A stretch of 64,000 nt of DNA from assembly GCA_026398275.1 (NCBI GenBank), contig JAPLTF010000017.1, positions 1 to 64,000 of the forward strand, in the 5' to 3' direction. A program made the position numbers and the translations under genes. Below the pieces are notes generated by a model. That model worked only from the letters and a program-made list of their open reading frames with translations. It was not told the origin of the DNA and made no database searches. The DNA is from Verrucomicrobiota bacterium. Lineage in GTDB: Bacteria > Verrucomicrobiota > Verrucomicrobiia > Chthoniobacterales > Terrimicrobiaceae. Positions 1 to 64,000 of the stretch are shown piece by piece; position 1 is the stretch's first letter; each line of letters starts with the position of its first letter.

Positions 1-1
1 C

Positions 2-115
2 GGAATCCTCCAGATCGCCAAGCGCATGGCGCGCGGCTTCCGTAACTTCCATTACTTCCGCATCGCTGCCTACCTCAAAGCGGGCGGTCTTCAACTCAAT
101 ATTGTTCATGCTTGA
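2..115 (+). pseudogene. C-terminal tail of an ISL3-like transposase (runs in from left edge)
   Basis: An open frame enters from the left edge and stops at 113-115, giving about 37 residues with the pattern IAKRMARGFRNFHYFR followed by AAYLKAGGL. This resembles the last residues of DDE transposases of the ISL3 (IS204/IS1001/IS1165) group, where a basic ARGFRN segment is typical near the C-terminus. Most of the gene lies outside the window, so it cannot be said whether it is intact. The 128 bases that follow hold no gene I can support. Family assignment rests on a short tail and is tentative. Confidence 0.4.
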
Positions 116-243
116 ACCCACTCAAAACGTCGAAGCGGCAAAACTTCAACTCCCGAAAGGAACCACCGCCACCCGCGCCGGCAATTCTCACGCCGACTTA
201 TGAATGCAAGCGGTGACAACCTTCCTCAAATCAGCGGAACCCC

Positions 244-2373
244 ATGCCCAAACATCTTATGAAGACTCACTCATTCAAAGCCAACGGCCTCCACCTGCTC
301 TTCGCCTTCTCCGAAGATGCGCCGGTGAAGCTCCTCACTTTTTCGTTCTCGAAAGCCACCAAGACGGCTCCAGATAGCCGGCTGGTCAAGTGGTCGCGTC
401 TGGTTGAGGTGCAGGCAAACGGACACGACTGGGACGACCATCACGGCAACAAATACACCGGCACGAATCCCGCCGGACAACTCCGCTACCAGAGTCATCG
501 CGAAACCAGGACGCCGCTGGGAACGAAGCTTGAAATCGTGCAGGTGGGCGGCAGACTCAGGGTCACCTCGCACCTGCAGGTCATCGGTAAACTCGGCGCA
601 CTGCGTTCATGGACCGAGGTGGTGAACATCGGCCAGAACCCCGTGTTGCTCGAGTATGTTTCCAGCGCGGCCCTGCCCGGCGCCTCGGTCGGCGGCAGCG
701 GGATCTGGGACCAAAAAATGCGCCTGCACATCGCGGACAATACCTGGGGTGGCGAGTGCCAGTGGCGCTCGGGAGGCCTGAAGGATTTCGGTCTTTCGCA
801 GGTTTATTCGCAGGCATTTGATACCGGGTTTTCGCTTAACCGGGTCTCGATTTCCAATCAGGGCTCGTGGTCCACTCTCGGCTATCTGCCCATGGGCGCG
901 CTGGAAAACACGGAAACCGGCGAAACGCTTTTCTGGCAGATCGAGCATAACGGCTCCTGGCATTGGGAGATCAGTGATATCGCAAAGGAACTTTATGTGC
1001 TGATCTCCGGGCCGACCTTTCGCGAAGGCCACTGGAGCAAGCGGCTGGCCAGGGGCGAAAGTTTCGCCACCGTTCCGGCGACCATCGGCCGTGTGAAGGG
1101 GGATCTCACCACCGCGCTGCAGACGCTCAATACCGTGCGCCGCCTCATCCGTCTCCCCCACCCCGACATGGAGAAGATGCCGGTCATCTTTAATGACTAC
1201 ATGAACTGCCTCATGGCCGAGCCGACGACCGAAAAACTCCTGCCTGTCATCGATGCGGCGGCTGAGGTCGGCTGCGAATACTTTGTTGTCGATGCCGGTT
1301 GGTTTGCCACGCTGGATGAGACTTGGTGGACCTCCGTGGGAGAGTGGGAGGAATCGCCCGACCGTTTCCCGAACGGCGGTTTTGTGCGGGTCATGGATCA
1401 CATCCGCGCCAAGGGGATGGTTCCCGGGCTTTGGCTCGAGATGGAGGTCGTCGGCATCACCTCCCCCGTGGCCAGGAATTCTCCCGACACCTGGTTCTTC
1501 CAGCGGGACGGTCGCCGCGTGAGCGACCATGGCCGCTATCAACTCGACTACCGCAATCCCGAGGTTCGCAAGTATGCGGACGGCATCCTGGATCGCGTGA
1601 TCCGCGACTACGGGATCGGTTACATCAAGAATGATTACAACATCAACGCCGGCCCCGGCACGGACCTCAAAGCCGATGGCCTCGGCGACGGACTGCTGGA
1701 GCACAATCGTGCTTTCCTCGCCTGGATGGATTCGGTGATGAAGCGCCATCCCGGCCTCGTGGTCGAGAACTGCGCCAGCGGTGGCATGCGGATGGATTAC
1801 GCCTCGCTTTGCCACCACAGCATCCAGTCCACCAGCGACCAGACCGACTATCGACTTACCGGCATCATCGCCGCCGCCTCGGCCTCTGCGGTCACCCCCG
1901 AGCAGTCCGCAGTTTGGAGTTATCCGCTCAAAAACGCCGACGAGGAGGAGACGATTTTCAACATGGTCAACGCGCTGCTCCTCCGTATTCACCAGAGCGG
2001 CCGTATCCATGAAATCGCACCCCGCAGCCTGGCGCTGGTGAAAGAGGGGATCGGTTACTACAAAACCATCCGCAAAGTCATACGGCGCGGTCAGCCGATC
2101 TGGCCGCTCGGCCTCGCCCGTTTCGGCGCCCCGTGGGCCAGCTTCGGCATCGTCTCGGGCAAGACCACGCTTCTGGCCGTCTGGCGCTTCGCGGGAAAGC
2201 AACGCACGCTCGATATTCCTTTCCCTCAACTTCGCGGAAAGGAACCGCAAATTAGCGTCGGCTTCCCGGCCGGAGCCGCGCCGTTTTGGAAATGGAACCG
2301 CAAAACCGGAATCCTGAGTGTCACGCTGACCAAGGAACACTGCGCCCGCCTGCTTCGGCTCGTAGATCGCTGA
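244..2373 (+). CDS. Alpha-galactosidase, glycoside hydrolase family 36
   Basis: A 709-residue retaining alpha-galactosidase of family GH36, expected to release terminal alpha-galactose from oligosaccharides. An N-terminal beta-sandwich precedes the TIM barrel. The barrel shows FVVDAGWF, PGLWLEMEVV, YIKNDYN with the probable nucleophile Asp464, ENCASGGMRMD, and STSDQTDY with the probable acid/base Asp532. The length is normal for the family and no signal peptide is seen, so it is probably cytoplasmic. The start at 244 has no clear ribosome binding site; a second ATG five codons later is an alternative. It is followed after 17 bases by a small membrane protein that need not be functionally linked. 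Family assignment is firm; substrate (galactose versus a related sugar) is inferred. Confidence 0.9.
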   Translation: MPKHLMKTHSFKANGLHLLFAFSEDAPVKLLTFSFSKATKTAPDSRLVKWSRLVEVQANGHDWDDHHGNKYTGTNPAGQLRYQSHRETRTPLGTKLEIVQVGGRLRVTSHLQVIGKLGALRSWTEVVNIGQNPVLLEYVSSAALPGASVGGSGIWDQKMRLHIADNTWGGECQWRSGGLKDFGLSQVYSQAFDTGFSLNRVSISNQGSWSTLGYLPMGALENTETGETLFWQIEHNGSWHWEISDIAKELYVLISGPTFREGHWSKRLARGESFATVPATIGRVKGDLTTALQTLNTVRRLIRLPHPDMEKMPVIFNDYMNCLMAEPTTEKLLPVIDAAAEVGCEYFVVDAGWFATLDETWWTSVGEWEESPDRFPNGGFVRVMDHIRAKGMVPGLWLEMEVVGITSPVARNSPDTWFFQRDGRRVSDHGRYQLDYRNPEVRKYADGILDRVIRDYGIGYIKNDYNINAGPGTDLKADGLGDGLLEHNRAFLAWMDSVMKRHPGLVVENCASGGMRMDYASLCHHSIQSTSDQTDYRLTGIIAAASASAVTPEQSAVWSYPLKNADEEETIFNMVNALLLRIHQSGRIHEIAPRSLALVKEGIGYYKTIRKVIRRGQPIWPLGLARFGAPWASFGIVSGKTTLLAVWRFAGKQRTLDIPFPQLRGKEPQISVGFPAGAAPFWKWNRKTGILSVTLTKEHCARLLRLVDR

Positions 2374-2390
2374 ATCCTCGCTCGCCAATC

Positions 2391-3053
2391 ATGATTCATT
2401 CCATCCAAAAATCCCGCCTGAGACGTTGCGCTGTCATTGCGGTCGCGCTCCTTTTGCTTGCGGGGCTTATTCTTGCCGCGCAGCATCATTTCACCAGTCC
2501 GGACATGTCGGGATTCGATCCGCAGGAGATGGGCCGCTTGGAATCTTCCATGTGGCGGAGCTACTACGAAGGGCACTGGATTCAACTCGCATGCCAAACG
2601 ATGGAGGTGGCCTGTGAGCAGTATCGTTTTTCGTGGTGGGACGGAGCGCGTTCGTCTCTGCACGCGGCGCGATCGGCGTTGTTCTTCCGCAAAAACACCG
2701 ATGATCCGAGGTGCCTGCCGGAGCTGGAGCAATACTACGCGATCATTTCAAAAGCGACTGGCCAGAAGTTTGATATCCGCGCGGCAGCCGCACTGGAATT
2801 GGAATGGTGGAAAGAGAGGCGCCGCGGCATTGCCCCACAAGACTACGCCAGAACCATCGCTCGGGCGACGGCACTTGTTTACGGAGTGCCGGAGGACAAG
2901 GTGCTGCCCGCAGCCAGGATGCGGGCGGAGGCGATGGCCTACCGCGACGCGCGGCGGGACGGTAAGATGACCGACGCCGACTGGCAGGAGATCGCCCGCC
3001 AGCTCATGTTGGCTTATGCCTCGTTGAAGGAGGCCGTGACAAATGGCCGGTGA
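2391..3053 (+). CDS. Hypothetical protein with N-terminal membrane anchor
   Basis: A 220-residue protein that I do not recognise as a named family. After a short basic start (MIHSIQKSRLRR) it has one hydrophobic segment at about residues 12-30, then a soluble domain rich in Trp, Arg and Ala with many predicted helices. The frame is open further upstream into the GH36 gene, but ATG 2391 puts the hydrophobic segment at the N-terminus and lies just after the GH36 stop, so it is preferred. Its end overlaps the start of the following DUF2236-type gene, which suggests the two were co-translated partners before the second was truncated. Function unknown. Confidence 0.6.
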   Translation: MIHSIQKSRLRRCAVIAVALLLLAGLILAAQHHFTSPDMSGFDPQEMGRLESSMWRSYYEGHWIQLACQTMEVACEQYRFSWWDGARSSLHAARSALFFRKNTDDPRCLPELEQYYAIISKATGQKFDIRAAAALELEWWKERRRGIAPQDYARTIARATALVYGVPEDKVLPAARMRAEAMAYRDARRDGKMTDADWQEIARQLMLAYASLKEAVTNGR

Positions 3054-3399
3054 GTTTATTCCCTTCGGCCCGGACTCCATGATGTGGAGGATCAACCGCG
3101 AACGGATTGTGCTCCTTGCAGGCCCGGCCGCGGCAGTGCTGCAGGTGGCGCATCCGCAAGTCGCCATGGGGGTCGCGGCGCACAGCAAGTTTCGTACGGA
3201 CGCTATCGGCCGCCTGCACCGAACATTGGAAGCCGTGTATTCCGTGGCTTTCGGCACGAGCGAGGAAGTCGAGCGCGTGCGTGATGGTGTGGGACGCGCT
3301 CACCGGCCCGTGCGAGGAGAGGGATATTCCGCATTTGATCAGGACGCCCAACTCTGGGTGCTCGCCACGCTCATCATGGGCAGCGCGACCCAAGCATAA
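3043..3399 (+). pseudogene. Truncated DUF2236 (MpaB/latex-oxygenase-like) protein
   Basis: The frame starts inside the 3' end of the preceding gene and encodes 118 residues matching the N-terminal part of the DUF2236 family (ER-bound oxygenase MpaB / rubber oxygenase domain). Visible features are FGPDSMMWRINRE, LLQVAHPQVAMGVAAHS-type sequence with its His residues, a GRLHRTLEAVYSVAFG segment, and DAQLWVLATLIMGS. Full members are about 250-300 residues. Here homology stops abruptly at GSATQA followed by a stop, and the next 78 bases show no continuation in another frame. It is therefore probably a 3'-truncated gene rather than a short functional one. Confidence 0.6.
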
Positions 3400-3477
3400 A
3401 AGAGCCAGTAGAAACGCTGCGAGAACGATTCGACAAAAAACGTCTTGATCCCGGCGACCACATGAGAACGCGAAAGC

Positions 3478-4590
3478 TTACGCCGTACCCTCCGCCCACT
3501 TTTTTAGGAATTCAGCAATTTCCTCTCGCGAAGGACTCTGCGCGTTGCGGACAAAAAAGCCAGACACCGCACATCCAAGAACGAGACAGTCTTTGGGGGC
3601 GGCCCCCGCAAGAAGACCGAGGCAATAACCGGCGTTGAATCGGTCACCCGCGCCCGTGCTCTTGAGCGGTCGTTCGCAGAAGGGGCCAGGCGTCGAAAAC
3701 TCCCCGCCGGGACCGGCGGATACCGCGAACTTCAACTTGTGGATCACAGCGAACGAAACGCCGATCTTTTCCCTCAATTCCCCGGCCAGTCGCATGCAGT
3801 CCTCCTCTTCCTGTGCCGGGTCCAATCCGAGCAGGCGAGCGAGGATGTTCGCTTCGTTACCGTTGAGGCCGAGGGTTGCAGGGCCGCAGGTTTCCAAGAA
3901 CGGCAGGGTTTCCACCATGGCGAGAATGTCCGCCTGCGAACGGCTTGAGGGATCGACCAGGTCGAGGAAGAAATGTGGCCGGTGTTTGAGCTTCGAATAG
4001 ACCTCGTGGTGGAGCAACCGCCAGACGGCGGTCATGTGCGGGTAGAGGCTCCAGTCGGTCAGCGCGATGATTGCCGCCTCTTGGCATGAGGACTGGTAGG
4101 CTCCGTCCCCGAGCCTCATAGCGATATCCTGCGGTGTGAATTCCGCCAGTTGTTTGACGGAACTGAACATCAGCTTGCCATCGGCAAACTCGAACGCGAG
4201 CGTGCGGCCCGGTTCGCGGCCCCACGAGATCGCTTTCCTGAACCGGGAGGCAGGTTCCCGGAACGCCGGATGCACGGGCTCTCCGAGTGTCGCAAAGCAA
4301 TCGACCGGAACCCCGAGCGCCGCAAGCCCGTCCCCGAGGTTCACGGCGCAGCCGCCGGGATGCACGGCATTAACGACGATTTCCCGCAGGCTGCTGTGCC
4401 CGGCTGCGGCCGAGATCAAGCCTCCGAAGGTCGCAATGTCGGGAACCGAAGAAAAGTCATCGAGCGATGTCCGTTCCGCTACAACGCTGATCATCTCGTC
4501 GACAAAGCCGTCGAAACCGGTGACCACCCGGCAACCGGAGAGCGCCGCGGCCTCAATTCGCTGCGCAAGCTCGACAAAGGCCGCGTTCAT
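3478..4590 (-). CDS. PfkB-family carbohydrate kinase
   Basis: A 370-residue kinase of the ribokinase/PfkB family, which phosphorylates a sugar hydroxyl using ATP. The N-terminal substrate lid and the GGCAVNLGDGLAALG stretch (PfkB signature 1-like) are visible. The C-terminal signature STGAGDRFNAGY contains the GAGD anion hole with the catalytic Asp. It is the last gene of a minus-strand set (DeoR, aldolase-like, lyxose isomerase-like, kinase) and its ATG overlaps the stop of the isomerase gene by four bases, indicating translational coupling. From context it probably phosphorylates the ketose made by that isomerase, before aldol cleavage. The exact sugar cannot be read from sequence. Confidence 0.85.
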   Translation of the reverse strand: MNAAFVELAQRIEAAALSGCRVVTGFDGFVDEMISVVAERTSLDDFSSVPDIATFGGLISAAAGHSSLREIVVNAVHPGGCAVNLGDGLAALGVPVDCFATLGEPVHPAFREPASRFRKAISWGREPGRTLAFEFADGKLMFSSVKQLAEFTPQDIAMRLGDGAYQSSCQEAAIIALTDWSLYPHMTAVWRLLHHEVYSKLKHRPHFFLDLVDPSSRSQADILAMVETLPFLETCGPATLGLNGNEANILARLLGLDPAQEEEDCMRLAGELREKIGVSFAVIHKLKFAVSAGPGGEFSTPGPFCERPLKSTGAGDRFNAGYCLGLLAGAAPKDCLVLGCAVSGFFVRNAQSPSREEIAEFLKKWAEGTA

Positions 4591-5159
4591 GTGGGATCGC
4601 TCAGAAGCTTCACCAGAGCTGGCTCATCCTCGTCCACCTGCGGATAACGCCCGACGTCGGGATCAGTGAAAAAGTTGTCGTTGGTATCATCATTCGCGGT
4701 CGAAACCTCGCCGATGATGCACTCATCGGTCAGAGGATAAAACGAATGGTAAACATGGGGGACGAGCGTGATCCGCTCGCCGGCCGTGAGGTCGATCGCC
4801 GCTCCCGACGGAACCGTCCGCCTTTCATTGTTGAGCAGGACTTCGAACTCCGCGGGCATCGGCTTGCCCGGCTGCCCCGGCCACACATTCACCCGGAGCG
4901 TGCCCCACCGGCTGATGATGTCCTCCTTCTTTTTCCGGTGGCAGTGCTCTGGCGTCAGCATCCCCTTGCGGGCATACATCAGCTTTTCGCAATACTCCGC
5001 ATGCTCGGCAAGGTTCACCAGGACGAGACAGTTCTTCGTCCAGTCCCCCAGGCCGAAATCGGTGACATCCCAGCGGGGATGCGGAGGGAGCGCCCAGCCG
5101 TGCTGCGCGAAGCAGGCGTGGGCGGACGTTATCAGGCTGTTGATTTCGCTTCGTTTCAT
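4587..5159 (-). CDS. D-lyxose/D-mannose-type ketol isomerase (cupin)
   Basis: A 190-residue cupin closely resembling D-lyxose ketol-isomerases (EC 5.3.1.15), Mn-dependent enzymes interconverting D-lyxose/D-xylulose and often D-mannose/D-fructose. The family start MKRSEIN, the WDVTDFGLGD segment, the metal-binding run TPEHCHRKKKEDII (His, His, Glu ligands), the later HVYHSFYP His and the GEVSTANDDTNDNFF ending are all present. The length matches the family. It lies between the aldolase-like gene and the PfkB kinase, overlapping the latter, which fits an isomerise-phosphorylate-cleave route. Family assignment is strong; which aldose it acts on in this cell is an inference. Confidence 0.88.
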   Translation of the reverse strand: MKRSEINSLITSAHACFAQHGWALPPHPRWDVTDFGLGDWTKNCLVLVNLAEHAEYCEKLMYARKGMLTPEHCHRKKKEDIISRWGTLRVNVWPGQPGKPMPAEFEVLLNNERRTVPSGAAIDLTAGERITLVPHVYHSFYPLTDECIIGEVSTANDDTNDNFFTDPDVGRYPQVDEDEPALVKLLSDPT

Positions 5160-5178
5160 AAGAGGAAGAGTTCGGTTC

Positions 5179-6222
5179 TCATTTGTAGCTCATCCTGTTG
5201 GTGGTGAGGAGGAGGTCCTGCTGCAGGGTCCTCTGCGGCTGGATCCCGCTTTTTTGCAGGACGCTGTGATAAACTTTGACCGCCTCCACCGGGGGAATCT
5301 CCCCGTCCACGATCCGGCGGAGCAGCTCGATGAACGCCAGGGGATGCTCGGAGAGGTTGATCTTTCGTCCGAAGAGGGCCACCCGCGCCCCGTGCTGGCG
5401 GGCATCGTGGATCAGTTGGAAGGCGTCGCGCGTGGTTCCGGAGCTTCCTCCGAGAATCCCCACGATCAATTTGGAGTCATACGCAACCAGCTCCTCCAGC
5501 GGCCCCGGACCATTGTAGGGGATCTTCAAAAAGACCGGCCTTCCCACGGAAGTCACCCCGGCGAGCGTGCGGATGATGTGGTCGTTCAGAAATCCGGCCA
5601 CCTTCTTGTCGGGAATGCCAGGGTTCACGTTCGGATTGAAGACCTCCAGGAAGTAGCGGAAATGCTTCCGCTCGGCCTCGAGCCGGAACTCATGAAAGTC
5701 GGTCAGCGCCTTGTAATCCCAGTCGATGTTGTTCGTGAACGTGATCGAGTAGAGCCCGAGGTCGGCTCCCGTGAAGGGCTGGGTGCAATCCTCGGTGATC
5801 CTGCCGTATTTGATATGGCAGATATTTGCCGTGCGAAACGAACGGGACGGATGGTCGGTCGGATACTTCCCTCCGCGGACCGCCCAGACGTCCGACGTGT
5901 CGTTCGCCCGAGCTGCGGGCGTGATGGCGGAATTTGCGAACAGCTTTTCCTGCATCGCGAGCCGCTCAAGGTTGGAGGCGGAAAGAAGCATGATGTCCAC
6001 GATGTCCTGGGCGATCACGGCGCGGATCTGATCCAGGTATTGTCCCAGAGTTTTCCAGCACCCCTCGGATTCGTTGTAGCCGTGCCGGCAAGCGCCGGTC
6101 TGCGGCCCGGGAGCGGTAATGCCAAAGGCCATGTCCGCATCCTTGGCGTCGGCGATGATGAAATCCTTCGCTCCCGAGGGATCGTTGAGGATGTTGCTGA
6201 TTTTTTGGTCGAGTCGTTTCAT
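5179..6222 (-). CDS. Putative class I aldolase-like TIM-barrel protein
   Basis: A 347-residue protein that reads like a DeoC/FbaB/LacD-type TIM barrel. The later strands are recognisable as RPVFLKIPYNGPG (possible Schiff-base Lys), DSKLIVGILGGSSGTT (phosphate-binding-type loop) and GARVALFGRKIN. The N-terminal 150 residues are more divergent. It starts four bases inside the end of the DeoR gene and is followed by the isomerase and kinase genes. A role in cleaving a ketose phosphate to triose units is therefore the natural reading. It could alternatively be a distant sugar-acid aldolase. Catalytic residues are not confirmed and the assignment is moderate. Confidence 0.6.
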   Translation of the reverse strand: MKRLDQKISNILNDPSGAKDFIIADAKDADMAFGITAPGPQTGACRHGYNESEGCWKTLGQYLDQIRAVIAQDIVDIMLLSASNLERLAMQEKLFANSAITPAARANDTSDVWAVRGGKYPTDHPSRSFRTANICHIKYGRITEDCTQPFTGADLGLYSITFTNNIDWDYKALTDFHEFRLEAERKHFRYFLEVFNPNVNPGIPDKKVAGFLNDHIIRTLAGVTSVGRPVFLKIPYNGPGPLEELVAYDSKLIVGILGGSSGTTRDAFQLIHDARQHGARVALFGRKINLSEHPLAFIELLRRIVDGEIPPVEAVKVYHSVLQKSGIQPQRTLQQDLLLTTNRMSYK

Positions 6223-6965
6223 GGGTAAATGATTTTCAAACCGCTCCTGCGGAACGGGAGCGGAGGCTTTTTGTCGGTGTAGAATTCGTCAAAATCCTCC
6301 CAGCCCGCAAAAGAGACAAGCGTCGTCCGCGACCACTTCGAGGCATCCGCGAGAAGGACCGTGCGGTGGCTGCGGGAGATCCATTCCCGCTTCACGGCGG
6401 TTTCCAGGAGCTCCGTGGTCCCGGCTCCGTCATGGAAGTGAAGACCTGATGCCCCGATCAATGCCACGTCCGCCCTCAGACGGCCCAGGGCAGACAACGC
6501 AAGATCCCCCACCAGGGCTCCGCTCACGCTCCGCATTTCCCCGCCGAGAACCAGGAGGCGCGCGCGAAACTGCTCGTGCGTGGCGATCAGAGGCAGCGAG
6601 TTCGTGATGATCGTGAGATCTTCGCGCCCTCGCAAAAGCCGGCCCGCCTCCAGGCAGGTGGTCCCGCTGTCGATGAAAACCGTGGCGCGCTGCGGAATCG
6701 TGGGCGCAAGTGCCTCCGCGATCAGCCGCTTGGACCTCACCGACATCGCCGTCTTCTGCCCGAAGCTCGGCTCGCTCGTCACAGCGCCCGGATGAAATAC
6801 CCCGCCATGAACCCTCACGATCAGGTCTTTCCGATCCAGAACGGCCAGATCCCGCCGCAAGGTTGCCGGCGAAACGCTCAGAATGTTCAGGAGGGACTGA
6901 ACGTCAATCTTTCGGTGCTTCTCCAAAAGGGAAATAATTTTTTCATGCCGGGCGTGAGCGAGCAT
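6219..6965 (-). CDS. DeoR-family transcriptional regulator of the adjacent sugar module
   Basis: A 248-residue DeoR/GlpR repressor. The N-terminal winged helix begins ARHEKIISLLEKHRKID and contains LLNILSVSPATLRRDLAVL and the typical RVHGG turn. The C-terminal sugar-phosphate sensor domain (isomerase-like fold) shows FIDSGTTCLEAGRLL, TIITNSLPL and LVGDLALSAL. It is the first gene of a four-gene minus-strand set with four-base overlaps, so it is probably autoregulated and responds to a phosphorylated intermediate of the pathway encoded downstream. Confidence 0.9.
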   Translation of the reverse strand: MLAHARHEKIISLLEKHRKIDVQSLLNILSVSPATLRRDLAVLDRKDLIVRVHGGVFHPGAVTSEPSFGQKTAMSVRSKRLIAEALAPTIPQRATVFIDSGTTCLEAGRLLRGREDLTIITNSLPLIATHEQFRARLLVLGGEMRSVSGALVGDLALSALGRLRADVALIGASGLHFHDGAGTTELLETAVKREWISRSHRTVLLADASKWSRTTLVSFAGWEDFDEFYTDKKPPLPFRRSGLKIIYP

Positions 6966-6974
6966 GAGCGATTA

Positions 6975-7007
6975 GAATCAATTTATTCGCATTGAATCAA
7001 CAGAATC
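6975..7007. promoter_or_regulatory. Candidate DeoR operator: repeated GAATC motifs
   Basis: Just upstream of the DeoR start, GAATCA occurs at 6975, TGAATCAA around 6993 and GAATC at 7003, in an AT-rich stretch. DeoR-family proteins often bind such short repeats in their own promoters. The repeats are weak and no other copy was used for support, so this is a candidate only. The rest of the 6966-7147 interval shows no gene. Confidence 0.3.
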
Positions 7008-7147
7008 TTTTTCCAGACCGTTGCATGAGCGGATGCGGACTCCGTGCAGGCCCCCTCGTGGCGCGGCAACATCAGGGTGGATCACGGGATGGGCTCTCCC
7101 TGGCAACCGATTCAATGCCGGCGGCTTCATCATTGACCCCGGACTCT

Positions 7148-8140
7148 TTACGCCCCTTCTTCTGTTGACGAAGTCAGCAAATCCAGGATGGATTTGGTTT
7201 TTTGTGCGAAGACTTCGCGTCGCGAAACGTGGATTGCGCTCCCGCAGGCAAGGGAGATCGGCAGGGGTTGTCCGGGGGGGGCTTCCTCCCATCGGGTCTT
7301 CACCGCCACGCTCGCTGCGCGGGCCATGGCTGTGTAAAAATTCACCTTGCAAATCCCGTCATTCCCGACCCCCCGCAGTCGGTTTCCCAGGCTGCTGGTT
7401 CCATGGAGGGCTTGGATCGGCCCGACCCGTTTGGAAATTTCCTGCGCGAGATCTCTTCGGTAGTCCAAGGGATCGTGGGAAACGGTGCGGTGCTCGGTTC
7501 CAAGATTGGGCACGATCAGATCGACGCCGGTCAGTTCCACAAACTTCCGGACCCGTGAGGGATTGGAGAGCATGGCTGATTCACCGAGTTGCCGCCGCTC
7601 GATTTCAGCCCGTTCATAGACCTTGTCCGGGCAGGCCTCGACGACGACGTTCCCTCCGGCCCTTGTGACATACTCCCGGCTGAGCCGGACATTCTCCTCA
7701 AACTCATACAGGCTGGCGTCAAACATGATGATCCCCATAGCCTCTTGAAACCAGGGGGCATCCATCAGGTTCCGATCTGCCTCCAGCGGCGCCCAGCCAT
7801 GATCGAGAAAAGGAATCACTTCCACGCGGTCAAACAGGGCTTTCCGTCCCGAATAAACCTCCAGCCAACCCAGCCAGGAGCGGGCTGCCTCATCAAGCGA
7901 CCCCTGCCCGGCGCCCATCGCAAGGCTTCCGAGTTGGGGATGGTCCGGATAGGAGGCCGTGACTCCGATACCGACGACGACGCGGGGCAGATCCCGCGCG
8001 ACCGCGTGGTGCTGTGCACCAAGCAAAATACCTTCCATCTCATCCGGGGTTTCCGCGTTCGGGCAAAGGAGTGGGACGCCTCCACTTCCCGCCTCGTTCA
8101 GCCGTTTCAGGACTTCGTTTCTTTCTCTAATGATTTTCAT
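7148..8140 (-). CDS. Class II fructose-bisphosphate aldolase-family protein
   Basis: A 330-residue zinc-dependent aldolase of the FbaA/GatY/KbaY family, expected to cleave a ketose 1-phosphate or bisphosphate into dihydroxyacetone phosphate and an aldehyde. Visible motifs are VIPFLDHGW with the probable zinc ligand His114, GIIMFDAS (Asp141), VVVEACPDK, a GTEHR segment corresponding to the GTAHG metal His, and ALHGTSSLGN corresponding to the family's LHGGSG. Several motifs are altered (GTEHR, HGTSS), which suggests a non-classical substrate. It is transcribed divergently from the lacI-type gene 46 bases away and probably belongs to that regulon with the PfkB kinase and isomerase. Confidence 0.75.
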   Translation of the reverse strand: MKIIRERNEVLKRLNEAGSGGVPLLCPNAETPDEMEGILLGAQHHAVARDLPRVVVGIGVTASYPDHPQLGSLAMGAGQGSLDEAARSWLGWLEVYSGRKALFDRVEVIPFLDHGWAPLEADRNLMDAPWFQEAMGIIMFDASLYEFEENVRLSREYVTRAGGNVVVEACPDKVYERAEIERRQLGESAMLSNPSRVRKFVELTGVDLIVPNLGTEHRTVSHDPLDYRRDLAQEISKRVGPIQALHGTSSLGNRLRGVGNDGICKVNFYTAMARAASVAVKTRWEEAPPGQPLPISLACGSAIHVSRREVFAQKTKSILDLLTSSTEEGA

Positions 8141-8186
8141 GATTCGTAGGTTGAGTTATTGGACCGCAGGGAGTAGTTGGGTTGGA

Positions 8187-9164
8187 GTGCCGAATCTAAA
8201 AGATGTGGCGAGGGAGGCCAATGTGCATCCCACCACCGCTTCCAGCGTTCTCAATGATGCCTCGGGAAATTCCCGATTCGGCCCGGAGACGCGCCTGCGC
8301 GTTAAAGAAGCGGCGCGTCGTCTGGGGTATGTGCGCAACCGGGCGGCCGGAAGCCTGCGCATTCGCAAGAGCCACACGGTGGGGTTGGTGGCTGGAAATC
8401 TGCAAAACCCATTTTTTGCACTGCTGTCGCTGGAGCTGGAAAAACGCCTTCGTCTGCTGGGCTACGAACTGATTCTCACCTGCCACGGAGCGGACAATGC
8501 AGATGACGAACACCGGCTGGAGCAAACCCTCCTGGAGCGGTCGGTGGACGGGCTCCTGATCTGGTCGGAAATGCGGGGAAGCCGCAGCGCGGACCTCTCC
8601 GTCAAGCCCGGATGCCCTCGCGTCTTCCTTGGCTACGCCCCCCGGGGCGAGGCGGCCGTGACGATCAACATCAAGGAGGGCCTTGCCCTGGCGGTGGACC
8701 ACCTGGTCGCTCAGGGAGTCGGCCGGATCGCCTACTTCGCCCCCGCTTATGCGCGCATGTCCGGCCTTCCCAAACCGCGGCCCGACCTGCTTCTGGACGT
8801 CTGCCGCAGCCGCGGCTTTCCAAAACCTTCGTTGTTCTATTTCGAAGGCGAGAGTTGGGATTTTCAAGCTGCTGTCGCGGGGGTCGCCCGCACCCTCCCC
8901 GGCATGAAAAAGAAAACCGCCGTGATCGGATTCAATGACGTCTGCGCCCTCGCCTGGTTCCTCACCGCCGGGGAGCAAAGGGGGCCGGTGATCGGCTTTG
9001 ACGGCACGCCGCTCGTGCAGGCCATGCCCTCGCGCCTGCCCTTCGTGGACCTGCGTCCGGCATTCATCGCCGAAAAAGCGGCCGGCCTCCTGGCCAAACT
9101 CCTGCGCGGCGAGACTCCCAGTCCGCGGCGCATCTCCGTGGCACCGGTCTTTGTTTGCTCGTAG
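8187..9164 (+). CDS. LacI-family transcriptional regulator
   Basis: A LacI/GalR regulator of about 325 residues. The start is taken at GTG 8187, giving PNLKDVAREANVHPTTASSVLN, the canonical helix-turn-helix and hinge region; the frame is open upstream, but that extension would overlap the divergent aldolase gene. The periplasmic-binding-like effector domain begins THTVGLV-like (SHTVGLVAGNLQNPFF) and ends near PVFVCS. It sits between the class II aldolase gene and the kinase-isomerase pair and most likely controls both, through the operator at 9217-9236. Confidence 0.88.
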   Translation: MPNLKDVAREANVHPTTASSVLNDASGNSRFGPETRLRVKEAARRLGYVRNRAAGSLRIRKSHTVGLVAGNLQNPFFALLSLELEKRLRLLGYELILTCHGADNADDEHRLEQTLLERSVDGLLIWSEMRGSRSADLSVKPGCPRVFLGYAPRGEAAVTINIKEGLALAVDHLVAQGVGRIAYFAPAYARMSGLPKPRPDLLLDVCRSRGFPKPSLFYFEGESWDFQAAVAGVARTLPGMKKKTAVIGFNDVCALAWFLTAGEQRGPVIGFDGTPLVQAMPSRLPFVDLRPAFIAEKAAGLLAKLLRGETPSPRRISVAPVFVCS

Positions 9165-9216
9165 GAAGGATGGCACGGGGGCTTGAAAGTTTTTTGCGGA
9201 AGCTTGAAAATAGGGA

Positions 9217-9236
9217 TTGACCTATCGTTTGGTCAA
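9217..9236. promoter_or_regulatory. LacI-type operator, 20-bp palindrome
   Basis: The sequence TTGACC TATCGTTT GGTCAA is an even palindrome centred on a CG step, the standard geometry of LacI-family operators. The two half sites are TTGACCTATC and, from the other strand, TTGACCAAAC: eight of ten positions agree. It lies 16 bases before the ATG of the PfkB kinase gene and 53 bases after the lacI gene, so binding there would block kinase-isomerase transcription. Assignment to the neighbouring LacI protein is inference. Confidence 0.6.
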
Positions 9237-9251
9237 GTCTCTTATTCGTGC

Positions 9252-10183
9252 ATGTCGTATGATTTGATTGCTCTCGGACTCAATGCGGTGGACGTTCTGG
9301 TCCGTCTGCCGGAATCGGTGGTGCACGACGGCAAGCAGTTCGTGGAGGATCTGGTGATTCAGGGCGGCGCGCCGGTCGGGTCCGGATGCTGCGGCGTGGC
9401 ACGTCTCGGGTATCGGGTGGGCATGGTCGCGCGCCTTGGCAGCAACACGCTCAGCGCGATCTGCCTGGAGGAGTTCCGCAGTAATGGAGTGGACACGGCC
9501 CTGATCGTTCGTGACGAGACATCGCGCCCGGCCATCGCCCTCGTCGAGATTGATCCGCGCACGGCGGCGCGGACGGTATTTATCCAGATGGACAATTACG
9601 GGTATCTCCGAGCGGCGGACATTCCCGGGGCGGAGATCGCGCGGGCCAGGGCCCTTCTGGTGGACAGCTACGACCTTGATGCCACGGAGGCTGCGCTGGA
9701 AGCGGCGGCGGGAACCGCCTGCCGGAGCATTCTGGATTTTGAGTCGGGAGACCAAGACCGGCTGAAAAAGCTTTTGGGCATGGGATCCGATCCGATTCTT
9801 CCGCTGGCGGCGGCGCGGGGCCTGACAGGAATGAGCGAGCCCGGCGACGTGCTCCGCGCGCTGGGCGATCTTTGTCCCGGCCAGGTGCTGGTGACCGACG
9901 GGATTCAAGGAAGCTGGGCGCTCGACCGCGAAGCGGGCGGGATCATTCACCAGCCGGCATTCGTCGTGGATCCGGTGGATACGACCGGATGCGGCGACGC
10001 CTTCCATGCCGGATACATTGTGGGGGTGCTCGAAGGATGGCCCCTGGCGCTCCGCATGGAATTCGGCTCGCTGCTGGCCTCCCGCGTGGCGGGCCGTGTG
10101 GGAGGACGAACCGCCCTCCCCAGCCGGAAAAACGAACTCATTCGCAACGACATCTCCAGCAACCTCCACCAACACCTCATACT

Positions 10184-10187
<4 letters not shown>
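9252..10187 (+). CDS. PfkB-family carbohydrate kinase
   Basis: A 311-residue PfkB sugar kinase. ATG 9252 gives MSYDLIALGLNAVDVLV, a typical first beta strand; the frame is open 23 codons further but that part covers the operator. The first signature region (GGAPVGSGCCGVARLG) and the second, DTTGCGDAFHAGYIVG with the catalytic Asp, are clear. The GCGD variant replaces the usual GAGD. Its stop overlaps the start of the isomerase-like gene (ATGA), indicating coupling. In context it should phosphorylate the product of that isomerase, ahead of the class II aldolase encoded on the other side of the lacI gene. Confidence 0.85.
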
Positions 10188-11589
<1,402 letters not shown>

Positions 11590-11590
<1 letters not shown>

Positions 11591-12765
11591 TGCCGTTCGG
11601 AAACCTGGACGCTTGGAAAACCACAGAGATTGATCCTGCCCCACCTTCCATGAATACACCCGAGTCACGACAAGACATCCGCCCACTTGTTCTTCCCTCT
11701 TGCAAACCCGACGCGCAGAAATGCCTCGACCGGATCGAAGCCTGGTTCCACCAAGAGGTCATCGACCGGGCGCCTGTGCGGTTTTATCACCACAACATCG
11801 AATTCGAGACCGCTCAGAGGCTCGACACCTCCCGTTGGGCCACGCTCGAGGAGCGATGGTTCGATGCGGAGTATCAGGTTGACTCGTTCGAGGCCTCCCT
11901 TGAGGGCCGGACATTCCACGGGGAGACGTTTCCGGTCTTCTGGCCGAACCTCGGCCCGAATGTCTATTCCGCCTTCTACGGGGGACGCCTCGAATTTGCG
12001 GAAGTCACTTCGTGGTATGAGCCGGTGGTCGATGACCTTGATGACCTCTCGGCTCTCGGGGATGACTTTCGTGGCAATCGTTATTTCCGAAAGCTGGAGG
12101 AACTGACACGTCTTGCCTTGGAACGCAGCGGCGGACGCTACTGGGTCGGCTATCCCGATTTTCATCCTTCTCTGGACTGCGTTGCCGCCTGGCGGGGCGC
12201 AACCGGGTTGTTGGAAGACATGGTTTGCGATCCGGAAAAACTCGCCCCCATCAACCGGCTTGCCCTCCGCGATTTTCATGCGATTTTCGACCACTTCGAT
12301 GCGATAATCAAAGCGGAGGGGAACCCTTCGATCACATGGATGGGCATTCCCTCCCACCCCGGCAAGCTTCACATTCCGAGCTGCGACCTCTCGAGCATGA
12401 TTTCGACCGCGTATTTCGAGGAATTTTCCCTGCCCTCGATGAAGCGGGAATTGGAAGGGATGCGGCACAATATCTTCCATATGGATGGTCCGGGAGTGGC
12501 CCGTCATCTCGACGTCCTGCTCAGCCTCCCCAAAATCCATGCCATCCAGTGGGTGCAGGGAATGGCGGACGACACTCCGATCCTCCAGTGGATCCCCCTC
12601 ATCCAGCGCGTGCAGGCTGCCGGAAAATCCATCATCGTGGACCTCCAGCTTGGAGAGCTGGACCAATTCCTGTCGAGGGTTCGACCCGAAGGCATCTTTC
12701 TTTGCATGGATGTTCCGGAGGGATTCGAGGAGCCCGTGCTCACAAAACTTGCGACGTGGAAATGA
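11590..12765 (+). CDS. URO-D superfamily protein (uroporphyrinogen decarboxylase-like, probable non-heme role)
   Basis: A protein of up to 391 residues with a URO-D-like TIM barrel; the shorter start at 11650 (MNTPESRQDIR) is equally possible. Stretches such as ITWMGIPSHPG, DLSSMISTAYFEEFSLP, NIFHMDGPGVARHLD and IHAIQWVQGM match the many URO-D-like proteins found near sugar and C1 genes. True heme-pathway HemE motifs and the MtaA/MtbA-type HxC zinc motif are not seen. Being coupled to an isomerase and kinase, it is more likely to act in substrate catabolism than in heme synthesis. Function unknown beyond the fold. Confidence 0.65.
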
Positions 12766-12766
12766 A

Positions 12767-12871
12767 GCAGGCTGCCGGCATCATGTCGGCATGACCTTCG
12801 GTCTGGTGGCCGCCGCGGTGAAAGAAGCCCTCTCAACCTGCCTCGGCTATACGCCCACGGATATCGAGTAG
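12767..12871 (+). pseudogene. C-terminal remnant of a second isomerase-like gene
   Basis: Directly after the URO-D stop, an open stretch of 34 codons reads AGCRHHVGMTFGLVAAAV and continues to YTPTDIE. It matches the end of the isomerase-like gene at 10184-11590 (TGYRHHVSMTFGHVADAV to YSPTDI) with about two thirds identical residues and no gaps. There is no start codon or upstream domain, so this is the scar of a lost paralogue. It suggests a former tandem duplication around the URO-D gene. Confidence 0.75.
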
Positions 12872-12935
12872 CGAACGTCCCTTGCCGTCCGGGAGATCCC
12901 ACGACAAGGAGGTCTCTCGACCGACGGCGCACGGT

Positions 12936-13547
12936 TTACGGACCTGCCGTGATCTGGTAGCTGACCTGAAACGAGTCGTAGGAGTTTGTCGCCCCCGGGC
13001 CCACGGCGACATAGACGCGATCGCCCACTGCCAATGTTCCGAGACTCAGATCGAAGCTCTCTCTGGTGCCCGTGACCGGGATGGTTCCCTTGAGCGTATC
13101 GTTCACGTAGATTTGCACTTCGACGCCGTCGCCGTCCCCCGCGTATGGCACGGCGATCGAGCTGCTGGTGATCGAGCCGATCCCGGCCTGACCTGGTTGG
13201 ACCTGGTAGCAGGCGATGGAAAACACCGCGGCCAAACCGACCGAGTCGGTTGAACCGGGGTGCGACCACGACAAGCCCACGCCGCTGCCGGCTGCCACGT
13301 AGGAGGCCTGGTCTGCGGCGGGATAGGACTTGGCGTCGGCGATATACGCGACCTGAGAGTCCGACCACACCAACCGTTGATATTTCGACTGGGTGCCGAT
13401 CGGCCCATTGTTCCACTGGTAGGTCCAGCCGGCCTTCGGGGTTGTTCCTTGGAAATCCGCGCCATAATCGGCGATGACCTCCGCAGACGCGCCAACCCCG
13501 AGGACCAAGACTGATGCAAGGGAGAGCAACAAGGTCCGGAATGTCAT
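12936..13547 (-). CDS. Secreted hypothetical protein
   Basis: A 203-residue protein with a clear signal peptide (MTFRTLLLSLASVLVLGVGASA, cleavage near residue 22). It is followed by a Gly/Ser/Thr/Asp-rich domain of short beta strands (YGADFQGTTPKAGWTYQWN onward) resembling jelly-roll modules seen at the ends of PVC surface proteins. No catalytic motif or PEP-CTERM tail is visible. It lies 20 bases downstream of the PEP-CTERM gene in the same direction and may be co-expressed. Function unknown. Confidence 0.6.
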   Translation of the reverse strand: MTFRTLLLSLASVLVLGVGASAEVIADYGADFQGTTPKAGWTYQWNNGPIGTQSKYQRLVWSDSQVAYIADAKSYPAADQASYVAAGSGVGLSWSHPGSTDSVGLAAVFSIACYQVQPGQAGIGSITSSSIAVPYAGDGDGVEVQIYVNDTLKGTIPVTGTRESFDLSLGTLAVGDRVYVAVGPGATNSYDSFQVSYQITAGP

Positions 13548-13567
13548 GGCAACACCATTCAGATCGG

Positions 13568-14347
13568 CTACTTCCGCCTGCGCCGAGCGCAGGCCAGCAA
13601 CCCAAGCAAACCGCTAGCTGCCAGGATTGCAGTGCTCGGTTCCGGAACCACCCCGAAGCTGTCCATGCTGATGCTGGCCTCGCTTGTCGCAACGCCGGGC
13701 GGGGTGTTGAACTGGAAGTAAATTGAGCCCGAAGTGCCAAATGATGGCGCACTGAACGGGATCGAAACAAATATGCCCTCGTTAACGCCCAGAGCGCTAT
13801 AGAGATTTATGCTGGCAGTGGTTCCATCCCACTCGAAGGCAAACCGCTTTCCGGCGCTGTTGATAGTGGCAAGGTCGCCTTGGAACGCCCTCGCCAATAG
13901 GGAACCGTTATTTTGGATGTCAAATATAGATGAGGTCAGGTTCCAGAGAATCCGGCCGTTTAGAGTATCACTACCGGCTTTAATGCCAAAATTGAATTCT
14001 TCATAGGTGCCGCCATCTGCCACGGTGCGTATAAACGCGTTGGCGGGCATGACGAAGAACGACCCGGTCGCATTTCCCGTCGAGCGGGCGAGCGAGAAGT
14101 CGGTCTTGGTCGATGTGTAGGTCGAATATCCGTAAGCCGGAGTGGCACTGGGTTTCAGCGTCAGGATGGAGCTGGCTATCGAGTAGGTGTTGCCTGCCCA
14201 GGCATCCACGCTCCACTTGTCCAAGTTGCCGGACGAAAAATCGTCGTAAACAATCTGGGCAGTCGATGTGCTCACGCAAACTGTGGCGAAGAGCAGGCAA
14301 GCGGACAGGAACAAGCGGCCGGTTTTCGAATGGTGTTGGGTTTTCAT
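13568..14347 (-). CDS. PEP-CTERM sorting-domain protein
   Basis: A 259-residue exported protein. A signal peptide ends near residue 31 (CVSTSTAQ), then comes a LamG/jelly-roll-like domain (DFSSGNLDKWSVDAW, FEWDGTTASINLYSALG). The C-terminus is a textbook PEP-CTERM signal: VPEPSTAILAASGLLGLL plus CARRRRK, that is, a PEP motif, one membrane segment and a basic tail. Such proteins are processed by an exosortase (EpsH/XrtA-like) and exposed on the cell surface; no exosortase gene is in this window. The upstream region is shared with that of the prepilin-type gene at 14575-15315. Confidence 0.9.
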   Translation of the reverse strand: MKTQHHSKTGRLFLSACLLFATVCVSTSTAQIVYDDFSSGNLDKWSVDAWAGNTYSIASSILTLKPSATPAYGYSTYTSTKTDFSLARSTGNATGSFFVMPANAFIRTVADGGTYEEFNFGIKAGSDTLNGRILWNLTSSIFDIQNNGSLLARAFQGDLATINSAGKRFAFEWDGTTASINLYSALGVNEGIFVSIPFSAPSFGTSGSIYFQFNTPPGVATSEASISMDSFGVVPEPSTAILAASGLLGLLACARRRRK

Positions 14348-14419
14348 ATTTTTTGATTCTAGGGTTGATTGAGCGGGGTGGCTCCCTGCTCTTGATATGA
14401 AAATACAACCGTCGGCTGA

Positions 14420-14437
14420 TTTTGACTACAGTCAAAA
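14420..14437. promoter_or_regulatory. Perfect palindrome TTTTGACT-AC-AGTCAAAA
   Basis: Eight-base arms around a two-base centre. It lies about 75 bases upstream of the PEP-CTERM gene and has a near copy upstream of the prepilin-type gene. On the minus strand it contains TTGACT, which could serve as a -35 element, so an operator overlapping a promoter is plausible. It is also the end of the GH36 remnant (stop codon TGA inside the arm). It lacks a T tract, so a terminator is less likely. Confidence 0.5.
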
Positions 14438-14497
14438 TGTGCTATCTGCGGTGGTTTCGATCCAGGCCACAGAGGCACGGAGCTCGCCTCTGGGCAG
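14432..14497 (-). pseudogene. 3' remnant of a second GH36 gene
   Basis: Read on the minus strand this stretch encodes PRGELRASVAWIETTADSTF followed by TGA. It matches the last residues of the neighbouring GH36 protein (PKGEFRASVAWIKSTANSTF, stop) at 15 of 20 positions. No open GH36 frame continues upstream, so only the tail of a duplicated gene survives, now forming part of the upstream region of the PEP-CTERM gene. Confidence 0.75.
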
Positions 14498-14574
14498 AAG
14501 GCACCGTCTCGGGGTGTGGCCACAACAGAGTCATCTTCAAGCGCCAACGGTGCGCACCGGTGCGGCTGATAGGA

Positions 14575-15315
14575 CTACTGAAAGCTGCCCGGAAGAAACA
14601 CATATTCCCGGAAAAACTCCATGGGATCCGCCGGAAAGTCCTTTTTCAGAAATGTCCGCACGCTGCCATCGCAAAAGGCGATGAAATCCTTTTTTCCATC
14701 AGGGAAACCCGGAGCTAACGCACACACATAATTGCGTGATTCATAAACATTCAGTTCGTTGAACAGCGTGAAATACATGACCGTATGGGCAGGCTTTTCC
14801 ACGAGGATTTGCCGGGCACCCGTATATTGCGGAAATCCGGAATGCCATCCAAACCAATTGTCCAGCGCGGCACTGTAAGAGTAAGAACGGGGATTCGCTC
14901 TCTTGATCTTGTCGCAGGGACTTTGCAACAGACTGGAATCATAACTGGGCCTTTGACCCGAGCCAACGCCCTGAAGATAGCGTAGAACCTCCACATCCCA
15001 AGTCTCGGGATGATCGCCCGGCAACCGTCCGCCATTGTCGCCCGCATAGCTGATGGTCGCCAATGCCAGATTTCGCATCTGGCTGACCGTTTTGATCTCA
15101 TCCGCTTTTGTCCGCGCACCCGAAATCATGGGGAATAGGATGGCGACCAGGATAGCCAGGATGGCGAAAACAACGAGCAACTCGACCAGTGTGAACCCCG
15201 GGCACTTGCCCGGCCGTGTGTCAGTCCATCGGCCGGCCCCGCGAGGTGAATGCTTGAACCGATCAAGATCCACGGCCAGGCGATTCATTCTTTGGATGTC
15301 GGGAACCCCTTTCAT
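14575..15315 (-). CDS. Prepilin-type N-terminal cleavage/methylation domain protein (pseudopilin-like)
   Basis: A 246-residue protein with the type IV prepilin signature GFTLVELLVVFAILAILV, cut after Gly and methylated by a prepilin peptidase. The hydrophobic helix is followed by a charged stem (SGARTKADEIKTVSQMRN) and a C-terminal domain with FIAFCDGSVRTF, typical of the large families of such proteins in Verrucomicrobiota, Lentisphaerae and Planctomycetes. The leader before the cleavage site is about 40 residues, much longer than classical pilins but common in these phyla. An internal ATG ten codons in is an alternative start. It is probably an exported surface protein rather than a true pilus subunit. 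Confidence 0.85.
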   Translation of the reverse strand: MKGVPDIQRMNRLAVDLDRFKHSPRGAGRWTDTRPGKCPGFTLVELLVVFAILAILVAILFPMISGARTKADEIKTVSQMRNLALATISYAGDNGGRLPGDHPETWDVEVLRYLQGVGSGQRPSYDSSLLQSPCDKIKRANPRSYSYSAALDNWFGWHSGFPQYTGARQILVEKPAHTVMYFTLFNELNVYESRNYVCALAPGFPDGKKDFIAFCDGSVRTFLKKDFPADPMEFFREYVFLPGSFQ

Positions 15316-15328
15316 TGCTTTCGCGGTA

Positions 15329-15470
15329 TTGATCCTAAGGTTGTTTGTGGGGATGTGATCTCCCAGTAAGAAAAATAAACGCCTTCGGATTTTTTGATAC
15401 AGTCAAAAGGTGCTATTTGCGGTGGATTTGATCCATGCCACCGAGGCGCGGAACTCGCCTTTTGGCACCC
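15329..15470. repeat. Duplicated block, copy 2 (promoter region of prepilin-type gene plus GH36 3' end)
   Basis: Counterpart of 14352-14500; see there for shared landmarks. Here the GH36 end belongs to the intact gene. Boundaries are approximate. Confidence 0.7.
15392..15408. promoter_or_regulatory. Palindrome TTTTGA-TACAG-TCAAAA
   Basis: Six-base arms at 15392-15397 and 15403-15408. It is the counterpart of the palindrome at 14420-14437 and lies about 80 bases upstream of the prepilin-type gene. The minus strand again offers TTGACTGTA. The GH36 stop codon lies in one arm. It is a candidate operator shared by the two surface-protein genes. Confidence 0.45.
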
Positions 15471-17586
15471 ATGTGAGGCGATCTCCACGGAGGGAAACAG
15501 TGTCGGCGGGCGCGTGGAGACTGTCCGCGATTTCCCATTCCCCCGGATGCCCCAGCGGGATTTCGATGGTGGCAGGAAACGGGCCGGCAAACACGTGGCA
15601 GACCACGAGGATGGCCCTGCCGCCGGCGTGGGTTCGCACCACCGCCTGCCAGCCGGCGGGATGCCGCTGGCTCGGGCCGACTGCCCCGTGGCGCTTGGAG
15701 GCTCCGCGCCGCAGGATCGGCGCCACATCCTGATAGAACGCCAGCGCGCGGGTGAGGAGGTCGCTCTGGGAACCCTGGAGTTCGTGAATCTCGCCGCTGA
15801 GGCACATCTGGCCGAGGAAGGTCGAAGCCAGCGAATAGATCATCCTCTCCGGGCTGTCGCTGCGGCGGAGGACCGCCCAGATCTGGCATTTCCGCGGCGG
15901 GATCAGACGCACGCAATTGGCTGCGATGATGGGGATTTCGAGGGTTTCGTGGGCGTCGGAGAAAGATCCCATCGTCCCGATCCCCAGGAGCAGCGGCTCG
16001 AGGCGGTGGCCGCCGGAGGCGCAGATTTCGATGACCAGTTCCGGCAGTTCCTCGCGGATCCTGCGGAAAAACCGCACCACCCCCTCGATGTGGGCGCGCA
16101 GGCCTTCGCCCGGGGATTGAAAGCCCGGCCGTTGCTTCGCATCCGTTGCAACGGCGCCATCGCAACCGATTCCAATCGTGTCGTTGTAATCGACCTTGAG
16201 GTATCCGATGCCCGCGTCGCGCAGGAGGCGGATGACCTTTTCCGCAAGGTAATCATGCACCCAGGGATCGCGGAAGTCCCAGAACCGGCGCGTGCCGACC
16301 TCGATCGGCAGCCCGTCCCGGTGAAGCTGATGGGCGACTTCGTGATAAGCTTTGGAATGCCGGGTTGCCACTTCAAACTCGAACCAGATTCCGAGGACCA
16401 TGCCGTGCGCCCTGACGGCATCCGCCGTCGCCCGGAGCCCTTCCGGAAACGACAGGGCATTGACCTCCCAATCCCCGTTTTCCAAAGGTTGTGCCGGCGG
16501 TTGGTTCGGCCAGCCAGCGTCGATGACCAGATAGCGGACGGGGGTATCGCGGAGGCGGTCGGCCGCGGCGATAATCGCCGCATGGGTGGGCGTGCCCCAG
16601 CTCGTGCACCACTCGTTGTAAATGACCGGCAGATCCTCCCGCGACGGATCCTCGTCCGCATAAAGGGCCTGCAGGCGCCCGGCTGCGTCATCCGCACCGC
16701 CCCGCGCCACCGTGAGAAACGCGGAGGGGGTTTCAAAGGAATCACCGGGCGCCACTTCCCTGGCCCAGTGGCCGAACTCCCAGTCGGCCAGGCCTCCGGA
16801 CAGGCAGGAGCAGTCGTTCCTCCGGTAAACCTCCATCTGCCATGAACCCGGCCAGGCGATCTGCGCCGCCCAGGTGACGTCAGCGCCGGTGTCCTCGACC
16901 GCCGCGAAGGGGAAAAACCCGCGCACGGGAAGCGATCCGATCTGGCCGAACCGCTCGCACGCAACGGAATACCCGATCCACGAGGGCTCGAGTTGCAGCT
17001 CCTCAAAGAGCCGGGAATCCAGCCGTCCTTCCGCCGACCACGCGCTGCGACACCGGTGCAGGCAGAGTTTGCCCGCCGCATCATCGCTATGAAACGGCGA
17101 GATGCCACCGAGCGAAAAACTCGAGAGCATGGTCAGCACGAGCGGTTTTCCGGATCGGTTGATGAACCGGGTCCGGCATCCCAACACACCCGTGCCTTCC
17201 AGCCAGTGCAGGATGTGCTCGCACTCGTATCCAGCGGCATGCTCGAGCGTGGTGATGAGCATCTTGCCCTCGGCACGCTGCTCCCTGAACCGCAGCCCTT
17301 GGGTGGCGGGTCCGTTGCGCATGGTGCGTCCCTGGGAAAAGGACTCCGGGCCGGGAATGCCTCTCACGCCCACCTGGACAAGGGAATCCACGTCCCATGC
17401 CGGAAAGTCCGGCCAATTTTCGGGAAGTGCGGCGGTCTCCGGCCCGTCATAATATTCCCGCCGCGCCGCTATCCGGCCCGCCATCGCCGCCGGGATGATC
17501 TCCAGGCCGGTGCGGCCGGTTTCCTCGGCAATCCGATACCGCAGCATGGTATCGCCCCATGTGTGCTCGATGAGCCTGGTTTTCAT
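15403..17586 (-). CDS. Alpha-galactosidase-like glycoside hydrolase, family GH36
   Basis: A 727-residue GH36-type enzyme, divergent from the one at 244-2373. The barrel shows YLVIDAGWPN, VLGIWFEFEVA, IGYLKVDYND with the probable nucleophile Asp466, VIEICASGGHR, and SFSDAHE with the probable acid/base Asp544. No signal peptide is present. In place of the SDQTD motif of classical alpha-galactosidases it has SDAHE, as in a subset of GH36/GH27-like enzymes, so its substrate may differ from simple alpha-galactosides. It lies downstream of the beta-helix protein and AraC genes and probably forms one regulon with them. The last 20 codons are duplicated as a remnant at 14432-14497. Confidence 0.85.
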   Translation of the reverse strand: MKTRLIEHTWGDTMLRYRIAEETGRTGLEIIPAAMAGRIAARREYYDGPETAALPENWPDFPAWDVDSLVQVGVRGIPGPESFSQGRTMRNGPATQGLRFREQRAEGKMLITTLEHAAGYECEHILHWLEGTGVLGCRTRFINRSGKPLVLTMLSSFSLGGISPFHSDDAAGKLCLHRCRSAWSAEGRLDSRLFEELQLEPSWIGYSVACERFGQIGSLPVRGFFPFAAVEDTGADVTWAAQIAWPGSWQMEVYRRNDCSCLSGGLADWEFGHWAREVAPGDSFETPSAFLTVARGGADDAAGRLQALYADEDPSREDLPVIYNEWCTSWGTPTHAAIIAAADRLRDTPVRYLVIDAGWPNQPPAQPLENGDWEVNALSFPEGLRATADAVRAHGMVLGIWFEFEVATRHSKAYHEVAHQLHRDGLPIEVGTRRFWDFRDPWVHDYLAEKVIRLLRDAGIGYLKVDYNDTIGIGCDGAVATDAKQRPGFQSPGEGLRAHIEGVVRFFRRIREELPELVIEICASGGHRLEPLLLGIGTMGSFSDAHETLEIPIIAANCVRLIPPRKCQIWAVLRRSDSPERMIYSLASTFLGQMCLSGEIHELQGSQSDLLTRALAFYQDVAPILRRGASKRHGAVGPSQRHPAGWQAVVRTHAGGRAILVVCHVFAGPFPATIEIPLGHPGEWEIADSLHAPADTVSLRGDRLTWVPKGEFRASVAWIKSTANSTF

Positions 17587-17781
17587 TTCGTCTGTTGGTC
17601 GGAATCCTCGCGGCTCGACGGATCGATGCCGGGGCTCATGGATGGACGGGGTTGATTGGGGAACGGCTTCGGGATGTTGGCGCTGGATTCACAAGGGGCG
17701 TGCCATGCGGACGCCGCAGGGAAGGAAATGGGAAGTGATTCGAGCAACTTGATCAAGCGGACGGACGAGGGGGGGCGGAGA

Positions 17782-19803
17782 TCATTGCTGGGCGCGGATG
17801 GTTCCATTCCATGGCCCCTCGCCATGCAGGCCCTTGAAGACCGGCGGCGCTTCCTTCACACGGTTTCCGGTGAGGGTCACCTCATCGCTGGCGGAGATGA
17901 AGATCCCGTAGAACGGCTCGCGCAGGACAGGCGTCAGTTCCGGCGGCACCGGCGGCGCGAATTTGTCCTCGATCACGCCGGGGCGGGTGAGGTTGAGGAA
18001 GCGCAACTTTTCGGGACTTGCCTGGAAGGGCCGGATGATCTCGTTGTCGGCGACGGTCACGCCGCGGCTGTTGGCGATGAAAATGGGCAGCCCCTGGGTG
18101 TCGATGATCCGGTTGCCGCAGATCTCGATGTCCTCGTAAAGAATGTGGGGGGTGAGGTGCAGGAAGGCATATTGATAAAACGGCGGCAGGGCGGGCGCGA
18201 CCGTGATCGAGCCCCACACGGCCCAGATCACGCCATCGGCGAAGTCATGCCCGAAAGTCCGCGCACCGCAGTTCACAAAACTGTTGTTGAGGATTTTCAC
18301 ATGGTTCGGGACGCCGCCCTCGAGAAATTCGGTCAAGCCGGTTTCCAGGGCTAGGCCGCCGAAAGGGATGTTTTCGAAGCGGCTTCCTTCGACGACCGAG
18401 TCGGGCGCCCCCAATTTGAAGCCCCGGTTGCAGCCGTCGTGCATGAAAAGATTCAAAATTCGTGCGCCGCGTCCGACGTATTCCTGCGAGATGGCCATAT
18501 CGAGAACTGCGAGTTCCGTCTGGCGGTCAAAAGTGACCACGTTGAACTCGGGCTCGATCACGTCACGGATGGGTGTGCCGAACTCCTGTTTGTAACGCTG
18601 CTGCATCGTCTTGTAGAGCTTCAGCCCCTCGGCCTGGTCGAATGATTCCCAGGCGGTCACCTTTGCTACGCCCAGCGACTTCATGGCCGGGGCTTGCCGC
18701 AAGATCAACTCGGTGCCGACATCGTAATCGCGGCCGGCAATGCTCGCCAGAACGTGGCGTCCGTCGGGCAGAACCCCGACCACCACGTTGATAAAGCCGT
18801 GGATGTTCATGCCGTCGTCGAGGCTGCGGGCGATCTCGCAGTCGATCAGTGTCGGCCCTTGGTGCTGGTTGTAGGAATGAAAGTTGTCGACCACCCCCAC
18901 GCCGATGCGGGTGGATCCCGGGCGCGGAATGATGCGCATGCGTTCGTAGGTGTTTCCTCCCGGGGCGCGGATCCCCGCCTCCGAGACGCAATAAGAGCCG
19001 GATGAAAAGACGGTCAAATCCGTGAAGGTCATGCCGCCGCAGTTGCGGACCACCACCCCACCGCTGCCGTTCATGTCCTGAACAGAGAGGCGGTCGCCGG
19101 GTTCCACGACACCGGCGGCGCTCCCGCGACACAACCAAGCCCCCTGCCCCGGGGGCAGGCTGGCATCGGCCAGCGGGGCCATGTTTTCGACGTAGCCCGT
19201 CACGCGACCATCGCGTCGCATCTGCCAGGTGCGGCCGATCCCGCGGGCCACTTTGGAAAAGCCCTTTTCGAGATCGATGATGATCTTGTCGTTTCCCGGG
19301 GAGCATCCGCCCGGGATGATCCGCGAGACGATTCCCTGGACAAAGGGGGATTGGACCATGTCCGTGGTCAGTCCGATCACCGCCACGTTCTTGCAGCCGT
19401 CAAACACTGCGGCCTGCGTCGGGGTGTTCCCGGAAGTCCAGAACGTCGCGCCGGTCGCGTCGATCCGCATATTTTCCGCTCCCACAATGCTCAGGACGCT
19501 GAGGTGCCCGCTCTGTCCCGGATTTTTCCACTCGGTGTAATCGCCGGGAGGAATGCGGAAATCCGGGGCCTTCGCGCGGATCGCCGCATCGAGATCCGCC
19601 TGGAGTTTCCTGGCGGCATCCGAGGCGGCCTGGCGTTCGGTGCCGGTCCAGCTCAAAACCCGCTGGAGATGCGCGTCCCCGAGGTGGTCCGGCCCGGCAT
19701 CCGCCGTGCGGGTTCCCTGATTCTTGCGACCGCACCCCATCAGGCCGACAGCGGTTGCCGCGAGCAGAATCAAACAACGGCAGCTCGATATTTCGCCCTT
19801 CAT
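17782..19803 (-). CDS. Right-handed parallel beta-helix lipoprotein, probably polysaccharide-active
   Basis: About 673 residues from ATG 19803, which gives a lipoprotein signal (CLILLAATAVGLMGC, lipobox LMGC). The mature part is a pectate-lyase-like parallel beta helix: repeated short strands and Asn/Gly turns such as IVGAENMRIDATGATFW, MTFTDLTVFSSGSYC, GPTLIDCEIARSLDDGMNIHG and ICGNRIIDTQGLPIFIANSRGVTVADNEI. The overall plan (N-terminal plug, DDGMNIHG centre) recalls GH110 alpha-galactosidases, but this is uncertain. It is anchored to a membrane facing the periplasm or cell exterior. It lies between the AraC gene and GH36, suggesting a shared galactoside-containing substrate. Confidence 0.7.
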   Translation of the reverse strand: MKGEISSCRCLILLAATAVGLMGCGRKNQGTRTADAGPDHLGDAHLQRVLSWTGTERQAASDAARKLQADLDAAIRAKAPDFRIPPGDYTEWKNPGQSGHLSVLSIVGAENMRIDATGATFWTSGNTPTQAAVFDGCKNVAVIGLTTDMVQSPFVQGIVSRIIPGGCSPGNDKIIIDLEKGFSKVARGIGRTWQMRRDGRVTGYVENMAPLADASLPPGQGAWLCRGSAAGVVEPGDRLSVQDMNGSGGVVVRNCGGMTFTDLTVFSSGSYCVSEAGIRAPGGNTYERMRIIPRPGSTRIGVGVVDNFHSYNQHQGPTLIDCEIARSLDDGMNIHGFINVVVGVLPDGRHVLASIAGRDYDVGTELILRQAPAMKSLGVAKVTAWESFDQAEGLKLYKTMQQRYKQEFGTPIRDVIEPEFNVVTFDRQTELAVLDMAISQEYVGRGARILNLFMHDGCNRGFKLGAPDSVVEGSRFENIPFGGLALETGLTEFLEGGVPNHVKILNNSFVNCGARTFGHDFADGVIWAVWGSITVAPALPPFYQYAFLHLTPHILYEDIEICGNRIIDTQGLPIFIANSRGVTVADNEIIRPFQASPEKLRFLNLTRPGVIEDKFAPPVPPELTPVLREPFYGIFISASDEVTLTGNRVKEAPPVFKGLHGEGPWNGTIRAQQ

Positions 19804-19899
19804 TTCGGGCCATGGTAGCGGGGGAACGCGGCCGGTTCCACCGGCGATATGTGCTATAAACGGTTCTTTTGCGACCGGCTCAATTCTCGCGGGAGGCAT

Positions 19900-20760
19900 T
19901 CATTGCCCGCGATATTTTGCCGGAGTGACGCCGTAGCAATTCGCAAAAGCTTTGCACAGCCTGCTGATGTCCCCGTAGCCGTGATCCCTCGCGATTTCTT
20001 TCAGCGTCTTGGAGGTCAGGCGGAGATCCTGCTCGATATGATGGAGCCGGACCTGCCGGAGGAACGCGGCAGGAGAGATGCCGGATTTTTGTTTGAAGAC
20101 CCTCGTGAAGTGTGCCCGAGTCAGGCCGAAATAGGCCGCCAGTTCCTCGATCGTGGGCAGGGAGGAGGTATCCTGCTCCATCAACGCGGCCAGACGAGTT
20201 TTCCATTCATCGGCTCCTTTCCGGGCATGGTCAACGCGACTAAAATTCGCCAGCGCGCAGCACATCCAATCGAAAAGATGCGACTCTTCCTCGATCCGAT
20301 CGCGGAACATTCCGGTTTGCTTGAGCCGGATCAACTCCGCGCTTTTTACGATCAGCGGGTGCCTTTCGTCCAAGGTTAACACTCCGGAATGGCGCTCCAG
20401 GGCGCTTGTAATCCGCTCGGCGATGTAGGGGTGCTGAAACACGAGATAGAAGAAGCTCCACCCCGGGGAATGGGTTGGCAGCTCGTAAACATGAGCGGAA
20501 GGGACGATCGAGAAGAACGCCATCCCTTTTTCCATGCGGAATGTCTTCCGGCCCCTTTTGAACGATCCATACCCGCTGAAGGTATATTGAAAGATCACCT
20601 GCGGATGCTGGGGTGTGAGATAACGTTTTCTTCCGTCCAGATGGTAGTCGGTGCCTTTGGCGAGGCTGCTCGAGCCGTAGAAAAACAGGGGACGCCCGCA
20701 GGAGGGATGCGGTATTCCGCGTTTGGCCGCAAGGAGGCGCTTTAACTCTGCTTCCAGCAT
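19900..20760 (-). CDS. AraC-family transcriptional regulator
   Basis: A 286-residue AraC/XylS regulator. The N-terminal cupin-like sensing domain includes YHLDGRKRYLTPQHPQ and FSGYGSFKRG; the C-terminal double helix-turn-helix runs from LPTIEELAAYFGLTRAHFTR to DISRLCKAFANCYGVTPAKYR. Both helix-turn-helix units are complete. Its start overlaps the GH4 stop (TAATG), so it is co-translated with the GH4 gene and probably activates this glycoside hydrolase cluster in response to a released sugar. Confidence 0.9.
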   Translation of the reverse strand: MLEAELKRLLAAKRGIPHPSCGRPLFFYGSSSLAKGTDYHLDGRKRYLTPQHPQVIFQYTFSGYGSFKRGRKTFRMEKGMAFFSIVPSAHVYELPTHSPGWSFFYLVFQHPYIAERITSALERHSGVLTLDERHPLIVKSAELIRLKQTGMFRDRIEEESHLFDWMCCALANFSRVDHARKGADEWKTRLAALMEQDTSSLPTIEELAAYFGLTRAHFTRVFKQKSGISPAAFLRQVRLHHIEQDLRLTSKTLKEIARDHGYGDISRLCKAFANCYGVTPAKYRGQ

Positions 20761-22172
20761 TAAGCAGATTGGTCGATCAAATCCTTTTGGAAGTCAACCA
20801 TTTCACGGATGAGACGCCGGATTTTCCCCTCGTCTTTCGGCATCAGGGCATCCAAACGCAGCGATTTCACCAGGAGATCCTCGTCGTAGTGCGCGCAGCA
20901 TCGGGAAAGCAGTTGCTGGGATTGGCCGACGCGCTCGATTTCCGTCGTGATGCTCTCCGGAAACTCCACGTGCGGGCGGTGCACCCGGCCGTCTTCGATA
21001 CGGCAGAACATCTCCAGGTGAGCTTCTGCGGACACCCCCCGAAGGGCTCCCTCGTTTCGAAGGTTCAGGTGCACATCGAAACGATGGCCGGTATGGAAAG
21101 CTGCAATAATTTCCGCAATCGGTTCGCGACTGTGATCAAGCTGCCAGTTGCGACACGTCGAGAGGTCGGAGCGCGCGGCTTTGAGATCGGCTTCCAGCTG
21201 GGGTTGTCGGTCGTCGTGTCGGTCGCCGTGCTCCGGGTCGATTTCGGAGGCGATCGGGGAAACTCCCCAAGCGCGGCCAAACTGCGAATCCCGCGTGAGA
21301 AAACCCGGGAGGAACTCGATGGGATGCCGCGCGTGGTTGCCGACAAAGACACCATACCGTGACCAGACCTCCTCACGAAACGGGCAATCGAAGAGCGCGG
21401 GCATCAGTTCCGCAACCGATTTCTGGTCGTAGGTGCGGTCCCCGATCACCAGGCGGTCGAGAAAGACAAAGTGGTTGTTGCCTGCCAGCTCCACGTTAAC
21501 CCTGGGGCAACCCACCCGCCAATTACTTCCCCAATCGCTGTCCGGCGGCGCAATTCCCAGCGATTTCGCGATCCTGTGCTCGGTATCCTCGTATCCATGG
21601 CAAAACCCGAGAACTCGCAGGCCTGGAATCTTATCAAGCAAGGCGGTCAGGGGATTGAGTGGGTTTGTGAGTTGGATCAGAATTGGCGAAGGTGCCCCAA
21701 CCTCCACCAGGGTCTGAGCGATTTTCTTGAGCGCGGGAGCGTGGCGAAGCGCCCGCACCGCGCCGCCGGGCCCGGTGGTGTCTCCGACCGGTTGGAAAAT
21801 CCCGTCAAGCTGCGGATGCATCGCATCGTAACGCCACTGCCGGTCGCCGCCGACCGAGATGGCCGTGAGGCAGGCCGTGACCCCGCGCAAGCCCTCCCGC
21901 AGATCGGTGTGCGCGGACACGGCATGCCCCCAGCCTTTTGCCTGCTTTGCAAATTCGAGCCATTCGTGGACGAGCGCCAGACGGTCCGGCAAAATATCGA
22001 TGAGGCGGATTTCGGCACCGGCCAGATCCGGGTTGCACATGATGTCCACGACAATCGAGCGTCCCCACACGAGCGAGCCGGCCCCGACGACCGCCAATAC
22101 CGGCCTTCCTGGCAATGCTGTCGTTTGTTTCTCGGTTGAAGAAGTCATTTGTTTCTTGGTTGAAGCTGTCAT
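20760..22172 (-). CDS. Glycoside hydrolase family 4 (NAD-dependent alpha-galactosidase/glucuronidase type)
   Basis: A 470-residue GH4 enzyme. These use NAD+ and a divalent metal in a redox-elimination mechanism. The dinucleotide site VVGAGSLVWGRSIVVDI, the GDTTGPGGAVRALR loop, ILIQLTNPLNPLT, GFCHGYEDTEHR with the metal-binding Cys and His, and AGNNHFVFL are all clear. GH4 members act on alpha-galactosides, alpha-glucuronides or 6-phospho-glycosides; the lack of an obvious phosphate pocket and the GH36 neighbours favour an alpha-galactoside or uronide. The first 20 codons consist of an eight-residue repeat (MTASTKKQ, MTSSTEKQ), which makes the exact start uncertain. It is transcribed divergently from the GH78 gene. 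Confidence 0.85.
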   Translation of the reverse strand: MTASTKKQMTSSTEKQTTALPGRPVLAVVGAGSLVWGRSIVVDIMCNPDLAGAEIRLIDILPDRLALVHEWLEFAKQAKGWGHAVSAHTDLREGLRGVTACLTAISVGGDRQWRYDAMHPQLDGIFQPVGDTTGPGGAVRALRHAPALKKIAQTLVEVGAPSPILIQLTNPLNPLTALLDKIPGLRVLGFCHGYEDTEHRIAKSLGIAPPDSDWGSNWRVGCPRVNVELAGNNHFVFLDRLVIGDRTYDQKSVAELMPALFDCPFREEVWSRYGVFVGNHARHPIEFLPGFLTRDSQFGRAWGVSPIASEIDPEHGDRHDDRQPQLEADLKAARSDLSTCRNWQLDHSREPIAEIIAAFHTGHRFDVHLNLRNEGALRGVSAEAHLEMFCRIEDGRVHRPHVEFPESITTEIERVGQSQQLLSRCCAHYDEDLLVKSLRLDALMPKDEGKIRRLIREMVDFQKDLIDQSA

Positions 22173-22187
22173 TTGTTTTCAGGTTTT
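22117..22187. repeat. Three tandem 24-base repeats spanning the GH4 start
   Basis: Units at 22117-22140, 22141-22164 and 22165-22187 share the core TCATTTGTTTCTTGGTTGAA with few changes. On the minus strand they place ATG codons at 22172 and 22148 in frame, 24 bases apart. The third, partial unit is upstream of the first ATG. This looks like slippage-type expansion around a translation start. Confidence 0.75.
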
Positions 22188-22471
22188 GATCATGCGCCGG
22201 GACCGTGCTGGCTGCAGTTGTCATTGGCCGTTGCCTTGCCCGCCTTAGATCAACTCCGATACTATCGGGCGAATGCAGCACAATCCATCGACCAGATGTG
22301 CTATTAGCTGTCATTTTTGAGAACCTTCTTGGTAACGCGACGCAGCCGAATGGTGTCGGGATTCCCGGACCGAATGCTCCAACATTGCCATCCCGCATCG
22401 TGCAGCGGAGAAGCGAAAGCACCGACAAAAGCACAAAATGCAGATGTAACTCCGCGTGTGATGCTGCAAGC
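22173..22471. promoter_or_regulatory. Divergent control region between GH4 and GH78 genes
   Basis: About 300 bases without a convincing gene. It contains a 13-base palindrome CCGATA-C-TATCGG at 22256-22268, near the middle, a plausible operator or activator site for the two divergent genes. A GTGCTATTAG stretch follows at about 22296. An open frame crosses the region into the GH78 gene but has no protein-like features. No promoter could be assigned with confidence. Confidence 0.35.
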
Positions 22472-24700
22472 ATGGACGCCATGGATTCCCGAAGCATGAT
22501 CGATCAAGTTTGGAATGCGCAGTGGATCAGCGTGTCGGCGCTGGAATTGAAGGGCTCCAATCAGTGGGTCTGCTTTCGAAGGATTGTGATGCTGGATGAC
22601 GCACCAATGTCGGCCGGCGCGCGCATCGCGGCGGACTCCAAATACTGGCTGTGGATCAACGGGAAGCTTGTCGTGCACGAGGGTCAGCTCAAGCGCGGGC
22701 CGACCCCGAACGACACGTATTTCGATGAGGTCGACCTCAAGCCATACCTGCGGCCCGGCGAAAACACCGTCGCCCTGCTGTTGTGGTATTTCGGCAAGGA
22801 GGGTTTCTGCCACAAATCGAGCGGCGTGGCGGCGATGGTTTTCGAGGGGGACATCGACGGACGACCGCTCCCCAGCGACCGCACGTGGAAGGTCCGCTGC
22901 CATGCGGGTTTCGGGGAGTCCGCGCCGCCGCATCCGAACGTTCGATTGCCGGAATCCAACATCCATTTCGATGCCCGGCTCGACATGCCTGGCTGGAACC
23001 TCTGCGACTTCGACGATTCGGCTTGGGCAAACGCCACGGAACTGGGCCGGCCGCCGAGCCACCCGTGGAACCGGCTTGTCCGACGCCCCGTGCCACTCTG
23101 GCGTTTTGGAGACCTGCTATCCTATTCCAACGAGGCTGATTTTTCGAACCTGAATGTGTGGCTCGAAAACACGGTGCTCCGCGCCCGGCTGCCCGGCAAC
23201 CTATCGGTTTGCCCCGCATTAAAGATCGATGCCAGACCTGGTCTGAAATTGTCGATTTACACCGACAATTACCGGGGAGGCAGCGAATACAACGTGCGGG
23301 TGGATTACATCACGAGGGAAGGAATCCAGGAATTCGAAAGCCCGGCCTACCTCACCGGGCACGAGGTGATTTACGACTTCCCCGCCGGGGTCAGTGTGCT
23401 GGAACTGAAATACCGCCACTCGCATTTCGACACGACGGTCGTCGGCCGCTTCGAGAGTTCGGATCCCCTCCTGAACTCCCTCTGGCGCAAGGCCGCCAAC
23501 ACGATGCTTCTCAACATGCGCGACGGCATCCAGGACCCGGATCGCGAACGTGCCCAATGGTGGGGCGATGTGGTCATCCTCATCGGCATGATCGCCCATT
23601 CCTGCGACCAGGCAGGATTCAGCGCTGTCAGGAAGGCCATCCACAATCTGGTCGATTGGCAGAAGCCGGATGGCGTGCTCTACTCTCCGGTGCCGGCGGG
23701 GAACTGGTTCCTCGAACTGCCCGACCAGATGCTTGCCGCCGTTGGCAAATATGGCTTCTGGTATTACTTCCTCCATACCGGGGACCGGGAGACGATCGCC
23801 CATGCCTACCCCGCAGTGAAGCGCTACCTCGACCTATGGCAAACCGGACCGGACGGACTGGTCATCCGCCGCACCGGCGGGTGGGACTGGGGCGACTGGG
23901 GCGAAAACAAGGACATGCCGGTCCTGATCAACGCCTGGTTTTTCATGGCGCTCGAATCGGCGAAAAACATGGCGCTCTTGCTCGGGGACGAACCCGCGGC
24001 CGCGGACTGCCAAGCGAAAATGGACCGGCTGAGGACAAGCTTCAACCGCACTTTCTGGACCGGCGCCGAATACCGGTCACCCGATCATGCCGGGGAGCCG
24101 GATGACCGGGTGGCCGCGCTGGCGGTCGTCGCAGGACTGGCGGAAAGAGAATTTTTCGCGCCGATTGGCGAACTTCTCAAGCGGAGGTTCAACTCCAGCC
24201 CCTACATGGAGAAATACGTGCTGGAGGCGCTATTCCTGATGGACCGTCCGGAGCAGGCGCTTGAGCGGATGCGGAACCGCTACCAACCGATGGTGGAAAG
24301 CCCGTTTTGCACGCTCTGGGAATCCTGGTCGGTTAGTGATGCTGCCGCGGCGAAATACGGTGGCGGCAGCTACAACCACGGCTGGGCGGGCGGCCCTCTC
24401 ACGCTGATGGCCGAGCACATCGCCGGCATCCGCCCGCTCGCCCCGGGCTTCGCGCGCTTCCGCATGGCTCCCTGCATCGGATTGCTCGAGCGGTTCGACT
24501 GCGCGGTCCCCGCGCTCGGGGGCCTCTTGGAAATTTGTCAGGAAAAAATGGCGGAGGGATACCAGCTCACGATTTCCGTTCCGGAAGGATGCTCCGGCGA
24601 ACTGCACCTGACCTCCCAGCCACCCACCGAGTTGGCACCGGGGAAATTTCAGCTCTTTGTCGCCGGGTGCGGCGGAACCTCAACCGGCCAGACCCCTTGA
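22472..24700 (+). CDS. Alpha-L-rhamnosidase-like protein, family GH78
   Basis: About 742 residues from ATG 22472; ATGs at 22481 and 22496 are equally possible, the last directly before IDQVWNAQWI. An N-terminal carbohydrate-binding-like sandwich (WVCFRRIVML, YWLWINGKLVVHEG) precedes an (alpha/alpha)6 barrel with DPDRERAQWWGD (counterpart of the GH78 CPQRERxGWTGD motif), GWDWGDWGENKD and SYNHGWAGGPLTLM. The motif order supports inverting alpha-L-rhamnosidase, which removes rhamnose from pectin-like or other glycans. No signal peptide is evident, so it is probably cytoplasmic. It is followed by a GPH transporter gene, consistent with uptake of small rhamnosides. Confidence 0.8.
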   Translation: MDAMDSRSMIDQVWNAQWISVSALELKGSNQWVCFRRIVMLDDAPMSAGARIAADSKYWLWINGKLVVHEGQLKRGPTPNDTYFDEVDLKPYLRPGENTVALLLWYFGKEGFCHKSSGVAAMVFEGDIDGRPLPSDRTWKVRCHAGFGESAPPHPNVRLPESNIHFDARLDMPGWNLCDFDDSAWANATELGRPPSHPWNRLVRRPVPLWRFGDLLSYSNEADFSNLNVWLENTVLRARLPGNLSVCPALKIDARPGLKLSIYTDNYRGGSEYNVRVDYITREGIQEFESPAYLTGHEVIYDFPAGVSVLELKYRHSHFDTTVVGRFESSDPLLNSLWRKAANTMLLNMRDGIQDPDRERAQWWGDVVILIGMIAHSCDQAGFSAVRKAIHNLVDWQKPDGVLYSPVPAGNWFLELPDQMLAAVGKYGFWYYFLHTGDRETIAHAYPAVKRYLDLWQTGPDGLVIRRTGGWDWGDWGENKDMPVLINAWFFMALESAKNMALLLGDEPAAADCQAKMDRLRTSFNRTFWTGAEYRSPDHAGEPDDRVAALAVVAGLAEREFFAPIGELLKRRFNSSPYMEKYVLEALFLMDRPEQALERMRNRYQPMVESPFCTLWESWSVSDAAAAKYGGGSYNHGWAGGPLTLMAEHIAGIRPLAPGFARFRMAPCIGLLERFDCAVPALGGLLEICQEKMAEGYQLTISVPEGCSGELHLTSQPPTELAPGKFQLFVAGCGGTSTGQTP

Positions 24701-24803
24701 ACAACAACACGACCGCCGACGGAAATCCATTCCCCCGGAAAAAAACCACCGATCACGCTTTGAAGACCATCCCGCGCCCCCAGCACGCAGCCGCTTTTCC
24801 CTC

Positions 24804-26153
24804 ATGAAAACAAAACCGCGATCCCTTGGGAGGCACCTCGGGCTCGGCGCGGGCGGAGCGGTTGAGAGCTCCTTCCAGAACGCGCCCCTCGGCCTCGCCA
24901 ATCCGATTTACAACGTCGGCCTGGGGGTCAGCCCGGTGGTGGTCGGCGTCGCCATGGCCATTCCCCGGTTGTGGGAACTGTTGATCGACCCGCTGATCGG
25001 GGCGGCCAGCGACAGGACCCGCAGCCGTTTCGGCCGGCGTCTGCCTTACATCGCCTTCGGCCTGCTCGGCAGTCTCCTGTTCTTCGCCGCCATGTGGTGG
25101 GCTCCGGCCGGCATGTCCAAACAGGCGCTCGGGATATGGCTCATCGTCACGGCATTCTTGTTTTACTCCTTTTACTCGTTTTTTGCGGTTCCCTACGCGG
25201 GCCTCACCATCGAGGCCAGCGAGGCCGGGCCCGACCGGATCGGCGTGATGACCGCGCGCACCGCCTTCGCCAACTTAAGCCAGATCGTCATCAGCTGGAT
25301 CTACTGGTTCTGCCAGCGGGACTGGTTCTCCTCGCCAGCCGAGGGCATGAGATGGGTGGGGATCGGTTTCGGGTTGCTGGTCACGCTTTGCGGCGGCGTG
25401 GTGATCGTCACCACCCTGCGCTGCGGACTCCATCGCCATACCGGCCACGAGGGCTCCGCGCCGGTCGAGAAGGGGATCTACCTGAAACTCCTCGCCCTGT
25501 CGCCGACGCGGCGCATCCTGGCGGCCTTGCTGAGCACGATGGTGGGCTTCACGCTCGTCAGCCACCTGAGTTTCTACCTGGTCGCCTTCTACGCCTGCAA
25601 GGGAGACCTCAAGCAGGCCTCCCTGGTGGTGGCGGTCAAGTCTACTGTCACCATGATCGCAGCGGTGCTGGCATGCCCGCTCATCGGCATGGCTGCCAAA
25701 CGCTTCGGCAAGGAAAGGGTCTTCAAGAGCATCTTGGCGCTCGGCATAGTCTCCAGCCTCTCGATGTGGTATCTCATCACGCCGCTCAATCCCTACCTGA
25801 GCATGATCAGCGATCTGGGCGTCAGCCTCTGCCTTGTCGGATTCTGGATGCTCATGCCGACCTATCTGGGCGACATCAGCGATCATTACGAGCGAACAAC
25901 CGGCCAGAGCTGCCAGGGCACCCTTTCCGCGCTCTACGGCAACGCCGTGAAAATCGGCGCTTCCGTGGCGCTGCTGCTCACCGGCTACATCCTCATCATC
26001 TGCGGATTTGATGCCGGAATGCCGCACGAGGCGATGGGCCGCCCGATCTTCAACATGCGCATCCTCTTCGCCGTGGTCCCGTGCATCGGCCTGGTGATCT
26101 CCCATTTCGCCATGTCCCGGTTTCGCCTGCCCCAATTCGGGCGGACACCATGA
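24804..26153 (+). CDS. GPH-family sugar/cation symporter (MFS)
   Basis: A 449-residue membrane protein with about 12 hydrophobic segments, of the glycoside-pentoside-hexuronide:cation symporter family (MelB/XynB type). ATG 24804 begins MKTKPRSLGRHLGLG. The first loop has DPLIGAASDRTRSRFGRR, the diagnostic GPH/MFS motif. The frame is open upstream of 24804 into the GH78 end, but that part is not membrane-like. Located after GH78 and transcribed with it, it probably imports a disaccharide or glycoside for the cytoplasmic hydrolases of this cluster. Confidence 0.88.
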   Translation: MKTKPRSLGRHLGLGAGGAVESSFQNAPLGLANPIYNVGLGVSPVVVGVAMAIPRLWELLIDPLIGAASDRTRSRFGRRLPYIAFGLLGSLLFFAAMWWAPAGMSKQALGIWLIVTAFLFYSFYSFFAVPYAGLTIEASEAGPDRIGVMTARTAFANLSQIVISWIYWFCQRDWFSSPAEGMRWVGIGFGLLVTLCGGVVIVTTLRCGLHRHTGHEGSAPVEKGIYLKLLALSPTRRILAALLSTMVGFTLVSHLSFYLVAFYACKGDLKQASLVVAVKSTVTMIAAVLACPLIGMAAKRFGKERVFKSILALGIVSSLSMWYLITPLNPYLSMISDLGVSLCLVGFWMLMPTYLGDISDHYERTTGQSCQGTLSALYGNAVKIGASVALLLTGYILIICGFDAGMPHEAMGRPIFNMRILFAVVPCIGLVISHFAMSRFRLPQFGRTP

Positions 26154-26194
26154 GGAAGGCCGCCATGACGGCCGAGGAGATGAAAGGCGCCATT

Positions 26195-27571
26195 TTACAG
26201 CCCGTATTCTGCCGGTAGAAATTTTTCCCCGTCGGCCATGGCAAGCTGATCGGCGATGAAGTCGTCCTCTTTTTCGGGGAGTTCACCGACGGTATCCGCC
26301 ATGTTGTCGAGCCAGTCTTTTTCGCGCTCGAGGACATGGAGGCATCCGGCCTCCGCCCCTTCGCGCATGACGGCGATCGCCTCGAGTGCGGCGGCACAGC
26401 CGGCCCGGTAGTGGTCCTTCGAGGAAACGATGGCTTTGGCGATGCGGATAATGTTTGTCGGCGTGAGGATATACGCCTGCGGGTCGAGGCCGGCATCCGA
26501 GCGGACGGTCCAGCGCTGATAGGTGGCGACACCTTCCTTGCCGTCCTTGATCGCCTCGTTCATCAGGCGGCAGTCGTAGATGAGCTGTTCCATGTAGCAG
26601 GTCGGGGCCATGCCGCCGAGGAGCTTGATGTTCTGGACCGACTCGTTCGACCAGGTGTCGCAGGCCACCGCCGCGATGTTGCCCAGCGGGCTGAGGTGCG
26701 CGCAGGCCGAGGTCTTCCCCTCCATGGCCATCGGGAAGCCGGTGATCGCCTTGAGAAACGGGTTTTCGTAGCCGCAGTCTTTGCCTGGCCCGACCGCACC
26801 GCATTCGTAGGCGACCAGCGAGCGCACGGCGCTCACGGCGCGGACCGTGGCCGCAAAAACCCTCGGGATCATCTTCTGCTCGGCGAGCACCATGGCGGTG
26901 TTGCCGAACCCGCAGGCGGTGTCGCCGGCGGCGTGAACCCCGTGGCGCGAGGCGATTTCGCTGATCGTGGACCACAGATACTTCATGTCCCTCACCCCGA
27001 CGCAGCACTGCGAGAAGATCACAGCCGCCAGGTCGCCGTTCACCAGCGCGTCGTCGTGGAGTTCCTTCCCGCCCACCGACTCGATGCTGAGCAGTTCGGC
27101 ACCCTCCGCGGCCGAACTCTCGAAGAGCTGGAGCATCCGGTCGAGGTAGTAGCCGCTCCGCATCGTGGGCGGACGCACGAACTCGCGGTTGTCGTTGGGC
27201 GTCATGCGCAGGACCGATTTCAGGCCCGTCGAGGACTCGAACGCGCGCATCCCATCGAGCAGGATCCTCGCGATCGCGAGGCCCCATTCGGGAAATTCCG
27301 TCATCGGCGGGAGCGTCTCAAATTCGATCACGACGCCGTTCGCTTCCAGATCCACGGCGCGGGTGAGCGCTCCGTTGATGATCTCCTTGTAATGTTCCAG
27401 GACGCGAGGCATCGTGTCCTTGTTGATCGTCATCGAGGGCAGCGTGAAGTTGAGTTCCGGATAAACCTGGCCGCCGCCAATGACCATGCCCGAGCGGGTT
27501 TTCAGCGGTTTCGGGGCAGTGCCGAAGGCGAGGGATTCCGGGGTTTCGATTGCGAGAGATTGGTATTTCAT
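26195..27571 (-). CDS. mtaB: Methanol:corrinoid methyltransferase-like protein
   Basis: A 458-residue MtaB-family zinc enzyme, which transfers the methyl group of methanol to the cobalt of a corrinoid protein. The zinc ligands of the Methanosarcina enzyme (Glu164, Cys220, Cys269) have clear counterparts at Glu164 (LSIESVGG), Cys220 (AGDTACGFGNTA) and Cys266 (GPGKDCGYENPF), with near-identical numbering. The VIGGGQVYPELNFTLPS start and MEGKTSACAHLSPLGN are also family-like. Its partner is the corrinoid protein at 28947-29588. No MtaA gene and no full corrinoid-activating ATPase (RamA/RACo) lies in the window. The methyl donor is probably methanol, but related methoxy compounds cannot be excluded. 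Confidence 0.9.
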   Translation of the reverse strand: MKYQSLAIETPESLAFGTAPKPLKTRSGMVIGGGQVYPELNFTLPSMTINKDTMPRVLEHYKEIINGALTRAVDLEANGVVIEFETLPPMTEFPEWGLAIARILLDGMRAFESSTGLKSVLRMTPNDNREFVRPPTMRSGYYLDRMLQLFESSAAEGAELLSIESVGGKELHDDALVNGDLAAVIFSQCCVGVRDMKYLWSTISEIASRHGVHAAGDTACGFGNTAMVLAEQKMIPRVFAATVRAVSAVRSLVAYECGAVGPGKDCGYENPFLKAITGFPMAMEGKTSACAHLSPLGNIAAVACDTWSNESVQNIKLLGGMAPTCYMEQLIYDCRLMNEAIKDGKEGVATYQRWTVRSDAGLDPQAYILTPTNIIRIAKAIVSSKDHYRAGCAAALEAIAVMREGAEAGCLHVLEREKDWLDNMADTVGELPEKEDDFIADQLAMADGEKFLPAEYGL

Positions 27572-27638
27572 AGTTTGAGCGCGGGATCACCGCTTGCAAT
27601 GAACCCTACTCTTCCGGCATCAGCGGAGTCTTTCAATC

Positions 27639-27667
27639 TGGTGCCGAAATTTGGGATTATGGTGCCG
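27639..27667. promoter_or_regulatory. Direct repeat TGGTGCCG, 21-base period, upstream of mtaB
   Basis: TGGTGCCG occurs at 27639-27646 and again at 27660-27667, exactly two helical turns apart, 68-96 bases upstream of the mtaB start. AraC-type activators commonly bind direct repeats with this spacing, and two AraC genes flank the locus. The second copy overlaps the last codons of the AraC gene at 27657. Binding is inferred. Confidence 0.45.
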
Positions 27668-28682
27668 TTTCCCGATAGGCTCTGGGGGTAACGCCTGAGT
27701 AGCGCTTGAAAACGCGCGAAAAATAGCTCTGGTCCTCGAATCCGCAGTCCAGCGTGCGCCCGGTCTTTTCCTTGATCAGCCGGGAAAAATGGCTTCCCGA
27801 GAGTCCGGCGGCACGCGCGACCGAGTCGCGATCCAGCGGCTCGGCCAAGTGCTCCTCCATGTAGGCCACCGCCCGGCCGAGCAGGACGGCATTGGGGAAC
27901 TGCCTGTTGTCGCGGATGGCATCCATCACGCGCTCGAGCATTCCGGAAAGCCAGCGGGAGACCTCCTCCTCGTCCGAAAGTCCCGCGAGGGCGGTGGCGC
28001 TCTCGAAGTTGCACCCGAGAACCCCGGCGGGATCCGCGCCGGCCTCGACCGCCGCACGCGACATCACGACCACGAGTTCCAGCGCAAGGCTCTTCAGGAG
28101 TTCGGGACGCGAGCGGGCGGTGTGATAGATGCCGACCAGAACGCGGTTGATGATCTCGCGGGCTGCGGGACGTTCGCCCCGCTTGATTGCGGCCAGCAGC
28201 CCCGCCTCCTCGCGGAGATAAAGGTCGCGGATGCCGTCGTAAAGGCGATCTTTGAGGGCATGGATCGCCTCGGCTTTTTCCCGCTGCCGCCGGGAATCCT
28301 CTCGCCGCGCTTTCAGAAACTCGGAGTTAGTGAGGTTGTACGATTCCATTTTTGCGAGCAGATGTTCGGCTGCGGATTGGATGCGCCGCGAAATTTCGGC
28401 CGGATCTCCGTCCTCAAGAGCGACATTTTCAACAATGATTCCCCCGGTCACGATCGAGTTGATCATGAGCGGGATCCCCCAGCCGGCCAGCCCCCGATCA
28501 TCGGTCATCACGCACGCTTCTCCCCACCGGATCGCCTCGCGGAACAAGGCAGCTCTCCACTCATCCCCGGCTTTTGCTGCACGGATCCCGCCCCGCGCTT
28601 TTCCAGCCGCATCGACCTCGATGGCGTGAAAGCCAGACTCGCGGCTGTAGTCGCGGAGAAACTGGCTGATCGTTCCGGTCAT
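27657..28682 (-). CDS. AraC-family regulator with PocR-like sensor and internal deletion in DNA-binding domain
   Basis: A 341-residue AraC-type protein; ATG 28682 overlaps the ferredoxin-like stop by four bases. An N-terminal domain (ISQFLRDYSRESGFHAIEVD, RWGEACVMTDDRGLAGWGIPL) resembles PocR-type ligand sensors. A helical middle domain and the DNA-binding domain are paralogous to the regulator at 29643-30386. In the DNA-binding domain the first helix-turn-helix (DSVARAAGLSGSHFSRL) is intact. After KEKTGRT the sequence jumps directly to LDCGFEDQSYF, omitting about 29 residues that the paralogue has there. The reading frame is kept. The missing part is the linker helix and the first helix of the second helix-turn-helix, so DNA binding is probably altered or lost. 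Confidence 0.8.
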   Translation of the reverse strand: MTGTISQFLRDYSRESGFHAIEVDAAGKARGGIRAAKAGDEWRAALFREAIRWGEACVMTDDRGLAGWGIPLMINSIVTGGIIVENVALEDGDPAEISRRIQSAAEHLLAKMESYNLTNSEFLKARREDSRRQREKAEAIHALKDRLYDGIRDLYLREEAGLLAAIKRGERPAAREIINRVLVGIYHTARSRPELLKSLALELVVVMSRAAVEAGADPAGVLGCNFESATALAGLSDEEEVSRWLSGMLERVMDAIRDNRQFPNAVLLGRAVAYMEEHLAEPLDRDSVARAAGLSGSHFSRLIKEKTGRTLDCGFEDQSYFSRVFKRYSGVTPRAYRETAP

Positions 28683-28918
28683 GCAAGCGAGAGGTGGTCC
28701 AAATAGCGGTCCTCGAATCCGGGATCGAGATTCAGCTCGATGGCTTCGGCCCGGAGGAGCAGGGCGGCACCGACCTCCCCGATGCGCAGGGTGTCTCCAT
28801 CCGCGAGATGATGCTGGCAGGCGAGCAAATCCCTGGGTGCCCCGCCCCTTTCCACCACATGGCATCCCCGGCATATCCCGCGCTGGTTGCAGCGCGCAAG
28901 CAGTTCTCGTGAGGGCAC
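28679..28918 (-). CDS. Small 2Fe-2S ferredoxin-domain protein
   Basis: A short protein (79 residues from GTG 28918) with the iron-sulfur pattern RCNQRGICRGC followed by LLACQ, that is C-x5-C-x2-C plus a distal Cys. This is as in the N-terminal 2Fe-2S domain of corrinoid-activating proteins (RACo) and related ferredoxins. The frame stays protein-like for some 8-12 codons upstream (PLLTVSAVG) into the end of the corrinoid gene, so a non-standard start such as CTG near 28942 is possible. It lies 28 bases after the corrinoid gene. From context it may deliver electrons for reductive reactivation of the corrinoid cofactor. It is too short to be a full RACo. Confidence 0.6.
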   Translation of the reverse strand: MPSRELLARCNQRGICRGCHVVERGGAPRDLLACQHHLADGDTLRIGEVGAALLLRAEAIELNLDPGFEDRYLDHLSLA

Positions 28919-28946
28919 CCCTACAGCGGAGACGGTGAGCAGAGGC

Positions 28947-29588
28947 TCAAGCCTTCTCCACCCCGAGAAGCTTCAGCGCAAGATCCACGGCGCTGGCCGC
29001 GTCGGCGCTATACCCGTCCGCTCCGATCTCATTGGAAAAATCCTGGGTGACTGGCGCGCCGCCGACCATGATCTTCAAATCCTTGAGCCCGGCGGCACGG
29101 ACGGCTTCCACGGCGGTCTTCATGGCCGGCATGGTGGTCGTGAGAAGGGCGGAGAGAGCGAGGATGGCGGCGCCATTTTCCTGCACGGCCGCCACAAATT
29201 TTTCCGGCGGAACATTCGTGCCGACGTCCACGACGCCGAAGTTCGCGCCCTTGAGCATCATCGCGACAAGGTTTTTGCCGATATCGTGCAGGTCGCCCTG
29301 GACCGTGCCGATGACGACCGTGTAATTCGGCTTGATTCCGGCCTTGGCGAGAAGCGGCTCGAGAAGCCCCATGGCCTCCTTCATGGCGCGGGCGGCGATA
29401 AGCATCTCGGGAACAAAGACCTCGTTGTTCTTGAATTTCTCGCCGATGGCGCTCATTCCGGGAACGAGCCCCTTTTCGACGATGTCCAGCGGCTGCAGGC
29501 CTTCGTCGAGAAGTGTCTGGGTGAGCGCTTTGGCATCGTTGCGTTTTCCTTTTTCGACGGCGAGAGAGAGGTTGGTGAGGTTGCTCAT
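28947..29588 (-). CDS. mtaC: Corrinoid (B12-binding) protein of a methyltransferase system
   Basis: A 213-residue MtaC/MtbC-type protein. An N-terminal helical cap (B12-binding-2 domain, with EMLIAARAMKEAM) precedes a Rossmann-like cobalamin domain with the base-off/His-on signature QGDLHDIGKN, axial ligand His101, then ALSALLTTTMPAM and IMVGGAPVT. It accepts the methyl group from MtaB and passes it to a second methyltransferase. It is the second gene of the minus-strand locus, between an AraC gene and the small 2Fe-2S gene, and separated from mtaB by the deleted AraC gene, an unusual gene order. Family assignment is firm; methanol specificity follows from the MtaB partner. Confidence 0.9.
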   Translation of the reverse strand: MSNLTNLSLAVEKGKRNDAKALTQTLLDEGLQPLDIVEKGLVPGMSAIGEKFKNNEVFVPEMLIAARAMKEAMGLLEPLLAKAGIKPNYTVVIGTVQGDLHDIGKNLVAMMLKGANFGVVDVGTNVPPEKFVAAVQENGAAILALSALLTTTMPAMKTAVEAVRAAGLKDLKIMVGGAPVTQDFSNEIGADGYSADAASAVDLALKLLGVEKA

Positions 29589-29642
29589 AGTGTGTTGAAT
29601 TGAAGCGGCACCCTGGCAGAAACTGAGAGCCGGGTCTTGTGT

Positions 29643-30386
29643 TCATGGCGGATTTTTTTGTGTTTTCAACACCCCGGGGAACCCGTTCCGATAATGTTTC
29701 GGGGTCTCTTTTTTCATCTGTTGGAAGACGTGGGTGAAATAGCTTTGGTCACAAAAACCGCAATCAGCCGCGATGGCCGCCAGGGAAAGTTCGGTGCTTC
29801 TCAGGAGCTCGCAGGCTTTTTCAACGCGGGCCTCGCGGAGGAGTTGGGTAAATGACCTTCCCGTCTTTGTCTGGAGAAGTTCGGCGAGATGCGGGGAGGA
29901 AACGCCGACCCGGCGCGCCACTTCGGATCTTGTCAGGGGCGTGGCACATTCCTCCCGCATCATCTTCAGGGCACGTCCCACAATGGCCGGCATTTCAAAC
30001 TTCTGATGGCGTTCAACCGCTTCAAAAATTCGGACAACAGAATCCCTCAGCCAGCCCGCGAGGCGTTCGTCATCGGCGGTTTCCGCCAGCTCGACAAGGT
30101 GCCTGTATCGCAAGCCAAGAACCTCTGACTGCGGGGCACCAGCCTCGACCGCTGCACGGGACATCATGACAATCAATTCCAGCAATAGACCTTTGAGAAG
30201 CTCGCTCTTTTCGGCTCCGGCGCTGTAAATATGCACGAGCAGGAGATTGATGATCCGAGTCGCATTGTGACGGTCTCCCCTTCGGATGGACGCAAGGAGA
30301 GCGGGTTCCTCATACAGATAGAGTTCCCTGATGGCATCAAGGGGAGTGCAGGAATCGAGCTCTACGGCCGGGAAATCGTTTTTCAT
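29643..30386 (-). CDS. AraC-family regulator of the methyltransferase locus
   Basis: A 247-residue regulator paralogous to the C-terminal two thirds of the protein at 27657-28682 (for example VVVMSRAAVEAGA / IVMMSRAAVEAGA) but without the PocR-like sensor. The AraC DNA-binding domain is complete: TRSEVARRVGVSSPHLAELL, then REARVEKACELLRST and LAAIAADCGFCDQSYFTHVF. It is the first gene of the minus-strand locus, 54 bases before the corrinoid gene. It is probably the functional activator of mtaC-mtaB, perhaps modulated by the sensor-bearing, DNA-binding-impaired paralogue. Confidence 0.85.
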   Translation of the reverse strand: MKNDFPAVELDSCTPLDAIRELYLYEEPALLASIRRGDRHNATRIINLLLVHIYSAGAEKSELLKGLLLELIVMMSRAAVEAGAPQSEVLGLRYRHLVELAETADDERLAGWLRDSVVRIFEAVERHQKFEMPAIVGRALKMMREECATPLTRSEVARRVGVSSPHLAELLQTKTGRSFTQLLREARVEKACELLRSTELSLAAIAADCGFCDQSYFTHVFQQMKKETPKHYRNGFPGVLKTQKNPP

Positions 30387-30547
30387 GCTGGATCGCGATC
30401 ATGAGGGCCGAATGACAAATACACCAGCGCTGGATTTTCGGATGTGCAGGCTTGGATCATCATCGGCGGAATGCCGATCTGAAACCCATTCGGGCGCATC
30501 TGGACTATCACCGAAGCTCACCGCCGCAGCTCATGCTCCAGCTCCGC

Positions 30548-31270
30548 CTACCGTCCGACCGCCAGGCGGTCGGCGAGCTTCCCGGGGAGGCCGGCTTCGA
30601 TGATCGCTTTCTGGGCCGCGGCGATATCGTATTCGAGCCGGCGCAGCGTGACCTTGTTGGCGATCGTGTCGTAGATGCAATACGCGGTCCGCCAGTCGCC
30701 GTCGCGCGGCTGCCCGACGCTGCCCACGTTGATCAGATATTTTTTCCCCGGCATGAGGTCGAGCGACTCAAAGGCGATCGTGCGGACGCTGCCGTCGCGG
30801 ATGTAGGCCTTCGGGGAGTGGGTGTGGCCGATGAAGCAGAGCGCGGTGTGCTGGTAGCTGAAACTGGCGGCGGCATCGAGCTGGTTGAAGACGTAGCCCC
30901 ACTTGTGGGGCGTATCCAGCGTGGCGTGCACGATCGTAAAATCCCGGACCTGGCGCTGGAGCCTCAGCGTGCGGAGCCAATCCTTGTCCTTCTCGGAGAG
31001 CTGGTCCCGCGTCCAGTTCATCGCCTCCTCCGCGAGCGCGTTGAACCCTTCCTGAAATCCGAACATCGAGGCCTGCTCGTCGTGGTTTCCCTTGACGACC
31101 GGGCAGTCGAGGTTGCGCACGATGTCGAGGCATTCCCTGGGAAACGCGTTGTAGCCCACGACATCCCCCATGCACACGTAGTGGGTGCATTTTTCGGTTT
31201 CCGCATCGGCGAGAACCGTTTGAAGGGCATGAAGGTTGGCGTGGATGTCGCCGAATATGGCAAATCGCAT
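30548..31270 (-). CDS. Metallophosphoesterase, YfcE/calcineurin-like
   Basis: A 240-residue dinuclear-metal phosphoesterase with all family motifs in order: FAIFGDIHAN, CMGDVVGYNAFP, VVKGNHDE, the FTIVHATLD His, and FIGHTHSP. The C-terminal NVGSVGQPRDGD motif is typical of the group acting on phosphodiesters or dinucleoside polyphosphates. The length is normal. No functional link to neighbours is apparent; the 160 bases before it contain only two short palindromes (GATCGCGATC and CCAGCGCTGG). Confidence 0.88.
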   Translation of the reverse strand: MRFAIFGDIHANLHALQTVLADAETEKCTHYVCMGDVVGYNAFPRECLDIVRNLDCPVVKGNHDEQASMFGFQEGFNALAEEAMNWTRDQLSEKDKDWLRTLRLQRQVRDFTIVHATLDTPHKWGYVFNQLDAAASFSYQHTALCFIGHTHSPKAYIRDGSVRTIAFESLDLMPGKKYLINVGSVGQPRDGDWRTAYCIYDTIANKVTLRRLEYDIAAAQKAIIEAGLPGKLADRLAVGR

Positions 31271-31299
31271 GGAAGGTAGTAAGGCGGCTTCGCGTGGCG

Positions 31300-32067
31300 T
31301 CAGGGGTTTTCTACCCTTTCGGGGGCGGGGATATCCAGTTTCTTTTCCATGTCGCGAAGAACATTGATGAGCGTGGGCAGCCGCTGCTTGTCGCCTTCGA
31401 GGTAAAGCTTCTTCAGCAACTCATACGATTCGCGCTCGCGGCCGGCGCATTTGGCCATCTCATATCCGGCAAACCGGCGGCAATACGGAGGCGCATCCGG
31501 AAACTCCGAGGCCCGCATAAATGCCTCCGCCGCCCCGCAGTGGTCCTCGAATTTGTCTCTCAGCAAGACCCCGAGCTGGAGGTAGAGCTGGTATTTGTCC
31601 GGGTTGTTCCGGATCCCCCGCTCGAGGAGATCGCGCCCGAGCTCGAAATACTGCCGCTGGGCGCGGATCCGGAGCGCCTCGCTCGGCTGCTTCTCATCCT
31701 GCATCACCGCCACGCTGGCGTTGTAGGCCATATGCCAGGCGGCCATGTCCCAATACAGGAGCGAGCGCGGCTGGAGCGTCGTCACCGTGTCAAAGAGCCC
31801 GGCCATCCGCCCCCACTCCGTGTTCTCCCAGGCGGTATGCACCTCGATCCAGAGAAACGCGGCGAGCGGCGAGCGGAACCCGCTCAGCGCCGCCAGGAAC
31901 CCCATCTGCCCGATCCGCTCGCGCAGGTCGAGGTTCAACGCGCCCTGGCGGAGGTTCGCCACCTTCGCCTCCGCGGACAGGTGAACCTGCAAAGGCAGGA
32001 GCGCCGCGCCGAATCCGGCAAGCAACAAAACCGCCAGCGAGCGACGCGCCTTCATCACTCTCCTCAT
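31300..32067 (-). CDS. Membrane-anchored TPR-like protein
   Basis: A 255-residue protein with an N-terminal hydrophobic segment (LAVLLLAGFGAALLPL, about residues 11-27) and a helical-repeat body. YFELGRDLLERGIRNNPDKYQLYLQLGVLL resembles tetratricopeptide repeats and is followed by an AEAFMRASEFPDAP segment. Its start overlaps the stop of the ABC-2 permease gene by four bases, so the two are translationally coupled. A role as an accessory of that export complex is plausible. No catalytic motif. Confidence 0.6.
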   Translation of the reverse strand: MRRVMKARRSLAVLLLAGFGAALLPLQVHLSAEAKVANLRQGALNLDLRERIGQMGFLAALSGFRSPLAAFLWIEVHTAWENTEWGRMAGLFDTVTTLQPRSLLYWDMAAWHMAYNASVAVMQDEKQPSEALRIRAQRQYFELGRDLLERGIRNNPDKYQLYLQLGVLLRDKFEDHCGAAEAFMRASEFPDAPPYCRRFAGYEMAKCAGRERESYELLKKLYLEGDKQRLPTLINVLRDMEKKLDIPAPERVENP

Positions 32068-32930
32068 AGCTCGCGGCCGGCGAAGACGATGGCGGCGAGG
32101 AAAAAATAGACGGCCACGTAGATCCCGCCGAGCGCCATCGTCTGCAGGAAAAGCCCGGTCGGAATGGCGACGCCCGCGATCACGTTATCGACAAAATTGA
32201 ACGCCTGCAGGTCGGGGAACAGGAGCGCGACCAGCGAGGCCAGCAGGCGCGACCACCAGTGGACATCACCCCCGGCCATCCAGAATTCCCTCGCCGTCGA
32301 CTGCAGGTGCCCGATGAAGTAGATCGCGATCGCCATCAGGATCGCGAACAGCCCGGAGCTGGCGAAGGTCGAGAGAAACAGCGTGAGCGACGCGAGCAGC
32401 GCCGACTTGGCAAAGATGATCGCGATGCCGGGGAAGAGGTTGGTGTTGAATGTCGAGTCCGTCACCTCTTTGAGCGCGGCCGCGAGCTCCTCGGCGGACC
32501 CTCCCGCAAGCTGCGCGCGCGTCTCCGAAAGCACGTTGTGCTCGCGGAGCCACAGCACTGCAAGGAACAGCCCGGTCATCAGCAGGATCGATAGGGCCAG
32601 CAAAAGCAGGATGCCGGCCAGCTTGCCCAACAGATACGAGAACCGCGGCACCGGCTTCGCGAGGATCGTGTAGATTGTCCGGTCCTCGATGTCCTTCGGT
32701 AAAAAATTCGCCGTGGCCAGGATCGCGAGGATCGACGAGAAGACCGACATCGCCCCCAGCGAGATGTCCTTCAGCATTTGAAACTGCTCCTGAAACGAAA
32801 ACTTCGCCACGAATGCCGAGTTCCCGATAATCAGAAGCGCGAAGATCAGCAGAAAGTAGAACACCTTCATCCGCACCAACTCGGTAAACGTGTTCCACCC
32901 GATCGCCCATGTGCCTTGCAAGGATTTCAT
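32064..32930 (-). CDS. ABC-2 type transporter permease
   Basis: A 288-residue membrane protein of the NosY/ABC-2 permease group with about six hydrophobic segments. The N-terminal amphipathic stretch GWNTFTELVRMKVFYFLLIF and the segment DIEDRTIYTILAKPVPRF are typical. A large extracytoplasmic loop separates segments 3 and 4. No ABC ATPase gene lies next to it in this window, so it must use an ATPase encoded elsewhere or be part of a rearranged operon. It is coupled to the TPR-like gene downstream. The cargo is unknown. Confidence 0.8.
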   Translation of the reverse strand: MKSLQGTWAIGWNTFTELVRMKVFYFLLIFALLIIGNSAFVAKFSFQEQFQMLKDISLGAMSVFSSILAILATANFLPKDIEDRTIYTILAKPVPRFSYLLGKLAGILLLLALSILLMTGLFLAVLWLREHNVLSETRAQLAGGSAEELAAALKEVTDSTFNTNLFPGIAIIFAKSALLASLTLFLSTFASSGLFAILMAIAIYFIGHLQSTAREFWMAGGDVHWWSRLLASLVALLFPDLQAFNFVDNVIAGVAIPTGLFLQTMALGGIYVAVYFFLAAIVFAGREL

Positions 32931-33272
32931 TGTTGGCCCCGAGCGTAGGAATTTCCGGCAGGATTCACAAGATTTTCAGAAAAGGGGAACTGCGCCTCGC
33001 GTTGATCCCTTCCCGGGAGCATGCCCGTCCTGGGTGTGGTTTCTGGCGTCCCCGCCGGAAAATCGTTCCGGCGGGACGCCACCCCGCAGCCTGCTCCGGA
33101 TCGGATAAAACCCAGAGAAAGGTGTTGGGCCAATTTGGGCCAAGAATCGAAATTTCGGGCCGGTTTTTCTGGCGTTTTCAGCGATTGCTGGCGTTTGAGA
33201 ATTTCAGAGCGGCCGGCTGGAAACCCTTTATTTATCGGCTTTCCCGAGGCAAGACCACTTTTTTTGAAGTGG
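32931..33272. other. Intergenic region between ABC-2 permease and tRNA-Pro
   Basis: About 340 bases with no convincing gene. It holds a long hairpin at 33045-33080, repeats of TTTTCTGGCGTTTT-like sequence near 33167 and 33195, and a second hairpin adjoining the tRNA. It probably contains the promoter of the permease gene, which I could not pinpoint. Confidence 0.4.
33045..33080. repeat. REP-like hairpin
   Basis: GGCGTCCCCGCCGGAA and TTCCGGCGGGACGCC form a 15-pair stem with one bulged C and a five-base loop (AATCG). The 12-mer GTTCCGGCGGGA of this hairpin recurs around 62543-62554 in another intergenic region, hinting at a dispersed repetitive extragenic element. No T tract follows on either strand, so a terminator is less likely. 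Confidence 0.45.
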
Positions 33273-33274
33273 TC
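33253..33274. terminator. Hairpin at the 3' end of tRNA-Pro
   Basis: GACCACTT and AAGTGGTC form a perfect 8-base stem with the loop TTTTTG. On the tRNA strand it begins in the last two bases of the tRNA and is followed only by TTGCC, so it is at best a weak intrinsic terminator. Confidence 0.35.
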
Positions 33275-33346
33275 GGGGCGACAGGATTCGAACCTGCGAC
33301 CTCCTGGTCCCAAACCAGGCGCTCTACCAAGCTAAGCTACACCCCG
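33273..33346 (-). tRNA. tRNA-Pro (anticodon UGG)
   Basis: The minus strand folds into a standard cloverleaf of 74 bases without encoded CCA. The acceptor arms CGGGGTG and CGCCCCG pair, with discriminator A. The anticodon stem CCTGG/CCAGG encloses the loop TTTGGGA with anticodon TGG. The T arm GCAGG TTCGAAT CCTGT is perfect. An integrase remnant lies immediately on its 5' side. Confidence 0.95.
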
Positions 33347-33434
33347 ATGTTATTTACAGCAAGTAACTTACAACAATTTATCGATAGCGTTTTGCCTCTT
33401 GTAACCCGATTTTGTAACCCGGCAGAATTGTGGC

Positions 33435-33845
33435 ATGAAGGAGCCGCAAAAAATCACGGGAGCAAGTATCAGATTGGAAGAAGGTTGGCCCATCGCTGTA
33501 TCGGCATAAGAACGAGGGTTACTATGCGCTGGTAAAGCACCGTGGCAAACAAATTCGCGACAACAACAAATTCGCGGCAGGTCGCTGGAATCAAATGATC
33601 TGGCGCACGCCCGGCGGGCGCTTGCCGATTTCAAGCGAGATTTGGATCTTGTGGACCCCTCGCTTTCCCGCCGGACACTGGAAGACCACGCTGATGCTCC
33701 AGCATATTCGCGAACGGGGAGGACCCGGAGGAGGCCTTCTACGCCTCGGCGGACCATATTTATTTCAACCGCCGCCTTCGTGCCTTGGCCGTGCCAAAAA
33801 TCCTCAGCAACGCGGCTTTTTCCTAATGATTTCACAGGTTCTTAA
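33435..33845 (+). pseudogene. Frameshifted remnant of a tyrosine-recombinase-type integrase
   Basis: Fragments of an integrase N-terminal region are spread over more than one frame. One frame reads VGPSLYRHKNEGYYALVKHR with GKQIR; about 60 bases later another frame gives NDLAHARRALADFKRDLDL then VDPSLSRRTLEDHADA. This order (arm-binding segment with a basic strand, then a helix before the core-binding domain) is typical of phage/island integrases. The catalytic domain is absent. It lies 88 bases from tRNA-Pro, the usual kind of integration site. Confidence 0.55.
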
Positions 33846-33935
33846 GGAAAGGATGACAAAACCGGCGCATCAGTCGCTTGAGCATTGATGTTGTCATTCC
33901 GCGTTGTTACTGCGATGACTTCAACACGACATTAT

Positions 33936-35171
33936 ATGAAACTATCCCTGCTTCTGGTGCTTCAACAGCTAGTTTTTTCTTTCGTCTCCGCTCACACGGA
34001 GGACACCTATGGCGACGATATCGCCTTTCTCAAAGAACACACTGACATCATCGAATTGTCCAACGATAGCCAGAGGGTTGCCATCGCTCCCGCTTGGCAG
34101 GGCCGCGTGATGACCTCGACCGCCAACGGGTCGGCGCAGGCGGGATTTGGCTGGATTCATCGCGAGGTGATTGCCAAGGGGATTCAACCTGAAGCCGAGC
34201 GCACCGGCCTACAAAAGCACATCCACGTCTTCGGCGGTGAGGAGCGTTTTTGGTTGGGCCCAGAGGGTGGCACCTTCGCGCTTTTCTTCCCGCCCAAAGC
34301 CGCGCAGACATTTGACAATTGGAAGACTCCCGCCGCGATCGACACCGAACCATTCGACCTTGTGGAGAAAAAAGCGAGCCAGATTGTTTTCTCCAAGGAT
34401 ATTTCGCTATTGAACCGCGCTGGCACAACCTTGAACCTTCGTGCAACTCGCAGGGTGTCGCTCAAGACTCAATCGGACCTTGCTGCCGCTCTGGGATTGG
34501 ATGCGCTGCCTGCGGGTGTCAAGGCCGTTGCTTACCAGACCGACAACACCGTCAAGAATACCGGCGAGGTCGCCTGGAACCAGACATCCGGCGCGCCTTC
34601 CATCTGGCTTCTCGGCATGTTCAAGCCGACACCGCAAACGACGGTCGTCATTCCATTCCTGCGCGGCTCAGGCGTCGTGGCAAACACAAACTATGCCGGA
34701 TTCGGCCAAATTTCTCCGGATCGCGTAACACTCACTTCAAATGTGCTTTTCTTTAATGGTGATGGCACAACCCGTGGAAAGCTCGGTATCAAGCCGAAAC
34801 GGGCGACTCCCTGGGCCGGAAGCTGGCAGGCGGACAAAGGTGTTCTCACCCTGATCAAAGTCGATCTGCCATCGTCTCCGCCTGCAAATCAATGGCCCTA
34901 CGCGGATTCGCAGTGGAAGGACGGAGGCGACCCGTTTGACGGCGATGCCATCAATTCATACAATGACGGCCCGGCATCACCCGATGCCAAGCCTTTGGGA
35001 CCATTTTATGAAATCGAGTCGTGCAGTCCCGCATTATTCCTAGCGCCCGGCGAAACCTATACCCACACGCAGCAGACATTTCACCTGATCGGACAGCGGG
35101 CCTCCCTTGATGCGATAGCGCGGAGAACACTGAACGCTGGTTTGGATGAAATCGAAAAGCAAAGACATTAG
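33936..35171 (+). CDS. Secreted DUF6786-family protein
   Basis: About 411 residues from ATG 33936; ATGs at 33885 and 33915 are alternatives. A signal peptide (KLSLLLVLQQLVFSFVSA) is followed by an all-beta body starting YGDDIAFLKEHTDIIELS. The body continues VAIAPAWQGRVMTSTANG and FGWIHREV and contains ERFWLGPEGGTFALFF and FYEIESCSPA. This matches a conserved family (DUF6786) common in PVC and Bacteroidota genomes near carbohydrate genes and resembling aldose-epimerase-like sandwiches. Function is unknown; a periplasmic sugar-related role is inferred. The KDPG aldolase gene follows after a 160-base gap. Confidence 0.7.
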   Translation: MKLSLLLVLQQLVFSFVSAHTEDTYGDDIAFLKEHTDIIELSNDSQRVAIAPAWQGRVMTSTANGSAQAGFGWIHREVIAKGIQPEAERTGLQKHIHVFGGEERFWLGPEGGTFALFFPPKAAQTFDNWKTPAAIDTEPFDLVEKKASQIVFSKDISLLNRAGTTLNLRATRRVSLKTQSDLAAALGLDALPAGVKAVAYQTDNTVKNTGEVAWNQTSGAPSIWLLGMFKPTPQTTVVIPFLRGSGVVANTNYAGFGQISPDRVTLTSNVLFFNGDGTTRGKLGIKPKRATPWAGSWQADKGVLTLIKVDLPSSPPANQWPYADSQWKDGGDPFDGDAINSYNDGPASPDAKPLGPFYEIESCSPALFLAPGETYTHTQQTFHLIGQRASLDAIARRTLNAGLDEIEKQRH

Positions 35172-35333
35172 ATCGTAAAACCAATCCCTTCTCCCCCTCT
35201 GTGAGCCGCTGTCGCACCATCAAGGCTTCGATTTGACATCAGCAAAAACAACCCCCGCCCTCCTTTGCGCTGTGTATGGCGCATGACAAATAACGGGGTT
35301 CCCCAATGCGCTTTTTTTTACCCACAAATACCT

Positions 35334-36014
35334 ATGAGCTCTGCATTTGACTTGAAACTCGCGGCCAGCATCGAACAAACCGGCATCATCGCGGTGCTTG
35401 TGGTGGACGATGCCAAAGACGCGGTCCCGCTTGCCCGCGCCCTGCTTGCAGGTGGGGTGAACGCCATTGAGTTGACTCTCCGAACTCCTGCTGCTCTCGA
35501 CGCGCTCCGTGAAGTCAAAGCGGGGGTTCCTGAAATGCTCGCCGGCGTCGGAACCATTCTGACTGTCGGGCAAGTCGCCCAGGTCGTCGCAGCCGGGGCG
35601 GCCTTCGGTGTTGCGCCGGGGCTTAATCCTCGTGTTCTGGCAGCCGCGCAAGAAGCTGGCCTGTCCTTTGCTCCCGGCATTCTCACTCCAAGCGACATCG
35701 AACAGGCGATCGAGCACGACTGCAAATTGCTGAAGTTTTTTCCCGCCGAACCCTCGGGGGGTCTTGCCTATCTCAAGTCGATAGCCGCCCCCTACGCCCA
35801 TCTTGGGCTTCGGTTCGTTCCCCTGGGAGGTCTCACCGCAAAGAATATGGCCTCCTATCTTGCGGAGCCAACCATCTCCGCCCTGGGTGGTTCGTGGTTG
35901 GCACCACGCGAGCTCATCAGAGCTGCTGACTGGGGAAAAATCACCGCGCTTTCTGCGGAGGCTGTCCGGATCATCAAGTCCACACGGCAGCGATCCGCCA
36001 CGACATCCGGATGA
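35334..36014 (+). CDS. eda: 2-dehydro-3-deoxy-phosphogluconate (KDPG) aldolase family
   Basis: A 226-residue class I aldolase cleaving KDPG or a related keto-deoxy sugar phosphate to pyruvate and glyceraldehyde 3-phosphate. Visible are IIAVLVVDDAKDAVPLARALL, AIELTLRT with the catalytic Glu, AGVGTILTVGQV, GVAPGLNP, the Schiff-base Lys in CKLLKFFPAEPSGG and FVPLGGLT. ATG 35334 (MSSAFDLKLAASIEQ) is chosen over an upstream open stretch with no protein character. It may serve the adjacent oxidative sugar pathway (Gfo/Idh and alcohol dehydrogenases) by an Entner-Doudoroff-type cleavage. Confidence 0.88.
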   Translation: MSSAFDLKLAASIEQTGIIAVLVVDDAKDAVPLARALLAGGVNAIELTLRTPAALDALREVKAGVPEMLAGVGTILTVGQVAQVVAAGAAFGVAPGLNPRVLAAAQEAGLSFAPGILTPSDIEQAIEHDCKLLKFFPAEPSGGLAYLKSIAAPYAHLGLRFVPLGGLTAKNMASYLAEPTISALGGSWLAPRELIRAADWGKITALSAEAVRIIKSTRQRSATTSG

Positions 36015-36104
36015 GCCGGTTCTGCTTCGGAATGACTCCGTTTTTCGGAAAGGTCTCCGGTTGATCCGGAGGCAAGTTCTGATGTCTGAACAGAGGAACC
36101 GGCT

Positions 36105-36899
36105 TCAATCACGGAGATTCCGCGAAGGAACCGCTTCCATGCATACCAAATCGATCTCTTGAAAGGCATTCCGCATTTTGCTGTCGAGAGAATCGGTGAT
36201 CAGAGTGTCGATCCGATCAACCGAGGCAAACTGCGCAAAGCATGCGAGTCCGATCTTTGTGTGATCACAAAGCAGAAAGACCTTTTGCACCATCGTAAGC
36301 ATGCGCTGCTTAACCTCAGCCTGACCGAGATCCGGCGTGGTGGCACCGGCTTCAAGCGAGAATCCATTGGCCCCGAAAAAGCCCTTGTCAACGGTCAGCT
36401 TCGTTGCTCCAAACTGCGCGGAAGTGCCCAGGGTGCATTGGAATCCCTTGCGCAACGTTCCGCCGAGCACAACCACAACGATGCCGGGCACCTCCTCCAA
36501 GATCTCCACAATGGCCAGGTCGTTGGTGACCACAGTCAGGCGGGTTCTTTGATGCAGGAGTCGCGCCAGTTCCCGCAGCGTCGTTCCGGTGTCGAGGAGA
36601 ATTGTGTCCCCGTTTTCGATCTGGAGCAGCGCCAACTCCGCAATTTGTTTTTTCTGCGCCCGGTTTTCCACCGCCCGTTCACGAAGATTCGACTCGAATC
36701 CGGTTTGAGGCTTCTCGATAGCTCCTCCATGGGTGCGCAGCAAAAAATTTCCGGACTCCAGATCCCGCAAATCCGTGCGTATCGTCGTGGCGGAAACTCT
36801 CAGCGAGGCGGAAAGCTCGGCAACAGACACTTTCTTTCGTTCCGAAAGAAGCTCCAAAATTTTGAGCCGCCGCTCTTCCGCGTAGAGATTGTCATCCAT
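36105..36899 (-). CDS. DeoR-family transcriptional regulator
   Basis: A 264-residue DeoR/GlpR repressor. The winged helix is EERRLKILELLSERKKVSVA with ELSASLRVSATTIRTDLRDL and the RTHGG turn. The sensor domain has ILLDTGTTLRELARLL, TVVTNDLAIVEIL and DHTKIGLACFAQF. It is transcribed divergently from the Gfo/Idh gene across a 100-base, AT-rich interval and probably represses the large plus-strand sugar locus beginning there. Confidence 0.9.
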   Translation of the reverse strand: MDDNLYAEERRLKILELLSERKKVSVAELSASLRVSATTIRTDLRDLESGNFLLRTHGGAIEKPQTGFESNLRERAVENRAQKKQIAELALLQIENGDTILLDTGTTLRELARLLHQRTRLTVVTNDLAIVEILEEVPGIVVVVLGGTLRKGFQCTLGTSAQFGATKLTVDKGFFGANGFSLEAGATTPDLGQAEVKQRMLTMVQKVFLLCDHTKIGLACFAQFASVDRIDTLITDSLDSKMRNAFQEIDLVCMEAVPSRNLRD

Positions 36900-36999
36900 A
36901 ACCGAGAGTTGCCATCCGGGAAAAACAATACAACCAGAAAAAAACTAAAAAACAGTTCTTGCCATCAAAACAAAAGGCAATAACAGTAAACGACAACAA
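36900..36999. promoter_or_regulatory. Divergent promoter region, deoR and sugar oxidation operon
   Basis: A 100-base AT- and A-rich stretch between divergent starts, unlike the GC-rich surroundings. It contains repeated ACAGT (ACAGTTC near 36952 and ACAGTAA near 36984) and several AAACAA runs that could be DeoR contacts. No single operator is convincing. Confidence 0.35.
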
Positions 37000-38010
37000 A
37001 TGAGATTAAAAGTTGGGCTAATCGGAACTGGTCGTGCCGGGATGGTTCATGGGAGGAATTTTGCCTTTTCCGTGGCGGATGCGACGCTCGTTGCCCTTTG
37101 TGATCCGCAGGAGGGGGCCCGAAACGAAGCGGCTTCGGCACTGGGGATCTCCACGGCGTTTTCCGATTACCGCGATTTGCTTGCGTTTCCGGGGCTGGAT
37201 GCGGTGGTGATCGTGACCCCGACCCGGTTGCACTGCCAGATGGCCGTCGATGCGGCTGCTGCCGGCAAGCACATCCTTTGCGAAAAACCGATGGCGATGA
37301 CTCCGGGGGAATGCGAGACCATGATTGCTGCGGCGGACGCGGCCAGGGTGAAGTTGCAGATCGGTTTCATGCGGCGGTTTGCCCCGGCTTTTCAGGAGCT
37401 CAAGGCGCGGGTTGTGGCCGGGCAGGTGGGGGATGTGGTGTCGGTGCGATCGCTGACCTACGGCCCGAGCGTTCCGCAGCCCTGGATGTATGACCTGGCG
37501 GTCAGCAACGGACCTCTGGCCGAAGTGAACAGCCACGATATCGACACGGTTCGCTGGATCACCGGCAGCGACATCACCGAGGTTTATGCGATTGGCGGAA
37601 ATTATCGTTCGCCCGGTGCCCGCGCGGATTTTCCGGATTTTTATGACAACGTCACGCTCGTTGCGAAGTTTGCGAATGGCATGCAGGGGGCCATTTCCGG
37701 GGCGCAGGGGGTGAAATACGGCTACGATTCGCGATGCGAGGTGCTGGGCACAAAAGGAATCCTCTTTGCCGGAAGCCTGAGGACCACTGCCGTGACGGCC
37801 TGCACGGAAGAAGGAATGTCTTCGCCCGTGATCAAAAGCTGGCGCGATCTCTTCATCGATGCCTATCTGAATGAGGACAAGGCCTTCATCCGATGTATCG
37901 TGGAAGATACGGTTCCGGAGGTCACCGGCCTCGACGGAAAACGCGCCGTCCAAGTTGTCAATGCCGGCAATGAATCCATCCGCACCGGAATGCCGGTGAA
38001 AATCCCATGA
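37000..38010 (+). CDS. Gfo/Idh/MocA-family NAD(P)-dependent sugar dehydrogenase
   Basis: A 336-residue oxidoreductase. The N-terminal Rossmann fold starts LKVGLIGTGRAGMVHGRN. The catalytic-Lys motif CEKPMAMTPGECE and the LQIGFMRRF strand place it near myo-inositol 2-dehydrogenase-like enzymes. The C-terminal domain has NSHDIDTVRWITG, with the usual catalytic Asp/His pattern. It is the first gene of a tightly packed operon with the next start overlapping by four bases. It probably oxidises or epimerises the sugar handled by the operon; substrate unknown. Confidence 0.85.
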   Translation: MRLKVGLIGTGRAGMVHGRNFAFSVADATLVALCDPQEGARNEAASALGISTAFSDYRDLLAFPGLDAVVIVTPTRLHCQMAVDAAAAGKHILCEKPMAMTPGECETMIAAADAARVKLQIGFMRRFAPAFQELKARVVAGQVGDVVSVRSLTYGPSVPQPWMYDLAVSNGPLAEVNSHDIDTVRWITGSDITEVYAIGGNYRSPGARADFPDFYDNVTLVAKFANGMQGAISGAQGVKYGYDSRCEVLGTKGILFAGSLRTTAVTACTEEGMSSPVIKSWRDLFIDAYLNEDKAFIRCIVEDTVPEVTGLDGKRAVQVVNAGNESIRTGMPVKIP

Positions 38011-39050
38011 CCGCCGCCACATTCACCCAGGGAGGAAAATTTGAGATTCGGGAGGTCGTGCGTCCGGAGATCGCGAAGGATGAAATTCTTCTTCGCGTGA
38101 AATCCACCTCGATCTGCGGGACCGACACCAAGATCATCCGCAACGGGCATCGGAAGCTGAAGGACGGCGACCGAATCGTCCTCGGCCATGAATTTGCCGG
38201 GGTGATCGAACAGGTGGGTGCGAGCGTCAAGGGGTTCGCCGAAGGGCAGGCCGTCGGCATCGCTCCGAACTGGGGCTGCGGCCGCTGCAAGCCGTGCCAG
38301 CGCGGTATGGCGAACTATTGCGCCGAGTATCAGGCGTTCGGGATCACCCGCGACGGCTCGCATACGCAGTGGGTTCGCATTCCGTCCGCCGTGATCGCGC
38401 AGGGGAACATCCGGCCGCTTCCCGACAACGTTTCCTGGTCCGCCGTTTCGCTTGCGGAGCCGCTCTCCTGCGTGCTGGGCGGGCAGACCGCCGTCGGGCT
38501 CTCGGCGGGGGAATCCGTGCTCGTCTATGGGGCGGGGCCGATGGGGCTGCTGCACATTCTGGCCGCCCGGGCAGCCGGCGCGGCGGTCATCATTGCCGCC
38601 GACCTGAATGCCTCGCGCCTTGCGATGGCCCGCGAACTCGGCGCCACACATGCCGTCAAATCGGACACCGAGGACATCCATGCCCGCGTCGCGGAAATCA
38701 CCGGCGGCGAGTGGCTCGACGTGGTGATCACGGCGGTCCCGGTCCCGGAAATTGTTCCGGAAGGACTTTCGCTTTTGGGCATCTTCGGCCGCCTTTGCCT
38801 CTTTGCGGGCCTGCCGAAGGACCGGGCGATTGCCGGACTGGATGGCAACCTCATTCATTACAAAAATCTTTGCGTGACTGGCACGACCGGCGGCTGCAAT
38901 GCCGATTACGCCAAGGCGCTCGGACTCATCACCAGCGGTGCCGTGCCTGTCGAAGGCATCATCTCCCACCGGTTCTCCCTCGAACAACTTTCTGAAGCCT
39001 ACGAGACCGCGCTTGCGGGCCGTGGAATGAAGATCGTCCTCACCTCCTGA
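38007..39050 (+). CDS. Zinc-dependent medium-chain dehydrogenase (sorbitol/threonine DH type)
   Basis: A 347-residue MDR-family alcohol dehydrogenase. The catalytic zinc region has SICGTDTKII and GHEFAGVIEQVG. The structural zinc loop is GCGRCKPCQRGMANYC with four Cys. The coenzyme site is VLVYGAGPMGLLHILAA. This matches polyol/sugar dehydrogenases of the L-iditol 2-dehydrogenase group. It overlaps the Gfo/Idh gene and is followed two bases later by the FGGY kinase, so it belongs to the same sugar route, presumably oxidising a polyol or sugar before phosphorylation. Confidence 0.87.
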   Translation: MTAATFTQGGKFEIREVVRPEIAKDEILLRVKSTSICGTDTKIIRNGHRKLKDGDRIVLGHEFAGVIEQVGASVKGFAEGQAVGIAPNWGCGRCKPCQRGMANYCAEYQAFGITRDGSHTQWVRIPSAVIAQGNIRPLPDNVSWSAVSLAEPLSCVLGGQTAVGLSAGESVLVYGAGPMGLLHILAARAAGAAVIIAADLNASRLAMARELGATHAVKSDTEDIHARVAEITGGEWLDVVITAVPVPEIVPEGLSLLGIFGRLCLFAGLPKDRAIAGLDGNLIHYKNLCVTGTTGGCNADYAKALGLITSGAVPVEGIISHRFSLEQLSEAYETALAGRGMKIVLTS

Positions 39051-39051
39051 A

Positions 39052-40539
39052 ATGCCCAACCCCCCCGGACTTCTCATCGGCAGCGACATCGGCACCCAGG
39101 GAACGAAGACCACCGTCTTCGCCACCGACGGGCGCGCCGTGGCCTCGGCTTTTCAGGCGTCGAAAATCCGCCATCCCTCGCCGGGAGCGGTCGAGGAGGA
39201 TCCCGAGGTCCAGTTGGCGAGCGTCTGCGCGACGATCAAAAAATGCCTGGCCGGGCTGGATCCGGGCGACGTGAAGGGCCTCGCGATCGCGGGCCAGATG
39301 GCTGGCATCATCGGCATCGGCCCCGACGGTCGCGCGATCACGCCCTACGATTCGTGGCTCGACACCCGCTGCACCCCGCAGATGAAAATCCTGCAGCGCA
39401 AAGCCGGCGGGGAAATCATCGAAAAGACCGGTGGGCCCGCCAGCTTCAATCATGGCCCGAAGGTTCTCTGGTGGAAAAAGAACCATCCAGACGTCTATCG
39501 TCAGGTGCGTTCCTTCGTCCAGCCGGGCGGCTATGTCGCCATGCGGTTTTGCGGTCTGGAAGCCGGCGGGGCGTTCATTGATACCACCTACCTCCATTTC
39601 AGCGGGTTTGCCGACAACCGACGGTCCGCTTGGGATCACGATCTTTGCCGCACGTTCGGGGTGGATGAAAAAAAACTTCCGCGCATCGTGCCCCCGCACA
39701 CGGTCATTGGAGAGGTCACCCCGCCGATGGCGCGGAGGTGCGGGCTCAGGCCGGGCACGCCCGTTGTGGCGGGCTGTGGCGACACCGCCGCCAGCTTTCT
39801 TGCGTGCGGAGCCGTCAGGCCGGGCGTGTGCGTGGACGTCGCGGGAACGGCCTCCGTCTTCGCGGCCACGACGGACCGGTTCATTGCCGACCGGCGGACG
39901 CAGACGCTCGCCTGTGGGCAATCCGCCGTGCCCGGGCTCTGGCATCCCTACGCCTACATCAATGGCGGCGGGATGAATCTCGAATGGTTCCGCAATGAGT
40001 TTGCGGGAGGGAGGACGCTTGTCGAACTCGACCGGGAATTGCCCGAGCCGAGCGAGGATTTTCCGGTCTTCGTGCCGCATCTCGGCGGAAGGAACAATCC
40101 GAGCTGGCCCGGCCTCCGGGGTGGCTGGGCCGGCCTCACGCGGGAACACGGGCGAGCGCATCTGTATTATGCCGTCCTGGAAAGCGTCGCCCTCGAATAC
40201 GGGCTTTACCGCGACGTGCTCCGGTCGCTGGATCGCAAGTTCGCGATGCGCGAAATCCGGGTCACCGGCGGCGGCGAGCGGAGCGCGGCCTGGAACTCCA
40301 TCAAGGCCGGAGTCCTCGGCTGCCCGGTCGTGCAAATGTCCCGCAGCGAAGGCGCTTCCATGGGAGCCGCCCTGCTGGCCGGACTCGGAGTCGGAGTCTT
40401 GCCGGATCTCGCCAAGGCGGCGGAATCATGGGCGTCCGCAGGCAGCGTGACACAACCCTCGAGGCAACCATTTTACACCCGCCGGCTCCGCAAATATGCG
40501 GGCCTTCTCGACCACCTCCACGACTGGAGCCAATTATGA
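39052..40539 (+). CDS. FGGY-family carbohydrate kinase (xylulokinase-like)
   Basis: A 495-residue FGGY kinase with an actin-like ATPase fold. The first phosphate loop is GSDIGTQGTKTTVF. Further motifs are GLAIAGQMAGIIGI, the catalytic Asp in YDSWLDTRC, VVAGCGDTAASFLACGA (second loop) and REIRVTGGGERSAAWN (adenosine loop). The length is standard. Xylulokinase-like members phosphorylate ketopentoses; the epimerase and isomerase further down the locus could supply such a ketose. Its stop overlaps the next start (ATGA). Confidence 0.88.
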   Translation: MPNPPGLLIGSDIGTQGTKTTVFATDGRAVASAFQASKIRHPSPGAVEEDPEVQLASVCATIKKCLAGLDPGDVKGLAIAGQMAGIIGIGPDGRAITPYDSWLDTRCTPQMKILQRKAGGEIIEKTGGPASFNHGPKVLWWKKNHPDVYRQVRSFVQPGGYVAMRFCGLEAGGAFIDTTYLHFSGFADNRRSAWDHDLCRTFGVDEKKLPRIVPPHTVIGEVTPPMARRCGLRPGTPVVAGCGDTAASFLACGAVRPGVCVDVAGTASVFAATTDRFIADRRTQTLACGQSAVPGLWHPYAYINGGGMNLEWFRNEFAGGRTLVELDRELPEPSEDFPVFVPHLGGRNNPSWPGLRGGWAGLTREHGRAHLYYAVLESVALEYGLYRDVLRSLDRKFAMREIRVTGGGERSAAWNSIKAGVLGCPVVQMSRSEGASMGAALLAGLGVGVLPDLAKAAESWASAGSVTQPSRQPFYTRRLRKYAGLLDHLHDWSQL

Positions 40540-41480
40540 AATACCAACCTGCGGAAACCCCCACTTTCTATTTCATCGGGGTCACCACCACAAAATCCTC
40601 GATCATGCGCGTCTTCCCGGCCTGGGCCGAACACCTCGGGCTCGGGGAGGTCGCGATCAAGGGGATTGACCTGAAGTGGCATGACGAACCCGAAAACTAT
40701 CGCGAGGCCGTGGCCTTCCTCAAACAAGACCCGCATTCGCTCGGCGCGCTGGTCACCACGCACAAGATTGACCTGCTCAGGGCCTGCCGCGACCTTTTCG
40801 ACGAGCTCGATCCCTACGCGCAATTGACCGGCGAGATCAGTTGCATCTCGAAGCGCGATGGCAAACTCCGCGGTCACGCGAAGGATCCGATCACCGCCGG
40901 ATTTTCGCTCGAGGCATTTTTGCCGGAGGGCCATTGGGAGAAGACCGGTGCGGAGGCGCTGGTGCTGGGGGCCGGCGGATCGAGCATCGCCGTGACGTCT
41001 TACATTCTGGATGCCAGGCACGGGGCCAACCGGCCTTCGCGCATCATCGTCACCAACCGCAGCGAGCCGCGTCTGGCCGAAATCAAAGAGATCCACCACC
41101 AACTGAATCAGCCGGTTCCGGTGGAATACCACGCCGCCCCGACCCCGGAGGACAACGACGCGCTCGTCAACAAACTGAAACCGGGATCGCTCGTCATCAA
41201 CGCCACCGGGCTCGGCAAGGACGCCCCGGGATCCCCGATCACCAGCGGGGCGGTCTTTCCGCAGGACGGACTGGCCTGGGAATTCAATTACCGCGGCGAT
41301 CTCATTTTCCTCGATCAGGCTCGCGCACAGGAAAAGTCGCGCTCCCTGCATGTCGAAGATGGATGGGTGTATTTCATCCACGGCTGGACCCGTGTCATTG
41401 CCGAGGTCTTCGATGTCGAGATCCCGACAAGCGGCCCGGAATTCGACCGCATCGCCCAAATCGCCGCCGACGTGCGCTAA
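40536..41480 (+). CDS. Shikimate dehydrogenase-like protein in a sugar operon
   Basis: A 314-residue protein with the AroE plan. A substrate domain has ALVTTHKIDLL (the Lys position of the AroE NVTxPxK motif) and GHAKDPITAGFS (counterpart of GxNTDxxG). The Rossmann domain has ALVLGAGGSSIAV, IIVTNRSEPRLAEI and LVINATGLG. The motifs are clearly altered from true AroE (HAKD for NTD), and the gene lies inside a carbohydrate operon rather than with aromatic genes. It is therefore more likely a dehydrogenase for a sugar-derived cyclic or keto compound. Substrate unknown. Confidence 0.75.
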   Translation: MKYQPAETPTFYFIGVTTTKSSIMRVFPAWAEHLGLGEVAIKGIDLKWHDEPENYREAVAFLKQDPHSLGALVTTHKIDLLRACRDLFDELDPYAQLTGEISCISKRDGKLRGHAKDPITAGFSLEAFLPEGHWEKTGAEALVLGAGGSSIAVTSYILDARHGANRPSRIIVTNRSEPRLAEIKEIHHQLNQPVPVEYHAAPTPEDNDALVNKLKPGSLVINATGLGKDAPGSPITSGAVFPQDGLAWEFNYRGDLIFLDQARAQEKSRSLHVEDGWVYFIHGWTRVIAEVFDVEIPTSGPEFDRIAQIAADVR

Positions 41481-41484
41481 ATTT

Positions 41485-42063
41485 ATGTCCTACCTGAAAA
41501 ACGAAACCCGCCTCATCAACCCGTTCACGGTCACGATTGATTTCGCCGAGAACATCATGCTTGGCGCCGATGTCCACAACGAGCGCAAGGCTTCCGTCAT
41601 GCGCGGCTATTACAAAGACTCCGCCGCGCTGGAAAAGATCATCACCGACGGCAACGATCCGCTGCATTACGAGACATTCGAAAAGCATGTCCCCGAGGAA
41701 TACGGGCACCTGCTCTTCTGCATCAGCAAAATCCAGCCCGGGCTCGTCGGCAACGAGTTCTTTATGACCAAGGGCCACTACCACACGCGGGTCAATACCG
41801 GGGAGATCTACTTCTGTCTGCAAGGACAGGGCTACATGGTGATGAAGACACCGTCGGGAGATTTCGACGCCCAGAAAATGACGCGCGGCTCGATGGTCTA
41901 CGTCCCACCCTATTGGGGCCACCGCTCCGTGAATACCGGCACGGAACCGCTCACGATGTTCTGCGTTTATCCGGGCGATGCCGGGCACAATTATGGGGAT
42001 ATCGAAATAGAAGGCTTTCCCAAGCGCGTATACGCCCGAAAGGGAAGCGATCTCATCGAATGA
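41485..42063 (+). CDS. Cupin-type glucose-6-phosphate isomerase
   Basis: A 192-residue cupin of the archaeal-type phosphoglucose isomerase family (PF06560). The metal and substrate motif FMTKGHYHTRVNTGEIYFCL provides two His and a Glu, and VYVPPYWGHRSVN provides the third His. GLVGNEFF and YPGDAGHNYG are also family features. These enzymes interconvert glucose 6-phosphate and fructose 6-phosphate, unrelated in sequence to the common Pgi. ATG 41485 fits the normal length. Its stop overlaps the GH2 start. It may act on the phosphorylated product of the pathway. Confidence 0.87.
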   Translation: MSYLKNETRLINPFTVTIDFAENIMLGADVHNERKASVMRGYYKDSAALEKIITDGNDPLHYETFEKHVPEEYGHLLFCISKIQPGLVGNEFFMTKGHYHTRVNTGEIYFCLQGQGYMVMKTPSGDFDAQKMTRGSMVYVPPYWGHRSVNTGTEPLTMFCVYPGDAGHNYGDIEIEGFPKRVYARKGSDLIE

Positions 42064-44582
42064 GCAAGTCACTCGACGAGATTGACAACAAGAGCTTCGC
42101 AGCCGGCCCATCCCCATTGGGATCGAAGGCTGTCGCGGTGACACTGGAATCCGGACGCACCTCCCACCCGGAGGGGGCACCGGTTCTCGTGCTGGATGGC
42201 ACCTGGCAGATGGCTGAGGCTGGAGCAGAGCGCGCCCGGTTGAAGAATGAGTGGCCCGATGCCATTCCCGCGCAGGTGCCCGGCAGTGTGCACGCCGCGC
42301 TTGTTGCCGCCGGCAAGCTCCCGGATCCGACCATCGGCCGCAACCAGGAGATTGTGGCCAAGGCCAGCTATAAGACGTGGTGGTTCAAAACGACATTTCG
42401 CAAGACCGCAGGCACGACGGGAGAACGGCTGGTATTTGACGGCGTTTGCAATCGCTGCACCGTCTGGCTGAATGGCGTCAAACTCGGCGGACACGAGGGC
42501 ATGTTCGGCGGTCCGAGCTTCGACATCGCGTCGCACCTTCAGGAGACGAACGCGCTCGTGGTGCGGCTCGATCCCATTCCTTTCGAAGACGACCCGTGGG
42601 TCCCGAGTCAGCGCAACAACAACAAGAGCTGGAAAAAGACGGTCGTCTTCAACAACGTCTATGGCTGGCACTACTCGCAATGTCCGTCATTGGGCATCTG
42701 GCGTTCGGTGCGCGTGGAAGGTGCGCCCGCGGTGCGCATGGATCATCCATTCGTCGCCACGCGGGACACCAAGACCGGAACCGTTGATCTCGCGGTGGCT
42801 CTCGCCGGTTCGGCCAGAAAGTGGGCCGGCACATTGACCGGCACGATCCAGCCGGAAAACTTCACCGGTCCCGCGCGTCACTTCTGCTTGCGGGTCAAGT
42901 CCGCAGCCTCCCGCCGCGACCTCCACCTGCGCTTCCGAATTCCCGGGCCGAAACTCTGGTGGCCCGTGGATTTGGGGGCGCCGAATCTTTACCGACTGAC
43001 GCTCTCGTTCGTTCCAGATGGGGTAGGACAGGCGGACACCCAATCGCTCACGTTCGGCATTCGTACGGTTGAGATGGCCCCGCTGCCCGGCGGTCCGAAA
43101 CCGGACAAATTCAATTGGACCTTCGTCGTCAACGGCAGGCCGATTTTTGTGAAAGGCACGGGCTGGTGCACGCTGGATCCGCTGATGGATTTCCGCCGTG
43201 AGCGCTACGATCGTTTCCTGTCGCTGGCCCGCGACCAGCATTGCCAGATGGTTCGCGCCTGGGGCAGCGGCATGCCGGAGACCGACGACTTCTACGATTT
43301 GTGCGACCGATACGGTCTCATGGTGATGCAGGAATGGCCGACCGCCTGGAACAGCCACGAAACGCAGCCCTACGACATGCTCGAGGAGACCGTGCGGTTG
43401 AACACACTCCGCATCCGCCACCGCGCCTCGCTGGTCATCTACACCGGCGGCAATGAATCCGAGAAACCGTTCGGCAAGGCGATTGATATGATGGGCCGTC
43501 TGGCCATCAAACTCGATGGCACGCGCGCCTTCCATCGCGGCCAGCCGTTTGGAGGCAGCAAGCACAACTACGACAGCTATTGGGGACGCAAACCCTTGGA
43601 TGTGCATCTCCGGCACGAAGCGGACTTCTATGGCGAATACGGGTTGGCCTGTTTCCCGAACTACGAATCGGTGCAGCGCTATCTGCCGGACAACGAGAAG
43701 CAACTCTGGCCGCCACCCGAAGATGGGGCATTCACTTTCCACACACCGGTCTTCAACCACCTTCAGTGCCTTTCCCGGATTTCCCAATTCGCAAACACAT
43801 TTGCCCCAAGGAACGCCACCATGGAGCAATTTGTCATCGGCTCGCAGATGGCCCAGGTCGTCTGCCTGCGCCACCAGTTCGAGCGCGCCCGCAGCCGCTG
43901 GCCGCATTGCACAGGGGCGCTCTATTACAAAATCAATGACAACTTTCCTGCGGCGTCCTGGGCCACAGCGGACTGGTATGGTGCGCCGAAAATGGGGCAC
44001 TACTTCATGCAGCAGACACTGGCACCGCTGCATGCGTTCTTGCTTTTCGACACGATCCACAACCTCGGGATGTGGTTCGACCAGCCTGTCTTTTTGGCGG
44101 ATGATGCCGATCACCTGAAGGGCCGGGATTGGCAGGTGATCGTGCGTGCTTACGACGGTGCGCTGCGGGAGGTGAAACGCACGAGTTATGATGGTCGGGG
44201 ATCCATCAAGAGCACCCGTTATTTGGGGCCATTCAACTTGGACACCGAACAGACGGACACTGCGCCGTTGTTATTCGTTAGCGAAATCCGGGTGGACGGA
44301 CAACTGGCCAACCGGACGTTCTACTGGATCAACCATGAGTTCGACCGGGGCTGCCTGTTTCGTCTGCCGCGAACGACTCTTGCGCTCAAGAAGGACAAAG
44401 ACGGAACGGTCGTGGTGACCAACACCGGCAAGCTGCCGGCCGTCGGCGCTTTCGTGGCCCGCCCCGGACATCTCGACACGTTCACCGCATCGGAAAACTA
44501 CCTCTGGCTCGACGCCGGGGAGAAACACACCATCCGGGTTGACACGCTGGATGGCCTGTCCGTGGAGGCATGGAATGCCTGA
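42060..44582 (+). CDS. Cytoplasmic GH2 beta-glycosidase (beta-mannosidase-like)
   Basis: An 840-residue family GH2 enzyme without a signal peptide. An N-terminal sandwich (LDGTWQMAEAG, IPAQVPGSVHAAL), an immunoglobulin-like domain and a TIM barrel follow each other. The barrel carries WGSGMPETDDFYDLCDRYG, TGGNES with the probable acid/base Glu466, and YGEYG with the probable nucleophile Glu526. PGSVH and the WGSGMPETDDFYDLC segment are nearer to beta-mannosidases than to LacZ. It is about 45-50 percent similar by eye to the secreted paralogue at 46546-50388 but lacks both LamG modules. It probably hydrolyses imported disaccharides. Confidence 0.85.
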   Translation: MSKSLDEIDNKSFAAGPSPLGSKAVAVTLESGRTSHPEGAPVLVLDGTWQMAEAGAERARLKNEWPDAIPAQVPGSVHAALVAAGKLPDPTIGRNQEIVAKASYKTWWFKTTFRKTAGTTGERLVFDGVCNRCTVWLNGVKLGGHEGMFGGPSFDIASHLQETNALVVRLDPIPFEDDPWVPSQRNNNKSWKKTVVFNNVYGWHYSQCPSLGIWRSVRVEGAPAVRMDHPFVATRDTKTGTVDLAVALAGSARKWAGTLTGTIQPENFTGPARHFCLRVKSAASRRDLHLRFRIPGPKLWWPVDLGAPNLYRLTLSFVPDGVGQADTQSLTFGIRTVEMAPLPGGPKPDKFNWTFVVNGRPIFVKGTGWCTLDPLMDFRRERYDRFLSLARDQHCQMVRAWGSGMPETDDFYDLCDRYGLMVMQEWPTAWNSHETQPYDMLEETVRLNTLRIRHRASLVIYTGGNESEKPFGKAIDMMGRLAIKLDGTRAFHRGQPFGGSKHNYDSYWGRKPLDVHLRHEADFYGEYGLACFPNYESVQRYLPDNEKQLWPPPEDGAFTFHTPVFNHLQCLSRISQFANTFAPRNATMEQFVIGSQMAQVVCLRHQFERARSRWPHCTGALYYKINDNFPAASWATADWYGAPKMGHYFMQQTLAPLHAFLLFDTIHNLGMWFDQPVFLADDADHLKGRDWQVIVRAYDGALREVKRTSYDGRGSIKSTRYLGPFNLDTEQTDTAPLLFVSEIRVDGQLANRTFYWINHEFDRGCLFRLPRTTLALKKDKDGTVVVTNTGKLPAVGAFVARPGHLDTFTASENYLWLDAGEKHTIRVDTLDGLSVEAWNA

Positions 44583-44612
44583 GGCCACATTGTTCCCACC
44601 CTTCCGAATCCC

Positions 44613-45539
44613 ATGAAACGCATTCTTGTCACCCCAAGATCCGCCACACGAAGCGGACATCCTTCCCTTCAACGACTGAAGGACGCGGGTTATGAGTTGG
44701 TTCTTTCCAAGCCAGGGTCACTCCCCACGGAAGGCGAGTTGATCGAACTGGTGCAGGGCTGCGTGGGATACTTGGCCGGAGTCGAACCGGTCTCTTCGGC
44801 CGTTTTGGAGCAGGCGAAAGATCTTCGTGTCATCAGCCGGAACGGCACCGGAGCGGATGCCATTGACATGGCCGCGGCGGAGCGCCTCGGTATTCGCGTG
44901 CTTCGTGCGGAGGGGGCCAATGCACGTGGAGTGGCCGAACTGACCCTGGCCTTCATTCTTGCCCTGGCCCGCTCGATTCCGGCAACCGACCGCTCGCTCA
45001 AGTCCGGCAAATGGGAGCGCCATCCCGCCATTGAACTGGAAGGCAAAACCCTCGGGCTTGTCGGATGCGGAAAAATCGGACGACTGGTCACCGGCTTTGC
45101 GACGGCCTTTGGAATGCGCATTCTGGCTTACGACCCGCAGCCGAACTGGGAGGACGCGCCGCGGAGTTTCCGCTACGCGACCCTGCCCGAGGTGTATCGC
45201 GAATCGGATTTTCTGAGCCTGCATTGTCCGCCTCCTCCGGGTCGCAAGTCCCTGCTCGATTCCGACAGTCTGACTTCTTTGAGGAAAGGAGTTCGCCTCA
45301 TCAACACGGCGCGGGCGGGTTTGATTGATGCGGACGCCCTGCTGGATGCCCTCGCGTCCGGTCACGTGGCTGGAGTCGCGCTGGATGTCTTCGAGGAAGA
45401 ACCCCCCACGGACCGCCGGCTGCTCGAGCATCCGCTGGTGATCGCGACGCCGCACATCGGCGCGTTCACCCCGGAGAGCGTGGACCGCGCGATGTATCAG
45501 GCCGTGGACAACCTCCTGGAGGCTCTCGCCCGACCATGA
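44613..45539 (+). CDS. D-2-hydroxyacid dehydrogenase family protein (SerA-like)
   Basis: A 308-residue NAD-dependent 2-hydroxyacid dehydrogenase. The coenzyme domain shows TLGLVGCGKIGRLV. The catalytic Arg is in RLINTARAGLIDADALLDAL, the Glu in LDVFEEEPP and the His in TPHIGAFT. The N-terminal ISRNGTGADAIDM corresponds to the SerA RxGxGxDNID segment. It has no regulatory ACT domain. In this operon it probably reduces or oxidises a sugar-derived hydroxy acid rather than making serine. The next gene starts four bases before its stop. Confidence 0.85.
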   Translation: MKRILVTPRSATRSGHPSLQRLKDAGYELVLSKPGSLPTEGELIELVQGCVGYLAGVEPVSSAVLEQAKDLRVISRNGTGADAIDMAAAERLGIRVLRAEGANARGVAELTLAFILALARSIPATDRSLKSGKWERHPAIELEGKTLGLVGCGKIGRLVTGFATAFGMRILAYDPQPNWEDAPRSFRYATLPEVYRESDFLSLHCPPPPGRKSLLDSDSLTSLRKGVRLINTARAGLIDADALLDALASGHVAGVALDVFEEEPPTDRRLLEHPLVIATPHIGAFTPESVDRAMYQAVDNLLEALARP

Positions 45540-46363
45540 GCACCCTGACCCGGCATGTCGGCGGATTTTCCGAGTTCTGGTCCCGGCCAGACGCGGCTGG
45601 GTTTTTGCTTTCATGGCTCGGACAAGCAGGCTTTGCGGTGCGGGCCGGCTCGCATCGATTTCTCGTTGACCCCTACCTTTCGGATTCGCTCGAGGTGAAG
45701 TATCGCGGCTCGGACAAGCCGCACGATCGCATGATGCCCCCGCCCGCCACGGTAGCGGATCTCACCGGACTCCAATTTGTTTTTTGCACACACGCGCACA
45801 GTGACCACATGGATCCTGGGACGCTTCCTGCCATCGCGCGGGCCTTTCCCGACTGCCGGTTCGTCATCCCTCGGGCGCATCTGGAAAAGGCGCGGTTGAT
45901 CGGCGTGCCGGATGCGGCGATTCTGCTGATCGATGCCGGGGATTCACTGGACCTTCGGGACGGGCTCTCGGTGCGGGCGATTCCCGCAGCCCACGAGCAG
46001 ATCGAGACCGACGCCGACGGACACCATCATTTTCTCGGTTATCTCTGGCAGTGCCGGGGGATGACCCTTTACCATTCCGGCGACTGCGTGCCTTACGAAG
46101 GGCTGTCCACCGCGATCATCGGTGCCGACCTCGCACTGCTGCCGGTGAACGGGCGCGGCAAGGGCGTGCCGGGAAATTTCACCTTCGCGGAAGCCGCCCG
46201 GCTTTGCCGAGCTACCAACATCCCAGCCCTCGTCCCGCATCACTTCGGCCTGTTCGCATTCAACACCGCAGACCGCGCGGAGTTGGAAAATGAAGCGGTG
46301 CTCACCACTGCCCCGCAAACCTTCCTCCCCGATGTCGCCTCCTGGCTTTCCCTCGAAGCGTAG
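45536..46363 (+). CDS. MBL-fold hydrolase, UlaG-like lactonase
   Basis: A 275-residue metallo-beta-lactamase-fold protein. It shows FLLSWLGQAGFAVRAG, FLVDPYLSD, the metal motif CTHAHSDHMDP, and downstream His/Asp ligands in LYHSGDCVPYEG and VPHHFGLFAFN. This pattern fits UlaG-type L-ascorbate 6-phosphate lactonases and related sugar lactonases. It overlaps the 2-hydroxyacid dehydrogenase gene. A sugar lactone produced by the Gfo/Idh or alcohol dehydrogenase is a natural substrate candidate. Confidence 0.82.
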   Translation: MSTLTRHVGGFSEFWSRPDAAGFLLSWLGQAGFAVRAGSHRFLVDPYLSDSLEVKYRGSDKPHDRMMPPPATVADLTGLQFVFCTHAHSDHMDPGTLPAIARAFPDCRFVIPRAHLEKARLIGVPDAAILLIDAGDSLDLRDGLSVRAIPAAHEQIETDADGHHHFLGYLWQCRGMTLYHSGDCVPYEGLSTAIIGADLALLPVNGRGKGVPGNFTFAEAARLCRATNIPALVPHHFGLFAFNTADRAELENEAVLTTAPQTFLPDVASWLSLEA

Positions 46364-46433
46364 TTTTCAAAAGATTTATGCTTAACAGACTCAGACATCC
46401 TGACGTGCGAGGAAATCGGCTGAGACCAGATTT

Positions 46434-46498
46434 GGTAGGGCGGGATCGCCGAGCCCGCCGACTTCTCTCGACGGACGCCTCGGCGAGGCATCCCTACC
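46434..46498. repeat. Inverted-repeat element with GGTAGGG...CCCTACC ends
   Basis: GGTAGGG at 46434-46440 and CCCTACC at 46492-46498 bound a 65-base, very GC-rich hairpin. Both arms carry TCGCCGAG 5 bases further in, with CCCGCC / CGTCCG following. It looks like a dispersed non-coding palindromic element (REP/MITE-like). It lies between the MBL gene and the secreted GH2 gene; an open frame that crosses it has no protein character, which supports starting the GH2 gene at 46546. Confidence 0.6.
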
Positions 46499-46545
46499 AT
46501 CGCGGGTTGGGTCATCCTTTTTCCTCGCTCAATCATTTTCTCCAG

Positions 46546-49500
46546 ATGACATCAGGATGTCTGAAACTCATCCCTCTCTCACTGTTGTTTTTTTTGAATG
46601 CCGGGCTGTCCGCAGCAGCAGAGCCCGCCGCGGAGGCCCGCTTTGCCGACGCCCTCCCATTTTCTCCGACGGCACCCTCGATGTGGACGGAAGCCGCGCC
46701 GAAGTCGGAATACGGGAAGCCGCCGCTGACGGTCGAGTGCTGGGCGAAGCTGACCGGGAAAAACGCTTTCAATGTGCTGGCGTCGAATGAGCCGAAGGAT
46801 TCCTCCGGCCATTGGCAGCTCTACACCTACACGGGCACGGGAAAACTCGCTGCCTATCTTCCCGGATATTCGCCGAACGCGATCACAACCAACCGGGATG
46901 TCGTGGACGGGAAATGGCATTTTCTGGCGATGACATTCGACGGCGAAACCGTCGTCCTTTCGGTTGACGGCCAGACCGAAGCGACCGCCCGCCTCGCACG
47001 AAGCGGCAACACCCCGCCGATCACCGGACCGCTGAGAGCGGGCAAAGCCGCCGCGAAGGCGGAGCCGGCCAACGACACCCACGGGTGCGCCGGAGAGATC
47101 GCAGAGCTGCGCGTCTCGAAGGTTGTGCGCGCCATCGCAGAGGTGCCGCAAAAACCGCTGGAGGCGGATGCCGACACGATCGGACTGTGGAGGTTCAACA
47201 AGGCCGAGGGCGTTGCGGAGTTCGAGGATTTTTCTTCGCTTAAAACCCCCATGCGCGTTGTCCGCGCCGCCCAGAAATCCATGGATGAGATTGATCGGGC
47301 AAGCTTCAAGGCCGGTCCCGCGCCGATGGATTCCCCGGCCGTGGACGTGGTCCTGAGCGAGGGTTCGGCGGAGCTTCCCAAAGGCGCACCCGTGCTTTCT
47401 CTCGACGGAAAATGGCAGATGGCGGAAGGCGGAGAAGCGACAACGCGCCTTGAGGGCGAATGGCAGGATTCGATTCCAGCCGAAGTTCCCGGCAGTGTGC
47501 ACACCGCGCTCGAAAAGGCCGGGAAAATCCCCGATCCGAAATTTGGTTTGAACGACGCCATCGCGCGCGAAAAAAGTTTCAAGACTTGGTGGATGAAAAC
47601 GACGTTTCCGCGTCCTGCGAATCTGCAAGGTGGCAAACTGGTCTTTGGCGGGGTGGCGGTCAAATGCACGGTATGGCTCAACGGCCAGGAACTGGGCAGC
47701 CATGAGGGGGCTTTTGGCGGTCCGGAGTTTGACGTGGCAGGGCATTTAAAAGATCAGAATACCCTGATCGTAAAAATATGGCCCGCTCCCTACGTGAAAA
47801 GCACAGGACAGCCTAACTCGTTTTTCACCGACATGAACGTCGGCTGGCTCTACACGGTGACCTTCAACAATGTGTATGGCTGGCACTATTCGAATATTCC
47901 CTCCATCGGGATTTGGCGCTCGGTCCGGCTGAAGGGCGCGCCCGAGGTGCGTCTGAATCATCCGTTTATCGCCACACGCGACGCCCAGGCAGGGACGATG
48001 TCTTTGATGTCCGAAATGGAAGGTCCTGCCAAGGGATGGGCGGGAAAGCTGGTCGGCGTCATCGAACCGGACAACTTCAAGGGCAAATCCTATCAATGGT
48101 CGTCCGAAGTCAAAGCGGACGGCGCGAGGAAGAAGTTGCACCTGCGCTTCGCCATCCCGGATCCGCAGCTCTGGTGGCCTAACGGGATCGGGGATCCCAA
48201 TCTTTACCGGTTGAAGCTGGCCTTTATCCCCGAGGGCGGAGGGATCAGTGATGTCAAGCAGGTGAGTTTCGGAATTCGCACGGTCGAAATGGCCCCTCTG
48301 CCCCACGGCCCCGATCCCAATTTTTGCAACTGGACCTTCGTCATCAACAAGCGCCCTCAGTTCGTTAAGGGGACCGGCTGGTGCACGATGGATTCGTCCA
48401 TGGATTTCTCCCGCGCCCGCTACGAGCACCTCGTCAAGCTGGCCAAGCTGCAGAATGTCCAGATGTTCCGGGCCTGGGGGAGCGGGATGCCGGAAACCGA
48501 TGATTTTTACGACCTGTGCAACCGATACGGAATCATGGTCATGCAGGAATGGCCGACCGCTTGGAACAGTCACAAGGAAGGATTTCAGCCATATGACATG
48601 CTGGAGGAGACGGTCCGCTTGAACACGCTGCGCCTGCGCAACAACCCCTCGCTGGTGATGTGGGGCGGCGGAAATGAATCCAGCGACTTTCAAGGCAAAG
48701 CGATTGATATGATGGGCCGCTACAGCAATGAAATGGACGGCACGCGCCCGTTCCATCGCGGCGAAGCCTACGGGGGCAGCACTCACAACTACGACTGCGA
48801 CTGGGGCCAAAAGCCGCTGGACGCCGCCCTGGGAGTTGCCGCTCCGTTCATCGGCGAATTCGGCATGAGGTCGATGCCGGTTTATGAGTCGGTGCAGCGG
48901 TATCTGCCCGATGACGAGAAGAACCTGTGGCCGGCTCCGGATGGCGGCTCCTTTGCCTACCACACGCCGGTCTTCAACACGAAGGGCGACATGGCGAGGT
49001 TGCGGAAATTTGCCGGCTATTTCTCCGAAGGCAAGACGATGGAGGAGTTTTGCACCGCCTCGCAGGTGGCGGCGACGACCTGCGTGCGGCACACTCTCGA
49101 GCACGCCCGCACCCGCTGGCCGGAGAGCACCGGCGCGCTCTACTACAAGATGAACGACAACTATCCGGCGGCGTCCTGGGCTTCGGTGGATTGGTATGGC
49201 GCGCCGAAGATGAACCATTACTTCTTCGAGCAGGCCTTCGCTCCGCTGCACGCCTGCATCCTGTTCTCGACGTTCAACATGACCTCGAAGCCGACGACCG
49301 TGCCGGAATTTGTTCCGGGCAAATTCGGGAATGCCATCCAACTGGCCAAGAACTACCAGGAGGTCGCGATTCCAGGCGGCATGAAGGACCGCCCGCTCAC
49401 GTTCGAGTGCTGGGTCAAGCTCGACAAGCTGGACACCTTCAACATCATCATGTCGGTCGCCCGCAAGGATGGCAAACACTGGGAAATCTACACCGCACCG

Positions 49501-50388
49501 AATGATGGAACTCTTAAGGTTTATATGCCGGGCATCGGCGATTTTTCAAGCGCTGCCAAACTCCAAGCCGGGCAATGGCACTATCTGGCATTCCGTCTTG
49601 GGCAGAGGGGATTCGAGCTGTATGTGGACGGCAAACTGGCGATCGAGAAGACGTTTCCGAAGGAACTGGTGTTTGATGATCAGCCGCTGATTCTCGGCGG
49701 GATCAGAGGCGAGGGCATGGCCTGCAATGGCGCGATTGACGAACTGGTCGTCAGCCGCCGGACGGATTCCCTCGAGGGGGCCGTCCCGACCGCGCCGGCG
49801 GCGGCGACTACGGAGACCCTTGCAGTTTTCCATCTGGACAGCAGCGAGGAAGTTCTCATCAAAGTGAATCCCCCGGCGGCCCCGGCGCTGCCCGTATATT
49901 TGCTCGACGACGCCGACGCGCTGAAAAGCGGGGGGGCATGGGAAGTCGTTGCCCGGGCCTACGACAGCCAGCTCGCCGAAATCAAGCGCGAGTCGTTCAA
50001 GGGAACGGGCGCGATTGACCGCGTGGCGAAACTCGGCGAGTTCAAACTGACCCTCGAGCAGGCGAGCTCCGAGCCGCTGCTGTTTGTGGTGGAGGTGCGG
50101 CGGGATGGCGTCCTGGCGGACCGGACGTTTTACTGGACGAATTACGAGTTGGTGAAGGACGGCCTCTTCAAGCTGCCCAAGACAAGCGTTTCGCTGGAGG
50201 TCAAGGACGGCAAAGCCATCATGAAGAACACCGGCAAGCTTCCCGCCGTGGGCGTCAACGTCGGACGGACGGGCCATGCCGACACGTTTTATGCCGACGA
50301 GAACTATTTCTGGCTGGATCCCGGCGAAACGAAGTCGGTGAAGGTCAATGAAACGGAAGGCCTCAAGGTCTCCGGCTGGAATTTGTAA
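46546..50388 (+). CDS. Secreted GH2 beta-mannosidase-like enzyme with two LamG modules
   Basis: A 1280-residue exported enzyme; ATG 46546 gives a signal peptide (CLKLIPLSLLFFLNAGLSAAA). A LamG/concanavalin module (about residues 25-235, with LTVECWAKLTGKNAFN and DGKWHFLAMTFDG) comes first. A GH2 body homologous to 42060-44582 starts near residue 246 and has acid/base Glu711 (GGGNES) and nucleophile Glu771 (IGEFGM). A second LamG module, about residues 916-1103 (VPGKFGNAIQL, FECWVKLDKLDTFNIIMSVA), is inserted between the barrel and the C-terminal sandwich (YLLDDADALKSGG). In the cytoplasmic paralogue these two parts are joined directly. The inserted module closely matches the N-terminal LamG of the protein at 54215-57790. 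Confidence 0.85.
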   Translation: MTSGCLKLIPLSLLFFLNAGLSAAAEPAAEARFADALPFSPTAPSMWTEAAPKSEYGKPPLTVECWAKLTGKNAFNVLASNEPKDSSGHWQLYTYTGTGKLAAYLPGYSPNAITTNRDVVDGKWHFLAMTFDGETVVLSVDGQTEATARLARSGNTPPITGPLRAGKAAAKAEPANDTHGCAGEIAELRVSKVVRAIAEVPQKPLEADADTIGLWRFNKAEGVAEFEDFSSLKTPMRVVRAAQKSMDEIDRASFKAGPAPMDSPAVDVVLSEGSAELPKGAPVLSLDGKWQMAEGGEATTRLEGEWQDSIPAEVPGSVHTALEKAGKIPDPKFGLNDAIAREKSFKTWWMKTTFPRPANLQGGKLVFGGVAVKCTVWLNGQELGSHEGAFGGPEFDVAGHLKDQNTLIVKIWPAPYVKSTGQPNSFFTDMNVGWLYTVTFNNVYGWHYSNIPSIGIWRSVRLKGAPEVRLNHPFIATRDAQAGTMSLMSEMEGPAKGWAGKLVGVIEPDNFKGKSYQWSSEVKADGARKKLHLRFAIPDPQLWWPNGIGDPNLYRLKLAFIPEGGGISDVKQVSFGIRTVEMAPLPHGPDPNFCNWTFVINKRPQFVKGTGWCTMDSSMDFSRARYEHLVKLAKLQNVQMFRAWGSGMPETDDFYDLCNRYGIMVMQEWPTAWNSHKEGFQPYDMLEETVRLNTLRLRNNPSLVMWGGGNESSDFQGKAIDMMGRYSNEMDGTRPFHRGEAYGGSTHNYDCDWGQKPLDAALGVAAPFIGEFGMRSMPVYESVQRYLPDDEKNLWPAPDGGSFAYHTPVFNTKGDMARLRKFAGYFSEGKTMEEFCTASQVAATTCVRHTLEHARTRWPESTGALYYKMNDNYPAASWASVDWYGAPKMNHYFFEQAFAPLHACILFSTFNMTSKPTTVPEFVPGKFGNAIQLAKNYQEVAIPGGMKDRPLTFECWVKLDKLDTFNIIMSVARKDGKHWEIYTAPNDGTLKVYMPGIGDFSSAAKLQAGQWHYLAFRLGQRGFELYVDGKLAIEKTFPKELVFDDQPLILGGIRGEGMACNGAIDELVVSRRTDSLEGAVPTAPAAATTETLAVFHLDSSEEVLIKVNPPAAPALPVYLLDDADALKSGGAWEVVARAYDSQLAEIKRESFKGTGAIDRVAKLGEFKLTLEQASSEPLLFVVEVRRDGVLADRTFYWTNYELVKDGLFKLPKTSVSLEVKDGKAIMKNTGKLPAVGVNVGRTGHADTFYADENYFWLDPGETKSVKVNETEGLKVSGWNL

Positions 50389-50404
50389 AAACCAACAACC
50401 CAAC

Positions 50405-51265
50405 ATGAACTCCATAGGAATCTACTACGCATATTGGACACAAAACTGGGACGCGGATTTCGTTCCCTTCATCAGCAAGGTCAAGAAGCTCGGCTTCGAC
50501 ATCCTCGAGGTCAACGCGGGCACGGTCGCCCGCATGGGCCAGACCGAGCGCGAACGCCTGAAGAATGCCGCCGTGGACGCCGGCATCGAACTCACGTATT
50601 GCATCGGCCTCCCGCATGACTTCGATGTCGCCTCGGAAAGCGATGTGGTCCGCGCGAGCGGGGTCGCCTACTTGAAGGATATGGCGAGCGCGGTGGCCGG
50701 GATGGGTCACAAGACGATCGGGGGCATCATCTACGGATCGTGGCCGGGCAAGCTTGCTCCCGGAGCCGACAAGCGCGCCGCAGTGGACCGCAGTGTCGCG
50801 AGCATGCGCGAGGCGGTGAAGACCGCCGAAGACTGCGGCGTGTATTTCAATGTGGAGGTCGTCAATCGCTTCGAGCAATACATCATGAACACCGCCGCCG
50901 AGGCACTTGAATATGTCGAGCGGGTCGGCAGCGACCACTGCAGGATCCTTCTCGACACATTCCACCTTAATATCGAGGAGGACAGCATCCACGACGCCAT
51001 CGTGACCGCGGGTTCCCGCCTCGGCCACTTTCACATCGGCGAAAACAACCGCCGCGCCCCGGGACGCGGACGCATTCCCTGGAAGGAAGTGTGCGGTGCC
51101 TTGAAAGAGATCAACTACCAGGGTGCGCTTTCCATGGAGCCGTTCCTCATGCCGGGCGGCGAAGTGGGCCGCGACATTTCCGTTTACCGCGATCTGCAAG
51201 ACGGCCTCGACCTTGACCAGGAGGCCGGCCGCGCGCTCGAATTCATCCGTCAACAACTCGCCTAA
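50405..51265 (+). CDS. D-tagatose/D-psicose 3-epimerase-family enzyme
   Basis: A 286-residue TIM-barrel epimerase of the DTE/DPE family, which epimerises ketohexoses at C3 with a metal ion. The first catalytic Glu and its surroundings NVEVVNRFEQYIMN, the metal-binding LLDTFHLNIEEDS, FHIGENNRRAPGRG and the second catalytic Glu in SMEPFLMPGG are all in place. The length is normal. It is followed eight bases later by an isomerase-like gene and then a sugar porter, so this part of the locus imports and rearranges a rare sugar. Confidence 0.9.
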   Translation: MNSIGIYYAYWTQNWDADFVPFISKVKKLGFDILEVNAGTVARMGQTERERLKNAAVDAGIELTYCIGLPHDFDVASESDVVRASGVAYLKDMASAVAGMGHKTIGGIIYGSWPGKLAPGADKRAAVDRSVASMREAVKTAEDCGVYFNVEVVNRFEQYIMNTAAEALEYVERVGSDHCRILLDTFHLNIEEDSIHDAIVTAGSRLGHFHIGENNRRAPGRGRIPWKEVCGALKEINYQGALSMEPFLMPGGEVGRDISVYRDLQDGLDLDQEAGRALEFIRQQLA

Positions 51266-51272
51266 TATACCC

Positions 51273-52688
51273 ATGAAAAAAACCAAAGTCGGCATCCTTA
51301 CCTTCTCCGATGGCCGTGATTACATTCACAAGAGCCTCGTGGATCTCAATTGGAAGTATCAACGCGGCATCGCCGCAGCTCTGGAAAAAACCGGCCTCGT
51401 CGAGGTGGTGCAGGGCGAGGAGATTGTTTGGAACAATGAAACCGCCAACCAGGAAGGCCGCCGTCTGGCCGCCGCCGGGTGCGACCTCACGATCCTCAAC
51501 TACGCGATCTGGTGCTACCCGCACCTTTCCGCCATGGCCACGCGCTTCGCGCCCGGGCCATTTCTTCTGTTCTGCAATGTCCATCCGTCCGAACCCGGAA
51601 TGGTCGGCATGCTCGCTGCAGCGGGGACGATGGATCAACTGGGCGAGAAATACACCCGCGTCTGGGGCGACATCAATGACCCGGAGGTGCTGGCCAAGGT
51701 TCTCTCGTTCATCCGTGCCGCTGGCGCCTTGTCGAAACTGCGCGGCCAGACTTACGGGCTTTTCGGCGGCCGTCCGCTCGGCATGTATACCGCCGTGGCA
51801 AACCTCGATGAGTGGTCGAAAATCTTCGGCCTGGACGTCGAGCACATCGAGCAGGAAGACCTCGTTCGCCAATCCGCCAAGGTCGATCCCGCCCGCATCG
51901 AAGCCGGCTTCCAATGGTTGACCAAGCATGTCGGCGAAATCCGCTACGACGGCGACGGGCTCACACCCGAGAAGCTCAAGCTCCAGATCGCCAGCTACCA
52001 TGCCTACCGCGACATCATCGCCGAACGGAAACTCGATTTTGTCGGAACCAAGGCCCACGGCGACCTCACTGACAAGTTTGTGACGGTGGACATCGCGGAA
52101 GCGTTCCTCAACGATCCCTATGACTGGGAAGGCCCGCATGAACCGATCGTCGCCGCGACGGAGGCCGACATGGATGGCGCGCTGACGATGCAGCTCTTCA
52201 AGCACATCACCGGCGAGCCCGTCCTCTTCGCCGACGTCCGGCATTACGACAAAGACGACGACGTCTGGTATTTCTCCAACTCCGGCACCCACGCCACCTA
52301 CTTCGCGGGCCGGTCCATGGACCCGGCGGTGAACCTGAAAAATGTCACGTTCTACCCGGAGAAAAACTACTACCCGGCGGGCGGCGCGAGCGTGCATCAC
52401 TTTGCCGCCCCCGGCCAGGTGACATTGGCACGGTTCGCACGCAAGAACGGCCGTTACTGGCTGGCTATCGTGCAGGCCGAGTTTGTCGAATTTCCCCGCG
52501 AGGTCGCCCTGCAAAAGGGCTCGACCGTCACCCCCGAGTGGCCGATCGCCTTCGCCCGCTTGAAATCCTCGCCGGAAGAATTCCTCTCCACCTTCCCGTG
52601 CAACCACATCCACGGCTGCTACGGGGACTGGACGGCCGAGTTCGTCCACCTCGCCAACATCCTCGGGATCGAATCAAAAATCTATTAA
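51273..52688 (+). CDS. L-fucose/L-arabinose isomerase-family protein
   Basis: A 471-residue protein of the FucI/AraA fold, distinct from that at 10184-11590. It starts VGILTFSDGRDYIHKSL, has an N-terminal domain with GCDLTILNYAIWCYPHL and a middle domain with YGLFGGRPLGMYTAVANLDEW. C-terminally, probable metal residues are in ATEADMDGALTMQLFKHI and HHFAAPGQVTLAR. The pattern matches uncharacterised isomerase relatives found with the epimerase family. In context it may convert an aldose to the ketose used by the neighbouring 3-epimerase. Confidence 0.75.
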   Translation: MKKTKVGILTFSDGRDYIHKSLVDLNWKYQRGIAAALEKTGLVEVVQGEEIVWNNETANQEGRRLAAAGCDLTILNYAIWCYPHLSAMATRFAPGPFLLFCNVHPSEPGMVGMLAAAGTMDQLGEKYTRVWGDINDPEVLAKVLSFIRAAGALSKLRGQTYGLFGGRPLGMYTAVANLDEWSKIFGLDVEHIEQEDLVRQSAKVDPARIEAGFQWLTKHVGEIRYDGDGLTPEKLKLQIASYHAYRDIIAERKLDFVGTKAHGDLTDKFVTVDIAEAFLNDPYDWEGPHEPIVAATEADMDGALTMQLFKHITGEPVLFADVRHYDKDDDVWYFSNSGTHATYFAGRSMDPAVNLKNVTFYPEKNYYPAGGASVHHFAAPGQVTLARFARKNGRYWLAIVQAEFVEFPREVALQKGSTVTPEWPIAFARLKSSPEEFLSTFPCNHIHGCYGDWTAEFVHLANILGIESKIY

Positions 52689-52712
52689 TCCGGGAAACCG
52701 CCACAAAACATT

Positions 52713-54137
52713 ATGAAAAATGAAACCCTGAAATCCTCCTCTCCCGGTAATTCCGGCCATGGCAGCATGGGCTACCTCACGTTCGTCTGCGTGGTTGCCG
52801 CGCTGGGCGGCCTGCTCTTCGGCTTCGACACCGTTGTCATCGGCGGCACCGTGCCGGCGGTCAAGGCGCAGTTTGCCCTCGACCAATGGCTGGAGGGGCT
52901 TTTTGTTGCTTCCGCATTGATCGGGTGCATGTTCGGCTCCGGATTCGCAGGTGTGCTCAGCGATGCCTTCGGGCGCAAGAAAGTTCTGATCCTTTCGTCG
53001 GTGCTGTTTTTGGCGACCGGTCTCGGCTGCTCGATGGCGTGGGACCACTGGTCGCTGCTTGCCTTCCGCTTCATCGGCGGCGCAGGCATCGGCGTGGCTT
53101 CGATGGTCTGCCCTCTCTACATTTCCGAAATCAGCCCCGCCAGCGTGCGCGGGCGGATGGTGACGCTGTTCCAGTTCGCGATCACCATCGGCATCGTCGT
53201 CTGCCTCTTCTCGAATGCGGCCATTGAACATCTTTCCCGTCAGGGCACTCCCGGCGCTCCGGGCGGGCTCTATCAATGGATGTTTGTGGACCAGGTCTGG
53301 CGCGCGATGTTCCTCATGGCTACGCTGCCGGCGGTGTTCTTCGCCGCGCTGACCTTGTTCATCCCCGAAAGCCCGCGCTGGCTGGCCAAGGCGGGCTTGA
53401 CGGACAGGGCGCGCGACATCCTGGCCCGGGTCGGAGGCATGGAGGCGGCGGAAAGGTCGCTCGCCGAAATCAAGGACGCGATCGCCGAGGAGACCGGACG
53501 TTTTTCCGACCTGTTCCGTGGCGGTGCCCGAAAGGCATTGTTCATCGCGCTGTTTCTCTCGCTCGTGTCGGAGTTGAGCGGGGTGACGGTGGTCCTATAC
53601 TACGGGCCGGACATTCTGAAAAATGCAGGCGTGCAGCTCTCGGACGCGCTGGGCGGCTTCGTGATCATCGGCCTGTGCAACATGGCCTTCACGGTCATCG
53701 CCCTCTGGCTGATGGACCGGGCGGGGCGGCGGCAGCTTCTGTTTTGGGGCACGCTCGGCTGCGCCGCCGTGCTGGCAACCATCGGCGGCCTCTTTGCGAG
53801 CAACCAGACCGGCGGCGGCGCGCTCGTGGCCCTGATCTGCCTGTTCTTTGCGTTCTTCGCCTTCTCCATCGGCCCGATCAAATGGGTGATGATGTCGGAG
53901 ATCTTTCCCACCAAAATCCGCGGTCGGGCGATCGCGATTGCCACCGTGGCGGTCTGGCTGGGCGACACCGTCACCAACTATTTTTTCCCATGGGCGCGCG
54001 AACATTGGGGGCCGGCCGTTTGCTTCTTCGTGTTTGCCGCAGTGCTCGTCCCGCAACTGATCTTTGTCCTGACCGTGATGCCTGAAACCAAGGGGCAAAC
54101 ACTCGAGGAAATCGAGGAGTCATTTGCGCGCGACTAA
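52713..54137 (+). CDS. Sugar porter (MFS, proton-coupled)
   Basis: A 474-residue, 12-segment member of the MFS sugar porter family (XylE/GalP/AraE type). Motifs are GGLLFGFDTVVIGG, GVLSDAFGRKKVL (loop 2-3), PLYISEISPASVRGRMV, PESPRWLAKAG after segment 6, and the C-terminal FPTKIRGRAIAIA and PETKGQTLEEIE. All are diagnostic. It is located 24 bases after the isomerase gene. It should import the monosaccharide processed by the epimerase/isomerase and kinase. Confidence 0.92.
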   Translation: MKNETLKSSSPGNSGHGSMGYLTFVCVVAALGGLLFGFDTVVIGGTVPAVKAQFALDQWLEGLFVASALIGCMFGSGFAGVLSDAFGRKKVLILSSVLFLATGLGCSMAWDHWSLLAFRFIGGAGIGVASMVCPLYISEISPASVRGRMVTLFQFAITIGIVVCLFSNAAIEHLSRQGTPGAPGGLYQWMFVDQVWRAMFLMATLPAVFFAALTLFIPESPRWLAKAGLTDRARDILARVGGMEAAERSLAEIKDAIAEETGRFSDLFRGGARKALFIALFLSLVSELSGVTVVLYYGPDILKNAGVQLSDALGGFVIIGLCNMAFTVIALWLMDRAGRRQLLFWGTLGCAAVLATIGGLFASNQTGGGALVALICLFFAFFAFSIGPIKWVMMSEIFPTKIRGRAIAIATVAVWLGDTVTNYFFPWAREHWGPAVCFFVFAAVLVPQLIFVLTVMPETKGQTLEEIEESFARD

Positions 54138-54214
54138 TCCTATCAAAAGATCTCTTTCCACCTTGTTAAAAGTATAACAAATCCGATGAATCCCCCACTC
54201 CGAAACACGGCCTC

Positions 54215-57200
54215 ATGAAAAGTCACCACCTGATCGCCCGCACCCTCGCAGGCGTCCTCTTCAGCACGGCACTCGCGCCTGCCGCCGACGATGTCAGCAA
54301 GTTTCAACAGCCCGGCAGCGTGGTGACCACTGCGACTTCGCAACCCGGCTCGAAGGGATTGGTGCCGGGCAAGTTCGGGAATGCGATTGACCTGGCGACG
54401 AATGGCCGGGAGGTTTCGATTCCGATCCCGGGCGTGCTGAAGGATCGCCCGGTGACATTCGCGTGCTGGGTGAAGCTCAACAGCCTGACGGCCTACAACA
54501 TCATCATGTCGGTCGCGCCGAAAAGCGGGAAGCACTGGGAGGTTTTTACGACGCCGGGCGGGCGCCTGACGGTTTTTATCCCCGACGTCGGCAACGGTGA
54601 CCTCGCCGCCGCCAATTTTCCGACTCAAGCCCAACTGGAGGCCGGGCAATGGCACCACCTGGCATTCCGGATCGGACAGAAAAGTCTGGAGCTGTATTTG
54701 GACGGGAAAAATGTGCTGGAGAAGACGCTGGATCAGGATCTGGCATTTGACGAGCATCCGCTGCTGCTCGGTGCCATCATGGCTGATGGCAGCATGCGCT
54801 GCGATGGCGCGGTGGACGACCTGGTCATCAGCCGGGGGACGGACGCGCTTGTGGTGCCGACAGCGCCCGCGCAGGCGACGGCATCCGCCATCGCGATTTT
54901 CCCCTTCGACGAGGTGGATAAAAACAATGTTTCTCCCAACAAGGTGTCCGCCTCAGCGATTCAAGCCGGCGTCAAGGATCCCCTGCGCATGCCGTCGGGC
55001 AACCGCTTTCTGGACGAAGTCGAGGAGGACGAGCGCAACGCCTCCACGCTGCACGGCGACGCGGCGGTCGAGGCGGAAAGCGTCCTGCCGGTGCGGACGG
55101 TCGTTGCGGAAGCCTCCGGCACGACGATTGCGGCGGCGGAGCCGCTCTCAATCTCGCTCAACGGCGAGTGGCTGCTGAAGGAAGGCAAGGCCCGCGACCA
55201 AGGCACACTCGAGAAGAAGATGTGGCAATATATAGAGGGCCAAGGCATCACAGCCGGCTGGTTCAAGGAAAATGCCGACCGCTCGTCCTGGCGGCGGGTC
55301 CAGGTGCCGACATCCGTCCAGAGCGCGCTGCTCAAACTCGGTGAGATTCCCGACCCGCTCTACGATGCCAACACATGGAACGAACTGCAAAAGAACGGCT
55401 ACCCGCAAGAACTTTCCTGGCAACAACGCCACACGCGCATCGAGATGAACGAATGGTGGTTCGCGCGCCAGTTTGAACTGCCCAAGGATTGGGATGGCCA
55501 GCGCATCCGGCTGGCGTTTGACGGCATTGATTACGCCGGTTCGGTTTTCCTCAACGGCCGGTTGCTCGGCTACCATGCCGGCATGTTCGGGGGACCGGAG
55601 TTCGACATCAGCAAGGCGGTGCGCTTCGGACAGCCGAACACGCTGGTGGTGCGCCTCGACCGCAGCCCCGACAACTGGTTCGGCATTCTCAAGGGCAGCC
55701 CCGGCTGGGGGTGGCACTACGGCCACATGATTTCGCTCGGCATCTGGCGCGGCGTGAAGGTCGAGCAGGTTCCCGAGGTGAAGATTTCGGATGTCTTCGT
55801 CCGCACCAAATCCCTCGAAAAGGACAAGGCGGTCGTCCTCGTCCAGTATGACATCGTCAACAGCGCGACCGAGGCCAGCAGCGTCCAGGTCGGCGGGACG
55901 ATCGCGGGAAAAGGATCCGCCCCGGCGAACTTTGTCAACCGCGTGTCGGCCCCGAACGGGCGGAGCCGCTGGCAGACGGAGGTGACCGTTGCCCAGCCGA
56001 AGCTGTGGTGGCCGATGAATTACGGCGAGCAGAATCTTTACGAACTCCGGCTGCAGACCGGCGGGGCGGCAGGTTCCTCCGCCGCGAGCACGTTCGGAAT
56101 TCGCACGATCGAGATGCGCCCGATGTGCGGCACGAAGGCCGAGCAGGATTACCGATGGCAGTTTGTCATCAACGGCGTGCCGATGTTCATCAAGGGCGCA
56201 AACTGGTGCTGGAGCGACCCGATGCTGCAATGCGATCCGGCCAAATATGAACATCTTCTGGAGCTCGCCCGCCGCGCGGGGATCCAGATGTTCCGCGCCT
56301 GGGGCGGCGGCATCATCGAGACCGATGAGTTCTACCGCCTGTGCGATGAAAAGGGGCTGATGGTTTACCAGGAATTTCCGTTTTGCTGGGGGCCTCCGAC
56401 CTTCCCGATGACCGACGGGGCGGTTCTGGACCAGCAGGTGTCGCGCGTCGTCAAGCGCCTGCGCAACCATCCGTCGCTCATCATGTGGGGCGGCGGCAAT
56501 GAGAACCCCGCCAACCCCGGCGCCGACGAAGGGCTGTTCCTTGTCGGCCGCCGCTGCCGCCAGTTTGACCCCACCCGCCCGTTCCATCGCACCAGTCCCT
56601 GGGGCGGAAGCATCCACAACTGGAGCGTCTTCCACCATGGCGCGCCGATTGACGGCAGCTTCATGTCCACCCCCTCCGCATTCCCCAGCGAGTTCGGGAT
56701 CCCCAGCATGAACAGCCGGGAGGAGTTCCTGAAATTTCTGCCGGCGGAAAAGCTCGAGGTCTGGCCGCCGAAGCAGGACGACGGCGGACTCATCTCGCAC
56801 ATGTGCCAGTTCGGCTACGGCGACCTGGCCAAGGTCATGCGCTATGCGGATTACGCGCCGATCAGGAGCTGGAAGGATTACATCGAATTCTCGCAGATGG
56901 CGCAGGGCGACTTAATCGCGTTCGCCACGAATCTCCAGCGCGCGGGCAGCTACGTCAACAAGGCCGGGCTTTGGTTCTACAAATTTACGGACCTCTTTCC
57001 CGGGCACTCGTGGGCGGTGGTCGGTTTCTACGGCCAGCCGAAGCTGTCCTACTACCGCGCCAAGCAGTTCTTCGCCCCGCAGGCGGCGTTCGCGCAGGCG
57101 GAAAAATACGACTGGTCGCCGGAGGAACCGTTCCGCGCCTCGCTCAATGTCTCCAACGATTCCAGCAGGCCGCTCGAAAATGCAGTCGCCAAAGCCGTGA

Positions 57201-57790
57201 TCTACGGGAGCGACTTAACGGAAGTGTGGAGCAAGGAATACAAAGTTCCCGCGCTCGGCACCAGCACCCGCGCCGAGTTGGAGCCGATCAAGACCGCCCT
57301 GCCCAAGGACACCTGCAAGCCGTTCCTGCTGGCGGTTTCCCTGCGCGATTCCTCGGGGCGGCAGCTCTCCGACCAGTGGATGTGGTTCAACTTCCGTGCG
57401 AAGACCGACGCCGTGAAGGAGCTGGAGAAGATCCCCGCTTGGGGCTATCCGCACGACCGCGTGCCGGAGGCGTTCAAAGTCTATGCCGAGCTCCCGGAGG
57501 CCCGGCTGCTGAACCTTCCGAAAACCCAGCTCGCCACATCGGTCAAGCGCGATGGCAAACACGGCACGATCACCGTCCGCAACGAATCCAAGCTGCCGGC
57601 GTTCAACGTGATCATCGAGGGGTTCCCGCTCAATTACGGAAACTTTCTCGGCGACAACAGTTTTTCGCTTTACCCGAACGAGGAGAGGACCATCGCCTTC
57701 GACCTCGCCTCAGCGGACACACCGCTCGGCGACCTGCGAGTGCGGGCCTGGAACGCGGAAGCCGTTCCGATCAAGAGCGCGACCAAATAA
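54215..57790 (+). CDS. Secreted LamG-GH2 beta-glycosidase (beta-mannosidase-like)
   Basis: A 1191-residue exported enzyme with a signal peptide (HHLIARTLAGVLFSTALAPAA). An N-terminal LamG module spans about residues 40-225 (LVPGKFGNAIDLA, FACWVKLNSLTAYNIIMSVA, GQWHHLAFRIGQ). The GH2 domains begin near residue 310 (ISLNGEWLLKEGK). The barrel has MFRAWGGGIIETDEFYRLC, the probable acid/base Glu763 (GGGNENP) and the probable nucleophile Glu826 (PSEFGIPS). C-terminal sandwich domains follow. It is more distant from the other two GH2 enzymes than they are from each other, but its LamG module is nearly the same as the one inserted in the protein at 46546-50388. It probably trims beta-linked mannose or galactose outside the cell. 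Confidence 0.85.
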   Translation: MKSHHLIARTLAGVLFSTALAPAADDVSKFQQPGSVVTTATSQPGSKGLVPGKFGNAIDLATNGREVSIPIPGVLKDRPVTFACWVKLNSLTAYNIIMSVAPKSGKHWEVFTTPGGRLTVFIPDVGNGDLAAANFPTQAQLEAGQWHHLAFRIGQKSLELYLDGKNVLEKTLDQDLAFDEHPLLLGAIMADGSMRCDGAVDDLVISRGTDALVVPTAPAQATASAIAIFPFDEVDKNNVSPNKVSASAIQAGVKDPLRMPSGNRFLDEVEEDERNASTLHGDAAVEAESVLPVRTVVAEASGTTIAAAEPLSISLNGEWLLKEGKARDQGTLEKKMWQYIEGQGITAGWFKENADRSSWRRVQVPTSVQSALLKLGEIPDPLYDANTWNELQKNGYPQELSWQQRHTRIEMNEWWFARQFELPKDWDGQRIRLAFDGIDYAGSVFLNGRLLGYHAGMFGGPEFDISKAVRFGQPNTLVVRLDRSPDNWFGILKGSPGWGWHYGHMISLGIWRGVKVEQVPEVKISDVFVRTKSLEKDKAVVLVQYDIVNSATEASSVQVGGTIAGKGSAPANFVNRVSAPNGRSRWQTEVTVAQPKLWWPMNYGEQNLYELRLQTGGAAGSSAASTFGIRTIEMRPMCGTKAEQDYRWQFVINGVPMFIKGANWCWSDPMLQCDPAKYEHLLELARRAGIQMFRAWGGGIIETDEFYRLCDEKGLMVYQEFPFCWGPPTFPMTDGAVLDQQVSRVVKRLRNHPSLIMWGGGNENPANPGADEGLFLVGRRCRQFDPTRPFHRTSPWGGSIHNWSVFHHGAPIDGSFMSTPSAFPSEFGIPSMNSREEFLKFLPAEKLEVWPPKQDDGGLISHMCQFGYGDLAKVMRYADYAPIRSWKDYIEFSQMAQGDLIAFATNLQRAGSYVNKAGLWFYKFTDLFPGHSWAVVGFYGQPKLSYYRAKQFFAPQAAFAQAEKYDWSPEEPFRASLNVSNDSSRPLENAVAKAVIYGSDLTEVWSKEYKVPALGTSTRAELEPIKTALPKDTCKPFLLAVSLRDSSGRQLSDQWMWFNFRAKTDAVKELEKIPAWGYPHDRVPEAFKVYAELPEARLLNLPKTQLATSVKRDGKHGTITVRNESKLPAFNVIIEGFPLNYGNFLGDNSFSLYPNEERTIAFDLASADTPLGDLRVRAWNAEAVPIKSATK

Positions 57791-57912
57791 TATTGTCCGC
57801 GGATTTCCAAATCGCCGCCCGATGAAGCGACCAACAAACACAGTAGTCGCACTTTCTTTTTTCCGGCGTTCGCAAGCCACTCCATTGGAGGAGGATCAAG
57901 TAAATATTGATT

Positions 57913-59370
57913 TCATGAAAATGGCTGCAACTTCACCCGGAGCGCGGCGAGAATTCTTTGCTGGTCGGCTTGCGGGGTGGTGACTTTCTCGAACTCCACC
58001 CCGGCCATCACAATGCGTTCGCGGCGGATCGTGCAGAGACGTTCGATCACATTGCGCATGGTCCACTGCCGGTGTTTGCGGGTTCCGTCGGCGGCGAAGA
58101 AGCCTTGCAGCCGCTCGTTGGCGTGCCACTGGAGGTAATAGGCCAAGGTGCACAGGAACACGTGGCTGCGGATGCGATCATCGGTTTTGTGATCAACCGG
58201 GCGCACCTCCAGTTGCACGGTCTTGAGATTGCGGAACGCCCGTTCGACGAGTTCGAGGCTTTTGTATGAGGAGACGATCTCGGCGGCTGGCATCAGTTCT
58301 TTGGTCACCTCCGAGTGGATGATGTAGCAGCCATCAAAGAGGGCTTCGGCGGCGATTTTTCCCTCCTCAAAGCTCCACGACAGCCGTCCCTCGCTCACTT
58401 CCCATCGCACGAACTTGCCCATCTTGTATTGTTGGAGAACCCGGCCGACCCGTGCCCCGATTGTCCCTTCTTTCGCGCGGCGCTTGGAGCCCGCAATTTT
58501 TTCCAATCCCTCGCGCGTGCATTGGAGCAAGCGCAAGCGGGTGGCGGTTTCTCTCTCGGCGCTTTTCGGATTGCGGCACAAGCAATAGCGGCGGGCCAGG
58601 TTTCCCGGATCCAAAACTTCCACGATTTCTTTCTCATCGAAGAGATCCGCACTGATCACCTTGCGCTCCACGAGCGCGAAAATTTCCGGATGGGTCAAAG
58701 CCGAGATCGTGTGAAGGCCTTCCACCCCCTTGATTTTCACTGCCACGCTGCGGGTGACCATCCCCCGGTCGCCCACAAAAATGACGTCCTTCAAGCCATA
58801 CTCGAGCTGGAGTTCCGCGATTTTCTCGGGAACCGTCGAAGCCTCCTTTGTGTTGCCGGCAAAGACTTCCACGCCGACCGGACACCCCTCCTTGCTGCAA
58901 AGCAGCCCGATGACCATCTGCTCGTGACCGCGCTTGCCCTCGCGGTTGTAGCCGAAAGCCACGATGTCGCTTTCTTCGTAGGCTCCCTCGAAATAACTGC
59001 TCGTGATGTCGTAAAGCACAAGATGCCCATCTTGAAGATGCCGGGAAGCCAGCGTTCGTTGAATGGCTTTCTGGCGCTCCAGCAAGCGGTCCATCGCTTG
59101 GTAGCAATGCTTCTCGACATCCACTTCCCCCGCCACGCCACAGAGTTCCCAGAGCGCCGTATTCCTGGCCGCGTTGGATAGCGAGAGCTTGCTGCCAGCA
59201 TAGACGATGCGGCCAACGATCATGGCCAGGCAATCCTGCACCCATGGCTCCTTGCGCGAGTAAATTGCCCGGTCGAGCCCGAGTTCCTTGGCCAGTTCCA
59301 AAACACAAAAACAGCGCAAGCATCTCAAATTGCCGATCTTGCGATTTTTCTTAAAAAGAAAGTGCGTCAA
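57913..59370 (-). pseudogene. N-terminally truncated IS1634-family transposase
   Basis: An open frame of about 485 codons encodes most of an IS1634 (IS4-like) DDE transposase. It includes VLYDITSSYFEGAY with a catalytic Asp, FGYNREGKRGHEQMVIGLL, IFVGDRGMVTRS, SYKSLELVERAFRNLKTVQL with the Glu of YREK-type position, and a C-terminal QQRILAALRVKLQ. The only start available is a TTG, and about 100 N-terminal residues usual for the family are missing. In fact the frame continues back to the nadC stop codon, 30 bases upstream. It is therefore a 5'-truncated copy, unlikely to be active. No terminal inverted repeats were found. Confidence 0.75.
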
Positions 59371-59400
59371 AATTGATCCGATGGCGGCATTTTCATCCCA

Positions 59401-60264
59401 TCAAAAAAACGCGATCTTTCCGGACAGGCCCTGGATAGCGGTGAGCTCGAGCGAGAAATCCACCGCCGGGGCCGAGTGGGTGATGGCCCCGATCGAAATG
59501 AAGTCGACGCCGGTCTCGGCGACAGCGCGGATATTTGCGAGGGTGATGCCGCCGCTGGCCTCGAGGCGGATGTGTGGCGGGCGCAGGGCGACGGCTTCGC
59601 GGAGCGAGGCGGGAGGCATGTTGTCGAGCAGGACGACATCGACCCCATCGAGTTGGAAAAAATCCCTTGCCTGCGCGACTGTATCAGCCTCGATCTCGAT
59701 CCGGAGAGCAGGATTTTCCGCCTTCACGCGGCGGATCGCCGACTGGATGTCGTCCAGCGTGGTCCCTGCCGCGAGATGGTTGTCCTTGACCATGACCATG
59801 TCGTAGAGGCCGGCGCGATGGTTGGTGGCGCCGGCGGCGGCCACGGCGGCCTTCTCCAGCAGGCGGAATCCCGGGGTCGTCTTCCGGGTGTCCAGAATCA
59901 CGGCGTCTGTTCCCCGGACGGCCTCGACGTATCTGCGCGCCATGGTGGCGACGCCGGAAAGGCGCTGCAGAAAATTCAGCGACGTCCGCTCCGCCGTGAG
60001 GATCGATGCCGCAAGGCCTTCGATCCGCAGGACCGGCTCGCCGGGATTCAAATTCGCGCCGTCGGATTCCAGAGCCGTGACGCGAAGCGATTTATCCACC
60101 CTTGAAAAGACCTCCGCACAGACACCGATCCCCGCCAAACAACAAGCCTCCCTGGCGATGATCACAGCCGAAGCGCGGCGCTCATTCCCCGTGAACCACT
60201 TTGCAGTGACATCCCCGGGGCCGATGTCCTCGTCAAGGGCGAGGCCGATCAGGTCATCAGGCAT
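59401..60264 (-). CDS. nadC: Nicotinate-nucleotide pyrophosphorylase (carboxylating)
   Basis: A 287-residue quinolinate phosphoribosyltransferase of NAD synthesis (quinolinate + PRPP to nicotinate mononucleotide). The core motifs ERTSLNFLQRLSGVAT, ILDTRKTTPGFRLLEK, NHRAGLYDMVMVKDNH, VDVVLLDNMPP and RLEASGGITL are complete. It overlaps the end of rnd by eight bases. The transposase remnant begins right after its stop, but the protein end (GLSGKIAFF) looks plausible, so function is probably intact. Confidence 0.95.
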   Translation of the reverse strand: MPDDLIGLALDEDIGPGDVTAKWFTGNERRASAVIIAREACCLAGIGVCAEVFSRVDKSLRVTALESDGANLNPGEPVLRIEGLAASILTAERTSLNFLQRLSGVATMARRYVEAVRGTDAVILDTRKTTPGFRLLEKAAVAAAGATNHRAGLYDMVMVKDNHLAAGTTLDDIQSAIRRVKAENPALRIEIEADTVAQARDFFQLDGVDVVLLDNMPPASLREAVALRPPHIRLEASGGITLANIRAVAETGVDFISIGAITHSAPAVDFSLELTAIQGLSGKIAFF

Positions 60265-61324
60265 GGCTGTTTTCCGCGACGGGCAGGCCGAGCAGCTCGC
60301 GTTGCCAGTTCATGAGGACGGGCGAGTCAGGCTCCGCCGCCGTGGCCTCGAGCGCTCCGCGCGGCGCGACGATCGCGGGATCGAGCCCGAGGCCGGCGGC
60401 GGCCGCATCCCGGACTTTTTTCAAAGCTTCGAAGCGCTCCAGGTGGTCCTTGGGAGCGCGTTTGCGTCGGATTTTTTCCTGCTTCGGCCATTCGTTCTCC
60501 GGAATTTGAAGTGCGAGCGCGAGGACGACCTCGAAGCTTTTGCGGCGGCGGCCGTTCATCCGGGGAGTCGAGTAGGCATCCCCCTTGCTCACCTGATCGG
60601 CCACCCGCAGCATGTCCTCGTTGCCCATCACGTGAAACGGCGGGCGGTCCCAGGCCCGGGCCTCGGAGTCGCGCCAGAACCAGAGGATCCGCAGGACGGC
60701 CTGCGCATGGGGCGAGAGCGTCGAGCTTCCGGAGATCCTCCAGACCTTGTTGTCATCGCGCTCCTTGGTTTCGCGCGTGGAGGCGATCATGCGGTCGCGC
60801 GATTCCTCGAACCACGTCCAGCGCCCGAGCGAGCGCAGGTCGGCCTCAAGCGTGGCGGCGATCTCCAGCAGGTAGCGTGTGTCGTTCAGCGCGTATTCCA
60901 CCATCTGGTCGGAGAGCGGACGGATCGCCCAGTTGGCCTTCTGCGAGGCTTTCGAAAGCTTGATGCCGAAAAATTCCTCGACGAGCGCGGCGAGTCCCAG
61001 CCCCGCGCGGCCGCAGAGCCGCGCGGCAATCATCGTGTCGAAAAGGTCGGCCGGCTCAAACGCCCCGACCCTTCTCAGGAGCCGCAGGTCGTAATCGGCC
61101 CCGTGAAAAACCAGCCGCCGCGAGCAGACGAGGTCAAACAGCGGCTGCAGGTTGAGATTGGCGAGCGGATCGACCAGCCAGTGCCCGCCTTTCGCGCTGA
61201 TCTGGATCAGGCACAGCTTTTCAAAGTAGCAGTGCAGGCTGTCCGCTTCGGTGTCGAGGGCGATCTGGGTGGACCCGGTCAGTCCACCCACAAGCTCGGC
61301 CAGGCTGTCATCGTCGACGATCAA
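60257..61324 (-). CDS. rnd: Ribonuclease D-like 3'-5' exonuclease
   Basis: A 355-residue DEDDy exonuclease with HRDC domain, trimming tRNA precursors and other RNAs. The exonuclease motifs are IALDTEADSL (Asp, Glu), FHGADYDLRLLRR (Asp) and YALNDTRYLLEI (Tyr, Asp). The C-terminal part contains the HRDC-like stretch RPPFHVMGNEDMLRVAD. It overlaps nuoC upstream by four bases and nadC downstream by eight, so it is cotranscribed in a nuoB-nuoC-rnd-nadC unit. Confidence 0.9.
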   Translation of the reverse strand: MIVDDDSLAELVGGLTGSTQIALDTEADSLHCYFEKLCLIQISAKGGHWLVDPLANLNLQPLFDLVCSRRLVFHGADYDLRLLRRVGAFEPADLFDTMIAARLCGRAGLGLAALVEEFFGIKLSKASQKANWAIRPLSDQMVEYALNDTRYLLEIAATLEADLRSLGRWTWFEESRDRMIASTRETKERDDNKVWRISGSSTLSPHAQAVLRILWFWRDSEARAWDRPPFHVMGNEDMLRVADQVSKGDAYSTPRMNGRRRKSFEVVLALALQIPENEWPKQEKIRRKRAPKDHLERFEALKKVRDAAAAGLGLDPAIVAPRGALEATAAEPDSPVLMNWQRELLGLPVAENSHA

Positions 61325-61929
61325 GGTTCCTCGATGAACTTCTCAGTGCGCGGGGGCTCTCCGGCATGGCGCGCGCGCGGTTCGCGCACCTGCGTGGTGC
61401 CGTCGGTCGGCACGGTGACGAATGGCCCCCCCGCCAGCGGGGCCACCTCGGTGAATGCCAGGCCCGGCACATCGCTCGGCTTGCCTTGCAGCGGAAAATC
61501 CTTCCGCAGCGGGTGATAGGGATACCCCTCCCACATCAGGATCCGGCGAAGGTCCGGATGGCCGGTGAAGCGGATGCCCATCATGTCGTAAATTTCGCGC
61601 TCGTGCCAGTTGGCGGTCGGCCAGATGCCGCTGACGGTCGGGGCCTTGCAGGAGTCCTCGCTGACCGGAATCTTCAGGCGCAGGTGCGCGCCGTGCTCCA
61701 TCGAGTAGAGCTCGTAAACCACCTCGAAGCGCGGCTCCTCGCCAAAGTGATCCACGCTCGAAACATCCACGAGGTAGTCAAAGCCGAGGGCCTCCTTTGC
61801 AAACTGGCAGACCCCGCAGATGGCTGCGGCATCAAGGCTCAGCGTCTTTTCTCCGCGGAACTCGTTCTCCGCAGTGATCGCGGAGGGGAATTTGACGGCG
61901 ATTTTTCCGGCGGCGTCGGACGGGCTCAT
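61321..61929 (-). CDS. nuoC: NADH-quinone oxidoreductase subunit C (30 kDa)
   Basis: A 202-residue complex I peripheral-arm subunit. The family signature [20 protein letters not shown] followed by RRILM and [12 protein letters not shown] is unmistakable. ATG 61929 overlaps the nuoB stop. The downstream neighbour is rnd rather than nuoD, so the usual nuo order is broken after C. The C-terminal 30 residues (rich in Arg, Pro and Glu) extend a little beyond the conserved domain. Confidence 0.93.
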
Positions 61930-62447
61930 AGCTTCTCGAACAGGGCTTTCTTTTGATCCTCGACCGCGTGCTCGCCCATGATCTTTTTCTGGAGCCTCAT
62001 CAGGCCGTCCAGCAAGGCTTCCGGGCGCGGAGGACATCCGGAGATATAGACATCCACGGGGATCAGGTGGTCGATCCCCTGAAGGACCGCGTAGCTGCGA
62101 TACATGCCGCCGGACGAGGCGCAGGCCCCCATGGCGATGCACCATTTCGGCTCCGGCATCTGGTCCCAGATCCGCTTGACGGAAAGCGCCATCTTATAGG
62201 TGACCGTTCCCGCGACGATCATCACGTCGCTCTGCCGCGGCGAGAACCGCATCACCTCCGCGCCGAACCGCGAGATGTCGTATCGCGCCGCTCCCGTAGC
62301 CATCAGCTCGATCGCGCAGCAGGCGAGCCCCATCGGCATCGGCCAAAGCGAATTGCTCCGCATCCAATTGATCGCGGCGTCGACCTTCGTAAAAATAATG
62401 TTGCCCTCGATTTTCGAGTCGTAGGCGATCGGACTCAGGTCGCTCAT
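61926..62447 (-). CDS. nuoB: NADH-quinone oxidoreductase subunit B
   Basis: A 173-residue complex I subunit holding the N2 4Fe-4S cluster. The cluster Cys residues are visible as [10 protein letters not shown] (Cys43, Cys44), [11 protein letters not shown] (Cys109) and [12 protein letters not shown] (Cys138). Start at ATG 62447. It is the first gene of its unit; nuoA, which normally precedes it, is absent, since the upstream region is non-coding and then divergent nrdD begins. Confidence 0.95.
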
Positions 62448-62639
62448 AAATATCCCCGCAGGGTATTTTGCGGACGGCCAGCGGCAAGCGTAAAAGTTGA
62501 AGCGTTCAATTTTCCGGGGTGGCAGGTGATGCCGGGTCTCCCGTTCCGGCGGGAAAATCGGGAAAAGCAGGCCGCTCCGGGGCTTTCTACCGGCGCTGAC
62601 GCCAGAGTCGGAAAAAATCTTCGGAAATGCGCTACGGAC
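62448..62639. other. Non-coding part of the nuoB-nrdD divergent region
   Basis: About 190 bases adjoining nuoB with no supported gene, followed by the nrdD control elements up to 62753. It contains the 12-mer GTTCCGGCGGGA around 62543-62554, also found in the hairpin at 33045-33080. The nuoB promoter must lie here but was not identified. Confidence 0.4.
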
Positions 62640-62653
62640 TTGACCTAAATCAA
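62640..62653. promoter_or_regulatory. FNR-like site upstream of nrdD
   Basis: TTGAC-CTAA-ATCAA differs from the FNR consensus TTGAT-N4-ATCAA at one base. Its centre (62646.5) is about 40-41 bases before the start point predicted from the -10 element at 62674, the position of class II FNR activation. This fits the anaerobic enzyme encoded downstream. The identity of the binding protein (FNR/Anr/CRP type) is inferred. Confidence 0.65.
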
Positions 62654-62672
62654 TGAAATATCCACGCGCTTT

Positions 62673-62688
62673 ATACAATATGTCGCCC
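62673..62688. promoter_or_regulatory. Weaker NrdR-like box overlapping the -10 region of nrdD
   Basis: This 16-mer agrees with the NrdR consensus (ACACWATATATWGTGT) at about 10 positions. It begins exactly 31 bases before the stronger box at 62704, the usual tandem spacing. It overlaps a TACAAT element at 62674-62679 that is the likely -10 hexamer, so NrdR bound here would block transcription. Confidence 0.5.
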
Positions 62689-62703
62689 CTGCTGAAAATC
62701 AAC

Positions 62704-62719
62704 CCACCATATATGGTGG
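62704..62719. promoter_or_regulatory. NrdR box, perfect 16-base palindrome
   Basis: CCACCATATATGGTGG is a perfect palindrome that agrees with the NrdR consensus ACACWATATATWGTGT at 12-13 of 16 positions, including the ATATAT core and the flanking C and G. It lies 35 bases upstream of nrdD. NrdR is the ATP-cone repressor of ribonucleotide reductase genes, so the match of site and gene is strong. Confidence 0.75.
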
Positions 62720-62753
62720 TTCCCCTTTAAACAGATACTCTGCCAAAAAAACC

Positions 62754-64000
62754 ATGTCGAACTCCGTTCCTGCATCGATCCTGCCTGCCTCCGTCTTGGA
62801 AGAATACATTCAGCGAACCGACTGGCGGGTGAGCGCAAACGCCAACCAGGGATACTCGCTGGGCGGCATGATATTGAACGCGGCCGGCAAGCTGACCGCG
62901 AACTACTGGCTGGATCATATCTATCCGCCGTTGATCGGGCAGGCGCACCGGCATGCGGATTTTCACCTGCATGATCTGGACATGTTTTCCGGCTACTGCG
63001 CGGGGTGGTCGCTGCGGCAGCTGCTGACCGAAGGGTTCAACGGGATCTCGAACAAAATTGAATCCGGCCCGCCGAAGCACTACCGGACCGCGCTCGGGCA
63101 GATGGTGAATTTTGTGGGGACCCTGCAGAACGAGTGGGCGGGAGCGCAGGCATTCAGCTCGGTGGATACGTATCTCGCGCCATACGTCCGCATGGACAAG
63201 CTGACCGATGAGGACGTCGAGCAGGGGATGCAGGAGTTTGTATTCAACCTGAACGTTCCCTCGCGGTGGGGCACGCAGACGCCGTTCACGAACCTGACAT
63301 TCGACTGGGTGTGCCCGGAGGATTTGCGGGACACACCGGCGCTGGTCGGAGGGAAGGAAACCGGCTTCTGCTACGGCGAGCTCGGGCACGAGATGGACAT
63401 GATCAACCGCGCGTTCCTGCGCGTCATGGCCCGCGGCGACGCGCTCCAGCGGGTGTTCACGTTTCCGATCCCGACCTACAACATCACGGAGGATTTTCCG
63501 TGGGAAAGCGACACGGCGCAGCTCCTGTTCGAGGTCACGGCGAAATACGGGCTTCCCTACTTTCAGAATTTTCTCAACTCCGAGCTCCGGCCGAACATGG
63601 TGCGCTCGATGTGCTGCCGCCTGCAGCTCGATCTCCGCGAGCTCCTCAAGCGCGGGAACGGGCTTTTCGGATCGGCGGAGCAGACCGGCTCGATCGGCGT
63701 GGTGACGATCAATGCCGCGCGCCTCGGCTATCTCTTCGCCGGCGACGAGGCGGGAATGCTCGCGCGCCTCGACGCCCTCCTCGACCTCGCCTGCGAGAGC
63801 CTGGAAATCAAGCGCAAGGTCATCCAGGAAAACATGGACCGCGGGCTCTACCCGTTCACGAAGCGCTACCTCGGCACGCTGCGCAACCATTTCTCCACGG
63901 TCGGGATCAATGGCGTGAACGAGTGCATCCGGAATTTCACGAAGGACACCGAGCACATCGCGACGCCATACGGGCGGCTGTTCGCCCTGCGGATGCTCGA
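62754..64000 (+). CDS. nrdD: Anaerobic (class III) ribonucleoside-triphosphate reductase, 5' part
   Basis: The first 415 codons of NrdD, running off the right edge. It is an oxygen-sensitive glycyl-radical enzyme reducing NTPs to dNTPs, activated by NrdG. Conserved regions are DWRVSANANQGYSLGGM, ADFHLHDLDMFSGYCAGWSL with an active-site Cys82, GPPKHYRTALGQMVNFVGTL, FPIPTYNITEDF, NMVRSMCCRLQLDL with Cys287/Cys288, and GSIGVVTINAARLGY. The protein starts directly at the catalytic domain; the N-terminal ATP-cone of about 90-100 residues usual in NrdD is missing, and no upstream frame supplies it. The radical Gly is beyond the window. Confidence 0.93.
   Translation, partial: MSNSVPASILPASVLEEYIQRTDWRVSANANQGYSLGGMILNAAGKLTANYWLDHIYPPLIGQAHRHADFHLHDLDMFSGYCAGWSLRQLLTEGFNGISNKIESGPPKHYRTALGQMVNFVGTLQNEWAGAQAFSSVDTYLAPYVRMDKLTDEDVEQGMQEFVFNLNVPSRWGTQTPFTNLTFDWVCPEDLRDTPALVGGKETGFCYGELGHEMDMINRAFLRVMARGDALQRVFTFPIPTYNITEDFPWESDTAQLLFEVTAKYGLPYFQNFLNSELRPNMVRSMCCRLQLDLRELLKRGNGLFGSAEQTGSIGVVTINAARLGYLFAGDEAGMLARLDALLDLACESLEIKRKVIQENMDRGLYPFTKRYLGTLRNHFSTVGINGVNECIRNFTKDTEHIATPYGRLFALRML

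Follow-up and report, generated by a model that had tools for sequence, protein, structure and literature searches.

A decayed RACo gene within a methanol methyltransferase locus of a Verrucomicrobiota bacterium, with MtaB and MtaC intact

The window analysed here, a 64,000-nt part of contig C32 from a Chthoniobacterales-like Verrucomicrobiota bacterium, carries an mta locus of five frames on the minus strand: araC1, mtaC, a small frame, araC2 and mtaB (Table 1). A first-pass annotation, made from the sequence alone, had listed the same five frames, and had considered the locus unusual, its order unlike that of known methanol operons, with a private mini-ferredoxin encoded by the small frame. 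The locus therefore raises the question of whether it is a new arrangement of a corrinoid methyltransferase system or something more familiar. We find an ordinary bacterial locus for methanol methyltransfer, two of whose genes are partly decayed. The overall explanation that we favour, with a probability of roughly 0.87, is that a larger mta operon has decayed, leaving a scar of the RACo gene and an intact MtaB and MtaC that are served in trans. The host genome is a metagenome-assembled 4.66-Mb draft (117 contigs, 98.7% complete), and the comparison set consisted of 51 loci from other genomes, most of them Verrucomicrobiota. A literature search turned up no paper on Verrucomicrobiota MtaB loci of this kind.

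Table 1. Coordinates of the mta locus and of the pieces of the RACo scar in the window
Feature	Position	Strand	Description
araC1	29643..30386	(-)	AraC-type regulator, 247 aa; complete HTH, PF12833 1-79/80
mtaC	28947..29588	(-)	corrinoid protein, 213 aa; PF02607 + PF02310; GDLHDIG cobalt-ligand motif
RACo deletion scar ('mini-ferredoxin')	28679..28918	(-)	79-aa open frame from GTG
Scar piece 1, RACo ferredoxin loop (RCNQRGICRGC...DLLACQHH)	28791..28898	(-)	74% nt identity to nt 173-281 of C102 RACo (host genome, G000:C102)
Scar piece 2, 33 nt (11 codons) of ASKHA C-terminal domain (LRIGEVxxALL)	28758..28790	(-)	82% nt identity to nt 1271-1304 of C102 RACo
Scar piece 3, last 79 nt (26 codons) of RACo (IELNLDPGFEDRYLDHLSLA)	28679..28757	(-)	81% nt identity to nt 1553-1632 of C102 RACo
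araC2	27657..28682	(-)	PocR-type AraC regulator, 341 aa; 28-residue in-frame deletion within HTH
mtaB	26195..27571	(-)	methanol--corrinoid methyltransferase family, 458 aa; zinc ligands E164/C220/C266

The two catalytic components are what they had been taken to be. MtaB matches PF12176 over its full length (residues 2-457, profile positions 3-460/460, 537 bits, E 4.8e-161), and its E164, C220 and C266 align with E164, C220 and C269 of Methanosarcina barkeri MtaB (2I2X, 2i2x_A), the established zinc ligands of that enzyme. MtaC has both B12-binding domains, the cap (PF02607) and the Rossmann domain (PF02310), with the DxHxxG ligand motif in the form GDLHDIG. The earlier identification of both proteins, with all three zinc ligands and the cobalt ligand kept, is thus borne out. 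In a comparison with the same-genus locus L007 (genome G001), amino acid identity is 91% for MtaB (pN/pS 0.10) and 90% for MtaC (pN/pS 0.08). Judged from these sequences, both proteins are intact and under purifying selection. Methanol is the putative substrate of MtaB, as suggested by the chemistry of the family. The locus resembles the MtaABC methanol:corrinoid system of Methanosarcina and of acetogens such as Moorella and Sporomusa in its PF12176 MtaB with the same zinc ligands and in the two B12-binding domains of its MtaC, and an MtaA-type protein is present in the host genome. It differs from that system in that the window operon is without MtaA, the regulators are of the AraC/PocR type and the activator is of the RACo type. 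Additionally, MtaB scores 414.9 bits against the NCBIfam methanol equivalog NF040651, below the cut-off of 720, a model that appears to be tuned to close archaeal relatives.

Methyl-esterified or methoxylated glycans had been proposed as a plausible source of the methanol. The pectin version of this idea is weakened, as there is no match in the host genome to CE8 pectinesterase (PF01095), the one esterase family that the search for methanol release covered. The mta operon does adjoin sugar-degradation genes: the stretch from 26150 back to 20763, directly beside the locus, encodes a GH4 glycosidase, an alpha-L-rhamnosidase-type protein and an MFS_2 sugar transporter. Elsewhere in the window, partial copies of the segment 46392-46564, from the beginning of a 1336-aa frame, are numerous in G001 and in a second same-genus genome, G002; it is perhaps a shared signal or anchor segment.

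The small frame had been described as resembling only the 2Fe-2S domain of RACo. The resemblance to that domain holds, but the C-terminus of RACo is present too. The frame consists of three pieces that are collinear with RACo and joined in frame; relative to the complete RACo on contig C102, 990 nt are absent between the first and second and 249 nt between the second and third. Also gone, with the native RACo start, are beta strands 1 and 2 and helix 1 of the ferredoxin (Fd) fold, and the PLNT residues that precede the first cysteine in nearly all RACo copies are absent. The window copy has no Pfam match; the PF17651 middle domain and the PF14574 ASKHA domain are absent from it. The scar descends from an activase of the RACo/DUF4445 type (corrinoid reductive activases such as Carboxydothermus RACo, 3ZYY/4C1N, and the bacterial RamA-like proteins), and differs from these in that its start, half of its ferredoxin domain and the two domains on the ATPase side have been lost. 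For the stretch of 50 nt that separates the mtaC stop from the Fd loop, short BLAST searches against the related loci gave chance-length matches only.

The relatives point the same way. Across about 50 related loci, L015 apart, RACo is complete whenever the contig extends far enough, and there is no other stand-alone mini-ferredoxin among them; the exact scar is present in one genome only. The first-pass annotation had named lack of conservation of the small frame as telling against it, and relatives never have this frame as a small protein; they have it solely at the N-terminal end of a 529-aa RACo. On sequence grounds, the 'mini-ferredoxin' is a leftover of a full-length RACo gene and not a separate gene, and the feature that had made the locus distinctive is a pseudogene fragment.

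The decay has kept the reading frame. The measurable deletions, two in RACo and one in araC2, are all three multiples of three (chance about 1 in 27). On hand-set alignment blocks, changes at conserved sites among the retained RACo codons number 3/50 in the scar versus 1-2 of 48-49 in intact copies. Three frame-keeping deletions without excess change at conserved codons suggest that the scar is young or under some constraint, so that the decay of RACo would be recent or a weak constraint would remain. The scar stop overlaps the araC2 start as ATGA, and the same RACo stop/AraC start overlap is found in L015, L018, L019, L021 and L055. This overlap suggests translational coupling, which may be why the RACo pieces stayed in frame.

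Two related AraC genes had been noted at the locus and both are found, one of the AraC type, in which a profile search detects no PocR domain, and one of the PocR type. Both had been considered intact; araC2, however, is without 84 nt (28 residues) inside its HTH, with the junction near 27756/27757. Because of this loss the HTH matches only positions 52-79/80 of PF12833, compared with 2-79/80 in L007, where AraC2 is intact (370 aa). Outside its deletion, araC2 has a pN/pS of 0.25 against G001. AraC1 is 72% identical to its ortholog in L007 (pN/pS 0.26) and is likely to be the remaining regulator. The noncoding stretch 5' of mtaB at 27600-27665 (TAATCCCAAATTT..GCAC..GA.TGAAAGA) is conserved in L007 directly past the araC2 stop and is a candidate operator.

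The related loci contain a recurrent kit of DUF1638, RACo, AraC, MtaC and MtaB, with or without MtaA and an S-methyltransferase, in varying order. In L007, AraC1-MtaC-MtaA-DUF1638 is convergent to RACo-AraC2-MtaB, and a full RACo (529 aa, PF17651 + PF14574) lies directly before AraC2 and MtaB. In G002 (L095:9047-12963), AraC1, a truncated MtaC, a 5'-deleted MtaA, DUF1638 and RACo are collinear on one strand; the truncated mtaC is fused to the mtaA remnant, there is no mtaB and RACo is intact. This mta operon appears to be decaying on its own, independently of the window locus. Taken together, the G002 order, the window order (scar-araC2-mtaB) and the G001 order (RACo-araC2-mtaB) suggest araC1-mtaC-mtaA-DUF1638-RACo-araC2-mtaB as the simplest ancestor, a seven-gene order assembled from three genomes that each have only part of it. 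Deletions between mtaC and araC2 would then have taken mtaA, DUF1638 and the greater part of RACo, and a further one 28 codons of araC2. The gene order in the window is a remnant of the larger operon found in relatives rather than a design of its own.

A second, independent RACo scar is present in L015 (6458-6571), where about 38 RACo C-terminal codons, with an in-frame TAA, lie before AraC1 and are preceded by a short URO-D-like N-terminus. Two further loci may hold eroded copies: in L090 (G051:C144:43082-44656) a single in-frame TGA lies within the RACo match, which is possibly a further copy in decay, and L057:4694-5104 has mtaB fragments only, possibly another eroded one.

As the first-pass annotation had stated, neither MtaA nor a complete activator is found in the neighbourhood of the window locus. 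It had proposed a search for the missing second methyltransferase and RACo elsewhere, and this turned up a RACo on contig C102 and an MtaA-type candidate on contig C115. The C102 RACo is the one complete copy in the host genome. It is 83% identical to the G001 RACo and its middle and C-terminal domains are complete (PF17651 1-159/163, PF14574 3-249/261). It directly follows a PF02574 homocysteine S-methyltransferase gene, the pair lying between ATP synthase genes and mraZ; the best match of this PF02574 protein among the comparisons is the homocysteine domain of MetH. DUF1638 is located on contig C50. RACo, the S-methyltransferase and DUF1638 are thus all intact elsewhere in the host genome. 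Of an ortholog of the G001 MtaA, the host genome keeps just the last 26 codons, which lie in front of DUF1638 on C50 and overlap it. There are 22 URO-D matches in the host genome, and C115:36004-37011 is the best MtaA candidate seen (closest PDB match MtaA 4AY7, E 1e-23; HICGN and GC motifs); it is 64% identical to the URO-D protein adjoining MtaB in L027. A complete canonical mta operon elsewhere, which with this copy silent would have told against the first-pass reading, is ruled out by the single copy of MtaB in the host genome.

The only PF02607 proteins in the host genome are MtaC and MetH, and MetH is complete. Because MetH, the sole other member of the corrinoid family, has its own activation domain (PF02965), MtaC is the only evident client of the C102 RACo. 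In the mechanism that we propose, MtaB would transfer to the cob(I)amide of MtaC a methyl group taken from methanol or a comparable small donor, as in the chemistry of its family. The intact C102 RACo would re-reduce inactivated Co(II)-MtaC in trans, perhaps with the DUF1638 protein of C50. The methyl acceptor step could be carried out by the unlinked MtaA-type URO-D protein of C115 or by the homocysteine S-methyltransferase beside RACo.

The last of these options leads to a more specific but doubtful proposal, that in these bacteria MtaBC delivers the methyl groups for a split methionine synthase in which the RACo-linked PF02574 protein makes methionine, so that mtaA is dispensable. A PF02574 homocysteine S-methyltransferase gene is found within 8 kb of mtaB, in several arrangements, in 10 related loci (L007, L017, L018, L021, L026, L029, L032, L033, L042 and L055). 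Precedents for the proposed mechanism are the Phaeobacter split methionine synthase, which works with a RamA-like activator and DUF1638 (PMC5764234), and the Ruegeria MtgBCDE system, which carries out glycine betaine demethylation (PMC12478193). Common to these kits and the present one are a separate PF02574 homocysteine methyltransferase, a separate corrinoid protein, a RamA/RACo-like activator and DUF1638. In contrast with them, the methyl donor enzyme here is MtaB, a complete MetH is encoded in the host genome as well, and the loci examined yielded no pterin-binding subunit.

Three other explanations of the locus have to be weighed. The small frame could be a functional, reduced electron-transfer protein that feeds electrons to MtaC or to another activator. 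It keeps all four cysteines (C-x5-C-x2-C-x14-C) and its reading frame, and its retained codons show no clear relaxation. We nevertheless consider such a function extremely improbable, given the loss of the start codon, of half the Fd fold and of the PLNT residues, and given a C-terminal end made of unrelated RACo C-terminal residues. Supplied with the same relatives as alignment, AlphaFold predicts the scar as disordered (pLDDT 45.8, pTM 0.26) and the intact Fd domain as folded (pLDDT 79.8, pTM 0.70), and the Foldseek matches of the modelled intact domain are [2Fe-2S] ferredoxins. No relative has such a frame, and a full RACo exists in the genome. The in-frame RACo C-terminus, the lost start and half fold and the lack of a confident predicted fold lead us to reject the private ferredoxin, and ferredoxin function is almost certainly absent from the scar.

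The deletions could also be an artefact of metagenome assembly, since the draft is in 117 contigs and several deletions fall within one short stretch. That stretch is non-repeated, however, and in the independent assemblies G002 and L015 erosion has struck this operon at different breakpoints. The adjoining 2.39-kb block 30542-32931 is collinear with G001, G002 and G003 (no large gaps) and the other window proteins fill their Pfam models essentially over the full length, so a general assembly fault is unlikely; we regard the artefact as a whole as very unlikely. Less remote, though still unlikely, is that the locus as a whole is dead, a cluster of pseudogenes in which MtaB and MtaC have merely not yet been hit. 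RACo and AraC2 are damaged, mtaA is lost, and in G002 mtaB has gone and mtaC is truncated. Against this, neither MtaB nor MtaC is shortened, both keep all their ligands and have a low pN/pS, and RACo, the S-methyltransferase and DUF1638 are kept intact elsewhere while MetH activates itself. We conclude that the window locus belongs to a known kind of system, is now partway through its decay and probably continues to be served in trans.

This result removes a false lead, the free-standing RACo-type ferredoxin, and the locus illustrates how a corrinoid operon erodes while its activator comes from elsewhere in the genome. The most interesting leftover is the recurrent linkage of MtaBC with a homocysteine methyltransferase, a possible link from methanol to methionine, and the recurrent kit makes a direct methanol-to-methionine route testable.
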